Below, in pieces: positions 1 through 41,314 of a stretch of 41,314 nucleotides of DNA. The stretch is taken from assembly GCF_002251775.1 (NCBI RefSeq), contig NZ_NOXX01000189.1:1-41314 (forward strand), read 5' to 3'. The translations under genes and the position numbers were made by a program. Below the pieces are notes generated by a model. It had not been told where the DNA came from. It saw only the letters and a list, made by a program, of their open reading frames with translations, and made no database searches. Source of the DNA: Flavobacterium aurantiibacter. GTDB taxonomy: Bacteria > Bacteroidota > Bacteroidia > Flavobacteriales > Flavobacteriaceae. The first letter of the stretch is position 1, and each line of letters opens with the position of its first letter.

Positions 1-285
1 GTTCACCCTTTTACGTTTCATGTTCCCGGCTTAACCCACAATTCGCTGGAGCCTGAGCGTGTCGAAGGCAACATTGTGTACATCGTGAAAAACATGGCGC
101 AACATTGTGCTCCAGTATTAAGCTCGGAAAAGCTGGGTACAACCGCAACAACCGTTCGTGCTCCCGTACGTAGTTTCAAAGAACATTTCTGTGCCCTGAA
201 TCCACAAAAGCCGATGCTTGCTTATGGTGTAAATCCGAAAAACTTTAATATCCGTTTTGAGATTAAATATTTTAGAAACTCTTAA
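1..285 (+). CDS. 3' end of an unidentified ORF (cut by window edge)
   Basis: The frame is open from base 1 to a TAA at 283-285, about 94 codons, with no convincing start inside; the first methionine-type codon is a GTG at 76. I do not recognise the product. The tail is rich in aromatic and basic residues and has no membrane segment. Bases 51-69 are a copy of a short interspersed repeat, read in frame as EPERVEG, so this may be a decayed gene end or a gene that has absorbed the repeat. Codon use after about base 90 looks plausible for a real gene. What lies upstream is outside the window. Confidence 0.35.
   Translation, partial: VHPFTFHVPGLTHNSLEPERVEGNIVYIVKNMAQHCAPVLSSEKLGTTATTVRAPVRSFKEHFCALNPQKPMLAYGVNPKNFNIRFEIKYFRNS
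51..69. repeat. Short interspersed repeat, GCCTGAGC..GAAGGC type
   Basis: This 19-base unit has complementary GCCT/AGGC ends. Its reverse complement matches bases 41135-41153 at 17 of 19 positions. Similar units beginning CCTTCGACAAGCTCAGG are, from memory, common across Flavobacteria genomes. Confidence 0.55.
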
Positions 286-297
286 AACTAAAATTTG

Positions 298-305
298 TAT
301 ATTTG
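298..305 (+). promoter_or_regulatory. Bacteroidetes -7 box for the zeta module
   Basis: TATATTTG is an exact TAnnTTTG match ending five bases before the ATG at 310. No TTG at the usual upstream spacing is evident. The closeness to the ATG implies an almost leaderless mRNA. Confidence 0.5.
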
Positions 306-309
306 AGTT

Positions 310-564
310 ATGGCAATTAAAAGAATCGTATCAAATAGGAATAGTATCGTAGTCAAGAAATTACGAGAACAGAAGCTTCGAGCTGGACTTCCTTTTATGA
401 TAAATGTTGATGAGCTTTCTTCTAACCAATGCTATTTAGAATATCCAAATGGAATAATAAAATTAGTATCTGTCGTTCCGACTTCTAGAGATATTAATGT
501 CATTAAGGAATTAAGTCCTTTTGAAGCAAACAACTTAAGAAAGCGTCTTAAATTTTCAAATTAA
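310..564 (+). CDS. Small protein upstream of the zeta-like toxin, putative antitoxin
   Basis: This is an 84-residue, lysine- and arginine-rich protein with no signal peptide or membrane segment. I do not recognise a named domain. It ends at a TAA three bases before the ATG of the zeta-type kinase at 568, so the two are surely co-transcribed and probably translationally coupled. Small ORFs ahead of zeta-like P-loop kinases are a usual antitoxin arrangement; the antitoxin role is inferred from that position only. It does not obviously resemble the classical epsilon protein of streptococcal plasmids. Both genes are clearly more AT-rich than the SDR and pyrC genes downstream, which fits horizontal acquisition. 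Confidence 0.6.
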   Translation: MAIKRIVSNRNSIVVKKLREQKLRAGLPFMINVDELSSNQCYLEYPNGIIKLVSVVPTSRDINVIKELSPFEANNLRKRLKFSN

Positions 565-567
565 GTA

Positions 568-1206
568 ATGCCTAAATTAATAATCATTACTGGCTCTAAT
601 GGTGCTGGGAAATCTTCTATTGGTCCCGAGTATATTCCCGGTAAATTAAAAGATTCCATATTCGATGGAGACAAGATGTTCATAGAAAAAAGAAGCGAGA
701 TTTGGGCAAGTGGAGTACGCTCTTTTAATGAATGTAAAAACCGAGCATTTGAAATAGTAGTCGAAACTTTTGAGAAATTAGTTGAAGAGTCAATTGCAAG
801 AAATTTAGATTTTGCCTATGAAGGACATTTTACAAACGAAGCCACATGGGATGTTCCTAAAAAATTTAAAAACGCAGGCTATAAAATCCATCTCATTTTT
901 TTTGGACTTACCGACGCAGCTTTATCTCAAACTCGTGTCATTATGCGAGCCCATGAAGGAGGACATTATGTCGATCCTTTTACTGTTCAATCAAATTATT
1001 ATGGAAATTTAGAGAAGATTGATAAATACTTTTCACTTTTTGACAGTGTTCGCATATTTGACACTTCGGGTGTGGAACATATTGAACTTGCTAAACTTAA
1101 GCAAGGTGTTCCATATTCAGCTATCCCTTCAAATGAACTACCATCTTGGTTCGCTGAAAATTTAACGGAAATCACCAGGGCGATAATAAAAGCTGAAGAA
1201 AAGTAG
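568..1206 (+). CDS. Zeta-toxin-family P-loop kinase
   Basis: The 212-residue protein carries a Walker A loop GSNGAGKS (residues 9-16), a following FDGD segment, and the R-x6-EGGH-x-V pattern near residues 124-133 seen in zeta-toxin / COG4185 predicted ATPases. Zeta toxins phosphorylate the 3'-hydroxyl of UDP-N-acetylglucosamine and so block peptidoglycan synthesis; chromosomal COG4185 members are less well characterised, so the substrate here is an inference. It follows the 84-residue ORF by three bases. There is no signal peptide, so it should be cytosolic. The gene is AT-rich compared with its right-hand neighbours. Full length and intact. Confidence 0.75.
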   Translation: MPKLIIITGSNGAGKSSIGPEYIPGKLKDSIFDGDKMFIEKRSEIWASGVRSFNECKNRAFEIVVETFEKLVEESIARNLDFAYEGHFTNEATWDVPKKFKNAGYKIHLIFFGLTDAALSQTRVIMRAHEGGHYVDPFTVQSNYYGNLEKIDKYFSLFDSVRIFDTSGVEHIELAKLKQGVPYSAIPSNELPSWFAENLTEITRAIIKAEEK

Positions 1207-1438
1207 TGTTTCCTTTGCCTAGTGATCATTACAAAAATGAGTTTGAAAAATATCTCAGACTAGCTTAAATGTTGAGAAAACAATAACACCCGCCCAAACT
1301 CCTCAACCTAATTCCAAACGGGCATTTCTTTTCACGGCATCCGCAAAAGCGCCAGCAAGCACAAACCGGAATTCATTTTCCTAAAAAGCAAAACGCAAGC
1401 GTACAAAACTATTGCGCTAAAACTCGTATTTTTACGCT

Positions 1439-2440
1439 ATGAAAATTGTCGTTGGCGGAACGGGCTTTGTAGGAACGCATTTGCTGTTAGCACTAACAGC
1501 CCGCGAACAGCAAGTTGTTGCCACGTACCGCAAGTCGGATAAGATTACACGCGTTAAAGCCTTGTTTGCACACGAGAACCGCCAGGCCGATTTCGAGAAA
1601 ATAAGTTGGCGCTACGCCGATGTAACCGACATCCCAAGTTTAGAATTAGCCTTAACCGACATAACCACACTCTACAACTGCTCCGGATTTGTGAGTTTTG
1701 AACCGAAAGATTACCAAAAGTTACTGAAAATCAATATCGAAGGAACGGCCAATTTGGTAAACTGTGCCTTGCATTTGGGTATAGAAACCTTCATTCACGT
1801 GAGCAGTATCGCCGCTTTAGGTGCTATGCCGCTGCCTGACTTACCTATTAACGAAGAAGCCGAATGGAATCGGGAGCTCAAAAACAGCGATTACTCCATT
1901 TCTAAATACGGTGCCGAAATCGAAGTTTGGCGCGGCGAACAGGAAGGTTTGCGCGTATTAATCGTAAATCCCGGTGTAATTTTAGGAATTGGTTTCGGCA
2001 ACAATTCGGGCCGTTTGCTCACAAAATTTGCGACCCAAAACACCTACGGATTTCCTCCGGGAACCACTGCTTTTGTCTCGGTTACCGATGTGGTTGCTGC
2101 CTTACTCGAACTCGAAGCAAAACAACTGTTCGGAAAACGATTTATACTGAGCGCCGGAAACTACAGTGTGTTCGAAATCGGCAATAAAATCCGAGCAGCA
2201 GCAAGATTGGCGACAGTCAACAAACAGCTTTCTGCCGGCATGCTCTGGACCGCTTCGGTACTCGAATATCTGCCTGCTTTGTTTGGTTTAAAACGCCGAC
2301 GCTTGAGTTTTGCTATGGTACGTTCGGCCCTAAGCCTCGATCAGTACAGCAACGACAGTGTACGAGAACAGCTCGGCTTTACCTTCGAAAACATAGACAC
2401 TACGGTGGCTACTATGACCGAATTTTACAGCAAAAACTAA
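1439..2440 (+). CDS. NAD(P)-dependent epimerase/dehydratase (extended SDR)
   Basis: The 333-residue protein starts with the Rossmann motif GGTGFVG (residues 6-12). It has HVSS near 120-123 and the catalytic pair Tyr152-x3-Lys156 (YSISK), which mark the atypical/extended short-chain dehydrogenase family, close to dihydroflavonol-4-reductase-like proteins. It probably oxidises, reduces or epimerises a sugar nucleotide or sterol-like substrate; the sequence does not fix which. The stop overlaps by 4 bases the 3' end of the convergent DUF4296 gene. The 232-base gap before it (1207-1438) has no gene; a weak box TATTTTTA lies five bases before the ATG. Confidence 0.85.
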   Translation: MKIVVGGTGFVGTHLLLALTAREQQVVATYRKSDKITRVKALFAHENRQADFEKISWRYADVTDIPSLELALTDITTLYNCSGFVSFEPKDYQKLLKINIEGTANLVNCALHLGIETFIHVSSIAALGAMPLPDLPINEEAEWNRELKNSDYSISKYGAEIEVWRGEQEGLRVLIVNPGVILGIGFGNNSGRLLTKFATQNTYGFPPGTTAFVSVTDVVAALLELEAKQLFGKRFILSAGNYSVFEIGNKIRAAARLATVNKQLSAGMLWTASVLEYLPALFGLKRRRLSFAMVRSALSLDQYSNDSVREQLGFTFENIDTTVATMTEFYSKN

Positions 2441-2805
2441 GATTTTGGTTTCGGAAGCGGCTTTTGAGGCACTTCTTTCAAGCTTTCTTTCTGTTCTTCC
2501 AGTTTAGCTTTTACTTCTTCAAAAATCTTCTTGTACTTTTTGATGTTTTGCGCGTAGTAATAATCGCTGTCCTCGAATTGCTTTTTCGTAACCTGGTGTT
2601 TTTTGAAAACCGATTCTGGCAAAACGATGTTTTCTTCCGCTAATTTTCCCGGCATGCTGTTATCAATGGCCTGATAAACCTGCATATCGTAGTAAATTTC
2701 TACCATATCCTCTTCGTCGATGAGGTTTTCAGGTTCCGGAACAGAACTCGATTGGCATCCATACAGCCACGTACCCAGCAATAAAACAATAACGAGTTTT
2801 TTCAT
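2437..2805 (-). CDS. DUF4296 lipoprotein
   Basis: The chosen start at 2805 gives MKKLVIVLLLGTWLYGC, a lipoprotein signal ending in the lipobox Leu-Tyr-Gly-Cys; a start at 2817 would add four residues ahead of the signal. The mature part, about 105 residues, is acidic then lysine-rich, with an LIDEEDMVEIYYDMQ-like segment typical of DUF4296 of the Bacteroidetes. It follows the dihydroorotase stop by one base and is presumably the last gene of that operon. The function is unknown. The C-terminal half (about residues 80-115) is Lys/Glu-rich and could form a coiled coil. It should be anchored to the periplasmic face of the outer or inner membrane. Confidence 0.8.
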   Translation of the reverse strand: MKKLVIVLLLGTWLYGCQSSSVPEPENLIDEEDMVEIYYDMQVYQAIDNSMPGKLAEENIVLPESVFKKHQVTKKQFEDSDYYYAQNIKKYKKIFEEVKAKLEEQKESLKEVPQKPLPKPKS

Positions 2806-2806
2806 A

Positions 2807-4147
2807 TTAGCGATCAAACAATAAGCGACTACCCAAACCGGCTTCTAAAATCTTGAAGTTTTTGTACACCAGATTTCCGTTCACAAAAGTATGCGTTATT
2901 CGCGATTTAAAAGTTTGTCCTTCAAAAGGCGACCAACCGCAGCTGGCCAAAACGTTTTCGCGTTTCACGGTCCACGGTGAGCCGATATCTACCAAAGCTA
3001 AATCGGCCGCATAGCCTTCGCGAATAAAACCCCGATTTCTGATTTTGAACAGAATAGCCGGATTGTGCGCCATTTTTTCAACGATTTTTTCAATCGATAT
3101 TTTTCCTTGATGATAGGCTTCAAACATCGCAACAACGGCATGCTGTACGAGCGGTCCGCCAGAAGGTGCCGAGGTATAGAGTTGCGATTTTTCTTCCAAA
3201 GTATGCGGCGCATGATCGGTGGCAATAACGTCGATAGTGTCGTCGAGCAAGGCTTTCCACAGCGCATCGCGATCGGCAGCCGTTTTCACCGCCGGATTCC
3301 ATTTAATGAAATTGCCTTTAGTGTCGTAATCTTCTTCCGAAAACCACAAATGATGAATACATACTTCAGCAGTAACTTTCTTTTCAGCAAGCGGAATTTT
3401 ATTGGTAAAAAGTTCCATTTCTTTAGCTGTACTGAGGTGGAACACATGCAGTCGTGCGCCCGTTTTTTGCGCTAGAGCAACGGTTTTTGAAGAAGAGAGG
3501 TAACAGGCTTCTTCGCTGCGAATGAGGTGGTGGTATTTTACGGGAATATCGTCGCCGTACATTTCTTTGTACTGTGCGAGATTTCGTTTTATGGTTCCTT
3601 CGTCTTCGCAGTGTGTGGCGATGAGCAAAGGAGTTGAAGAAAAGATACGTTCCAGCGCCACATCGTCGTCTACCAGCATGTTTCCAGTGGAAGATCCCAG
3701 AAATAATTTGAGTCCGGCTACTTTTTCGGAGTCGGTTCGTAAAATTTCTTCGAGGTTGTTGTTGGTTCCGCCGAGCATAAACGAGTAGTTTGCAATCGAC
3801 GTTTCGGCGGCACGAGCATATTTTTGTTCGAGAATTTCGTGCGTAACGGCGTTGGGAACGGTGTTGGGTTGTTCGATAAACGAAGTGATCCCGCCGGCAA
3901 CTGCTGCGCGCGATTCGGTAAATAAATTGCCTTTGTGCGTTAATCCGGGTTCTCTAAAATGAACCTGATCGTCGATGGCACCTGGGATGAGGTAGTTTCC
4001 TCCCGCATCGATAATTTTTGTGGAAGCGGTTTTTGCAGAGATGGACGGTCCGATTTCCGCGATTAAACCACCTTCGATAAGCAAATCGCCTTCCAGGATA
4101 CGTCCTTCGTTAACGATTCTTGCATTCTTGATAAGTGTTGTGTTCAT
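2807..4147 (-). CDS. pyrC: Dihydroorotase
   Basis: The 446-residue amidohydrolase catalyses the reversible cyclisation of N-carbamoyl-aspartate to dihydroorotate in pyrimidine synthesis. The metal-binding motif is DQVHFREPG (His63, Arg65), followed later by HCEDEG and the C-terminal metal/catalytic stretch ATDHAPH. The length and HFREPG signature fit the class I, PyrC/allantoinase-like type. Starting at ATG 4147 it lies three bases after the glycosyltransferase stop and one base before the DUF4296 start, so the three genes form a tight operon. All key residues are present. Confidence 0.93.
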   Translation of the reverse strand: MNTTLIKNARIVNEGRILEGDLLIEGGLIAEIGPSISAKTASTKIIDAGGNYLIPGAIDDQVHFREPGLTHKGNLFTESRAAVAGGITSFIEQPNTVPNAVTHEILEQKYARAAETSIANYSFMLGGTNNNLEEILRTDSEKVAGLKLFLGSSTGNMLVDDDVALERIFSSTPLLIATHCEDEGTIKRNLAQYKEMYGDDIPVKYHHLIRSEEACYLSSSKTVALAQKTGARLHVFHLSTAKEMELFTNKIPLAEKKVTAEVCIHHLWFSEEDYDTKGNFIKWNPAVKTAADRDALWKALLDDTIDVIATDHAPHTLEEKSQLYTSAPSGGPLVQHAVVAMFEAYHQGKISIEKIVEKMAHNPAILFKIRNRGFIREGYAADLALVDIGSPWTVKRENVLASCGWSPFEGQTFKSRITHTFVNGNLVYKNFKILEAGLGSRLLFDR

Positions 4148-4150
4148 GGT

Positions 4151-4873
4151 TTACAAGCGGTTAAACAAGTGTCTGATTCTAAGTTTTATAACGCCAAATA
4201 CGGCTTCTTTTATGATGGAGCCACTCATTTTTGACACGCCGTTTGCGCGATCGGTGAAAATGATTGGAACTTCGGTTATTTTAAAATTTTTGCAATACGC
4301 GCGGTATTTCATTTCGATTTGAAAGGCGTAGCCCACAAATTTGATGCGATTGAAATCGATTTTCTCGAGCACCGCAGCTTTGTAACACATAAAGCCCGCC
4401 GTGGCGTCTCTGATGGTCATGCCGGTTATGAAACGCACGTACATCGAGGCAAAGTAGCTCAGCAATACCCGACTCAACGGCCAGTTTACGACATTTACAC
4501 CGGTGATGTAACGCGAGCCAATTACCACGTCTGAACCTTCGCGTGCTGCTTTATAAAGATACTGCAGATCGTTCGGATTATGCGAAAAATCGGCGTCCAT
4601 TTCAAAAATGTACTCGTATTTATGTTGCAACGCCCATTTAAAACCGTGTACATAGGCTGTGCCGAGTCCGGCTTTTCCTTGTCGGGATTCTAAAAATAAG
4701 TTGTCTGGATATTCTTGTTGCAGCGTACGAACAGCGTTGGCGGTTCCGTCGGGCGAATTATCATCGACAATCAGTACATGAAAGGATTCGGGTAGGTTTA
4801 AAACAGCCCGAATAATCGGATGGATGTTTTCGATTTCGTTGTATGTCGGTATAATTACGAGAGCCGCCGGCAT
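4151..4873 (-). CDS. Polyprenol monophosphomannose synthase-like glycosyltransferase (GT2)
   Basis: From ATG 4873 the 240-residue protein begins MPAALVIIPTYNE, the start of a GT-A fold. It has the nucleotide-binding VDDNSPDGT and the metal-binding EMDADFSHNP (DxD), both typical of dolichyl/polyprenyl-phosphate mannose synthases, which transfer mannose from GDP-mannose to a polyprenyl phosphate at the membrane. The open frame extends 40 codons upstream, but that stretch overlaps the divergent promoter region and lacks family similarity. A membrane segment is not evident, so it is probably a peripheral, DPM1-like enzyme. First gene of the pyrC operon. The donor sugar is inferred from the family. 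Confidence 0.85.
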   Translation of the reverse strand: MPAALVIIPTYNEIENIHPIIRAVLNLPESFHVLIVDDNSPDGTANAVRTLQQEYPDNLFLESRQGKAGLGTAYVHGFKWALQHKYEYIFEMDADFSHNPNDLQYLYKAAREGSDVVIGSRYITGVNVVNWPLSRVLLSYFASMYVRFITGMTIRDATAGFMCYKAAVLEKIDFNRIKFVGYAFQIEMKYRAYCKNFKITEVPIIFTDRANGVSKMSGSIIKEAVFGVIKLRIRHLFNRL

Positions 4874-4891
4874 TTGTTTCAAGTTACGCGG

Positions 4892-4899
4892 CAAAAATA
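4892..4899 (-). promoter_or_regulatory. -7 box of the glycosyltransferase-pyrC operon
   Basis: On the minus strand this reads TATTTTTG, an exact TAnnTTTG, 18 bases before the ATG at 4873. Its position supports that start over the longer open frame. Confidence 0.45.
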
Positions 4900-4957
4900 A
4901 ACGATTTGTTCGGGCATAATCATAATAATTTGATAATAAACGAAGCTTTAAATGATG

Positions 4958-4965
4958 TACTTTTG
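4958..4965 (+). promoter_or_regulatory. -7 box of the DUF4271 gene
   Basis: TACTTTTG is an exact TAnnTTTG ending four bases before the ATG at 4970. It is divergent from the box at 4892-4899. A TTTG lies at 4929-4932, but at 25 bases the spacing is long. Confidence 0.45.
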
Positions 4966-4969
4966 CGGC

Positions 4970-5638
4970 ATGATAGCGGCTGTAGTATTTCAAGAGCGCG
5001 TTTTAGCTGCCAAAGACTGGGTTACCTTAGTCTTTTTGTTGTGCTTGATTTTAATTACAGTAGTAAAAACCAACTTTTCGGGTCGATTTTCCGACTTTTT
5101 AAAGCTGTTGGTGAACGACAAATACCTAAAAATTTACCGAGATCCGTCGAACTTGATGAACTGGTTTACGATAGCCTTGTTTGTAGTTCAGTTGTTGTCG
5201 ATCAGTTATTTTATACAACTTTGCTTAAGCTACTTTGGCTTGGCTTCGCGTTACGATTACCTGATGTTCATTCGGTTGTTCACGTTGTTGAGTGTGTTTG
5301 TTTTGGGCAAGTTCCTTACGGAGAAAATCATTGGTGCGGCATTTAACATCGATGAAATTGTAGACGGCTTTAACTTGCAAAAAGTGAGTTACCGGACCTA
5401 TCTCGGATTGTTATTGCTTCCGGTAAACATCGTTTTGTTCTACTTTGATAATTTTACAAATACAGTCATTTACATTGTTTTGGGCTTGTTTATCGCAATA
5501 AACGTGCTTACGTACTTCAATTCTTTGAAGATTTATCAAAACGTATTGAGCCGAAAAGTGTTTTATTTTATTTTGTATCTTTGCGCTCTTGAAATAGCGC
5601 CCTATTTTTTTATTTATTCTTGGTTTATAAGAAGTTAA
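4970..5638 (+). CDS. DUF4271 integral membrane protein
   Basis: The 222-residue protein starts at ATG 4970; an ATG at 4952 would place the -7 box inside the gene. It has five or six hydrophobic segments, at about residues 10-28, 58-80, 92-110, 135-155, 160-178 and 195-215. A positively charged loop (KLLVNDKYLKIYRDP) follows the first segment. The layout and location next to hemD fit DUF4271, a Flavobacteria family of unknown function in the inner membrane. It is followed 19 bases later by hemD, and a second -7 box lies in its 3' end. Confidence 0.75.
   Translation: MIAAVVFQERVLAAKDWVTLVFLLCLILITVVKTNFSGRFSDFLKLLVNDKYLKIYRDPSNLMNWFTIALFVVQLLSISYFIQLCLSYFGLASRYDYLMFIRLFTLLSVFVLGKFLTEKIIGAAFNIDEIVDGFNLQKVSYRTYLGLLLLPVNIVLFYFDNFTNTVIYIVLGLFIAINVLTYFNSLKIYQNVLSRKVFYFILYLCALEIAPYFFIYSWFIRS
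5576..5583 (+). promoter_or_regulatory. Possible internal -7 box for hemD
   Basis: TATCTTTG, an exact TAnnTTTG, lies in the 3' end of DUF4271, 74 bases before the hemD ATG. It could give hemD its own transcript. No well-spaced TTG is seen. Confidence 0.3.
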
Positions 5639-5657
5639 AATTTACAAATTTTCTAGT

Positions 5658-6407
5658 ATGAAAGTGAAGACAATTTTGGTCTCTCAGCCTGAGCCTAAGG
5701 TAGAAAATTCCCCTTATTTTGAGCTTCAGCAAAAGTTAAAAGTAAAGATTGACTTCAGGCCTTTTATTCATGTTGAAGGTGTTAGTGCAAAGGATGTTCG
5801 TTTGCAGAAAATTGACCTCAACAATTACACAGCAATCATTTTGACGAGTAAAAATTCGGTAGATCACTTTTTCCGTGTTGCCGAAGAAATGCGATATAAA
5901 ATTCCAGAAACGCTCAAGTATTTCTGCCAGTCGGAAGCCATTGCGTATTACTTACAGAAGTACGTGGTGTACCGCAAGCGAAAAATTTATGTGGGTCAGA
6001 AGGATTTTGTGGACATGTCGCCTTTGATTAAGAAATATAAAGACGAGAAGTTCTTGTTGCCCGCTTCAGATCAGTTGAATGCCGATGCTCCGCAGGTTTT
6101 AAACAGTTTGAAAGTAGATTGGACACAAGCCACGTTCTACAAAACAGTAATGAGCGATTTGTCGGATTTGGCCGATGTATACTACGATGTACTGGCGTTT
6201 TTTAGTCCGACGGGAATTAAATCGTTGTTTAAGAACTTCCCGGATTTCGAACAAAACAACACGCGTATTGCCGTTTTCGGATCGACTACCCAAAAAGAAG
6301 CTTTGGATCACGGTTTGCGTGTCGACATTATGGCACCATCGCCAGAAGCACCTTCGATGACGATGGCTTTGGAAAAGTACATTACCAAAGTTAACAAAGA
6401 GAAATAA
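5658..6407 (+). CDS. hemD: Uroporphyrinogen-III synthase
   Basis: The 249-residue protein fits the HemD family, which closes and isomerises hydroxymethylbilane to uroporphyrinogen III in haem synthesis. Family features are the start KTILVSQPEP, the segment AIILTSKNSVDHFF near residues 57-70, and AFFSPTGIKSLF near 179-190 before FGSTTQKEAL, the usual SP-G-GxxT pattern of the second domain. The enzyme is poorly conserved in sequence, so the call rests on these anchors and on the length. It lies 19 bases downstream of DUF4271 and is closed by a strong terminator at 6415-6438. Confidence 0.85.
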   Translation: MKVKTILVSQPEPKVENSPYFELQQKLKVKIDFRPFIHVEGVSAKDVRLQKIDLNNYTAIILTSKNSVDHFFRVAEEMRYKIPETLKYFCQSEAIAYYLQKYVVYRKRKIYVGQKDFVDMSPLIKKYKDEKFLLPASDQLNADAPQVLNSLKVDWTQATFYKTVMSDLSDLADVYYDVLAFFSPTGIKSLFKNFPDFEQNNTRIAVFGSTTQKEALDHGLRVDIMAPSPEAPSMTMALEKYITKVNKEK

Positions 6408-6414
6408 TAGCACG

Positions 6415-6438
6415 CCCGGCCAATCGCCGGGTTTTTTT
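6415..6438 (+). terminator. Rho-independent terminator after hemD
   Basis: The stem CCCGGC/GCCGGG has six G:C pairs with loop CAATC, followed by seven T. It begins eight bases after the hemD stop. Confidence 0.85.
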
Positions 6439-6444
6439 ATGCGC

Positions 6445-6720
6445 GGGAACGAACGCCGGTAACGTTTTTCGCGTTAGGTGGCGGCGCGTAAATTAAAATG
6501 CCAAATAGCTATTGAGGCTTGGCGTGTTGTTTTGCTTACATCAATTTTTTTTTGGAATGATTTATTGGTTTTGCGTTTAAACGGCGACCAACGGAAGCCC
6601 GTTTACTGCCTAGCCGAAAAGCGATTTGGCGTTTTTATTGCAGCAAGCAACCGGCGGCGGCTGTTTCGGTTTTTCCAGTGAATGAGCCGCCGAAACGCCC
6701 AAATTAAAAAAATAAGCGTT
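6445..6720 (+). repeat. Dispersed intergenic repeat, copy A
   Basis: It shares with copy B (14671-14848, opposite orientation) the 12-mer at 6453-6464 (ACGCCGGTAACG), the 19-mer at 6582-6600 (CGGCGACCAACGGAAGCCC) in the same order, and a similar A-rich far edge next to GCCGCC/CGCCC at about 6686-6716. The middle differs in length and sequence. An open frame of 67 codons runs through it but looks like no protein. Confidence 0.6.
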
Positions 6721-6872
6721 AGCGTTATAGTTGATGAGAGTAATTGAAATTTGCGAGTGTTTATTTTTATTAAATGATTGATTTACAATTATATTACACG
6801 AGGTAATATTGCAATATTACAAATGGAAAATAACAAAGTCGAATCTGCGCCTTTTCAAACGATTTGCAGCGC
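6721..6872. other. Gene-free stretch with palindrome cluster
   Basis: AT-rich spacer between copy A and the 3' end of the DnaE gene. GTAATATTGCAATATTAC at 6803-6820 is a perfect 18-base palindrome. The half-site ATATTAC also occurs at 6791-6797, making three alternating half-sites. The only ORF after it has 17 codons (ATG 6823) and is not credible. Confidence 0.5.
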
Positions 6873-9800
6873 TTAAATCTTCATCCGTTGTCTCGGTAAA
6901 TTAATTTCGTGTTCCTGCGGATAGGGTTTTCGGTGTGTGAGGCTCACGTCTTCGCGCATGTTTTGCTGCGTTGTGTACGCTCGGGAATTGCTTGCCGAAA
7001 AGCGCGGATCGGGAATAAACGGCATCTTGGCCATTTTTTGAACGGTGATGGTGGGAAAATGGTAGTCGACTTCCACAAAGCCCAACAACAAATAGCAGCC
7101 GCCGCCTTGAAACGGGTATTTTTGCAGGCAATCGGCAAAATGTGCCGTATCGAAAAAAGTACCTTCTACATCGATCCAAGTTCCGAAATACATCGACCCC
7201 AATTTGGTCGGAACGTGTTTTCGAGAAACCAGATACGCCAACATGCGCACCGTTTTTTTGTGGTAGGCGTTCAGATCGCGCGCCAGCACATCGCCTCTGT
7301 ACTTGGTTTTCAGTAAGTCAAACGGACTACAAGACACCGGAAAGTTGAGCAGTTCGATCTCGTCGAAGGCGTCTTCAAAAACACTGCGCGGCAAGTCCGG
7401 AAGTTTAAAAGGCTTGATGGGCTCGGCAAGAAGTTTCCAGTTGCGGTCTTCCGGTTTGAAGTTCACTAAGATCATGCGTGCCCGGATAAGCAACTCGTTT
7501 TTTGAAAGTCCGGTGAAGCGAAATGCCCCAATAAATAGGAGAATTTGTAGGTTTTCGATGCCGATGGGAACGCGTTCGATAAAATTTTCGAGCGATTGAA
7601 ACGGACCAAACTGCGCGCGATTTTCAACGATATCGGCCGCCACTTTAGCGTGTAAACCTTCCAAGTGCATAAAGCCCAAGTACACCACTTTTCCGTAAAC
7701 GGTGGTTTGAATTTCGCTGTTGTTCACGCAGGGATTTTCGATTTGCGCTCCCGCCATTCGGGCTTCGTGCACATATACTTCGGTGCGGTAAAAACCGCCC
7801 TGGTTGTTGATTACGGCTACCATAAACTCGATCGGAAAGTAGGCTTTGAGGTACAAACTTTGGTAACTTTCGACCGCGTACGAAGCCGAGTGTGCCTTGC
7901 AAAACGAGTAGCCGGCGAAAGATTCGATTTGTCGGTAAATCTCTTTGCTCAACTCCAGCGGATGTCCTTGTTTGGCACAGCATTCAAAAAAATGGTCTTT
8001 TACTTTTTGCAACGCTGCCTTCGAACGTCCTTTTCCGCTCATGGCTCGGCGCAGCACATCGCCGTCGGTAGCAGGTAAACCGCCGTAGTGTAACGCAATC
8101 TTGATCACGTCTTCTTGATACACCATAATGCCGTACGTTTCGCCGAGCTGCTGTTCGAAAACCGGATGAAAGTACTCGAACTTGTCGGGAAAATTGTGTC
8201 GGAAAATGTACTCTTTCATCATCCCCGATTGGGCAACTCCCGGGCGAATGATCGACGAAGCTGCGACGAGCGTTTTGTAGTTGTCGCACTTGAGTCGGCG
8301 CAGTAACCCACGCATAGCCGGGCTTTCGATATAAAAGCAGCCGATAGTTTGGCCGCGACTCAAAAATTCGTTGGCTTTTGCTTCGTTTTTCGACAAGCGC
8401 GTATCTCGGATGTTTACCGTAATGCCTTGGTTTTTGGCAATTAACTTCACCGAATCGTCGATGTGTCCGATGCCGCGCTGACTCAAAATATCGAATTTAT
8501 CGAAGCCCACATCTTCGGCGATATGCATGTCGAATTGTACAATTGGAAAACCTTTGGGCGGCCGTTCCAAAATGCTGTAGTTGGTGATGGGTTCTTCGGA
8601 AATCAAAATACCGCAGGCGTGCATGCTGCGTTGGTTGGGGTATTTTTCGAGTAAGGTTCCGAATTCGTGCACCAGTTGCACTACCTGATTTTTATCGTGT
8701 ACCGTAAGCGGATGCGTAGCCAGGAAATCGAGTTCTTCTTTCGGAAGGCCGTACACTTTTCCGACTTCTCGAATAATTGAACGGTATTTGAATTCGACAT
8801 TGGTTCCGCAAAACGCCACATGATTGGGGCCGTATTTTTCGAAGATGTATTCGAGAATCGTATCGCGTTCCTTCCACGACCAATCGATGTCGAAATCGGG
8901 CGGTGTTTTCCGATTCAAATTCAGGAAACGTTCGAAGTACAAATCGAGTTCAATGGGACAGATGTCTGTAATTCCGAGGCAGTAACTCACAATACTGTTG
9001 GCTCCGCTGCCGCGACCAATGTGCAGAAAACCCCGACTGTTGCTGAATTGTACGATGTCCCACGTAATGAGAAAATAGCCGTTGAAGTTCAGCTCGTCGA
9101 TTACTTTTAGTTCTTTTTCGACTCGTGCTTGTGCCGCTTCATGCTTAGCGCCGTAGCGTTTTTCCAGACCTTCGTAGGCGAGTTTTCGCAACAGTTGCGC
9201 ATCACTTTCTTTGCTTCCGGTGAAGTTTTGCTTGTTTTTAGGTGTTCTGAATTCGAATTCGAACTGGCAAGCCGATAAAATTTTGTACGTATTTGCCACG
9301 AGTTCGGGATAATCGGCGAAGTAGCGTTCTAAACGTGTCGGTTGCACGAGTTGTTCGGAAAAGTGTGCGTGATCTTGCGGTTGCAGTTTCGAACGCAAGG
9401 TGTTTAGATCGATGGCGCGGAGTATGCAATGCAGTTCGTATTCGGTTTTATTTCGGAACGTTACCGGTTGCAGCACTACGGCTCGACTGCTCAAAAAACC
9501 GCGATCGTATTTATAACACTGTGAAATTTGCGAAGGTTTGAAGCCTAGAAACTCGAAATCGCGCAGGGTTTCGGGTTGGTTTTCGAGCGGATAAATCACA
9601 AAAACGTTCTTAAACTCCGGCGCGCTGTCGGGAATTTCGATGTTGTTGAGATTGCAATGCGTTATAAACCGATTGATTTCGGTAAGTCCGGTAGTGTTTT
9701 GTGCTAATGCAATGAATTTAAGTTGGTGATTTGCTCGACACTCGACACCAACTACCGCTTGGATTCCGGCCTGATCGCACGCTTTTTTGAAGTCGTAAAT

Positions 9801-9929
9801 ACCTGTAATGGTGTTGATGTCGGTTAGTGCCAAAGCTTTAACGCCTTGTTTTACGGCAAGGTTTACCAATTCTTCCAGCGGAATAGTTCCGTAGCGAAGG
9901 CTGTAAAACGAGTGGCAATTGAGGTACAT
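6873..9929 (-). CDS. DNA polymerase III alpha-like subunit, DnaE2/ImuC type
   Basis: The 1018-residue C-family polymerase is shorter than the replicative DnaE (about 1160-1500). It has an N-terminal PHP domain (1-90) and GRGSGANS (306-313), then the catalytic PDFDID with Asp346/Asp348 and GFDKFDILSQRG carrying the third Asp; helix-hairpin-helix and OB regions follow. The PHP metal ligands look degraded: the start reads LNCHS instead of HxHS, and ALTDIN replaces ALTDH. This matches non-proofreading DnaE2/ImuC polymerases of translesion cassettes. Its ATG overlaps the dinB stop by one base (TAATG), so translation is coupled. It probably extends from lesions bypassed by DinB under control of the divergent S24 repressor. 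Confidence 0.85.
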   Translation of the reverse strand: MYLNCHSFYSLRYGTIPLEELVNLAVKQGVKALALTDINTITGIYDFKKACDQAGIQAVVGVECRANHQLKFIALAQNTTGLTEINRFITHCNLNNIEIPDSAPEFKNVFVIYPLENQPETLRDFEFLGFKPSQISQCYKYDRGFLSSRAVVLQPVTFRNKTEYELHCILRAIDLNTLRSKLQPQDHAHFSEQLVQPTRLERYFADYPELVANTYKILSACQFEFEFRTPKNKQNFTGSKESDAQLLRKLAYEGLEKRYGAKHEAAQARVEKELKVIDELNFNGYFLITWDIVQFSNSRGFLHIGRGSGANSIVSYCLGITDICPIELDLYFERFLNLNRKTPPDFDIDWSWKERDTILEYIFEKYGPNHVAFCGTNVEFKYRSIIREVGKVYGLPKEELDFLATHPLTVHDKNQVVQLVHEFGTLLEKYPNQRSMHACGILISEEPITNYSILERPPKGFPIVQFDMHIAEDVGFDKFDILSQRGIGHIDDSVKLIAKNQGITVNIRDTRLSKNEAKANEFLSRGQTIGCFYIESPAMRGLLRRLKCDNYKTLVAASSIIRPGVAQSGMMKEYIFRHNFPDKFEYFHPVFEQQLGETYGIMVYQEDVIKIALHYGGLPATDGDVLRRAMSGKGRSKAALQKVKDHFFECCAKQGHPLELSKEIYRQIESFAGYSFCKAHSASYAVESYQSLYLKAYFPIEFMVAVINNQGGFYRTEVYVHEARMAGAQIENPCVNNSEIQTTVYGKVVYLGFMHLEGLHAKVAADIVENRAQFGPFQSLENFIERVPIGIENLQILLFIGAFRFTGLSKNELLIRARMILVNFKPEDRNWKLLAEPIKPFKLPDLPRSVFEDAFDEIELLNFPVSCSPFDLLKTKYRGDVLARDLNAYHKKTVRMLAYLVSRKHVPTKLGSMYFGTWIDVEGTFFDTAHFADCLQKYPFQGGGCYLLLGFVEVDYHFPTITVQKMAKMPFIPDPRFSASNSRAYTTQQNMREDVSLTHRKPYPQEHEINLPRQRMKI

Positions 9930-11083
9930 TACAAATTGTCTTTAAGGATGGTTTCGGCCCGACCTACAGCTTTAAATCCGAATCGGAGTTTGATTTTGTC
10001 CATGGCTTGGTAAAGCGCCAACATTTCGAGCGTATCTTCAAAAAGATTGATTTGATAATTGCCGTGCACCAAACCTTTTAAGTTTACGCCGAGCATACGA
10101 ACACGCATGCGCCGTTGGTAATTTTTTTCGAAGAGTTCGTGCGCCGTTTTAATGATTACGTGGTCGGCAGCGGTGTAAGGCAGAGACGCTTGCCGGGTTT
10201 CGGTATCAAAATTGGCGTATTTGATTTTCACGACCACACACGAAGTAAGCCACTGCTCGGTACGCAATTGGTGTGCTAACTTTTCGCACATCGCGGTAAG
10301 CAAAGACCGCATGGCTTTTACATCGATGCTGTCTTGTTCAAACGTGCGTTCGGTGGAAAGCGATTTGCGTTCGCGATAGGGTTCCACCGGATTGTAATCG
10401 ATGCCGTTGGCTTTTTTCCAAAGTTCGATGCCGTTTTTTCCGATGAGTTGCTGCAAGACTTCCACGGGCATTTCTGCTAAGGTTTTGATGTTTCGAACAC
10501 CAATTCGCGACAACAATTGGTAAGTAACATCGCCCAACATCGGAATTTTTTGAATGGGAAGCGGATCGAGAAAGCTACGCACATCGGACTGAGGAATTTG
10601 GATTTTCCCCTTGGGCTTGGCTTGTCCGGTTCCGATTTTGGAAACGGTTTTGTTTATGGAAAGTGCAAAACTAATTGGCAAACCGGTTTCGCGAACAATT
10701 TTTTGCGCAAGCTCGGTGGTCCATTTATACGAACCGTAAAAACGATCCATTCCGGTAATGTCGAGGTAATGTTCGTCGATGCTGGCCTTTTCGAAAAGTG
10801 GCGCTTCTTCCTCTATAATTTGAGTGACTTCTCGGGAAAGTTTGGAGTACAATTCCATGTCGCCACGAATTACTTTTGCATCCGGACACAGTTTAAGTGC
10901 CATTCGCATGGGCATGGCCGAACGCACACCAAACTTCCGCGCTTCATACGAACAAGAAGCCACCACACCGCGGTCTCCACCGCCCACAATTAACGGAATA
11001 TTAGCAAGTTGGCTGTTGTTTCGTTTCTCACAAGAGACAAAAAATTCGTCTAAATCCATATGTACAATTGCTCGTTCTATCAT
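9929..11083 (-). CDS. dinB: Y-family DNA polymerase IV (DinB)
   Basis: The 384-residue protein keeps the active site of Y-family polymerases: Asp10 in HMDLDEFF and the pair Asp103/Glu104 in SIDEHYLD. It should therefore polymerise, unlike ImuB, which lacks these acids. Palm, fingers and thumb occupy about residues 1-230, and a little-finger domain follows. QINLF near residue 346 fits the beta-clamp binding pentapeptide. It is the first gene of the operon, overlapping dnaE by one base, and is divergent from the S24 repressor across an 84-base promoter region. Role: error-prone lesion bypass. Confidence 0.92.
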   Translation of the reverse strand: MIERAIVHMDLDEFFVSCEKRNNSQLANIPLIVGGGDRGVVASCSYEARKFGVRSAMPMRMALKLCPDAKVIRGDMELYSKLSREVTQIIEEEAPLFEKASIDEHYLDITGMDRFYGSYKWTTELAQKIVRETGLPISFALSINKTVSKIGTGQAKPKGKIQIPQSDVRSFLDPLPIQKIPMLGDVTYQLLSRIGVRNIKTLAEMPVEVLQQLIGKNGIELWKKANGIDYNPVEPYRERKSLSTERTFEQDSIDVKAMRSLLTAMCEKLAHQLRTEQWLTSCVVVKIKYANFDTETRQASLPYTAADHVIIKTAHELFEKNYQRRMRVRMLGVNLKGLVHGNYQINLFEDTLEMLALYQAMDKIKLRFGFKAVGRAETILKDNL

Positions 11084-11105
11084 AACCCTTCTTTTTTGTA
11101 CCGAA

Positions 11106-11113
11106 CAAAATTA
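11106..11113 (-). promoter_or_regulatory. -7 box of the dinB-dnaE operon
   Basis: On the minus strand this reads TAATTTTG, an exact TAnnTTTG, 22 bases before the dinB ATG. The palindrome at 11124-11150 covers the region upstream, where RNA polymerase would contact the -33 element. Confidence 0.5.
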
Positions 11114-11123
11114 ATACGATTTG

Positions 11124-11150
11124 TAGCAAACTTTTGTATATTTGTTGCTA
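11124..11150. promoter_or_regulatory. Palindromic operator in the repressor/dinB promoter
   Basis: TAGCAA (11124-11129) and TTGCTA (11145-11150) form perfect inverted arms around 15 bases, 18 bases before the repressor ATG. The right arm overlaps the end of the repressor -7 region (11137-11144). The arrangement suggests one operator controlling both divergent transcripts. Binding by the S24 protein is inferred. Confidence 0.55.
11137..11144 (+). promoter_or_regulatory. -7 box of the S24 repressor gene
   Basis: TATATTTG is an exact TAnnTTTG, lying between the two palindrome arms, 23 bases before ATG 11168. Confidence 0.5.
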
Positions 11151-11167
11151 TAAATTATCTCAATTTT

Positions 11168-11929
11168 ATGACCCTTTTCGGAGACAACATTCGTCACTTA
11201 CGCATCAAGAAAAACTTGTCGCAAGACAAGGTTGCGCAAGCATTGTTCATTACCCGCGGCAGATACGCTAAATACGAAGAAGGAAAAGCAGAACCGCCTT
11301 ACGATGTGCTCAGGCGTATTGCTGCTTTGTACAACATTAGCATTGATTTACTGCTGGCGCTCGACGTGAAGAAGGTGGACATTGAGTCGTTGATTAAGCT
11401 CGACGACAATAAAATTGTTTTGCCCATTACGGTCGATTCGTTCGGAAGAAACAGCATCGAGTTGGTGTCGCATCGGGCACGAGCGGGCTATTTGAGTGGC
11501 TACAGCGATCCGGAATACATTGAGAGTTTACCGCAAATTTCGATTCCGTTTTTGGGTCCCGGGAAATATCGGGCGTTCCCGATTTCGGGCGATTCCATGC
11601 CGCCGCACAACGACAATACGTATGTAATTGGGCGCTATATCGATAATTTGGGCGAAATCAGAAAAGGGAAAACGTATATCGTGGTTACCGCCAACGAAGG
11701 AATTACTTACAAACGCTTAGCCGACAAGGAAGACGACAGCATTACTGTGGCTTCAGATAACGTTATTTACGCGCCGTATAAAATCAAGCTTTCCGAAATT
11801 ATTCAAATTTGGGAATTCGGTTGCAGCATAACTACCAAAGAAGCCATTCCCGACGATCTTTCGAACGTGAATTTAAAAGAAGTGTTGCTCGATTTGCGAA
11901 AGGATATCAAGCAATTGAAGAAGAGCTAA
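11168..11929 (+). CDS. LexA-like HTH/S24 transcriptional repressor
   Basis: From ATG 11168 the 253-residue protein has an Xre-type helix-turn-helix (about 5-62: IRHLRIKKNLSQDKVAQ) and a peptidase S24 domain. The autocleavage set is complete: an Ala106-Gly107 scissile bond, the nucleophile Ser143 in GDSMPP, and the general base Lys182 in ITYKR, at distances close to LexA. The protein should therefore self-cleave on RecA filaments and derepress the divergent dinB-dnaE operon. This is a phage-repressor-type HTH, not the winged helix of LexA. The open frame extends 36 codons upstream to 11060, but that would cover the promoter. The C-terminal 20 residues are Lys/Asp-rich. Confidence 0.88.
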   Translation: MTLFGDNIRHLRIKKNLSQDKVAQALFITRGRYAKYEEGKAEPPYDVLRRIAALYNISIDLLLALDVKKVDIESLIKLDDNKIVLPITVDSFGRNSIELVSHRARAGYLSGYSDPEYIESLPQISIPFLGPGKYRAFPISGDSMPPHNDNTYVIGRYIDNLGEIRKGKTYIVVTANEGITYKRLADKEDDSITVASDNVIYAPYKIKLSEIIQIWEFGCSITTKEAIPDDLSNVNLKEVLLDLRKDIKQLKKS

Positions 11930-12018
11930 ATGCCGAATTTGCGCGACTTGAAATTTCGTTTGCACGCAACCTCGAGTCGCAAACCCAAAACAGGCACCCG
12001 GTTAGATTCATAAAAAAA

Positions 12019-12033
12019 CCCGGACAAGCCGGG
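12019..12033 (-). terminator. Terminator of the small lipoprotein gene
   Basis: Read on the minus strand: CCCGG, loop CTTGT, CCGGG, then seven T, starting right after the stop at 12035. It serves the leftward transcript. Confidence 0.75.
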
Positions 12034-12034
12034 A

Positions 12035-12184
12035 TTATTCTGAAACTTTCGTTTTTTGTGAAACCTCTTGATAAGGTGAACCGTCGGGAGTCTGACAATA
12101 CCTGTTCTTACAACTCCATCCACTTCTGCCGCAGCTGCTAACCCCAATAGCAATAACTGCGATAATCAAACCTTTGCGTAGCAT
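12035..12184 (-). CDS. 49-residue lipoprotein
   Basis: ATG 12184 opens a 49-codon frame beginning MLRKGLIIAVIAIGVSSC, a short lipoprotein signal with the lipobox Val-Ser-Ser-Cys18. The mature peptide is only 32 residues, with two more cysteines (25 and 30) in a CKNRYCQTPDGSPY segment that could bind metal or form a disulfide. It lies 67 bases downstream of the GH3-family gene on the same strand and is followed at once by a terminator, so it probably ends that transcript. No function is known to me. The signal, terminator and spacing argue that it is real despite its size. Confidence 0.65.
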   Translation of the reverse strand: MLRKGLIIAVIAIGVSSCGRSGWSCKNRYCQTPDGSPYQEVSQKTKVSE

Positions 12185-12251
12185 TTATTTTAATTTTCCA
12201 CTAAGGTACGCCGTCGGTTGCGCACTAGCTTATAAAATCGATATACTGCAC

Positions 12252-13760
12252 TTAAAGTTCCATGAGTTGCTCAATATAGCCTCTGTGGTTCGATAATCTT
12301 GGGATTTTATGTTGTCCACCCAGCTTGTCTTGTGCTTTCAGCCAATCGTAAAACAAGTTCTTACGCGCTTGGTGAATCACCGGCGGATTTAACGTCATAT
12401 TCATATTTCGCTTGGCTTCGTAATCCGAGTTAAGCGATTTCAACGTATCGTCGAGTAACAAACAAAAAGCGTTGAAATCGGTTGGTTCTGCTCGAAATTC
12501 AATAATCCATTCATGAGCACCTTTCGATTTTCCGTCCATAAAAATCGGCGCCACCGTGTAATCAACTACTTCAGCACTCGTTCCTTTACAAGCCGCAGCA
12601 ATAGCGCGATCCGAGTTTTCTACAATCAATTCTTCACCAAAAACATTAATGTGGTGTTTGGTGCGCCCCGTTACGCGAACTTTATACGGATTCACCGATG
12701 TAAAACGAACCGTGTCGCCAATTTGATAACGCCATAAACCTGAATTCGTGGTAATTACCATCGCGTAGTTTTTATCTACTTCCACTTCCCACAGCGGAAC
12801 AATCGTAGCTTCGGCAGTTCCAAAATCCGACATCGGAATAAACTCGTAAAAAATTCCGTAGTCGAGCATCAAAAGCAAATCCTGCGAATTATTCAAATCT
12901 TGAATGGCAAAAAATCCTTCGCTGGCGTTATAAATTTCGTAATACTGAAAGGAATTCGACGGAATTAAATTGCGATACGGAACCCGATACGGATCAAAAC
13001 TCACACCGCCGTGGAAATACACTTCTAAATTCGGCCAAATTTCCAGCAAGTTGCTTTTGCCGGTTGTTTCCAAAACGCGATGCAACAAAACCATCATCCA
13101 ACTCGGAACACCGGCCAAACTCGTTACATTTTCATTAATCGTTTCGTTTACAATGGCCGGTAACTTACTTTCCCAGTCGCTCATTAACGAAATTCGGTTG
13201 CTCGGAGTCGAACTAAATTCCGCCCAAAACGGCATGTTTTCAATAAGTATCGCCGATAAATCACCAAAAAACGTATTGTTGCTTTCGTACAATTCCTTAC
13301 TTCCGCCTAAGCGTAAACTTTTACCTACAAATAGCTGCGAATCTTCGTTGTTGTTCAAATACAAACACAATAAATCTTTTCCCGCTTTGTAATGACAGTT
13401 CTCGAGCGCTTCGTTCGACACCGGAATAAATTTGCTTTTGGCATTGGTAGTACCGCTCGATTTCGCAAACCATTTTATCGGAGTTGGCCAAAAAACATTG
13501 TGTGCTCCCTGCCGACATTGCTCGATTTCCGGCTCGAAATCTTCGTATTGCACCACCGGAACCTGACGTGCAAATTGCGCATAACTTTTTATAGAACCAA
13601 AACCGTATTTCTTCCCTAAAACCGTGTGTTCGGCAGTTCGAACCAACGAAAGCAAAAGCTCTTCTTGAACTTCGTGCGGATACTTGATAAACAATTCAAT
13701 CTGGTGAATGCGCTTTTTGAGAATCCACGAGGCAACAGAATTGATAATAGGTAAGGGCAT
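12252..13760 (-). CDS. GH3-family acyl-adenylate enzyme
   Basis: From ATG 13760 the 502-residue protein fits the GH3 (auxin-responsive promoter) family. FAKSSGTTNAKSKFIPV is the ATP/phosphate loop, EIYNASEGFFAIQD the second adenylation motif, and LWRYQIGDTVRF the third. Plant GH3 enzymes join amino acids to jasmonate or auxin; the bacterial substrate is unknown, so the reaction (adenylation and transfer to an amine) is inferred from the fold. No signal peptide. The 28 codons upstream of 13760 overlap the promoter and are poor in family similarity. Divergent from DUF2797. Confidence 0.85.
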   Translation of the reverse strand: MPLPIINSVASWILKKRIHQIELFIKYPHEVQEELLLSLVRTAEHTVLGKKYGFGSIKSYAQFARQVPVVQYEDFEPEIEQCRQGAHNVFWPTPIKWFAKSSGTTNAKSKFIPVSNEALENCHYKAGKDLLCLYLNNNEDSQLFVGKSLRLGGSKELYESNNTFFGDLSAILIENMPFWAEFSSTPSNRISLMSDWESKLPAIVNETINENVTSLAGVPSWMMVLLHRVLETTGKSNLLEIWPNLEVYFHGGVSFDPYRVPYRNLIPSNSFQYYEIYNASEGFFAIQDLNNSQDLLLMLDYGIFYEFIPMSDFGTAEATIVPLWEVEVDKNYAMVITTNSGLWRYQIGDTVRFTSVNPYKVRVTGRTKHHINVFGEELIVENSDRAIAAACKGTSAEVVDYTVAPIFMDGKSKGAHEWIIEFRAEPTDFNAFCLLLDDTLKSLNSDYEAKRNMNMTLNPPVIHQARKNLFYDWLKAQDKLGGQHKIPRLSNHRGYIEQLMEL

Positions 13761-13810
13761 AGGGCTCTGGGTTAAAAAAGCAACAACAGTATTATTGCTT
13801 TCAAGGCTTT

Positions 13811-13818
13811 CAAAAATA
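13811..13818 (-). promoter_or_regulatory. -7 box of the GH3-family gene
   Basis: On the minus strand this reads TATTTTTG, an exact TAnnTTTG, 50 bases before ATG 13760. It falls inside the longer open frame and supports the shorter start. Confidence 0.4.
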
Positions 13819-13874
13819 AAAAAAAATGTCAACTTTGCTTGCAATCACAACAGCAATCCAACAAACGCTAAGCT

Positions 13875-14669
13875 ATGCTTTATCGAGGAACTTTGCAGAA
13901 AATGCAAACCGAATTTTCTAATCCTATAAACTACTATTTGGTTTTCGAATCCGATTTTTTGCAACTCAATTCGCAATTGGGCAAGTCGTTGTCCATCAAG
14001 TTTGTAGGTTTTCAATGCCTGAATTGCGGAAAAGCCAAACGCATTTTTCGCCAAGGTTTTTGCTACGATTGTTTTGTTGCGGCGCCGGCTGCGGGCGATT
14101 GGATCATGCGCCCAGAGCTCTCCAAAGCGCATTTGGGTATTGCCGATCGTGATTTATCCTACGAACAAAAGGTGCAATTACAACCTCATGTCGTATATCT
14201 GGCAGCTTCCTCAAGCGTAAAAGTGGGCGTAACGCGCAAGTCGCAAGTACCCACACGCTGGATCGATCAAGGTGCGTCGGCAGCAATGTCTCTGCTTGAA
14301 GTCCCCAATCGATACTTGGCAGGAATTTGCGAAGTTGCCCTCAAAACCGCTTTTTCCGACAAAACCAATTGGCGAAAAATGTTGCAAAACGATGTGGCCG
14401 ACATTTCCTTACCCGATTTCGCAGCGCAGGCCTTATCGCTCATTCCCGCAGAAGCGCAGGCGTTCATCAACAACACGTCTACAGAAGTTACGCAATTGCA
14501 CTATCCGGTTTTGAAGTATCCCGAAAAGCTGCAATCGCAAAGTTTAGAAAAAACGCCACAAATCGAAGGCGTTCTCAGCGGAATAAAAGGGCAGTATCTG
14601 CTTTTCGAAAACGGCAATGTCTTCAATGTGCGCAGCAACGAAGGTTACGTAGTGGAAATCGAAATTTAA
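13875..14669 (+). CDS. DUF2797 protein with zinc-binding cysteines
   Basis: The 264-residue protein has CLNCG at about 49-53 and CYDC at 64-67, a four-cysteine zinc site near the N-terminus. HVVYLAASSSVKVGVTRK (about 109-126) followed by WIDQGA recalls a GIY-YIG nuclease-like core, as in other DUF2797 proteins. The biochemical role is unknown. Chosen start ATG 13875 keeps the conserved LYRGTLQKMQTEFSNP beginning. The gene diverges from the GH3-family gene. Downstream is repeat copy B with no obvious terminator. No membrane segment. Confidence 0.8.
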   Translation: MLYRGTLQKMQTEFSNPINYYLVFESDFLQLNSQLGKSLSIKFVGFQCLNCGKAKRIFRQGFCYDCFVAAPAAGDWIMRPELSKAHLGIADRDLSYEQKVQLQPHVVYLAASSSVKVGVTRKSQVPTRWIDQGASAAMSLLEVPNRYLAGICEVALKTAFSDKTNWRKMLQNDVADISLPDFAAQALSLIPAEAQAFINNTSTEVTQLHYPVLKYPEKLQSQSLEKTPQIEGVLSGIKGQYLLFENGNVFNVRSNEGYVVEIEI

Positions 14670-14670
14670 T

Positions 14671-14848
14671 TCAGCGTATTTTTTTGGGCGGCATCTCGCG
14701 CTTTACACTGCAAGGCGCGTCGCCAAAAAACGTTTCAACCGCGCGTTGTTGGGGCTTCCGTTGGTCGCCGCTACAACTCGGGTTTCAAGCGCTTTTCGGC
14801 GCCACGGCTTTTCGTTTCAATCGCGGCCGCGGCAAGCGTTACCGGCGT
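14671..14848 (-). repeat. Dispersed intergenic repeat, copy B
   Basis: Inverted relative to copy A (6445-6720). Exact shared words are GGGCTTCCGTTGGTCGCCG at 14752-14770 (19 bases) and CGTTACCGGCGT at 14837-14848 (12 bases), plus a similar edge with seven T then GGGCGGC near 14680-14692. Overlapping open frames here look like artefacts of its GC-rich composition. Confidence 0.6.
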
Positions 14849-15114
14849 GTCGTACTTTCTTTTGCGAAAAATTTTTAAAAATTCCGAGTTTCATCAGTAC
14901 TAAGTGTTTAAAAATCAAACTTTCGTAAATGCCAAAAAAACGACAAGTAATGACGACCTACTAGGAGTGTTCGCGTAAAGTAGGCAAACGCGTTGCGGTA
15001 TTTCTTGAGTTAAATCCAATACTAAAAACAAGTGTACCATAAAAAGCACCATAAAACTTGCTATTTATATAACTAAAGTGTAAATTTATACTTCAATTTT
15101 AGAAAAAATACACT
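14849..15114. other. Gene-free leader region of the Xre/RES module
   Basis: After copy B the sequence becomes AT-rich. I see no gene. It ends with the palindrome at 15076-15093 just before the antitoxin. Confidence 0.5.
15076..15093. promoter_or_regulatory. Palindrome upstream of the Xre antitoxin, putative operator
   Basis: AAGTGTAAATTTATACTT is an 18-base palindrome with one mismatched pair, 21 bases before the antitoxin ATG. AGTGTA at its left is also mirrored by TACACT at 15109-15114. Autoregulation by the antitoxin is usual for such modules. Confidence 0.5.
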
Positions 15115-15612
15115 ATGGCGATTAGACGAAAAGCGAGCGTAGTAAGCCCTAGATTGGCTGCTAGAAAAGTAACGGCTAAAGTAAGCCATCCTGCTTCAGT
15201 GTCGATAATTTACTCTGGAATGGAACAATCTGAAAATCAAATGACGCCATTTGAGAAGATGGAAAAATTACATCAAGGCATCAGTAAAGCGCATTTAGAG
15301 CGTCTTAAAGTCAGAACTGAACTAGATTATGATAAGTTGTCACACGTTTTGTCTGTAACACGATCAACTCTCATAAAGAAAAAAGGTGAGCAAAAATATA
15401 GCTTTGCGGTTGGAGAAAGAATATTAGATTTAGCCGACATCTATTCGTATGGATACAAAGTTTTTGAAGATGAAGTCAAATTTAGAGACTGGATGTTTAA
15501 ACCAAATCACGCATTAGGAGGAAAAGCTCCCTACGATATATTAGATAATCAATTTGGAAGACAAGAAGTCAGAAATCTTATTGGGAGAATTGAGTACGGT
15601 GTTTATTCCTAG
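15115..15612 (+). CDS. Xre/MbcA/ParS-type antitoxin of a RES module
   Basis: The 165-residue protein has a basic, probably disordered N-terminus (1-35). A helix-turn-helix region follows, with LDYDKLSHVLSVTRSTLIKKK near 70-90. The C-terminal DUF2384 domain reads VGERILDLADIYSYGYKVFED, then FRDWMFKPNHALGG, where the Trp-Met-Pro-Leu-Gly pattern is diagnostic. Such antitoxins bind and neutralise the RES toxin encoded five bases downstream and repress their own promoter. An internal start at Met36 is possible. AT-rich relative to neighbours. Confidence 0.85.
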   Translation: MAIRRKASVVSPRLAARKVTAKVSHPASVSIIYSGMEQSENQMTPFEKMEKLHQGISKAHLERLKVRTELDYDKLSHVLSVTRSTLIKKKGEQKYSFAVGERILDLADIYSYGYKVFEDEVKFRDWMFKPNHALGGKAPYDILDNQFGRQEVRNLIGRIEYGVYS

Positions 15613-15617
15613 AGATT

Positions 15618-16073
15618 ATGCTTGTATATAGATTAGGAAATACCCGATACAGCAATGAATTAATGGTGACAGGAGCAAAGTTATTTGGAGGTCGATGGAA
15701 TAACGTGGGAACAGCCTGTCTTTACACAGCAGAATCTCGTGCTTTAGCCTTGCTTGAATATACTGTTAATGTTAATATATCAGATATACCTAAAATATTG
15801 AGTTTTACTGTAATTGAAATACCAGATACAAATATTCTAGAATTAGATATCCAGGTCTTGCCTCCGAATTGGAAAGATTTTCCTGCACCTTCTTCAACAA
15901 AAATATTTGGGACAAATTTGCTAAATACTGCTGATAAACCCATAATAAAAATACCTTCGACAATTGTTCAGCAGGAATATAATTATATTTTAAATCCTGA
16001 ACATTCTGAAAGTCAGCTTTTTAAAATTGTAAACATTGAAGATTTTATCTACGACACTAGAATAAAATCATAA
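15618..16073 (+). CDS. RES-domain NAD+-degrading toxin
   Basis: The 151-residue protein has the RES pattern: Arg in VYRLGNTRY (5-9), GGRWNNVGTACLYTAES (24-40) leading to ALLE with a conserved Glu, and a late Ser/Gln-rich EYNYILNPEH region (about 115-124). RES toxins such as MbcT degrade NAD+ by hydrolysis or phosphorolysis and stop growth. It starts five bases after the antitoxin stop. Full length for the family. No export signal. Confidence 0.85.
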   Translation: MLVYRLGNTRYSNELMVTGAKLFGGRWNNVGTACLYTAESRALALLEYTVNVNISDIPKILSFTVIEIPDTNILELDIQVLPPNWKDFPAPSSTKIFGTNLLNTADKPIIKIPSTIVQQEYNYILNPEHSESQLFKIVNIEDFIYDTRIKS

Positions 16074-16358
16074 AAGCGCTATGAATAACAACTTTTTTGC
16101 CTAACACTATTTAAATTGCAGAATTCGAGTGTCTTATAATAAAGAACTTTGCACTTGATAGACAGTAATGGGCTCCAAAATCCAGCATTAGGCAATTCAG
16201 CTTTCCGGAGCAGTAGCTCAAATTTACTTTTGATTTTTTGGAATGTTGGATTTGTCCAAGACCATAGATTGTAGTTCGTTTCTTATGTTATTTATCAAGA
16301 GCATGGTAGGTAATAAGCTTAGAAAGAGTATAGAAGGGCAAAAGTTATGATTTTTGCA
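16074..16358. other. Gene-free AT-rich spacer
   Basis: No gene is seen. TTGCCTAA (16097-16104) and TTAGGCAA (16188-16195) are perfect inverted octamers 83 bases apart, possibly the edges of a lost element, possibly chance. Confidence 0.35.
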
Positions 16359-16391
16359 TTGCTTTTCCATTCAAAAGAATACTTACTTTTG
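16359..16391 (+). promoter_or_regulatory. Promoter of the small ribbon-helix-helix gene
   Basis: TTG (16359-16361), a 22-base spacer, then TACTTTTG (16384-16391), an exact TAnnTTTG. The ATG follows 19 bases later. Confidence 0.5.
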
Positions 16392-16410
16392 GAATTCTAT
16401 AAAACGATAT

Positions 16411-16551
16411 ATGAAAACGCGGTCTTTAAGGATTGATGATTTTACTTTTGGCGAAACCGAGAAAATTCTTGCCAATATCAGTATATCTCGAAATACCTGC
16501 ATCAACGAAGCAACTTCGCATTATTATAAAATACAACACAAAATATTCTAG
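16411..16551 (+). CDS. Small ribbon-helix-helix-like protein
   Basis: ATG 16411 gives a 46-residue protein. MKTRSLRIDDFTFGETEKIL followed by ISRNTCINEATSHYYK fits an Arc/CopG ribbon-helix-helix: a beta strand (TRSLRID), helix A, a turn at ISRN, and helix B. Proteins of this fold bind DNA as dimers and often serve as antitoxins. At 46 residues it is a bare domain, perhaps truncated after the second helix. A good -7 box precedes it. There is no partner gene beside it. It could be the remnant of a third toxin-antitoxin module beside Xre/RES. Confidence 0.5.
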   Translation: MKTRSLRIDDFTFGETEKILANISISRNTCINEATSHYYKIQHKIF

Positions 16552-16697
16552 AATTGAAACTTTGTGAAGAGTCTTCCTTAGTAAGAAATGATTCTGTGTA
16601 TGTTTTGCATAATTATTAAAAAACAACAAGCATTAGTTAATAAGGGTAATATTACTGCTTTCTATATGAATATAAGGAGCTTAACTTTTATTCGTTG

Positions 16698-17251
16698 CTA
16701 AAACGTATAACCAATACGTAAATGCAAATCAGCTGCCGTTTCGCTTTCGCTTCGGTAAAATCGTCTTCCAATACCAAAACCAAGTTCATAATTGAAGTTC
16801 GTTTTCCCTATGTTTCTGCGAATGCCCCACTTAGGTATTACCGTTAGCTGTTGATTGATTGTTACATCAGCAACGTCGCTGATCAAAAACCAATCGGGAT
16901 GAAACGAGCTTTTGATTCCAAAAAAGTTTCCAGAATATTTCTTGTTTGCTTTCCTTTTTCAGTGCGTTTCCCAAAATTGTAGTAATAGCGCGGCTCAGTA
17001 GTAAACACAGGAGCTAAAACAAAACCGTTGTCATCGTTGCTTATTCCGCCGAAAAAACCAGCATCTAAGCCTGCCTCAGCCCGAAGTATAAAGTTTTTTG
17101 TTACTGGAAATTCAGCGCCAACCCACATCCCTAAAAATCCGGTTTGAACCTGAAACAAGGTCTTTTGCGCCTCTTGTGCATGGCAGTTAATCGTCGAAAA
17201 AACGACGCCAGCTACTGCGCAAACAAAAGCAATCTTTCTAAATCTGGGCAT
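16698..17251 (-). pseudogene. Frameshifted outer-membrane beta-barrel protein
   Basis: The first frame, from ATG 17251, encodes a signal peptide (MPRFRKIAFVCAVAGVVFS.. ending HAQ) and strands with EPRYYYNFGKR, then stops at 16883 after an out-of-frame tail. The continuation lies in another frame: KYSGNFFGIKSSFHPDWF, then IPKWGIRRNIG and a terminal DLHLRIGYTF, a beta-barrel C-terminus ending in Phe, stopping at 16698. Adding one A to the run of five (plus-strand T run 16954-16958) would restore one frame of about 184 residues. The pieces resemble a Flavobacteria outer-membrane family of unknown role. It may be a true pseudogene or a homopolymer sequencing error. Confidence 0.7.
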
Positions 17252-17301
17252 TGGTTGTTAGTGTTTAAAAGCAACGCTAATCTAGTAATACTTTCAACAA
17301 C

Positions 17302-19860
17302 TTACTCCTTTTTCTTCTTATTCAATAAACCGTTCAACAAATTTTTTGCTTTTGTCTTTGTAGAATTGGTCTTTGTAGTGTCTTTTTTATTTCCAGAAAT
17401 TAAATTGTCTAAGGCTGTAGTACCTTTATCGATAAGCTTATCCTTTTGCTTTTTCACCAATTGATTCGTCAAATTCGTAACAGCAGCTTTCATGTCGGTA
17501 CTTACCTTTGGTTTGCTAAAAGATCCGGTAAGAACGGTATTTATCGGTACGTTGTCCAACTTCGCCATGTCGGCAGGTGTAATTTTCGCTGCAAGTTTAT
17601 TCAATTCCGAACCAAAATACTTAGCCGGAACATTCAATTTTAGGTCGTAGTTCATTACCTGATCAAAACCATGCGAACCACCAATAACCGCCGAAATATC
17701 TTGGTATTTTAAGTTGAATGGCTTGATATTTACCTTTCCGTTGGCAAACGATAAATTAGCTTTTACATCGTTGAGGTTAATTTTCGATACATCGATAAAT
17801 TTCAACGAACTCGATAAACTAGTTAAAAAGCCGGCATTCTTTTCGTTAATAGTCGTCGATAAAAACTGTCCGAATAAATCGCCCGTAATCGTCGATAAAA
17901 CGGGAGTCATTTCTTGTGCATCTAAAGCTCCTTTTAAATCGATCGTCGTATTAATTTTACCGTTTACAGCTCCCGCAATTGGCGCTAAATTCTTCATCAT
18001 TTCCAATTGTGTGAACGTTTGGTTGATATCTACTTGATTCATTTTCAAAGCCATATCAAACAGTGGCTGTTTTGTTTTGGTAGAAACCGAACCGTTAGCA
18101 CCAATCGATCCACCAAAAACATTGGTTTTGAAGTCTTTAATCTGAATTTTTTCGTCTTTAATAATTGCTGTAGCCGAATTATTGCGCAAGGTTAAATTGT
18201 CGTAATACAACGTATTGATTTTTGCCGAAATACTGCAATCTAAAAAGGCGGGAATTTTTAATTCCGATTTTGGTGCCGAAGCAGTTGTTGTGGCTGGTGT
18301 TGCCGACATAAAGTCGCTGGTGGATAACGAATTAGAGAAAAGTGTGAAATTTCCTTTCAAGTTCTTATTCGCGAAAGCGTAACCGTAAAAATCTTGAATC
18401 ACTCCACTGGCACGCAAATCGGTTTTTCCCGTCGTCATTTCTAAATTCTCTAATTTTATTTGCGACGGATTAAAAGCTAAACTGCTGTTTTTGATGTAAT
18501 ATTTCTTTTTGTCTTCGGTCGTGTAGGTAAAACCGCTCAACGAAGCCGTACCGCTGCTCTTTACTTTTTCGTATTGTGCGTTTTGCACCGATGCCACATC
18601 AAATGCGGCTTGTAAATCGGCAGTAAGTATGCCACTTAAGGGCGTATCTAACTTTACCGGATACGCTTTTGCAAAATTACTTAAGTTGATTTTCCCTTTC
18701 ACGGCAGCGTCTACCAATTGGTTTCCAGTTAAATTTTTCACTGTCGCTTTCGAGGAAAAAACATCCTGATCAATCTGAAAGTTAAACTGATTTATCGCCA
18801 AAAACGTGTCATCCACATTGCCGCTGTCGTTCTCAATTTTGGCATCAATTGAAATATTTTGTACCGATTTAGGCATCGATGCGTATTTAAACGATGCGCC
18901 ATCGGTTTTCATTTCTACCGCGAATTTCGGAATTTCGGTTTCGCTCAAAACTCCTTTGGCAAATCCTTTTAGCACAAGCTTTCCTGAGGTCGAAACATCT
19001 TTTAAATTGCCGGAATATTTCTCAGGAATTAACGCGAGGAAGTTTACAAAATCGGATGTTAAGGTGCTGAAAGTAAGGTCGTAAATCTGTTGATTTTCTT
19101 TCATCGCCAACGATCCGTCGAAGTTCAATTCCAATTGGTTAATCTTAGCTTTGTTTTCTTTGAATTGATACACACTGTTTTTCAAATCCAAACCTAATAC
19201 CGCATCAAGTCCGAAAGCCACATTGTTTAAATAGGTGTCTTTGTTCATTCCAGCGGTAATTTTTGCCGAAGTTTTGGTCTCTAAATCCAATTTTTCAGAG
19301 GCAAAGTCGCCAATTCCCGAATGATTTAAGCTATCTATCCTCGCGAAAACGCCCGAACGTTCGTCGGTGTAAGTGATTTTATAATTTTTGATTTCGTAAT
19401 TATCTATTGATAAATTCAGTGGCTTGCTTTCTTTGTCATCTTTTTCACTTTCGTCTTTTAAAGCAATGTCAAAATTAGAAATACCGTCTTTGTTATAACG
19501 AATGTTCACTACGCCATTTTCTGTTGCAAAAGACTGAATAACAATCGGTTCGTTTTCTGATTTGAACAATTCGGAAATCGACATCTTTAAAGAAATTTCA
19601 CCGACAGAGACCAGCGTATCGCCTTGAAACGGCGCTTTATTGATGATTTTAAAATCGGTTAGGCGTACCGATGCATTCGGAAAATTCCGCAACAGCGATA
19701 AATCGACATCACTAAAATTCACATCCGCAGCAACCGATTCGTTTATCGATTTTTTTACTTTTTCAATGATTTGTTCTTTAAAAAGTATCGGCGCACTAAA
19801 AAGCAAGATGATTAAAATCAGTAGCGTTATACCCGTAATTTTCAGAATTTTCTTCAGCAT
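17302..19860 (-). CDS. AsmA-like inner-membrane-anchored protein
   Basis: From ATG 19860 the 852-residue protein begins MLKKILKITGITLLILIILL, a single N-terminal membrane anchor. An AsmA N-terminal segment (about 20-150, with LSLLRNFPNASVRLTDFKI) follows, then a very long beta-rich periplasmic part and an AsmA_2-type C-terminal region (about 590-790, with GAVNGKINTTIDLKG and NLSFANGKVNIKPFNLKY). The last 40 residues are Lys/Thr-rich. AsmA/TamB-like proteins are thought to carry lipids between the two membranes. It lies downstream of sppA on the same strand, 72 bases away. A seven-residue longer start exists. Confidence 0.85.
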   Translation of the reverse strand: MLKKILKITGITLLILIILLFSAPILFKEQIIEKVKKSINESVAADVNFSDVDLSLLRNFPNASVRLTDFKIINKAPFQGDTLVSVGEISLKMSISELFKSENEPIVIQSFATENGVVNIRYNKDGISNFDIALKDESEKDDKESKPLNLSIDNYEIKNYKITYTDERSGVFARIDSLNHSGIGDFASEKLDLETKTSAKITAGMNKDTYLNNVAFGLDAVLGLDLKNSVYQFKENKAKINQLELNFDGSLAMKENQQIYDLTFSTLTSDFVNFLALIPEKYSGNLKDVSTSGKLVLKGFAKGVLSETEIPKFAVEMKTDGASFKYASMPKSVQNISIDAKIENDSGNVDDTFLAINQFNFQIDQDVFSSKATVKNLTGNQLVDAAVKGKINLSNFAKAYPVKLDTPLSGILTADLQAAFDVASVQNAQYEKVKSSGTASLSGFTYTTEDKKKYYIKNSSLAFNPSQIKLENLEMTTGKTDLRASGVIQDFYGYAFANKNLKGNFTLFSNSLSTSDFMSATPATTTASAPKSELKIPAFLDCSISAKINTLYYDNLTLRNNSATAIIKDEKIQIKDFKTNVFGGSIGANGSVSTKTKQPLFDMALKMNQVDINQTFTQLEMMKNLAPIAGAVNGKINTTIDLKGALDAQEMTPVLSTITGDLFGQFLSTTINEKNAGFLTSLSSSLKFIDVSKINLNDVKANLSFANGKVNIKPFNLKYQDISAVIGGSHGFDQVMNYDLKLNVPAKYFGSELNKLAAKITPADMAKLDNVPINTVLTGSFSKPKVSTDMKAAVTNLTNQLVKKQKDKLIDKGTTALDNLISGNKKDTTKTNSTKTKAKNLLNGLLNKKKKE

Positions 19861-19932
19861 AAAATTTCTTTTAAATGTCAATTATAGCGCAATGGCGTTT
19901 GTCGCAGTATTATTTTCGTTAAAAGGTCAAAA

Positions 19933-21696
19933 TTAATTGAACTTTACTTCATAAGGTAAACGCAATTGGATGCCTTTTTGTTTTGTAAGCTTGCGGTAGT
20001 TTTGATAAACTTGATATTCTTGCTCACCCAATTCGCTTCTTAGCAAATCTTCTTTAGCTTTAGCAACACCAAATGCGCCAAACATGTCTTCGATCGTTTT
20101 ATCGAATTCGGGATAATTTCGAACCTTATACTCGCTGATTTTCGCCAGTTTCGCAGCTTCCTTTAACGCCAATGGCATACCGCCAAGTGCATCGACTAAA
20201 CCGTTTTCTTTAGCTTGAACTCCCGACCAAACACGTCCTTGCCCAATGGCATCTACGGCTGTTTTACTCATTTTTCGACCGTCGGCTACACGTGTGATAA
20301 AGGTATCGTACACAAATTCAATTTGTTTTTGGTAATAACTGCGCATTTGTGCATTCATCGGCGTGAAAACGCTATAACTCGCCGATTGGGCGTGCGTACT
20401 TACTTGTTCGGCATCAATTCCTGCTTTATCTGCCAAATTACTCATGTTGGGAAGCAGGCCAAAAACGCCGATAGAACCTGTAATGGTATTGGGTTCGGCT
20501 ATAATTTTATTGGCGCCACAGGCAATGTAATATCCACCGCTAGCCGCATAGTTGCCCATAGAAACCACTACTGGTTTTACTTTCTTGGTGAGTGCAATTT
20601 CGCGCCAGATAAGTTCCGAAGTCGTGGCATCGCCGCCCGGACTATCCACTCGCAAAACAACCGCTTTTACGTTTTCGTCTTCTCGTGCTTCGCGCAAAGC
20701 TCTGCGTACGGCACCATCGCCAATTTGGTTTACATCACCTTCACCGGGTAAAATATCACCTTGGGCGTAAATTACCGCGATCACATCGTCACTGTTAACT
20801 GATTTTGGTGTGTTCGTTACTGAGAACGCATAATCGGCAAGCGATACCTTATTGATTTCTTCGTCTTTTTGTACGTCGAGTTTCTTTTTGAGCATATCGG
20901 TGTATTGATCTTCGTAAATAAGTTGATCTACCAATTTGTTACGGAGCGCGTCAGTAGCAAAGGTACCACCTAAACTGTCGGCAATTCGATCTAAATCCGT
21001 GTTTGTAATTTTACGCGATTGTATTATTTCAGTAGCCATCGTTCCCCAAATCGATTGCAACATTTCGGTCAATTGTTCTCGGTTGGCCTCGCTCATTTTG
21101 TTGTCGAGAAAAGGTTCCACAGCACTTTTGTATTTTCCGTGGCGAATAACCTCAAAGTTAAAACCGCTTTTTTCTTGAAAATCTTTAAAGAACAGCACTT
21201 CTGTGGAAAGTCCGCGTAAGTCGACAGAACCGACTGGATTCAAATAAACGCCCTGAGCAGCCGAACTTAAGTAGTAATCTTTTTGGTCGTAGTTGGTGCT
21301 GTATGCGTACACAAATTTTCCGGACTTGCGGAATTCTACCAACGCATCTCGCAAGGCTTTTGTTTGCGCCATACCTAGAGCCGATTTCGTATTTAACAAC
21401 GAAATACCCGCAATTTTATCATCATCTGCCGCTGCTGCAATCGCTTCTAAAGCCTCGCTTACGCCCACGCGATTTTTCCCAGCAAATAGAGTTACCAACG
21501 GATCGGAGTATTTGCCCACGTAATCAGTTGAAAAGTCTGATAGATCTATTTCGAGAACACTGTTTTCTTTTACGCTAACAACACCCTCATCGGAGCTTCC
21601 GAAGACGGCACCGATCACTAAAAAGCTAAAGAAAAGCAGTATGAAGAAGGCAAATATGCCCACAAGAGTAGCTAAAACATTACTTAGAAATTTCAT
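19933..21696 (-). CDS. sppA: Signal peptide peptidase SppA, 67-kDa type
   Basis: The 587-residue protein starts MKFLSNVLATLVGIFAFF with one N-terminal membrane anchor. It has the two tandem ClpP-like domains of long SppA. The catalytic lysine lies in the first domain (RHGKYKSAVEPFL) and the nucleophilic serine in the second (MGNYAASGGYYIACGA, followed by GSIGVFGLLPN). SppA degrades signal peptides and membrane protein fragments at the inner membrane. The codon just before ATG 21696 is TTG, which could add one residue. It is transcribed leftward with the AsmA-like gene and diverges from folK-dNK. Confidence 0.92.
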   Translation of the reverse strand: MKFLSNVLATLVGIFAFFILLFFSFLVIGAVFGSSDEGVVSVKENSVLEIDLSDFSTDYVGKYSDPLVTLFAGKNRVGVSEALEAIAAAADDDKIAGISLLNTKSALGMAQTKALRDALVEFRKSGKFVYAYSTNYDQKDYYLSSAAQGVYLNPVGSVDLRGLSTEVLFFKDFQEKSGFNFEVIRHGKYKSAVEPFLDNKMSEANREQLTEMLQSIWGTMATEIIQSRKITNTDLDRIADSLGGTFATDALRNKLVDQLIYEDQYTDMLKKKLDVQKDEEINKVSLADYAFSVTNTPKSVNSDDVIAVIYAQGDILPGEGDVNQIGDGAVRRALREAREDENVKAVVLRVDSPGGDATTSELIWREIALTKKVKPVVVSMGNYAASGGYYIACGANKIIAEPNTITGSIGVFGLLPNMSNLADKAGIDAEQVSTHAQSASYSVFTPMNAQMRSYYQKQIEFVYDTFITRVADGRKMSKTAVDAIGQGRVWSGVQAKENGLVDALGGMPLALKEAAKLAKISEYKVRNYPEFDKTIEDMFGAFGVAKAKEDLLRSELGEQEYQVYQNYRKLTKQKGIQLRLPYEVKFN

Positions 21697-21766
21697 CAAT
21701 CCTTTGTTTTTACTATTAGATGATTTTTTGCTGCTGCTGTTACAATTTTACGGCAAAATAGCTCAA

Positions 21767-21794
21767 ATTGTCCAACGGGTTTTATGTAATTTCG
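21767..21794 (+). promoter_or_regulatory. Promoter of the folK-dNK fusion
   Basis: TTG (21767-21769), a 17-base spacer, then TAATTTCG (21787-21794), seven of eight to TAnnTTTG, 17 bases before ATG 21812. Confidence 0.45.
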
Positions 21795-21811
21795 CCATCT
21801 GTTATTAAATC

Positions 21812-22942
21812 ATGATTCACACCGCATATATTGGGATCGGCAGTAATGAAGGCGATAGTTTCGAAATTGTCGAGCAAGCTATCCATGAAATTCACGAACA
21901 AATTGGTTCAGTAGTAGCTATCTCCCCCATTTATATGTCGGCTGCCATCGGATTTTCAGGCCCCGAATTTCTCAACGCAGTAATCAAAGTTCACACGTTC
22001 TACGAGCCTTTGCACGTGCTCGGTTGTTTGCTTTCGCTAGAAGCAGAATATGGAAGAGTGCGCGACGTATCGGGAGGTTACAGTTCGAGAACACTCGATT
22101 TAGATGTCTTACTTTTTAACGACCAGCATATAAATGTACCGGAGCTTATAGTTCCGCATCCGCGCATGCACGAGCGCCTTTTTGTCTTGCTTCCTTTGTC
22201 GGATGTGTACGATGCACAACAAATTCCAGGAATTAACGAAAGCATTAATCAGCTTATCTCGAAGTGTCGCGATCAGCAAATTCATAAAACAGCAAAGCAA
22301 ATTCATCTTCCCGTTCAAAAATTAGCCAAAGAGCATTTGCGCTATTTGGTTGTGGAAGGAAATATTGGTGCAGGGAAAAGTTCGTTGTCTGCTCGTTTGG
22401 CGGCCGATTACAACGGCAAGCAAGTATTGGAGCGATTTGCGGATAATCCGTTTCTACCTAAATTTTACGACGATCCGCAACGGTATGCCTTTCCGTTAGA
22501 AATGTCTTTTTTAGCAGATCGTTACCGACAGCTCATGGAAGATTTGCTGCAAGTCGACTTATTTTCAGATTTTATCGTAGCAGATTACTACATTTTGAAG
22601 TCGGTTATCTTTGCCAACGTCAATCTAAATGAAGACGAATTTCGCTTGTACAAAACCTTGTTCGACATCATGTACAAGGAAATTCCGAAACCCGATTTGT
22701 ATGTTTATTTGTATCGCAGCACCGAAAGTTTGCTACAAAACATCAAGAAACGCGGTCGCGAGTACGAACAAAATATAGAGGCGTCGTATTTAGAGAAAAT
22801 CAATGCAGGTTACGTGGCTTTTTTGAAATCGGAATCGCAAATGCGTGTACTGGTGATCGATGTGAGCGAATTAGATTTTGTGGAAAATCAACGCGACTAT
22901 CTCCAAATTGTCGATCAAATAGCCGACGCCATAGCCCAATAA
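21812..22942 (+). CDS. folK: Fused HPPK (FolK) and deoxynucleoside kinase
   Basis: The 376-residue protein joins two enzymes. Residues 1-165 are 6-hydroxymethyl-dihydropterin pyrophosphokinase: IGIGSNEGD (7-15), the metal-binding RTLDLDVLLFN (Asp96, Asp98), and PHPRMHERLFVLLPL. Residues 175-376 are a deoxynucleoside kinase: Walker A GNIGAGKS (183-190), LERFADNPFLP, FLADRYRQ (DRY/DRH-type), and KKRGREYEQ in the lid. It makes the pyrophosphorylated pterin for folate and salvages deoxynucleosides (probably deoxyadenosine or deoxyguanosine). This fusion is known in Bacteroidetes. Both active sites look complete. Confidence 0.92.
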   Translation: MIHTAYIGIGSNEGDSFEIVEQAIHEIHEQIGSVVAISPIYMSAAIGFSGPEFLNAVIKVHTFYEPLHVLGCLLSLEAEYGRVRDVSGGYSSRTLDLDVLLFNDQHINVPELIVPHPRMHERLFVLLPLSDVYDAQQIPGINESINQLISKCRDQQIHKTAKQIHLPVQKLAKEHLRYLVVEGNIGAGKSSLSARLAADYNGKQVLERFADNPFLPKFYDDPQRYAFPLEMSFLADRYRQLMEDLLQVDLFSDFIVADYYILKSVIFANVNLNEDEFRLYKTLFDIMYKEIPKPDLYVYLYRSTESLLQNIKKRGREYEQNIEASYLEKINAGYVAFLKSESQMRVLVIDVSELDFVENQRDYLQIVDQIADAIAQ

Positions 22943-23012
22943 TCTTTTTACAGCGGCTGAATCCCAAATTTCAAGCGATTTGACAAGGATTTTTATGACA
23001 AAATCATCTTGT

Positions 23013-23552
23013 TTAGTTGGAAAACGCGTTTAATTTTCGAGCGAATTCCCAAAGTACAATTCCTGCGGATACCGAGATGTTTAACGAATGTTTGCTTCCG
23101 AGCTGCGGAATTTCAATAACGCCGTCGCAAGCATTAATCACTTCCTGTTCGACACCAAAAACTTCATTTCCAAAAATTAGTGCGGTAAGTTCTTTTGGAT
23201 TCGGATTTACTTGATGAAGGAATGCCGCTTTTTCGGTTTGTTCAACGGCAAAAATAGTAGCATTTCTTTTTTTTAATTCTGCGACAGCTTCGAGAGTAGT
23301 TTCAAAATACGACCAATCAACGGTTTCGGTAGCGCCAAGTGCCGTTTTATGAATTTCCTTGTTTGGAGGTGTAGCTGTAATTCCGCAAAGAAATATTTCA
23401 GAAACTAAAAATGCGTCGGAACTACGGAAAATAGAACCGATGTTATTTAAACTTCGCACTTGATCTAAGACAACAATGATAGGAAGTTTATCTGCATTTT
23501 TAAAGCCTTCAACATCTTTTCGATTGAGTTCGTGATTCTCGAGTTTGCGCAT
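23013..23552 (-). CDS. SpoU/TrmH-family RNA 2'-O-methyltransferase
   Basis: From ATG 23552 the 179-residue protein shows the three SpoU motifs: NNIGSIFRSSDAF (motif 1), LIFGNEVFGVEQE (motif 2) and IPQLGSKHSLNISVSAGIVLWE-like motif 3, which builds the trefoil-knot S-adenosylmethionine site. It methylates a ribose 2'-OH in tRNA or rRNA; which one cannot be told. It lacks the extra N-terminal substrate-binding domain of larger relatives. An open frame continues 22 codons upstream, but MRKLENHELNR is the expected beginning. It converges with folK-dNK. Confidence 0.88.
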   Translation of the reverse strand: MRKLENHELNRKDVEGFKNADKLPIIVVLDQVRSLNNIGSIFRSSDAFLVSEIFLCGITATPPNKEIHKTALGATETVDWSYFETTLEAVAELKKRNATIFAVEQTEKAAFLHQVNPNPKELTALIFGNEVFGVEQEVINACDGVIEIPQLGSKHSLNISVSAGIVLWEFARKLNAFSN

Positions 23553-23622
23553 AATTTTCACAGGATATAGTTGTTTTTGCGAAGCAGTACTTGAAAAATG
23601 TTGCCGCTTCAATAACAAAGAA

Positions 23623-23646
23623 AAGCCACCCGATTAAAGGTGGCTT
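23623..23646 (-). terminator. Terminator of the DUF1573 gene
   Basis: An eight-pair stem AAGCCACC/GGTGGCTT with an eight-base loop. On the minus strand it is followed by TTTTCTTTG. It lies 22 bases after the DUF1573 stop. Confidence 0.7.
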
Positions 23647-23667
23647 GAAGTATAAAAATAAGATGAA

Positions 23668-24180
23668 TTAGCTTTTAGTTGGAGCCGGTGCTGGTGGTGC
23701 TGGGTTTGGATCGTTAACCACACCTTTAATAGTTAGCGTTTTGTTAGCCTCTGGTAAATTAGTAGTTAAGGTAACAGTTTTTTGGAAAGCACCAACGCGA
23801 TTCGTATCGTATTTAACTCCGATTACTGCCTTTTGACCAGGCATGATTGGGTCTTTAGGGAAGGTTGGAACTGTACAACCGCAAGAACCTTTTGCATCAG
23901 AAATAATCAAAGGCTCAGTGCCATTGTTGGTAAGAACAAACTCTCTTTTTCCATCGGCATTTCTGTCAATAGTACCGTAGTCAATCACTTCAGTTTCGAA
24001 AACCATTCCCGGACCAGTAGTTTTTGTTAGTACGCTAGTTGGTTTAGAAGCAGCACTTACTGGCTTAACTACAGGTTTAACTTCTGCTTTTGCTTTTGGA
24101 GCTACTTTTTTACTCGATTCTTGTGCATGCCCAGCAAATGCAAAGCAGGCAAGGGCTAATACTACTATACTTTTTTTCAT
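23668..24180 (-). CDS. Exported DUF1573 protein
   Basis: The 170-residue protein starts MKKSIVVLALACFAFAGHAQ, a clear Sec signal cleaved at Ala-x-Ala-Gln. A Lys/Ala/Pro-rich linker (21-50) follows, then a DUF1573 Ig-like domain (about 58-160): VIDYGTIDRNADGKREFVL, the conserved SCGCTVP, and GVKYDTNRVGAFQKTVTLTT. The tail is Pro/Ala-rich. Function unknown; periplasmic. Monocistronic, between an exact -7 box and a terminator. Divergent from mutS. Confidence 0.85.
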   Translation of the reverse strand: MKKSIVVLALACFAFAGHAQESSKKVAPKAKAEVKPVVKPVSAASKPTSVLTKTTGPGMVFETEVIDYGTIDRNADGKREFVLTNNGTEPLIISDAKGSCGCTVPTFPKDPIMPGQKAVIGVKYDTNRVGAFQKTVTLTTNLPEANKTLTIKGVVNDPNPAPPAPAPTKS

Positions 24181-24211
24181 TTTTTTTAATTTTAAAAATT
24201 AATTTCTTGGT

Positions 24212-24219
24212 CAAATTTA
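24212..24219 (-). promoter_or_regulatory. -7 box of the DUF1573 gene
   Basis: On the minus strand this reads TAAATTTG, an exact TAnnTTTG, 31 bases before ATG 24180. Confidence 0.45.
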
Positions 24220-24277
24220 TAAATTATACCTTTATACCTTCGTTGTGAAGACAGAATTTTTGTTAAATCGGCTGGGA

Positions 24278-24303
24278 TTAACAATTCATTTAATGATTGT
24301 TAA
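24278..24303. other. Inverted repeat upstream of mutS
   Basis: TTAACAAT (24278-24285) and ATTGTTAA (24296-24303) pair perfectly; the 10-base loop adds a CATT/AATG pairing with a bulge. It may be an operator or an mRNA hairpin, 31 bases before the mutS start. Confidence 0.35.
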
Positions 24304-24334
24304 CAAGCCTTTCAAATCCTAAACCTTTTTTCGA

Positions 24335-26944
24335 TTGAGTTCAAAAACTAAAGACATCAAAGAAACACCTTTGATGAAGCAATACAATGAAATTAAGCGA
24401 AAGTATCCCGATGCTTGTTTGCTTTTCCGCGTAGGCGATTTCTATGAAACTTTTGGAGAAGATGCAATTCGCGCTTCTAAAATTTTGGGAATCATACTTA
24501 CCAAACGCGGAAACGGAAGCGAAAGCGAAACGGCATTGGCCGGCTTCCCGCATCATTCGTTAAACACCTACTTGCCTAAGCTCGTGAAAGCAGGCTTGCG
24601 CGTGGCTATTTGCGATCAGTTGGAAGATCCAAAACTCACTAAAACCATTGTTAAGCGCGGCGTTACCGAACTAGTTACGCCGGGTGTTTCGCTTAACGAT
24701 GAAGTGCTGCAAGCGCAGTCGAATAATTTTTTGGCCGCATTGCATTTCGGTAAACAGCGAATAGGTGTGAGTTTTCTCGATGTGTCTACAGGAGAATTTC
24801 TCGTTTCGCAAGGCGATCAAGAATACATCGATAAGCTGATGCAGAATTTTGCGCCCAGCGAAGTATTGGTAAACAAACCCGATAAAGCGGCATTTCGCGC
24901 ACAATTTGGAGAGTCGTTCCACAGTTTTTTCTTAGAAGATTGGATTTTTAAAGACGATTTTGCCTTTGAAAAATTAACCCAGCATTTTCAAACCATAACT
25001 TTGAAAGGTTTTGGCATCGAAGATCTTAACGAAGGTATTGTTGCCGCAGGAGCCATTTTGCACTATCTAAGCGAAACCCAACACAACAAGCTTCAACATA
25101 TTAATGCCATACAACGCATCTCGGAGTCGGCTTATGTTTGGATGGATAAATTTACCATTCGCAACCTCGAATTGTACCATTCCTACAATCCCAATGCGGT
25201 AACTTTACTGGATGTAATTGATAAAACGCTGTCGCCAATGGGAAGTCGCCTGCTAAAGCGTTGGCTAGCGCTTCCGCTGAAAGATTTGGCAGCAATCACA
25301 CAACGTCACGATGTTGTCGAGCTACTTACCAAAAACACAGCGCTTTTACAAGAATTTCAAATACAAATCCGCCAAATATCCGATCTCGAACGCCTGATTT
25401 CAAAATTGGCAACCGGACGCGTTAGTCCACGTGAATTAATGCAACTCAAGCATTCATTGGATGCAATCGTTCCTATTAAAGAATTGGCTGAAAAGAGCGG
25501 ACACGAAGCTTTGCGAATCATTGGCGATAGCTTAAATAGTTGCGACGTACTGCGCGAGAAAATTGCAAAAACACTCAATCCAGACGCTCCCGTAGCACTC
25601 AACAAAGGAAATGTAATTGCTGCGGGTATTGATGCAACACTCGACGAGCTCCGGCAAATTTCAGGAAATGGCAAGCAGTACTTACAAGGCATTGAACAAC
25701 GCGAATCGGAAGCTACCGGAATCAGTTCGTTGAAAATCTCGTTTAATAATGTGTTTGGCTACTACATCGAAGTGCGCAACACGCATAAAGATAAGGTGCC
25801 CGAATCATGGATTAGAAAACAAACTCTCGTTAATGCCGAGCGCTACATTACCGAAGAACTCAAAGAATACGAAACTAAAATTTTAGGCGCCGAAGAACGC
25901 ATTTCTAAAATTGAAGCACAACTTTTTGAAGACCTTATTAAATGGGTGAGTACCTACATCAAACCCGTACAATTAAATGCGAGTTTGGTGGCAAAACTCG
26001 ACTGCCTGTGCTCGTTTGCGTTATTGGCGATTGAAAACAATTATAGCCGACCCGAAATTGATGAGTCGTTCCGACTAGAAATTACCGGCGGAAGGCATCC
26101 CGTTATTGAAAAACAATTGCCGCCAGGAACACCCTATATTTCGAACGATTTATCTCTAGACAGCGAGACGCAACAAATCATGATGATTACCGGTCCGAAT
26201 ATGTCGGGTAAATCGGCAATATTGCGTCAAACGGCTTTAATCGTGTTGTTGGCACAAATGGGTTCGTTTGTACCCGCCGATCAAGTAAAAATGGGATTGT
26301 GTGATAAAATCTTCACGCGCGTTGGCGCCAGCGATAACATATCGGTTGGCGAATCGACTTTTATGGTGGAAATGAACGAAACCGCGTCGATATTGAATAA
26401 TCTGTCGGATCGCAGTTTAATTTTATTGGATGAAATTGGCCGGGGTACGAGCACCTACGACGGTATTTCGATTGCTTGGGCTATTGCCGAATTCATTCAC
26501 GAACATCCGTTTGCACCAAAAACCTTATTTGCTACGCATTATCACGAGTTGAATGAAATGTCGGAACGTTTCAAACGCATCAAAAATTACAACGTTGCGG
26601 TTAAAGAATTACCGGATTCGGTACTGTTTATGCGAAAGTTAGTGGCCGGAGGTAGTGCACACAGTTTTGGTATTCACGTGGCTAAAATGGCTGGTATGCC
26701 ACAAACGGTCGTGCAAAAGGCAAAAAAAATACTAACAAAGCTCGAACGCGAACACGGCGGTAATTTGTCGGATAACATCCGAAAAATGGAAAACGACATG
26801 CAATTGAGCATCTTCCAAATGGACGACCCGATTCTAGAAGAGATACGCGAGGAATTGCAAGCCATACAAATCGATACGTTTACACCGATCGAAGCCTTAA
26901 TGAAGCTTAACGAGTTAAAGCGTTTGGTGTCGAAAACAAATTGA
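24335..26944 (+). CDS. mutS: DNA mismatch repair protein MutS
   Basis: The 869-residue protein begins at TTG 24335, because the conserved [29 protein letters not shown] needs codons before the first ATG. FYE in [11 protein letters not shown] is the mismatch-reading Phe-x-Glu site of MutS1. The connector, lever and clamp follow. The ATPase has Walker A GPNMSGKS, then STFMVEMNE and Walker [17 protein letters not shown], with ATHYHEL. It recognises mispairs and recruits MutL. It stands alone, with a weak terminator at 26967-26997. All motifs are intact. Confidence 0.96.
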
Positions 26945-26966
26945 GTTGAGCTAAGCTATTTTTAGT

Positions 26967-26997
26967 CAGTCTTTTAGCGGTTGACTGTAATTTTTTT
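26967..26997 (+). terminator. Possible terminator of mutS
   Basis: A five-pair stem CAGTC/GACTG with an 11-base loop, followed by TAA and seven T, 22 bases after the mutS stop. The stem is short. Confidence 0.4.
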
Positions 26998-27008
26998 GTA
27001 TTTTGTGC

Positions 27009-27038
27009 TTGCAAATAACACAGAAAGGTGTAAATTTG
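27009..27038 (+). promoter_or_regulatory. Promoter of the tRNA-Gly/tRNA-Leu operon
   Basis: TTG (27009-27011), a 19-base spacer, then TAAATTTG (27031-27038), an exact TAnnTTTG, 39 bases before the first tRNA. Confidence 0.6.
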
Positions 27039-27077
27039 CCCTCGCATTACAAAAGTAGCGCAGTTCTTCAATTTCAT

Positions 27078-27150
27078 GCGAAAATAGCTCAGTTGGTAGA
27101 GCGCGACCTTGCCAAGGTCGAGGTCGCGGGTTCGAGCCCCGTTTTTCGCT
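27078..27150 (+). tRNA. tRNA-Gly(GCC)
   Basis: 73 bases. The acceptor arm GCGAAAA pairs with TTTTCGC and the discriminator is T. The anticodon arm is CGACC-TTGCCAA-GGTCG, anticodon GCC. The T arm GCGGG-TTCGAGC-CCCGT has one G:T pair. CCA is not encoded. Confidence 0.95.
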
Positions 27151-27164
27151 CAAGATTCACATTC

Positions 27165-27250
27165 GCTCGGATGGTGAAATTGGTAGACACGCTGGACTTA
27201 AAATCCAGTGAACAGCAATGTTCGTGCGGGTTCAAGTCCCGCTCTGAGTA
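27165..27250 (+). tRNA. tRNA-Leu(TAA)
   Basis: 86 bases with a long variable arm. Acceptor GCTCGGA pairs with TCTGAGT, including two G:T pairs; discriminator A. The anticodon arm is CTGGA-CTTAAAA-TCCAG, anticodon TAA. It follows tRNA-Gly by 14 bases, in one transcript. CCA is not encoded. Confidence 0.95.
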
Positions 27251-27251
27251 C

Positions 27252-27287
27252 AAAAAGCCTTTTCATCTGAAGAGGCTTTTTTGTTTT
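27252..27287 (+). terminator. Terminator of the tRNA operon
   Basis: AAAAGCCT pairs with AGGCTTTT around a short loop, with a six-T tail, directly after tRNA-Leu. It abuts the start of the YegP-like gene. Confidence 0.75.
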
Positions 27288-27301
27288 ATAAGCTTTTTAT
27301 T

Positions 27302-27646
27302 TTGGGCGTATTTTCCATTTACCGTTCTAAAGACGGACAGTATCGTTTTTGCTTCAATTCCCGAAAAGGCAAACCGCTATTTACTTCTTCAAAATTTGAA
27401 TTGCGCTTTGAGTGCGAAGATGCTGTGCGTGTACTACAAGAAGCCGTAGGTTTGCTGACGTTCGAAACCACCAAAAACAGCGACGGTTCGGTTACTTTGG
27501 TCTGTCAATTCGCGACCTTCCTCGTAAAAAGCCGAAAATTTACTACCGCATTTCGTCAACAAAAGGCAGTAGATGAACTCAAACGAACCGCTGCAAAAGC
27601 CGAAATACTCGATTTTAGTTCGGCCTTAGATGTATTTCCAGATTAG
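27302..27646 (+). CDS. YegP-like (DUF1508) protein
   Basis: There is no ATG in the first part of the frame; TTG 27302 gives MGVFSIYRSKDGQYRFCF, the expected family start, and 114 residues. Earlier TTG codons lie inside the tRNA terminator. FSIYRSKDGQYRFCFNSRKGKPLFTSSKFE resembles one DUF1508 repeat (strand-turn-strand, then a helix at FECEDAVRVLQEAV). The second half (FETTKNSDGSVTLVCQ onward) may be a diverged second copy. The function of YegP proteins is unknown. No signal peptide. Confidence 0.6.
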   Translation: MGVFSIYRSKDGQYRFCFNSRKGKPLFTSSKFELRFECEDAVRVLQEAVGLLTFETTKNSDGSVTLVCQFATFLVKSRKFTTAFRQQKAVDELKRTAAKAEILDFSSALDVFPD

Positions 27647-27894
27647 ACTTCTACAACTTTCTTAAATCAATTTCAAGGCACTTGCTTATTCAAGCAGTTT
27701 AGTTTTTTTTACCGCGGTAAATATTTATTAGAACTACTTGAAATATATTTTTGATAAGTAGTGATGTGTTTGATTGCTAATCAAGCCAAGAAAATGAACT
27801 CTTGGTAATGCGTAGTCACGAAAAACGAATAGCGGCTCTGTAGAGTAGGGAAGTGGCTAAAAAAGTATAGCGGCTCAGTTTTGATATAAATAAA
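27647..27894. other. Gene-free spacer with palindrome and short direct repeat
   Basis: TTTACCGCGGTAAA at 27708-27721 is a perfect 14-base palindrome. ATAGCGGCTC occurs twice, at 27829-27838 and 27867-27876. No gene is seen. Confidence 0.4.
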
Positions 27895-27918
27895 AAAGCC
27901 TCGGAAAACCGAGGCTTT
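27895..27918 (-). terminator. Terminator of the small Ala-rich lipoprotein gene
   Basis: A ten-pair stem AAAGCCTCGG/CCGAGGCTTT with loop AAAA. On the minus strand it continues into a T run. Confidence 0.85.
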
Positions 27919-27939
27919 AAAATCATTAGATGTTTCTAA

Positions 27940-28164
27940 TTATTTTTTAGCAGCATCAGCAGCAGGAGCAGCAGCTTCTGCAGGAGCAGCAGCAGCATCA
28001 GCAGCAGGAGCAGCAGTAGTGTCTTCAGCAGCAGGAGCAGCCTCTTCTACAGCAGGAGCCTCAACAGCTGGAGTTTCCTCAGCAGGAGCCTCAGCAGCTT
28101 TCTCTTTACAAGATACTACAGTTAATGCAGCGATAACAGCGAAACTTAAAAATACTTTTTTCAT
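27940..28164 (-). CDS. Ala/Pro/Glu-rich small lipoprotein
   Basis: The 74-residue protein starts MKKVFLSFAVIAALTVVSC, a lipoprotein signal with the lipobox Val-Val-Ser-Cys19. The remaining 55 residues are almost only Ala, Pro, Glu, Asp and Thr, in degenerate PAEE/PAVE/PAAD units, encoded by GCA/GCT/GCC-rich triplets (27955-28090). It is acidic early and Ala-rich late, ending in AAKK. Probably an unstructured surface or periplasmic peptide of unknown role. A complete promoter and a strong terminator frame it, so it should be well expressed. The triplet-rich DNA may vary in length between strains. Confidence 0.8.
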   Translation of the reverse strand: MKKVFLSFAVIAALTVVSCKEKAAEAPAEETPAVEAPAVEEAAPAAEDTTAAPAADAAAAPAEAAAPAADAAKK

Positions 28165-28203
28165 CTTACTTTAAATTATAAAAGGTTAATTATTAATTCG
28201 ATG

Positions 28204-28231
28204 CAAAGATATAATTTTTTTAATACGACAA
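28204..28231 (-). promoter_or_regulatory. Promoter of the Ala-rich lipoprotein gene
   Basis: On the minus strand: TTG (28229-28231), a 17-base spacer, then TATCTTTG (28204-28211), an exact TAnnTTTG, 39 bases before the ATG. Confidence 0.6.
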
Positions 28232-28327
28232 TCAGAATCTGAAGTTTTTTTAAAAATCCTATTCCTTACAACGCGAAAACAATTTACAAGTACCGTGCCA
28301 AAATTGTTTTAAACGTTAAAAAAATCT

Positions 28328-30481
28328 TTATTTTTTTAAACCAATGATTTTCAGTTCGTTGATTAGGTTCTGCGCGTTTGCAAACTTGTCGATGATGAAT
28401 AAAATGTAGCGCGCGTCAACCATGACGTTTCTGCAAATCGCCGGATCATAGTAAATGTCACTCATAGTTCCCTCCCAAACGCGATCAAAATTCAACCCAA
28501 TCAAGTTGCCTTTCGCGTCAAGCGCCGGACTTCCACTGTTTCCTCCTGTGGTATGGTTAGTTCCAATAAAGCACACCGGCATCTTTCCGTTTTCTGCATA
28601 CCTACCGTAATCTTTCTTTTCATACAATTCAATCAGCTTTTGCGGTACATCAAACTCATAATCGCCCGGAATGTACTTTTCTAAAACACCATCTAAATAC
28701 GTTTTGCTCGTATATAAAGTAGCGTCTTTCGGCTGATAGCCTTTCACCTTGCCATAGGTAATGCGCAACGTACTGTTTGCGTCCGGAAACATGCGGTCGA
28801 TCGCTTTCAACTCATATAAAGCTTTGGTGTACAGCTTTTGTGTAGCCGTGATTTTTGCGTTAATTTCTTCGTATTTCGGCGCAACCATAGTGGTATACGC
28901 TACAGCAATATCCGTCATCAGTTGTACACCCGGATCAGCACTTAACTTCGTTTTCACTTCAGCTAGACTACCACTCAATAGGTTTTTTACTTGGTCGTAG
29001 TTGCTTACGGCCGATTTCTGATACAATTTCTCTGTCAACGACGCAGCTGTTTCGTTTTTGAATTTTTCAGGTAGAAAATCTTTAGGATAATCACTCAGAT
29101 ATATGGCTATTAACGTATTAAATACTTGCTGATCCACGTCCAAATTAAAATCTTTGTAAAATGCCGGTAATCCGTCGATTAGTGCTTTTCTTCGCTCCTC
29201 AAATGCAGCTTCGCTCTTGGCGTCGGTGCCCAATTGGCTCAGTTGATATAACTTAAAAGCAATTGCCGTAAGCTCGGTATTGCGCAAGAAAATCTCGTTA
29301 AAGTAATCGCGTGCTACTGCATAGGGTCTAATAGCAGTATAGTGTTTTTCGAAATCGCTGAGTAAATTTCCGTATGCTGCAGTCTGATTTTTCTCAACCA
29401 ATAACTGCTTGAACTTCTCTTCGTCGGCACGTTTCTTTCCAACGGCATCCGACTTTTTCAAACCTTGAGATTCTCCAATCCACTTCTTCCAATAATTGGC
29501 TATCGCCGCGTATTTTGCAGCATACTGTATTTTAATTGCCTGATTTTTACGCATAAATCCGTCCTGAACTTTCAAAGCTTGCTCGCGAACTTTAATTCGA
29601 GCCGGATTTAAATCGTTCACAATTTGCGAAACAGCCACCGCCGGCAAATATTCTTGTGTACGACCCGGATAACCCATTACCATGGTAAAGTCGTTGTCCT
29701 TTACACCCGCAATCGAGATCGGAAAAAAGTGCTTGGGTTTGTACGGCACATTGTCTTTCGAATACTTCGCAGGTCGATTGTTTTTGTCGGCATAAATTCG
29801 AAACAACGAAAAGTCGCCGGTATGTCTCGGCCACACCCAATTGTCGGTATCCGATCCAAATTTTCCGATACTCGACGGCGGAGCGCCCACTAATCGAACA
29901 TCTTCAAAACTCTCGGTTACAAAAAGCAAGTACTGGTTGCCGTCGAAAAACGAGCGTACAAAACTCCCTTGCCAGCTTTCTTTTTTCGTCTCTTTTTGCA
30001 CTTTGGCAATATTTTCTTTAATGCGTTGCTGTTTGTTCACCTCGCTGTTGAGGTCGGCAACACCTTCAAGTACGGCAGTGGTTACGTCGGTAATGCTTAC
30101 AATAAACGTTACTTCTAAATTCGGGTTTGGCAATTCCTCTTCCAGCGAATACGCCCAGAAACCATTAGTAATATAATCGTGTTCAAGGGTAGAATGCGAC
30201 TGGATTTCGTCGAAACCACAATGATGATTGGTCAGCAAAAGTCCGTTTGGCGAAATAACTTCCGCAGTACAACCGCCGTTAAATTGCGGAACGGCATCTT
30301 TCAAGCTCGATTTATTCGTGTCGTAAATATCTTTCAAGGAAATTTTCAATCCGAGTTTTTTCATTTCCTTTTCGCGCGTTCCATCGAGTAGAGAAGGAAC
30401 CCACATACCGCCTTGCTGGGCAAACGACAGTTGGAGGAATAACAGTAAGAGCGCGAGTACGAGTTTATTTTTGTAGTGCAT
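28328..30481 (-). CDS. Family S46 dipeptidyl peptidase, DPP11-like
   Basis: The 717-residue protein has a Sec signal (MHYKNKLVLALLLLFLQLSFAQ). The S46 triad is visible: His in LLTNHHCGFDEIQ, Asp in DTDNWVWPRHTGDFS, and Ser in TGGNSGSPALDAKG. Arg lies 18 residues after the serine (NFDRVWEG), the position of Arg673 in DPP11, which selects Asp/Glu at P1; DPP7 has Gly there. It should remove acidic dipeptides from peptides in the periplasm. Full length for the family (about 710-720). Single-gene unit. Confidence 0.9.
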   Translation of the reverse strand: MHYKNKLVLALLLLFLQLSFAQQGGMWVPSLLDGTREKEMKKLGLKISLKDIYDTNKSSLKDAVPQFNGGCTAEVISPNGLLLTNHHCGFDEIQSHSTLEHDYITNGFWAYSLEEELPNPNLEVTFIVSITDVTTAVLEGVADLNSEVNKQQRIKENIAKVQKETKKESWQGSFVRSFFDGNQYLLFVTESFEDVRLVGAPPSSIGKFGSDTDNWVWPRHTGDFSLFRIYADKNNRPAKYSKDNVPYKPKHFFPISIAGVKDNDFTMVMGYPGRTQEYLPAVAVSQIVNDLNPARIKVREQALKVQDGFMRKNQAIKIQYAAKYAAIANYWKKWIGESQGLKKSDAVGKKRADEEKFKQLLVEKNQTAAYGNLLSDFEKHYTAIRPYAVARDYFNEIFLRNTELTAIAFKLYQLSQLGTDAKSEAAFEERRKALIDGLPAFYKDFNLDVDQQVFNTLIAIYLSDYPKDFLPEKFKNETAASLTEKLYQKSAVSNYDQVKNLLSGSLAEVKTKLSADPGVQLMTDIAVAYTTMVAPKYEEINAKITATQKLYTKALYELKAIDRMFPDANSTLRITYGKVKGYQPKDATLYTSKTYLDGVLEKYIPGDYEFDVPQKLIELYEKKDYGRYAENGKMPVCFIGTNHTTGGNSGSPALDAKGNLIGLNFDRVWEGTMSDIYYDPAICRNVMVDARYILFIIDKFANAQNLINELKIIGLKK

Positions 30482-30578
30482 ATCAAAAAATTAAAACAAA
30501 ATTTCGGTCTCGCAAGTTGCTAATTTACGGCGAGAAATGCGGCTTAAATGTTTACTAAATTTCAAGTAGGTTTTTTAG
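30482..30578. other. Spacer carrying the peptidase promoter region
   Basis: AT-rich upstream region of the leftward peptidase gene. No exact TAnnTTTG was found. Confidence 0.3.
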
Positions 30579-30728
30579 AAGCTATTCCCGCTTTCCGCAA
30601 TAGTGCCGCCTCAAAACGCAACAATACCTAAAAGTTTGTTCGGCTTCTTGGGTCGCCAACCAAACTTTTGGTCTTGTAAGCGTTTTCTTATTGGCAGCTA
30701 TTTTGCTTCAATCGGGGCTATGCGGATC
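30579..30728 (+). repeat. Dispersed intergenic element with GCTATTCCCGCTTTCCGC / CAATCGGGGCTATGCGG ends
   Basis: Edges at 30581-30598 and 30708-30724 resemble, from memory, a repeat widely scattered between genes in Flavobacteriaceae. The centre differs and contains CGGCTTCTTGGGTCGCC (about 30640-30656), loosely like the core of copies A and B. No protein is encoded. Confidence 0.45.
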
Positions 30729-30944
30729 GTTTCCAGGAATGGCATAAAAAATAAAAAAGTTATGAGTGATAGTTAATCTAAATAGTATAAGGAATTTCAG
30801 ATATAATGATTTTCCAAAAAGATGGATTCGCTTTTCCTTTGAAATAGATGTCTCGAAATTTTGTTTCTTTTTAAACTTCCTGTAGATTTAAGAAATTTGA
30901 CAATATTTAATATCTGAATTTGATAACTTTTAATTGATGCTAAG
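30729..30944. other. AT-rich leader of the AbiH gene
   Basis: No gene is seen. The base composition falls to that of the AbiH gene, so the acquired block probably starts near 30740. Confidence 0.4.
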
Positions 30945-32246
30945 ATGAATAGAATAATATTGATTGGAAATGGATTCGATTTAGCGCACGGTATGAAAAC
31001 TCGTTATTCTGATTTCATTGCGGATTATTGGAATAATGTAATAAACGAAGTAGTAAATAGAATTAAAACTAATTATACATCTATACCAGGTAGATTCGAA
31101 AACGAAGAAATTATAATTAATAATTTGCCAGGGCAGTACATCGGGGATGTTCATTTCCAAGCTGCGAATTTTGAAGAATTAAAACAAAACTTAAAGCAAA
31201 TTGAATCAGGTATAAAATTCAAAAATCAATTTTTGCAACTTTTGACCATTAAACATAACGAACTGAGTTGGGTTGATATTGAAGTTGAGTATTACACGCT
31301 TTTAAAGAACTCGTTTAAAAATTCACCCACAAAATACTCTATCAAAGACTTAAACAATGATTTTCGTAGCGTCAAGATTTTACTAGAGAATTACCTGATA
31401 AAAATTGAAAACGAGTTTAAAGAGAGTTTTGAAAGCAAATCTAGTTATCGTAAAATAAAAAATGCTATTGGTTTTCAGATATATGCTCCTCTAAGTTATA
31501 GAGATATTGATGAGGCATCGCTAGCAGAAAAGGCTAAATTTGAATTTGAAAGTTTGCAGAATGATTTAAGTGATATAAGTCAAGGATTTAAAAAACTCGA
31601 GAATTTAAATTCTAAGCGCCAATATTTAATAAAGCGACTGCGAGAAAATGCGAATATAAACGACATTAGAAAATTGCTTGTTGCCGGAGACACAATAAAT
31701 TATTTTGATCTTAATCCAAATGAAATTTTATTTTTAAATTTCAATTACACTTTAACTGAAGAAATTTATAGGTACTCAACTGAATTTGAAACCTACGAAT
31801 CATTACGAGATATAGTTCGTAAGGTTATTCACATTCACGGTACAACTGATAAGTACGATAAAAATGATGTCATTTTCGGTTTTGGAGACGAGCTTGACAA
31901 AGATTATAGAGAAATTGAGGATTTACATGATAATGATTATCTCGAAAATGTAAAATCAATTAAATACATGGAAACAGACAATTTCAAAGAGTTGCTACAA
32001 TTTATAAATTCTGATAAATATCAAATATTTATAATGGGACATTCATGTGGTGTCTCAGACCGAACTTTGCTAAACACGCTTTTCGAACATAAAAATTGTG
32101 CGTCCATAAAGCCGTTTTATTACAAGATAGACGATGAGTCAGACAATTATAGCGATCTTGTTAGAAATATTTCCAGAAATTTTAATAGTAAAGCGCTAAT
32201 GAGAGATAAAGTTGTAAACAAAAAATACTGTACACCACTTAAGTGA
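30945..32246 (+). CDS. AbiH-family abortive infection protein
   Basis: The 433-residue protein starts MNRIILIGNGFDLAHGMKT; the IGNGFDLAHG motif (7-16) with YSDF is the signature of the AbiH family (phage abortive infection, first described in Lactococcus). Later family blocks are LFLNFNYTLTEEIY, VIHIHGTTD, VIFGFGDELD and FIMGHSCGVSDRTLL. AbiH acts alone in known cases, and its mechanism is unresolved. The gene is strikingly AT-rich compared with prs downstream and stands alone between a dispersed repeat and a tRNA gene, a typical insertion setting. A strong hairpin starts one base after the stop. Confidence 0.85.
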   Translation: MNRIILIGNGFDLAHGMKTRYSDFIADYWNNVINEVVNRIKTNYTSIPGRFENEEIIINNLPGQYIGDVHFQAANFEELKQNLKQIESGIKFKNQFLQLLTIKHNELSWVDIEVEYYTLLKNSFKNSPTKYSIKDLNNDFRSVKILLENYLIKIENEFKESFESKSSYRKIKNAIGFQIYAPLSYRDIDEASLAEKAKFEFESLQNDLSDISQGFKKLENLNSKRQYLIKRLRENANINDIRKLLVAGDTINYFDLNPNEILFLNFNYTLTEEIYRYSTEFETYESLRDIVRKVIHIHGTTDKYDKNDVIFGFGDELDKDYREIEDLHDNDYLENVKSIKYMETDNFKELLQFINSDKYQIFIMGHSCGVSDRTLLNTLFEHKNCASIKPFYYKIDDESDNYSDLVRNISRNFNSKALMRDKVVNKKYCTPLK

Positions 32247-32247
32247 G

Positions 32248-32268
32248 CCATGCGATTCCATCGCATGG
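32248..32268 (+). terminator. Hairpin right after the AbiH stop
   Basis: A perfect nine-pair stem CCATGCGAT/ATCGCATGG with loop TCC starts one base after the TGA. There is no T run, so it may be an mRNA-stabilising or rho-linked hairpin. The outer AGCCAT/ATGGCT offers an alternative pairing. Confidence 0.5.
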
Positions 32269-32283
32269 AATGGCTTTAAAACA

Positions 32284-32311
32284 AAAAAGCTGTCAAATCT
32301 GACAGCTTTTT
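32284..32311. terminator. Bidirectional terminator between AbiH and tRNA-Leu
   Basis: A 12-pair stem AAAAAGCTGTCA/TGACAGCTTTTT with loop AATC. It serves the rightward AbiH transcript and the leftward tRNA. Confidence 0.85.
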
Positions 32312-32315
32312 AACG

Positions 32316-32395
32316 TACCCGGAGCCGGAGTCGAACCGGCACGGTTTCCCACAGGTGTTTGAGACCAGCGCGTCTACCAATTCCGCCATCCGGGC
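32316..32395 (-). tRNA. tRNA-Leu(CAA)
   Basis: 80 bases. Acceptor GCCCGGA pairs with TCCGGGT, discriminator A. Anticodon loop CTCAAAC, anticodon CAA. Variable arm TGGGAAACCGT; T arm GCCGG-TTCGACT-CCGGC. The anticodon stem CTGGT/ACCTG has a T:T mismatch at the 28:42 position. Confidence 0.92.
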
Positions 32396-32508
32396 AAAAC
32401 TGCGCACAAAAGGACCATTCCTTTCAAACACGCGGCAAAGGTAAAAATTATTTTTATTCAGCAATGCAAATAAGTGGCAATTTTTAGCTGTCGCTTCATT
32501 TAAATTTA

Positions 32509-32516
32509 TAATTTTG
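32509..32516 (+). promoter_or_regulatory. -7 box of prs
   Basis: TAATTTTG is an exact TAnnTTTG, 51 bases before the prs ATG. The leader between is rich in A and C. Confidence 0.45.
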
Positions 32517-32567
32517 CACCTCGCTTACAACAACAACTACTAACATACTACTAAACAAGACAATAAC

Positions 32568-33509
32568 ATGTCACATCAAGAACCGGAAGCTAAAATTTTC
32601 GCCTGTTCCCAAAGTGTCTATCTCGCCGAACAGATCGCCAAACACTATGGCGTTCAACTAGGTAAGGTAACGTTCTCAAAATATTCTGACGGAGAATTTC
32701 AGCCTTCTTACGAAGAGTCGATTCGAGGAATTCGCGTATTTATCGTGTGTTCTACCTTTCCAAGTGCCGATAACCTCATGGAGTTATTGCTCATGATCGA
32801 TGCCGCAAAACGCGCATCGGCTCGACATATCACTCCCGTGATTCCGTACTTCGGATGGGCCCGACAAGATCGCAAAGACAAACCTCGTGTGCCAATTGGA
32901 GCTAAGCTAGTAGCCAAACTACTCGAAGCAGCAGGTGCAACGCGTATCATGACCATGGATTTACACGCAGATCAAATCCAAGGGTTTTTCGAAAAGCCAG
33001 TAGATCACCTGTTTGCATCTACCATCTTCTTGCCCTACGTGAAATCGCTAAATCTCGACAATCTCACCATCGCATCACCCGATATGGGCGGCTCTAAAAG
33101 AGCATATGCCTATTCAAAATTCCTAGAATCCGACGTGGTAATTTGTTACAAACAACGAAAAGTCGCCAACGTAATCGATACCATGGAACTAATCGGAGAA
33201 GTGAAAGGACGAAACGTGATTTTAGTCGACGATATGATTGATACCGGTGGTACGCTCGCGAAAGCAGCCGATTTGATGATCGAAAAAGGAGCATTAAGCG
33301 TTCGAGCCATTTGTACGCACGCTATTTTATCGGGCGACGCTTACGAGAAGATTGAAAACTCCAAACTCAGCGAATTAATCACAACCGATTCTATTCCGCT
33401 GAAAAAGCAAACGCCAAAAATTAAAGTCGTAAGCTGCGCACCTTTATTTGCAGAAGTCATGCAAATGGTACAGCACAACAACTCGATTAGCGGCAAATTT
33501 TTAATGTAA
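32568..33509 (+). CDS. prs: Ribose-phosphate pyrophosphokinase
   Basis: The 313-residue class I enzyme makes PRPP from ribose-5-phosphate and ATP for purine, pyrimidine, His, Trp and NAD synthesis. Motifs are FSKYSDGEF (about 36-44), the ATP-side PYFGWARQDRKDKPR, TMDLHADQIQGFF (metal/ATP His) and the PRPP loop VILVDDMIDTGGTL. It starts the prs-rplY(-pth) cluster, 27 bases before rplY. Intact. Confidence 0.96.
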   Translation: MSHQEPEAKIFACSQSVYLAEQIAKHYGVQLGKVTFSKYSDGEFQPSYEESIRGIRVFIVCSTFPSADNLMELLLMIDAAKRASARHITPVIPYFGWARQDRKDKPRVPIGAKLVAKLLEAAGATRIMTMDLHADQIQGFFEKPVDHLFASTIFLPYVKSLNLDNLTIASPDMGGSKRAYAYSKFLESDVVICYKQRKVANVIDTMELIGEVKGRNVILVDDMIDTGGTLAKAADLMIEKGALSVRAICTHAILSGDAYEKIENSKLSELITTDSIPLKKQTPKIKVVSCAPLFAEVMQMVQHNNSISGKFLM

Positions 33510-33536
33510 TTTAATTGTTTAACTATATTTTTTAAA

Positions 33537-34145
33537 ATGAAATCGATTACTATCAAAGGATCTGAAAGAGAAAGCGTGGGCAAATCGGCAACGAAAGCCT
33601 TGCGTAATGCTGGAATGATTCCTTGCGTTTTATACGGAGGAAATCAGACGGTGCATTTCGCAGCTGAAGAAGGCGCTTTTAAAAACTTGATTTACACTCC
33701 AAACGCACACACAGTTGTGATCGATTTGGGAAGCAAAAAGTTCGAAGCTGTTTTGCAAGACATTCAACAACACCCAGTAACTGACAAAATTCTTCACATC
33801 GACTTCTATCAATTGTTCGATGACAAAGAAGTAACCATGGAAGTTCCTGTAAAAGTTGTAGGTACTTCTAAAGGTGTATTGGCAGGTGGTGTTCTTCGTT
33901 TGAACCAACGCAAATTGAAGGTAAAAGCTTTACCAAAAGATTTACCTGATTTCGTTGAGGCTGATATCACGCCGCTTGAAATGGGTAACAAATTGTATGT
34001 AACTAAGTTAGAAACTAAGAATTTCAAACTGTTACACCCAGACAATACTGTAGTAGCGCAAGTGAAGATTTCACGTGCTGCGATGAAAGCCGCTCAAGAA
34101 GCAGCAAAAGCAGCAAAAGCTCCTGCAAAAGGAAAGAAAAAGTAA
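33537..34145 (+). CDS. rplY: 50S ribosomal protein L25/general stress protein Ctc
   Basis: The 202-residue protein has an N-terminal L25 domain (1-90: [20 protein letters not shown], then [12 protein letters not shown] and [18 protein letters not shown]) that binds 5S rRNA. A C-terminal beta domain of the TL5/CTC type (about 95-180: [18 protein letters not shown], then [13 protein letters not shown]) follows. The tail is Lys/Ala-rich. The long form is normal in Bacteroidetes. A terminator follows the stop. Confidence 0.95.
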
Positions 34146-34163
34146 TTCGAATTACTTTTCAAC

Positions 34164-34194
34164 AAAAAGCATCGGTTTTTCCGGTGCTTTTTTT
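34164..34194 (+). terminator. Terminator after rplY
   Basis: GCATCGG pairs with CCGGTGC around a T loop, with flanking A and T runs extending the stem; T run 34188-34194. It starts 19 bases after the stop. Confidence 0.85.
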
Positions 34195-34195
34195 A

Positions 34196-34224
34196 TTGAA
34201 CAATATTGAAGTCGCTTAAATTTG
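34196..34224 (+). promoter_or_regulatory. Promoter of pth
   Basis: TTG (34196-34198), an 18-base spacer, then TAAATTTG (34217-34224), an exact TAnnTTTG. Transcription should start near 34230, just before ATG 34244. Confidence 0.6.
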
Positions 34225-34243
34225 AACTCATAAGTAAAAAGTG

Positions 34244-34861
34244 ATGTTACTGAGAATTAAGCGCCTTTTTGGTGTAGAACGCAAGGACGAATTCATGAAA
34301 AAGTTTTTAATTGTAGGTTTGGGAAACATCGGTGACGAATATCGAGAAACCAGACACAACATCGGCTTTAAAGTAGTAGAAGCTTTAGCCAGCAGCGAAT
34401 CGGCTTCTTTTAAATCGGCTCGATTCGGAGAACTAGCCGAAATAAAAGTGAAAGGAAGAACAGCATTACTTCTTAAACCCAATACGTATATGAACCTCAG
34501 TGGAAAAGCAGTGAAGTATTGGATGGATAGCGAGAAAATTCCGTTAGAAAATATTCTTGTTATTACCGACGATCTTAATCTGAGTTTCGGCACCATTCGC
34601 ATCAAAGCAAAAGGAAGTGATGGTGGGCATAACGGACTCAAAAGTTTGCAGGCCGAATTACAATCGCAAGCCTATCCGCGTTTTCGTTTCGGCATTAGCG
34701 ATACGTTCAAAAAAGGTCAGCAAGTCGATTATGTATTGGGAAAATGGACCGCAGAGGAAAACAAACTTCTTCCCGAACGTTTAGATCTCGCGTCGCAGGC
34801 GGTTAAATCATTCGTATTTTCGGGACTACAAAACACAATGAATCAATTCAATGGCAAATAA
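34244..34861 (+). CDS. pth: Peptidyl-tRNA hydrolase
   Basis: Releases peptides from stalled peptidyl-tRNA. Conserved parts are FLIVGLGNIG, ETRHNIGF with the catalytic His (residue 38 from this start), LKPNTYMNLSGKAV, ITDDLNLSFGTIR and SDGGHNGLKSL. I chose ATG 34244 (205 residues): it follows the promoter at a natural distance and adds a basic 17-residue extension before MKKFLIVGLGN, which I recall from other Flavobacteria. ATG 34295 would give the classical length. The 3' end overlaps the next gene by 11 bases. Confidence 0.93.
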   Translation: MLLRIKRLFGVERKDEFMKKFLIVGLGNIGDEYRETRHNIGFKVVEALASSESASFKSARFGELAEIKVKGRTALLLKPNTYMNLSGKAVKYWMDSEKIPLENILVITDDLNLSFGTIRIKAKGSDGGHNGLKSLQAELQSQAYPRFRFGISDTFKKGQQVDYVLGKWTAEENKLLPERLDLASQAVKSFVFSGLQNTMNQFNGK

Positions 34862-35351
34862 AACAATTCTCGCGTTTACCGCCGTTTGCTTACTTTTTGC
34901 GTGTAAGTCGGCACCCTCGTATTCTAAAGTAAATCCGCTAACTACTTGCGAAGTCGATTTTAAATGCAGTGAAACCTTACACAAAAATGCTTCGTTGGAA
35001 TTTAAAATGGCAGAATATGCGAACTCTACGGCAACAATAGTCGAGCAGCAAGAAAGTTTAGTGGTAGAGTTAACTAAAGATAAGATAGTAGAAAAAGGAA
35101 TTCAAGATGCCAACTACCGCGAACACTTTTTGATACAGCTTGCCGATCCAAAGAAAACCGTGGGCGTTAGTGCGGTTCAGAAATTTGTGTTCGGAAAATT
35201 CTGCTACTGCAAAGGCGAGGCGGGCTATTTCGAAGTCACCGATTTTGAAGTAAGCTATACTTCGAACGGAAAGGTGGGTCGATATGTCATTACTTATAGC
35301 GTTCCAAACAGCAAAATTCAGAAACAAAAAATTGAATTTGAATTGCGTTAA
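34851..35351 (+). CDS. Hypothetical lipoprotein
   Basis: The 166-residue protein starts MANKTILAFTAVCLLFAC, a lipoprotein signal with the lipobox Leu-Phe-Ala-Cys18. The mature part has cysteines in TTCEVDFKCSE and FCYCKGEAG, which may form disulfides, and a beta-rich pattern toward the end. I do not recognise the family. Its start lies inside the last codons of pth in another frame (11-base overlap), so it is co-transcribed and translationally coupled. A strong terminator follows. Confidence 0.75.
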   Translation: MANKTILAFTAVCLLFACKSAPSYSKVNPLTTCEVDFKCSETLHKNASLEFKMAEYANSTATIVEQQESLVVELTKDKIVEKGIQDANYREHFLIQLADPKKTVGVSAVQKFVFGKFCYCKGEAGYFEVTDFEVSYTSNGKVGRYVITYSVPNSKIQKQKIEFELR

Positions 35352-35382
35352 ATGCTAATAAATTTTAGAGTTTACGATAAAA

Positions 35383-35414
35383 AAAACGGCGATTCATATT
35401 TGAATCGCCGTTTT
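35383..35414. terminator. Bidirectional terminator between convergent genes
   Basis: A 14-pair perfect stem AAAACGGCGATTCA/TGAATCGCCGTTTT with loop TATT, between the lipoprotein (rightward) and the metalloprotease (leftward). Confidence 0.88.
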
Positions 35415-35436
35415 CCATTTGTGTTAGTTTTAGTTA

Positions 35437-38400
35437 TTATTCCACAACAATTCGCTTTACTTCTTTGAAGTTTGCACCAGAGATTGAAACTAAGTACACC
35501 CCCGCTTGTGCGTTTTGCAGTGAAATGATTTCGTTCAGCGGACCTGCATCTGCTGTATTTGATTGGTGCAAAACACGGCCGCGCATGTCGTAAACAGTAA
35601 TTTCCGATTTCGCATCCAGTGCTTTCGCAGAACTGATAGTAAAGTTCCCGTTACTTGGGTTTGGATAGATGGCAATGCCAAAGTCGGAAGTAGTATCTTC
35701 TACAGAAAGAGGCGCTGCGGCTCCGCATAGGCGTAAGCTCCATGCTACAAGTGCACCACCGTCATTATTAGAGTTGTCGGATACGCGTAAAGTCCAGTTG
35801 CCTTGGGCATTCTGGTTGTTAAAACCATTAAAGCTTTGGGCTGGAATAAATCGTCCAAAAATTCTTGGGTTTGTATTCTGGCACGCAAATGTTGTTCCCG
35901 ACATAGTAAATGTTGCCTCTACATCTTGTGCGCCTGGTCCGCCTATGTCGCACTGATTTTGAAACAATATGATGTTTGTTCCTGCTGGAGATATTAATCT
36001 ACAAGTTAGATCGCTAACCCATGTGTGGTTAATTTTTACATATACTTCAACCTCATTTATTGTGAAGTTTTCAGCGGCTGGAATGTTAATTATTGAGTTA
36101 ATAGTTGGACTTCCATTAGCAGATATATTAACAGGTAGAACAGCTGGAATAGAAACATCGCAATACTTTGTGTTAAAAACAGAAGTGGTTGACCAGTTTC
36201 CAACACAGCCTGCATTTCTTGGTCTAACTCTCCAATAATAATCTTCCAACGGCAGCAAATCCGAAGCAACAAACGAGGTTCCTGCTACATTTGATGAACG
36301 TACAATTACAGAGAAATTCAAGTCTGAAGAAACTTCAACATCATAGTTTGTAGCACCATTTACCGCTGACCAGCTTAAATTTGTTGATGTAGAAATTCCA
36401 GTAGCATTATTGGCAGGGGTTAATAGGTTAATCGCTGTAAAGTTTCCGCTACTAACTTCTATATAAAAGTTTGCAGTTCTTGTAACAGCACCAGAAGTTG
36501 CAACAACAGGAATCAAATAAATACCGGGGGATACAGTAGAAGCAACATCTACGGTCATGTTCACAGTTCCTGTTGCTGAAATTGTGTTTTGAGAGAAGCT
36601 CACGGTAACTCCTGCGGGAACGTTTCCAGCAGCCAAGTTTGTAGTTGCACTGAATCCTCCAATAGCGGTATACGATACGTTAAAACTGGTTTGATTTCCA
36701 GCGCATACAGCTTTATTCTGTTCTCCAGCCACTCCATTCATACCGATATTAAACGTTGAGCCGCCACTTGTAATACTGAAATTCGTATTTGAAATGTCGT
36801 AGAAAATATTTCCGTGTCCAGTTATCAGGATACGATTATTCCCTCCTGTATTTGATCCTAAACTTATTAATTCTGAGCCGTCGTTAGGAACTTTACTTGC
36901 CAATAAGGTGCCAAAGGGATTGCTGCTGGTTGTAACTAACCAAATATCTACATAAGGAGTATCTACACCATTTGCGGTGGTTCCAGCGACATCCCAAGTT
37001 ACTGTTTGGTTTGTTCCGCTTTGGTAAGACACGTTTGTGTTTGGGGAGGTCACTAAAAAGGGACCTACACCAGCCACTGTGACGGAAAAATTATCTCTAG
37101 CCGTTTGACCGCCGTTAACAAGGTCATTGTCGCGAACAGTCAAAGCGAAATTAAAAGTTCTTGTAACGTCGCTTGTCACTTCGTAGTTTGGATATAAATT
37201 GTTGTTGAACACGCTAGTAAAAACAGGGAAAAATCTTGCTTGCGCTGCAGTTGGGATTCGTGAACGGAAATTTGGTCCGCCTTCATTTTCTGCGATTGGA
37301 GGTTGAATAGAGGTTTGATTATCCATTTGATCCCAGCAATAAGTTAAACCAGTATCGTCAACGTCTGATGCTGATCCTCGAAGGAAAAAAGGAGTGCTCA
37401 AAGGAATAGTGTAGTCTCGCATAGGTGCGATCACGGGCTTAGCATTCGAAATCGTAGTGTTTACTGAGCAGTTTGCGCTGGTTGAAACTAGAGCGGCAAT
37501 TTGCGCCAAACTCGCAGCATGAAAAGCAGCATCCGAATTATTCTGGACGTTCTGCGGAGCACAAATTCCTGCGTATGCCATAATTGTTGTACCACTTCCA
37601 GGTTCTACAGCTGTTTCTTGCGAAATATTGCCATTGCACGAACCCGAGTTACTGCTAAAGGTGTGAGTAGCTCCAAACTGATGTCCCATTTCGTGTGCAA
37701 CATAGTCAATGTCAAAGGGGTCGCCAACAGGCGCATCAGATCCTGTAACACCTCGCGCTTTTTGCCCGCTGACACAAACCGAACCTAAGCCAGCAATTCC
37801 ACCACCTCCAGTAGAAAAAACATGTCCGATATCATATCCTTCATTACCAATGCTACCGTCAATAAACGTTTGGTTTTGTTGAAGCAACTGACCTCCACTT
37901 GTATTGTTAAAATTATCTGATACGATATTAATAAGAATATCATTGTCGGCAATCAACTCCAAAGTGATGGCAGCGTCTCTTTCGTACAAGCCATTCACAC
38001 GAGTCATCGTAACATTCATTGCAGCTAATACAGCTGCTACTTTTTGTGCGTTGGTTCCGTTGTTGAGCCCTGCTGCAGCAACGTGATACGCAGCGTATTC
38101 TATAGTACACGACAAAGCTAGTCGATATGTTCTAAGAATGTTATCTTCTGCCGAAGTATTTTGAGTACTGAGCAATTGCTCTAGGGTGTTTTTTTCAGCA
38201 GAAAATTCACTATCTAAAACATCGCAGGTAAAACCCGAAATGTTGTCAATTGCATCACGGCTGTACACTACATAAGTTGCTAAATCTGAAGTAAGAGGCT
38301 GGATATAATAAGTGCCTACTTCAGTGTCGAAATTAATTGAATGTAAACCGAAAAGTGTGGTCGAGAATCGAATACTTGAAGTATTATTTTTTGTGCTTCT

Positions 38401-38742
38401 ACCAACATATGATTTAATATCTGGATACTTTGCGGCTAGTGTTGGATGCATTACCGAAGCTTCAAAAACTTCATACTCAACCAAACCACCGTTGGGCGAT
38501 GGAAACGAGATAAGCTTACCGGCTTGAGATCCAGCAAACTTTCGATTTGGAGCGCCACTTAAAGACGCTTTAAGTACTTCCATGTCTAAATTGAAAGACT
38601 CATATTCAGACGGAAAATTCTTAAACTCTAAACGAGGTTTGTTCACAATACTAGATTTAGTAACTCTAGTCCAAACCTGACCACTTGATTCTGCGGGTAT
38701 AAAAATACTCAACAAAAGAACAATGAGTAGTATTCTCTTCAT
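35437..38742 (-). CDS. Secreted reprolysin-like metalloprotease with T9SS sorting domain
   Basis: From ATG 38742 the 1101-residue protein has a Sec signal (MKRILLIVLLLSIFIPAESSGQ) and a propeptide. The M12B-type catalytic domain (about 200-440) carries the zinc motif HEMGHQFGATH (350-360). Ig-like segments and a fibronectin-III-like segment (about 780-870, YYWRVRPRNAGCVGNWS) follow. Next is a proprotein-convertase P domain (about 890-1020, HTWVSDLTCRLISPAGT, then GNWTLRVSDN). The C-terminal type A T9SS domain reads FGIAIYPNPSNGNFTIS..VYLVSISG. It should be exported and then secreted or surface-attached by T9SS. The longer open frame upstream of 38742 is AT-rich promoter DNA. Confidence 0.9.
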   Translation of the reverse strand: MKRILLIVLLLSIFIPAESSGQVWTRVTKSSIVNKPRLEFKNFPSEYESFNLDMEVLKASLSGAPNRKFAGSQAGKLISFPSPNGGLVEYEVFEASVMHPTLAAKYPDIKSYVGRSTKNNTSSIRFSTTLFGLHSINFDTEVGTYYIQPLTSDLATYVVYSRDAIDNISGFTCDVLDSEFSAEKNTLEQLLSTQNTSAEDNILRTYRLALSCTIEYAAYHVAAAGLNNGTNAQKVAAVLAAMNVTMTRVNGLYERDAAITLELIADNDILINIVSDNFNNTSGGQLLQQNQTFIDGSIGNEGYDIGHVFSTGGGGIAGLGSVCVSGQKARGVTGSDAPVGDPFDIDYVAHEMGHQFGATHTFSSNSGSCNGNISQETAVEPGSGTTIMAYAGICAPQNVQNNSDAAFHAASLAQIAALVSTSANCSVNTTISNAKPVIAPMRDYTIPLSTPFFLRGSASDVDDTGLTYCWDQMDNQTSIQPPIAENEGGPNFRSRIPTAAQARFFPVFTSVFNNNLYPNYEVTSDVTRTFNFALTVRDNDLVNGGQTARDNFSVTVAGVGPFLVTSPNTNVSYQSGTNQTVTWDVAGTTANGVDTPYVDIWLVTTSSNPFGTLLASKVPNDGSELISLGSNTGGNNRILITGHGNIFYDISNTNFSITSGGSTFNIGMNGVAGEQNKAVCAGNQTSFNVSYTAIGGFSATTNLAAGNVPAGVTVSFSQNTISATGTVNMTVDVASTVSPGIYLIPVVATSGAVTRTANFYIEVSSGNFTAINLLTPANNATGISTSTNLSWSAVNGATNYDVEVSSDLNFSVIVRSSNVAGTSFVASDLLPLEDYYWRVRPRNAGCVGNWSTTSVFNTKYCDVSIPAVLPVNISANGSPTINSIINIPAAENFTINEVEVYVKINHTWVSDLTCRLISPAGTNIILFQNQCDIGGPGAQDVEATFTMSGTTFACQNTNPRIFGRFIPAQSFNGFNNQNAQGNWTLRVSDNSNNDGGALVAWSLRLCGAAAPLSVEDTTSDFGIAIYPNPSNGNFTISSAKALDAKSEITVYDMRGRVLHQSNTADAGPLNEIISLQNAQAGVYLVSISGANFKEVKRIVVE

Positions 38743-38765
38743 TTTAAAAAAATTAATTAAGCAGC

Positions 38766-38773
38766 CAAAGTTA
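38766..38773 (-). promoter_or_regulatory. -7 box of the metalloprotease gene
   Basis: On the minus strand this reads TAACTTTG, an exact TAnnTTTG, 23 bases before ATG 38742. It supports that start over the upstream extension. Confidence 0.45.
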
Positions 38774-38947
38774 AAGATTTTAATAATATACTCAGCATTT
38801 AGATAGCTAAATTGCAAATCTTTCATATAGATTCTACAAATTGTTTGGATTATAGCAATACAAGCAGATAACCAACCGCAATTGCTGCTCCAAGCCATTT
38901 CAAACTATCTAAAAATTTTTATCATTCATTTTTTCCTTTGTGTGCCT

Positions 38948-38976
38948 TTTGCTTTAAGAAAAAATTAGTACTTTTA
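38948..38976 (+). promoter_or_regulatory. Promoter of the second T9SS cargo gene
   Basis: TTTG (38948-38951), a 17-base spacer, then TACTTTTA (38969-38976), seven of eight to TAnnTTTG, 24 bases before ATG 39001. Confidence 0.45.
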
Positions 38977-39000
38977 AAAATTACTTAAAATCAGATTCTT

Positions 39001-39999
39001 ATGAAGCAAAAACTACTTTCATTATTTCTTATTTCCACCGTCGGATTGTTTGCTCAACAACCCATAACCAATTTTTTAGGTGGCCCAAACATGTTTTACG
39101 CTTCAATACAGCCTAATAATTTACCCAACCAAAATTCGGGCGGTGGCGACCAAAATTGGGTATATCCGAGCGCTACAAATGGCTCCGTAGTTGAAACTGT
39201 GGAAACGCCTACGGCAGCCGAATTAACAAATTTTCCCGGCGCAACACACGTTTATCGAACTTCCGGCATCGTCGACGGAAATGCTACATCGGGAAATATC
39301 TATGCGATAATTTCGGGTTCATCTGTACAGATTATCGGACTAACAATTGATACCTTAACCCTTAAGTACGACACTGCATCGGCAACCGTAGGAACCTATC
39401 CGCTCCCTTACAGCTATCAAAATATCGACGACACCGTTTCAGGTACCTTCGTTTACCAACAATACACCGGAACCTTCAGCGGAACCTTAACTACCTCAGT
39501 AGATGCATCGGGAACATTAGCCGTTGGTAGCTCCGAAACTTTTAACGTAACGCGATTGAAAAGTGTTCAAGATTTAGACTTGTCTTACGGAAATTTCGGC
39601 GTAGTAGGTAACATCCTAATTCAAAGTTCGAGTTATTACACCGACAACCAAGTTCCTGAATTTCCAATCGTACGACAAGCCAATACATCTTTATCAGTGC
39701 CGTTGCTGCAGATTAATGAAAACAGAACACGAGTCGAAGTTGCCTCGCAATTTGCCAACACCGATTTCGAACCTATTGGAAGTAATCGTTTAACCTTAGC
39801 CGAAAACCCTGTTAAGCAACAGTTAGAGCTCATAACCGACGCGCAAATTACTACCGTGGAAATTTTTAATTTGCAAGGAAAATTAATGGGTACCTACTCG
39901 AAAACAATGATTGATGTTTCAAATTACGCTTCCGGAGTTTATTTGGCTGTTGTAAGTTCAGCCTACGGAAACAAAACCATTAAATTCGTCAAAAACTAA
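39001..39999 (+). CDS. Secreted protein with T9SS sorting domain
   Basis: The 332-residue protein has a Sec signal (MKQKLLSLFLISTVGLFAQ). A beta-rich, Thr/Ser/Gly-rich body without a recognised domain follows. The C-terminal type A sorting domain (about 262-332) reads LTLAENPVKQQLELI, VEIFNLQGKLMGTYSK and ASGVYLAVVSS, ending in TIKFVKN. The body has no catalytic motif I can see; it may be an adhesin or binding protein. Divergent from the metalloprotease. The last four bases overlap the 3' end of rsmG. Confidence 0.8.
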   Translation: MKQKLLSLFLISTVGLFAQQPITNFLGGPNMFYASIQPNNLPNQNSGGGDQNWVYPSATNGSVVETVETPTAAELTNFPGATHVYRTSGIVDGNATSGNIYAIISGSSVQIIGLTIDTLTLKYDTASATVGTYPLPYSYQNIDDTVSGTFVYQQYTGTFSGTLTTSVDASGTLAVGSSETFNVTRLKSVQDLDLSYGNFGVVGNILIQSSSYYTDNQVPEFPIVRQANTSLSVPLLQINENRTRVEVASQFANTDFEPIGSNRLTLAENPVKQQLELITDAQITTVEIFNLQGKLMGTYSKTMIDVSNYASGVYLAVVSSAYGNKTIKFVKN

Positions 40000-40613
40000 A
40001 AGGGCACATAAACTACTTTCTTCGTCTCGAAAAATTCTTCGTGAAAGAACCTAGCAATATCGAATTGTTTCGCTTTCGGGAAATCTGATAATTCTTCAGT
40101 CAGATCTCCTCCTTTCAAATACAAAATTCCGTTCCGAAGTTCATGCCGACTTTTAGAACGGAATTTTCCGTTTACCCAAGAGGCAAAATCCGACATATTC
40201 GTCACCGCACGGCTAACCACAAAATCAAAATGACCCTGAACTTGAGCGGCACGCTGTTGCTTCGCACTAACGTTTTTAAGCTCCAAAGCTGCGGCTACGG
40301 CTTCAACAACTTTGATTTTTTTGCCAATCACGTCTACCAAAGTAAACTGCACTTCGGGAAATAAAATCGCCAGCGGAATTCCCGGAAATCCGCCGCCTGT
40401 TCCTACATCTAAGATGTGCGCGTCGGGTAAAAACGCCTGAACTTTCGCGATGGACAAGGCGTGCAAAACGTGTTTTTCGTACAACGAATCGATGTCTTTA
40501 CGCGAAATCACGTTAATTTTTGCGTTCCAGTCGGTGTACAGTGCTTCCAATTGCTCGAATTGTGCGCGTTGGCTGCTCGTTAAGTCCGGAAAGTACGCTA
40601 AAATTTGTTCCAT
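39996..40613 (-). CDS. rsmG: 16S rRNA (guanine-N7)-methyltransferase
   Basis: The 205-residue protein methylates N7 of G527 in 16S rRNA (E. coli numbering), using S-adenosylmethionine. Motif I is ILDVGTGGGFPGIPLAI (67-83), preceded by WNAKINVISRKD and LYEKHVLHAL, both typical of RsmG/GidB; FDFVVSRAVTNM follows. Single gene, converging on the T9SS cargo gene with a four-base overlap. Intact. Loss in other bacteria gives low-level streptomycin resistance. Confidence 0.95.
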   Translation of the reverse strand: MEQILAYFPDLTSSQRAQFEQLEALYTDWNAKINVISRKDIDSLYEKHVLHALSIAKVQAFLPDAHILDVGTGGGFPGIPLAILFPEVQFTLVDVIGKKIKVVEAVAAALELKNVSAKQQRAAQVQGHFDFVVSRAVTNMSDFASWVNGKFRSKSRHELRNGILYLKGGDLTEELSDFPKAKQFDIARFFHEEFFETKKVVYVPF

Positions 40614-40624
40614 GGCTTTTTTTG

Positions 40625-40632
40625 CAAAAGTA
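40625..40632 (-). promoter_or_regulatory. -7 box of rsmG
   Basis: On the minus strand this reads TACTTTTG, an exact TAnnTTTG, 11 bases before ATG 40613. Confidence 0.5.
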
Positions 40633-40699
40633 GGAATTGAAGTTTAAATCGCTCCATCTAAAGTGCACATCGCATTTCCAGTCTTTTTAACGTTGATTT

Positions 40700-40860
40700 T
40701 GTTTTGGGCGCGCCGGCAAACGAGTCGTCGCTGCGCAAAAGTTGTTCACGCCGTCACGTGTTCCGCTGTATCTTTTTGGCAAAACTATAGTGGAAATACG
40801 CAAGGCCAAAAAGTATGTCGCTGCACCCGTTCGCGCGGAAAAGCTGCGCAATCTAAAAAG
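40700..40860. repeat. GC-rich dispersed intergenic element with hairpin
   Basis: A GC-rich patch in an otherwise AT-rich gap, with GGGCGCGCCGGC near its left edge and GCTGCACCCGTTCGCGCGG on the right. CTTTTTGGC (40772-40780) and GCCAAAAAG (40805-40813) form a nine-pair stem. It looks like the GC-rich repeats scattered through Flavobacteria genomes; only one copy is in the window. Confidence 0.35.
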
Positions 40861-40947
40861 CTAAAAGCTAAAAAGCCAAAAGCGAAAGAAGCGAAAAAAG
40901 CGAAAAATGGGAAAATTGGAAAAAATGGAAAGAAGAGAAAAAAGTGA
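40855..40947 (+). repeat. Degenerate purine-rich tandem repeat
   Basis: Degenerate AAAAGC / AAAATGG units give an almost pure purine strand for about 90 bases. A frame through it would read as a Lys/Ala-rich tail, but its first part is the dispersed element, so I do not call a gene. Confidence 0.5.
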
Positions 40948-41314
40948 AAAACCGAGATAACTCATTTGCGGTTAACTCTCCTAATCGTATTGTAATAAAC
41001 GAATTGTGGGTTAGGGAGGGAAGATGGAACGTAAAAGAGTGAATTCATCGAAGTCTTAATACTTAATACTCCCATCTTAATACTGATTAAATAGTTTGCG
41101 AACTTTGCGTAAATCTTTGCAAACTTTGCGGTTAGCCTTCAACAAGCTCAGGCAGCGAGGGAGCGCAATGTTACACAAAGTGTTTCACAATGGACACAAT
41201 GTTTTTCCTTCGACAAACGCACGTACCAGCTTTTTAAGCGCACAGAAAACACTGAACTTCAAAGAATTATACCGTTGAGGAAAACACAGAACGTGTCAAG
41301 CCACCAAAAAATCG
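40948..41314. other. Gene-free tail with stacked short repeats
   Basis: TCTTAATACT occurs at 41054-41063 and 41075-41084. Several near copies of AACTTTGCG lie between 41093 and 41133. The 19-mer GCCTTCAACAAGCTCAGGC at 41135-41153 matches the inverse of bases 51-69. No credible gene is seen. Confidence 0.5.

Follow-up and report, generated by a model that had tools for sequence, protein, structure and literature searches.

Long-arm relatives of the Flavo-1 RNA in Flavobacterium aurantiibacter: a folded, high-copy intergenic repeat

The window, by which we mean the whole 41,314-nucleotide stretch of Flavobacterium aurantiibacter DNA analysed here, contains three copies of a folded intergenic element (Table 1). 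Copy A has the hemD gene and the DNA polymerase III alpha gene as its neighbours. Copy B is placed after a DUF2797 gene, with its 3′ A-run ending 9 nt off the stop codon of that gene, and before an Xre/MbcA-type antitoxin gene. Copy C is flanked by an S46 peptidase gene and an AbiH-like gene, and a GGAAACGATC leader is located just outside it. Two further features can be mentioned for the surroundings of copy B: the antitoxin ORF and the ORF that follows it immediately (window positions 15115-16073) are a possible toxin-antitoxin pair, and in a relative of 88-92% identity (L263, G166) another repeat replaces the region upstream of the copy.

Table 1. Positions of the element copies and of their parts in the window.
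Feature	Position	Strand	Description
Copy A	6458-6706	+	diverged long-arm element with extended 3′ hairpin; outer limits drawn by eye, guided by siblings L039 and L071
Copy A, outer ends	GCGTT 6471-6475 / AACGC 6694-6698	+	
Copy A, conserved tip hairpin	6583-6599	+	GGC-GA-CC-AAC-GG-AA-GCC
Copy A, arms of extended 3′ hairpin	6655-6667/6680-6692	+	
Copy B	14679-14843	-	complete long-arm element
Copy B, conserved tip hairpin	14753-14769	-	
Copy C	30560-30726	-	long-arm element; limits are those of the model match

The initial annotation had described two blocks, A and B, as sharing exact words around a variable middle. Both blocks are real, while the third one, copy C, had been overlooked. The 19-base word CGGCGACCAACGGAAGCCC is indeed found at 6582-6600 (+) and 14752-14770 (-), and in 0 of 100 shuffles, and the 12-base word ACGCCGGTAACG accompanies it in the same order (6453 on the + strand, 14837 on the - strand). 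The opposite orientation and the word-to-word spans of 148 and 97 bases are also as claimed. The variable middle is genuine and corresponds to the inner part of a folded arm, where the 5′ arm of copy A has ca 50 nt extra. The word GCCGAAAAGCG, on the other hand, does occur in both blocks, but in different arms and a third time at 6994, and it was therefore treated as a chance match.

In the fold, which is formed by one strand of the element, two symmetric 3x3 internal loops interrupt the outer stem, and the stem is followed by a variable middle arm and a tip hairpin that is almost invariant; the paired positions change together. The anatomy was derived from 70 distinct sites among the loci taken, at least two of which are assembly artefacts (L049, L063+1185). 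The element is ca 165-250 nt long and consists of a leader (often GGTAACGATTNCC), the outer stem with its internal loops, the arm, the tip, the mirror strands and an A-rich end, the start being often T-rich. There are six helices in an element of ca 165 nt, and some copies, copy A included, have one further hairpin ahead of the end. The 19-base word is the tip of the conserved hairpin, for which the near-invariant consensus is GC-GA-CC-NNN-GG-AA-GC.

The folding of aligned copies, which had been suggested as a check, gave a conserved structure of 29 pairs with strong support for the pairing. The alignment consists of 87 copies, namely 61 of the 65 own copies and 26 of the 73 others, with L014 (copy A itself), L024, L032 and L051 left out as odd. 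Standard pairs occupy 85.7% of the cells compared to 60.5% after shuffling, where some excess is to be expected since RNAalifold derived the structure from the same alignment. When the partners are slid by 1-3 columns, the pairing drops to 34-48%. The covariation score is 0.627 (0.185 for the shuffled case), and 747 cells are changed on both sides, compared to 272. Changes on both sides occur in 25 of the 29 pairs, which alone is a weak sign, as the shuffled and slid controls reach 21.5 and 19-21, respectively. The rows were chosen by the tip word, with up to two mismatches in the own genome and exactly elsewhere, and the invariance of the tip helix is thus in part a result of the construction.

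The core helices are almost entirely of Watson-Crick type (1304 pairs, with 24 G-U, 7 A-C and 55 other combinations). G-U pairs constitute 24 of 1328, compared to 45 of 503 in 23 tRNAs of the fetched loci, a rough control because the tRNA output held standard pairs only. Of the two strands, the sequence strand gives the better fold in 55 of the 65 own copies and in 84 of 107 other copies, and folding of these same copies reveals no G-U excess on that strand. The scarcity of G-U pairs, together with a strand asymmetry that involves no such excess, means that RNA and single-stranded DNA both fit.

The copies in the window were compared with two covariance models, R1, in which copy B is itself a row, and R2, which was built from 32 named relatives with none from the own genome or from two near MAGs. 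All E-values for these models are rough, as the calibration was short. Copy B is matched by R1 at 14670-14835 with 133.3 bits (E 1.6e-30) and by R2 with 82.9 bits (E 2.7e-18), while the values for copy C are 51.1 bits (E 2.7e-10) and 61.5 bits (E 3.5e-13). Copy A is hit only at 6543-6642, with E 2.5e-5 for R1 and 1.2e-6 for R2, such that the independent model recovers all three. In the R2 alignments, copies B and C show the outer stem and, on each of its strands, the internal loops of the consensus; copy A does so in part (the same 6543-6642). Relative to shuffled sequences, the fold has a z of -6.27 for copy C and -2.86 for copy B, and a 139-nt part of copy A folds weakly better than its shuffles (z -1.88).

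The blocks can be linked by homology to the Flavo-1 RNA (RF01705; PMC2864571), as a long-arm variant and not as a scoring Rfam member. At the gathering threshold, Rfam finds three tRNAs in the window and no Flavo-1 match in copies A, B or C, which do not reach the 42 bits required, and against the Flavo-1 model A and B have no match at E <= 1. In the own genome, four of eight loci score 28-35 bits, one further locus 36.5, and one short copy 66. Among 16 loci of named relatives, nine have a Flavo-1 match at gathering and seven have none; in eight of the nine the match is on the long copy (44-63 bits), in the other one on another copy (L082). The connection is provided by the gap between truA and msbA, where related species have short forms (82.6 and 72.9 bits) or a long form (50.4 bits) in an identical location and with a common outer stem. 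The long arm takes the place of the short hairpin on this stem, which explains why Rfam misses the copies in the window. Flavo-1 and the element have in common the outer stem with internal loops, the occurrence in Bacteroidetes and the occupation of this gap by both forms. They differ in that the Rfam model has 76 positions and a short plain terminal hairpin, which is absent here, whereas the form in the window is ca 60 nt longer and ends in a long arm with the conserved GCGACCARCGGAAGC tip. We consider the assignment to Flavo-1, as a long-arm variant, to be firm. The initial annotation did not recognise the family; its observation is correct, and the matter is larger than it had noted.

The proposal of a non-coding repeat family is supported by both word and model matches throughout the genome. 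Far from being absent elsewhere, the 19-base word has 27 genomic matches with at most two mismatches (0 for the reversed control), and its 16-base core has 84 (8 for the control). With 150 of 677 candidates scored, the own genome has at least 147 model matches at E <= 0.001, a number that includes duplicates since the assembly seemingly has redundant contigs (the same scores appear on C185 and C189). Two near relatives have at least 149 and at least 147 matches, and four further relatives, each consisting of one contig, at least 47, 78, 72 and 21 (150 candidates scored in every case). In 1.504 Mb of the own genome and one relative, in tiles partly picked for holding copies, there are 146 matches at E <= 0.01, and extrapolation from these suggests well over 200 copies per genome when weak ones are included. 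With up to 72 candidates scored per genome, matches were obtained in 22 of 25 genomes of the genus (the own one included) and none in the other three, and in 3 of 15 genomes from other genera of the order. The number per genome within the genus ranges thus from 0 to at least ca 150. An exact-pattern scan of named genomes gave at least 111 loci, mostly from Flavobacterium; among the loci listed outside it are Capnocytophaga, Psychroflexus, Aureivirga and one Chitinophagales MAG. The pattern has no exact match in viral contigs.

The genomic setting was examined for 143 of the 146 matches, the other three not being entered in the gap analysis. An ORF of at least 100 aa is overlapped by 21 of them, and 101 are placed between two ORFs. 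These 101 gaps are convergent in 36 cases, divergent in 21 and tandem in 44, compared to 70, 80 and 208 in the background. Convergent gaps are thus in excess (36/101 vs 70/358, p 1.4e-4), and in 64 of 101 cases the ORF on the 3′ side has its end facing the element (p 0.009), statistics that come from a crude ORF caller with no control of gap length and from tiles partly chosen for copies. In the tandem gaps, 28 copies are in the opposite orientation and 16 in the same one. If dnaA marks the origin, there is no bias with respect to the replication direction (63 of 136 transcribed copies; 197 matches in three genomes). When the single-contig genomes G010, G051 and G060 are pooled, the + orientation predominates among the copies of the first and last quarter and the - orientation among those of the second, a post hoc pattern that would be a fork bias only with an origin away from dnaA. 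A separate observation concerns the palindrome TAATATTGCAATATTA, present in the window at 6804-6819. At up to one mismatch, 11 of its 18 sites in the sampled 1.5 Mb are within 400 bp of a Flavo-1 match, a zone that holds 8.4% of the bases, and 9 of these 11 are on the 5′ side of the match.

The suggestion that the element is mobile finds indirect support in the uneven copy number, in two copies that are 95% alike inside while their flanks are unrelated (51% and 43% similarity), and in the turnover between truA and msbA described below. The empty sites and target duplications that had been proposed as signs to look for were, however, not found. In a relative of ca 95% identity, both flanks were initially located for 20 of the 65 copies, with odd gaps in six cases, and the three that were aligned (L024, L034, L049) all have an element. 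There are 21 orthologous copies in this relative by a comparison whose gap filter excludes empty sites. Both flanks are present in the other genome for 17 own copies and for 15 of the relative, two sets that mostly represent identical sites, and none of these is an empty site; two of the own and one of the relative copies have gaps of 2-3 kb in which the copy may not be the same one (L025, L076). The lack of an empty site at ca 95% flank identity implies that the activity is low at present, or that the gains are old. In the relative of 88-92% identity, from which 40 contigs were taken, none among those bearing its 147 listed matches, eight copies have a flank match, and the three that were aligned are rearrangements or short shared repeats and no clean empty sites. 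The copy-B region as DNA query against 150 genomes of the genus gave mainly coding matches at ca 65-78% identity, too distant for an intergenic comparison.

Inspection by eye revealed neither a target duplication nor a clean terminal inverted repeat, and no transposase or autonomous copy was recognised. Outside a 957-nt pairing at L236, a scan of 1.5 Mb with the outer motifs gave no version bearing an ORF. It left 15 unpaired motifs, two of which are copies interrupted by a short repeat. Such short repeats interrupt Flavo-1 copies in L303 (ca 1560-1760, with ends like TTAACGTGAGTT) and in L226 (reverse strand, 10335-10679, with ends like AACCTGAACTCGA), and near matches in the sampled tiles number 20 for TTAACGTGAGTT and 39 for ACCTGAGTTCGA, counted without a chance control. 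L320 contains a different GC-rich element (reverse strand, 10395) that starts with GCGTTACGG and ends with AACGCCCAAAAAAA; its ends resemble those of Flavo-1 copies of the copy-A type, and its start occurs twice in the tiles.

The orthologous operon gap between truA and msbA was followed over 30 loci, which were classed by eye as having the long form (5), a short or interrupted form (10) or no element (15). On a tree of 35 rows, composed of five named long rows that were found via the element itself and 30 loci from a query containing it (75 genomes with a match), presence and absence require 13 changes, of which at least 10 are forced by well-supported branches, and cluster no more than shuffled labels do. 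The long form is clustered (5 changes vs 8.9 for shuffled labels). Even close sisters can differ: L350 has the long form and L364, at a distance of 0.025 changes per site, has none. Loci without the element often hold other repeats, and the gap thus shows no precise empty site; in L358-L375 these are often palindromic or tandem repeats of the TAAGC or TTAGT types. Over long time scales, the element looks mobile or replaceable.

The initial annotation had also considered the element to be a mosaic, and at two sites the same outer stem does carry different inner arms. Long and short arms alternate inside one outer stem between truA and msbA, and at L024 the own genome and the relative have the flanks and the outer stem in common, with a similar tip and an inner arm of different sequence (the own copy is additionally interrupted by another repeat). 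These differences fit an exchange of arms between copies, but they also fit very fast compensatory change, and paired changes between close strains are indeed present at L034 and L066. Gene conversion was considered for L066, where the data are better explained by changes at paired positions in the copy of the relative.

Taken together, we lean towards the reading that the long-arm Flavo-1 relatives are non-coding structured intergenic repeats that spread as dispersing elements, a view that is favoured and not proved. The element would then spread non-autonomously, with the fold as the recognition feature of an enzyme presumably encoded elsewhere; most copies would be passive, and a few between co-oriented genes, such as those between truA and msbA, may serve as leader structures. 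Dispersal is also opposed by the truA-msbA site being common to several species, which fits function or age, and by a fold of greater complexity than mere dispersal would require. In an alternative view, the family consists of true RNA genes or cis-regulatory leaders that ordinary duplication has multiplied, with each copy acting as RNA. The strong covariation, the near-invariant tip and the better folding of the sequence strand would be natural in that case, as would the position of the truA-msbA copies, which are in gene direction just ahead of the msbA start, and according to the text of an F. psychrophilum transcriptome study, several 5′ transcribed regions coincide with Flavo-1 matches (PMC9723704). 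The same text, however, places matches on the sense as well as the antisense side of transcribed regions and many outside any such region (PMC9723704), and the range in copy number inside one genus, the use of both orientations in tandem gaps and the few G-U pairs (by the rough tRNA control) make this explanation an unlikely one. The few G-U pairs would instead suit a structured DNA-level site at the ends of genes, either single-stranded or cruciform, with a role for instance in termination or chromosome organisation, and so would the enrichment of convergent gaps and of ORFs ending towards the element (gap length not being controlled). Such a role is quite unlikely considering the asymmetric folding energies of the strands, the three genomes of the genus with no match and the absence of a replication bias with dnaA as origin.

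As to the agent of dispersal, the high copy number, the intergenic location and the hairpins bring to mind REP-like repeats moved by a Y1 transposase of RAYT type. Among 24 relatives of the same genus, the mean number of matches is 37.7 for the 15 with a RAYT-sized Y1 gene and 15.9 for the 9 without (p 0.017), with counts from up to 72 candidates per genome, our own sorting and no control for kinship. Nevertheless, by this sorting such a gene is missing from genomes with at least 46, 41 and 27 matches, the element is far longer than REPs, and no clustering is seen at 20 Y1 loci, where 179 kb hold 9 matches at E <= 1, to be compared with the 146 at E <= 0.01 in 1.504 Mb of different genomes. 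This explanation is therefore improbable, and the absent neighbourhood enrichment rules against a Y1 transposase as the partner. A more specific and less probable form of the dispersal reading is a mobile element that propagates as a folded single strand (RNA or ssDNA), is recognised by its internal loops and has an inner arm exchangeable at a fixed site. A long arm would there be swapped for a short one, or for another long one, while the outer stem stays. Such an element, if real, would stand apart from both REP/RAYT and MITE as a separate kind of bacterial repeat.

With dispersal as the preferred reading, Flavo-1 is in its behaviour closer to a dispersing repeat than to an ordinary small-RNA gene. 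A gene family listed in Rfam as a small RNA appears to be a high-copy repeat with none to at least ca 150 matches per genome, and its site occupancy appears to turn over between species. If this holds, the question shifts from a regulated gene to the copying agent and the reason for the strict fold. The family itself is known, as one table row in the 2010 discovery paper by Weinberg et al. (PMC2864571) and in the table of a review (PMC9029176), and in the passages on Flavo-1 of these and of the transcriptome study no function is reported (PMC2864571, PMC9029176, PMC9723704). The high copy number, the long-arm form and the site turnover were not found described in those passages; among the papers listed on repeats of Flavobacteria, none was on point.

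REP palindromes carry a tetranucleotide tag. The REP/REPIN systems with RAYT transposases (PMC2817692, PMC3116915) resemble the present element in being high-copy intergenic hairpins of uneven distribution. A REP is, however, described as a palindrome of 20-40 bp (PMC3733652), whereas Flavo-1 has ca 165 nt in a multi-helix fold, with no Y1 neighbourhood. Bacterial MITEs, as outlined in PMC10969869, are likewise short, non-coding and dispersed. They differ in that neither clear terminal inverted repeats nor target duplications were recognised in Flavo-1, where the pairing is instead internal and interrupted by conserved unpaired loops.
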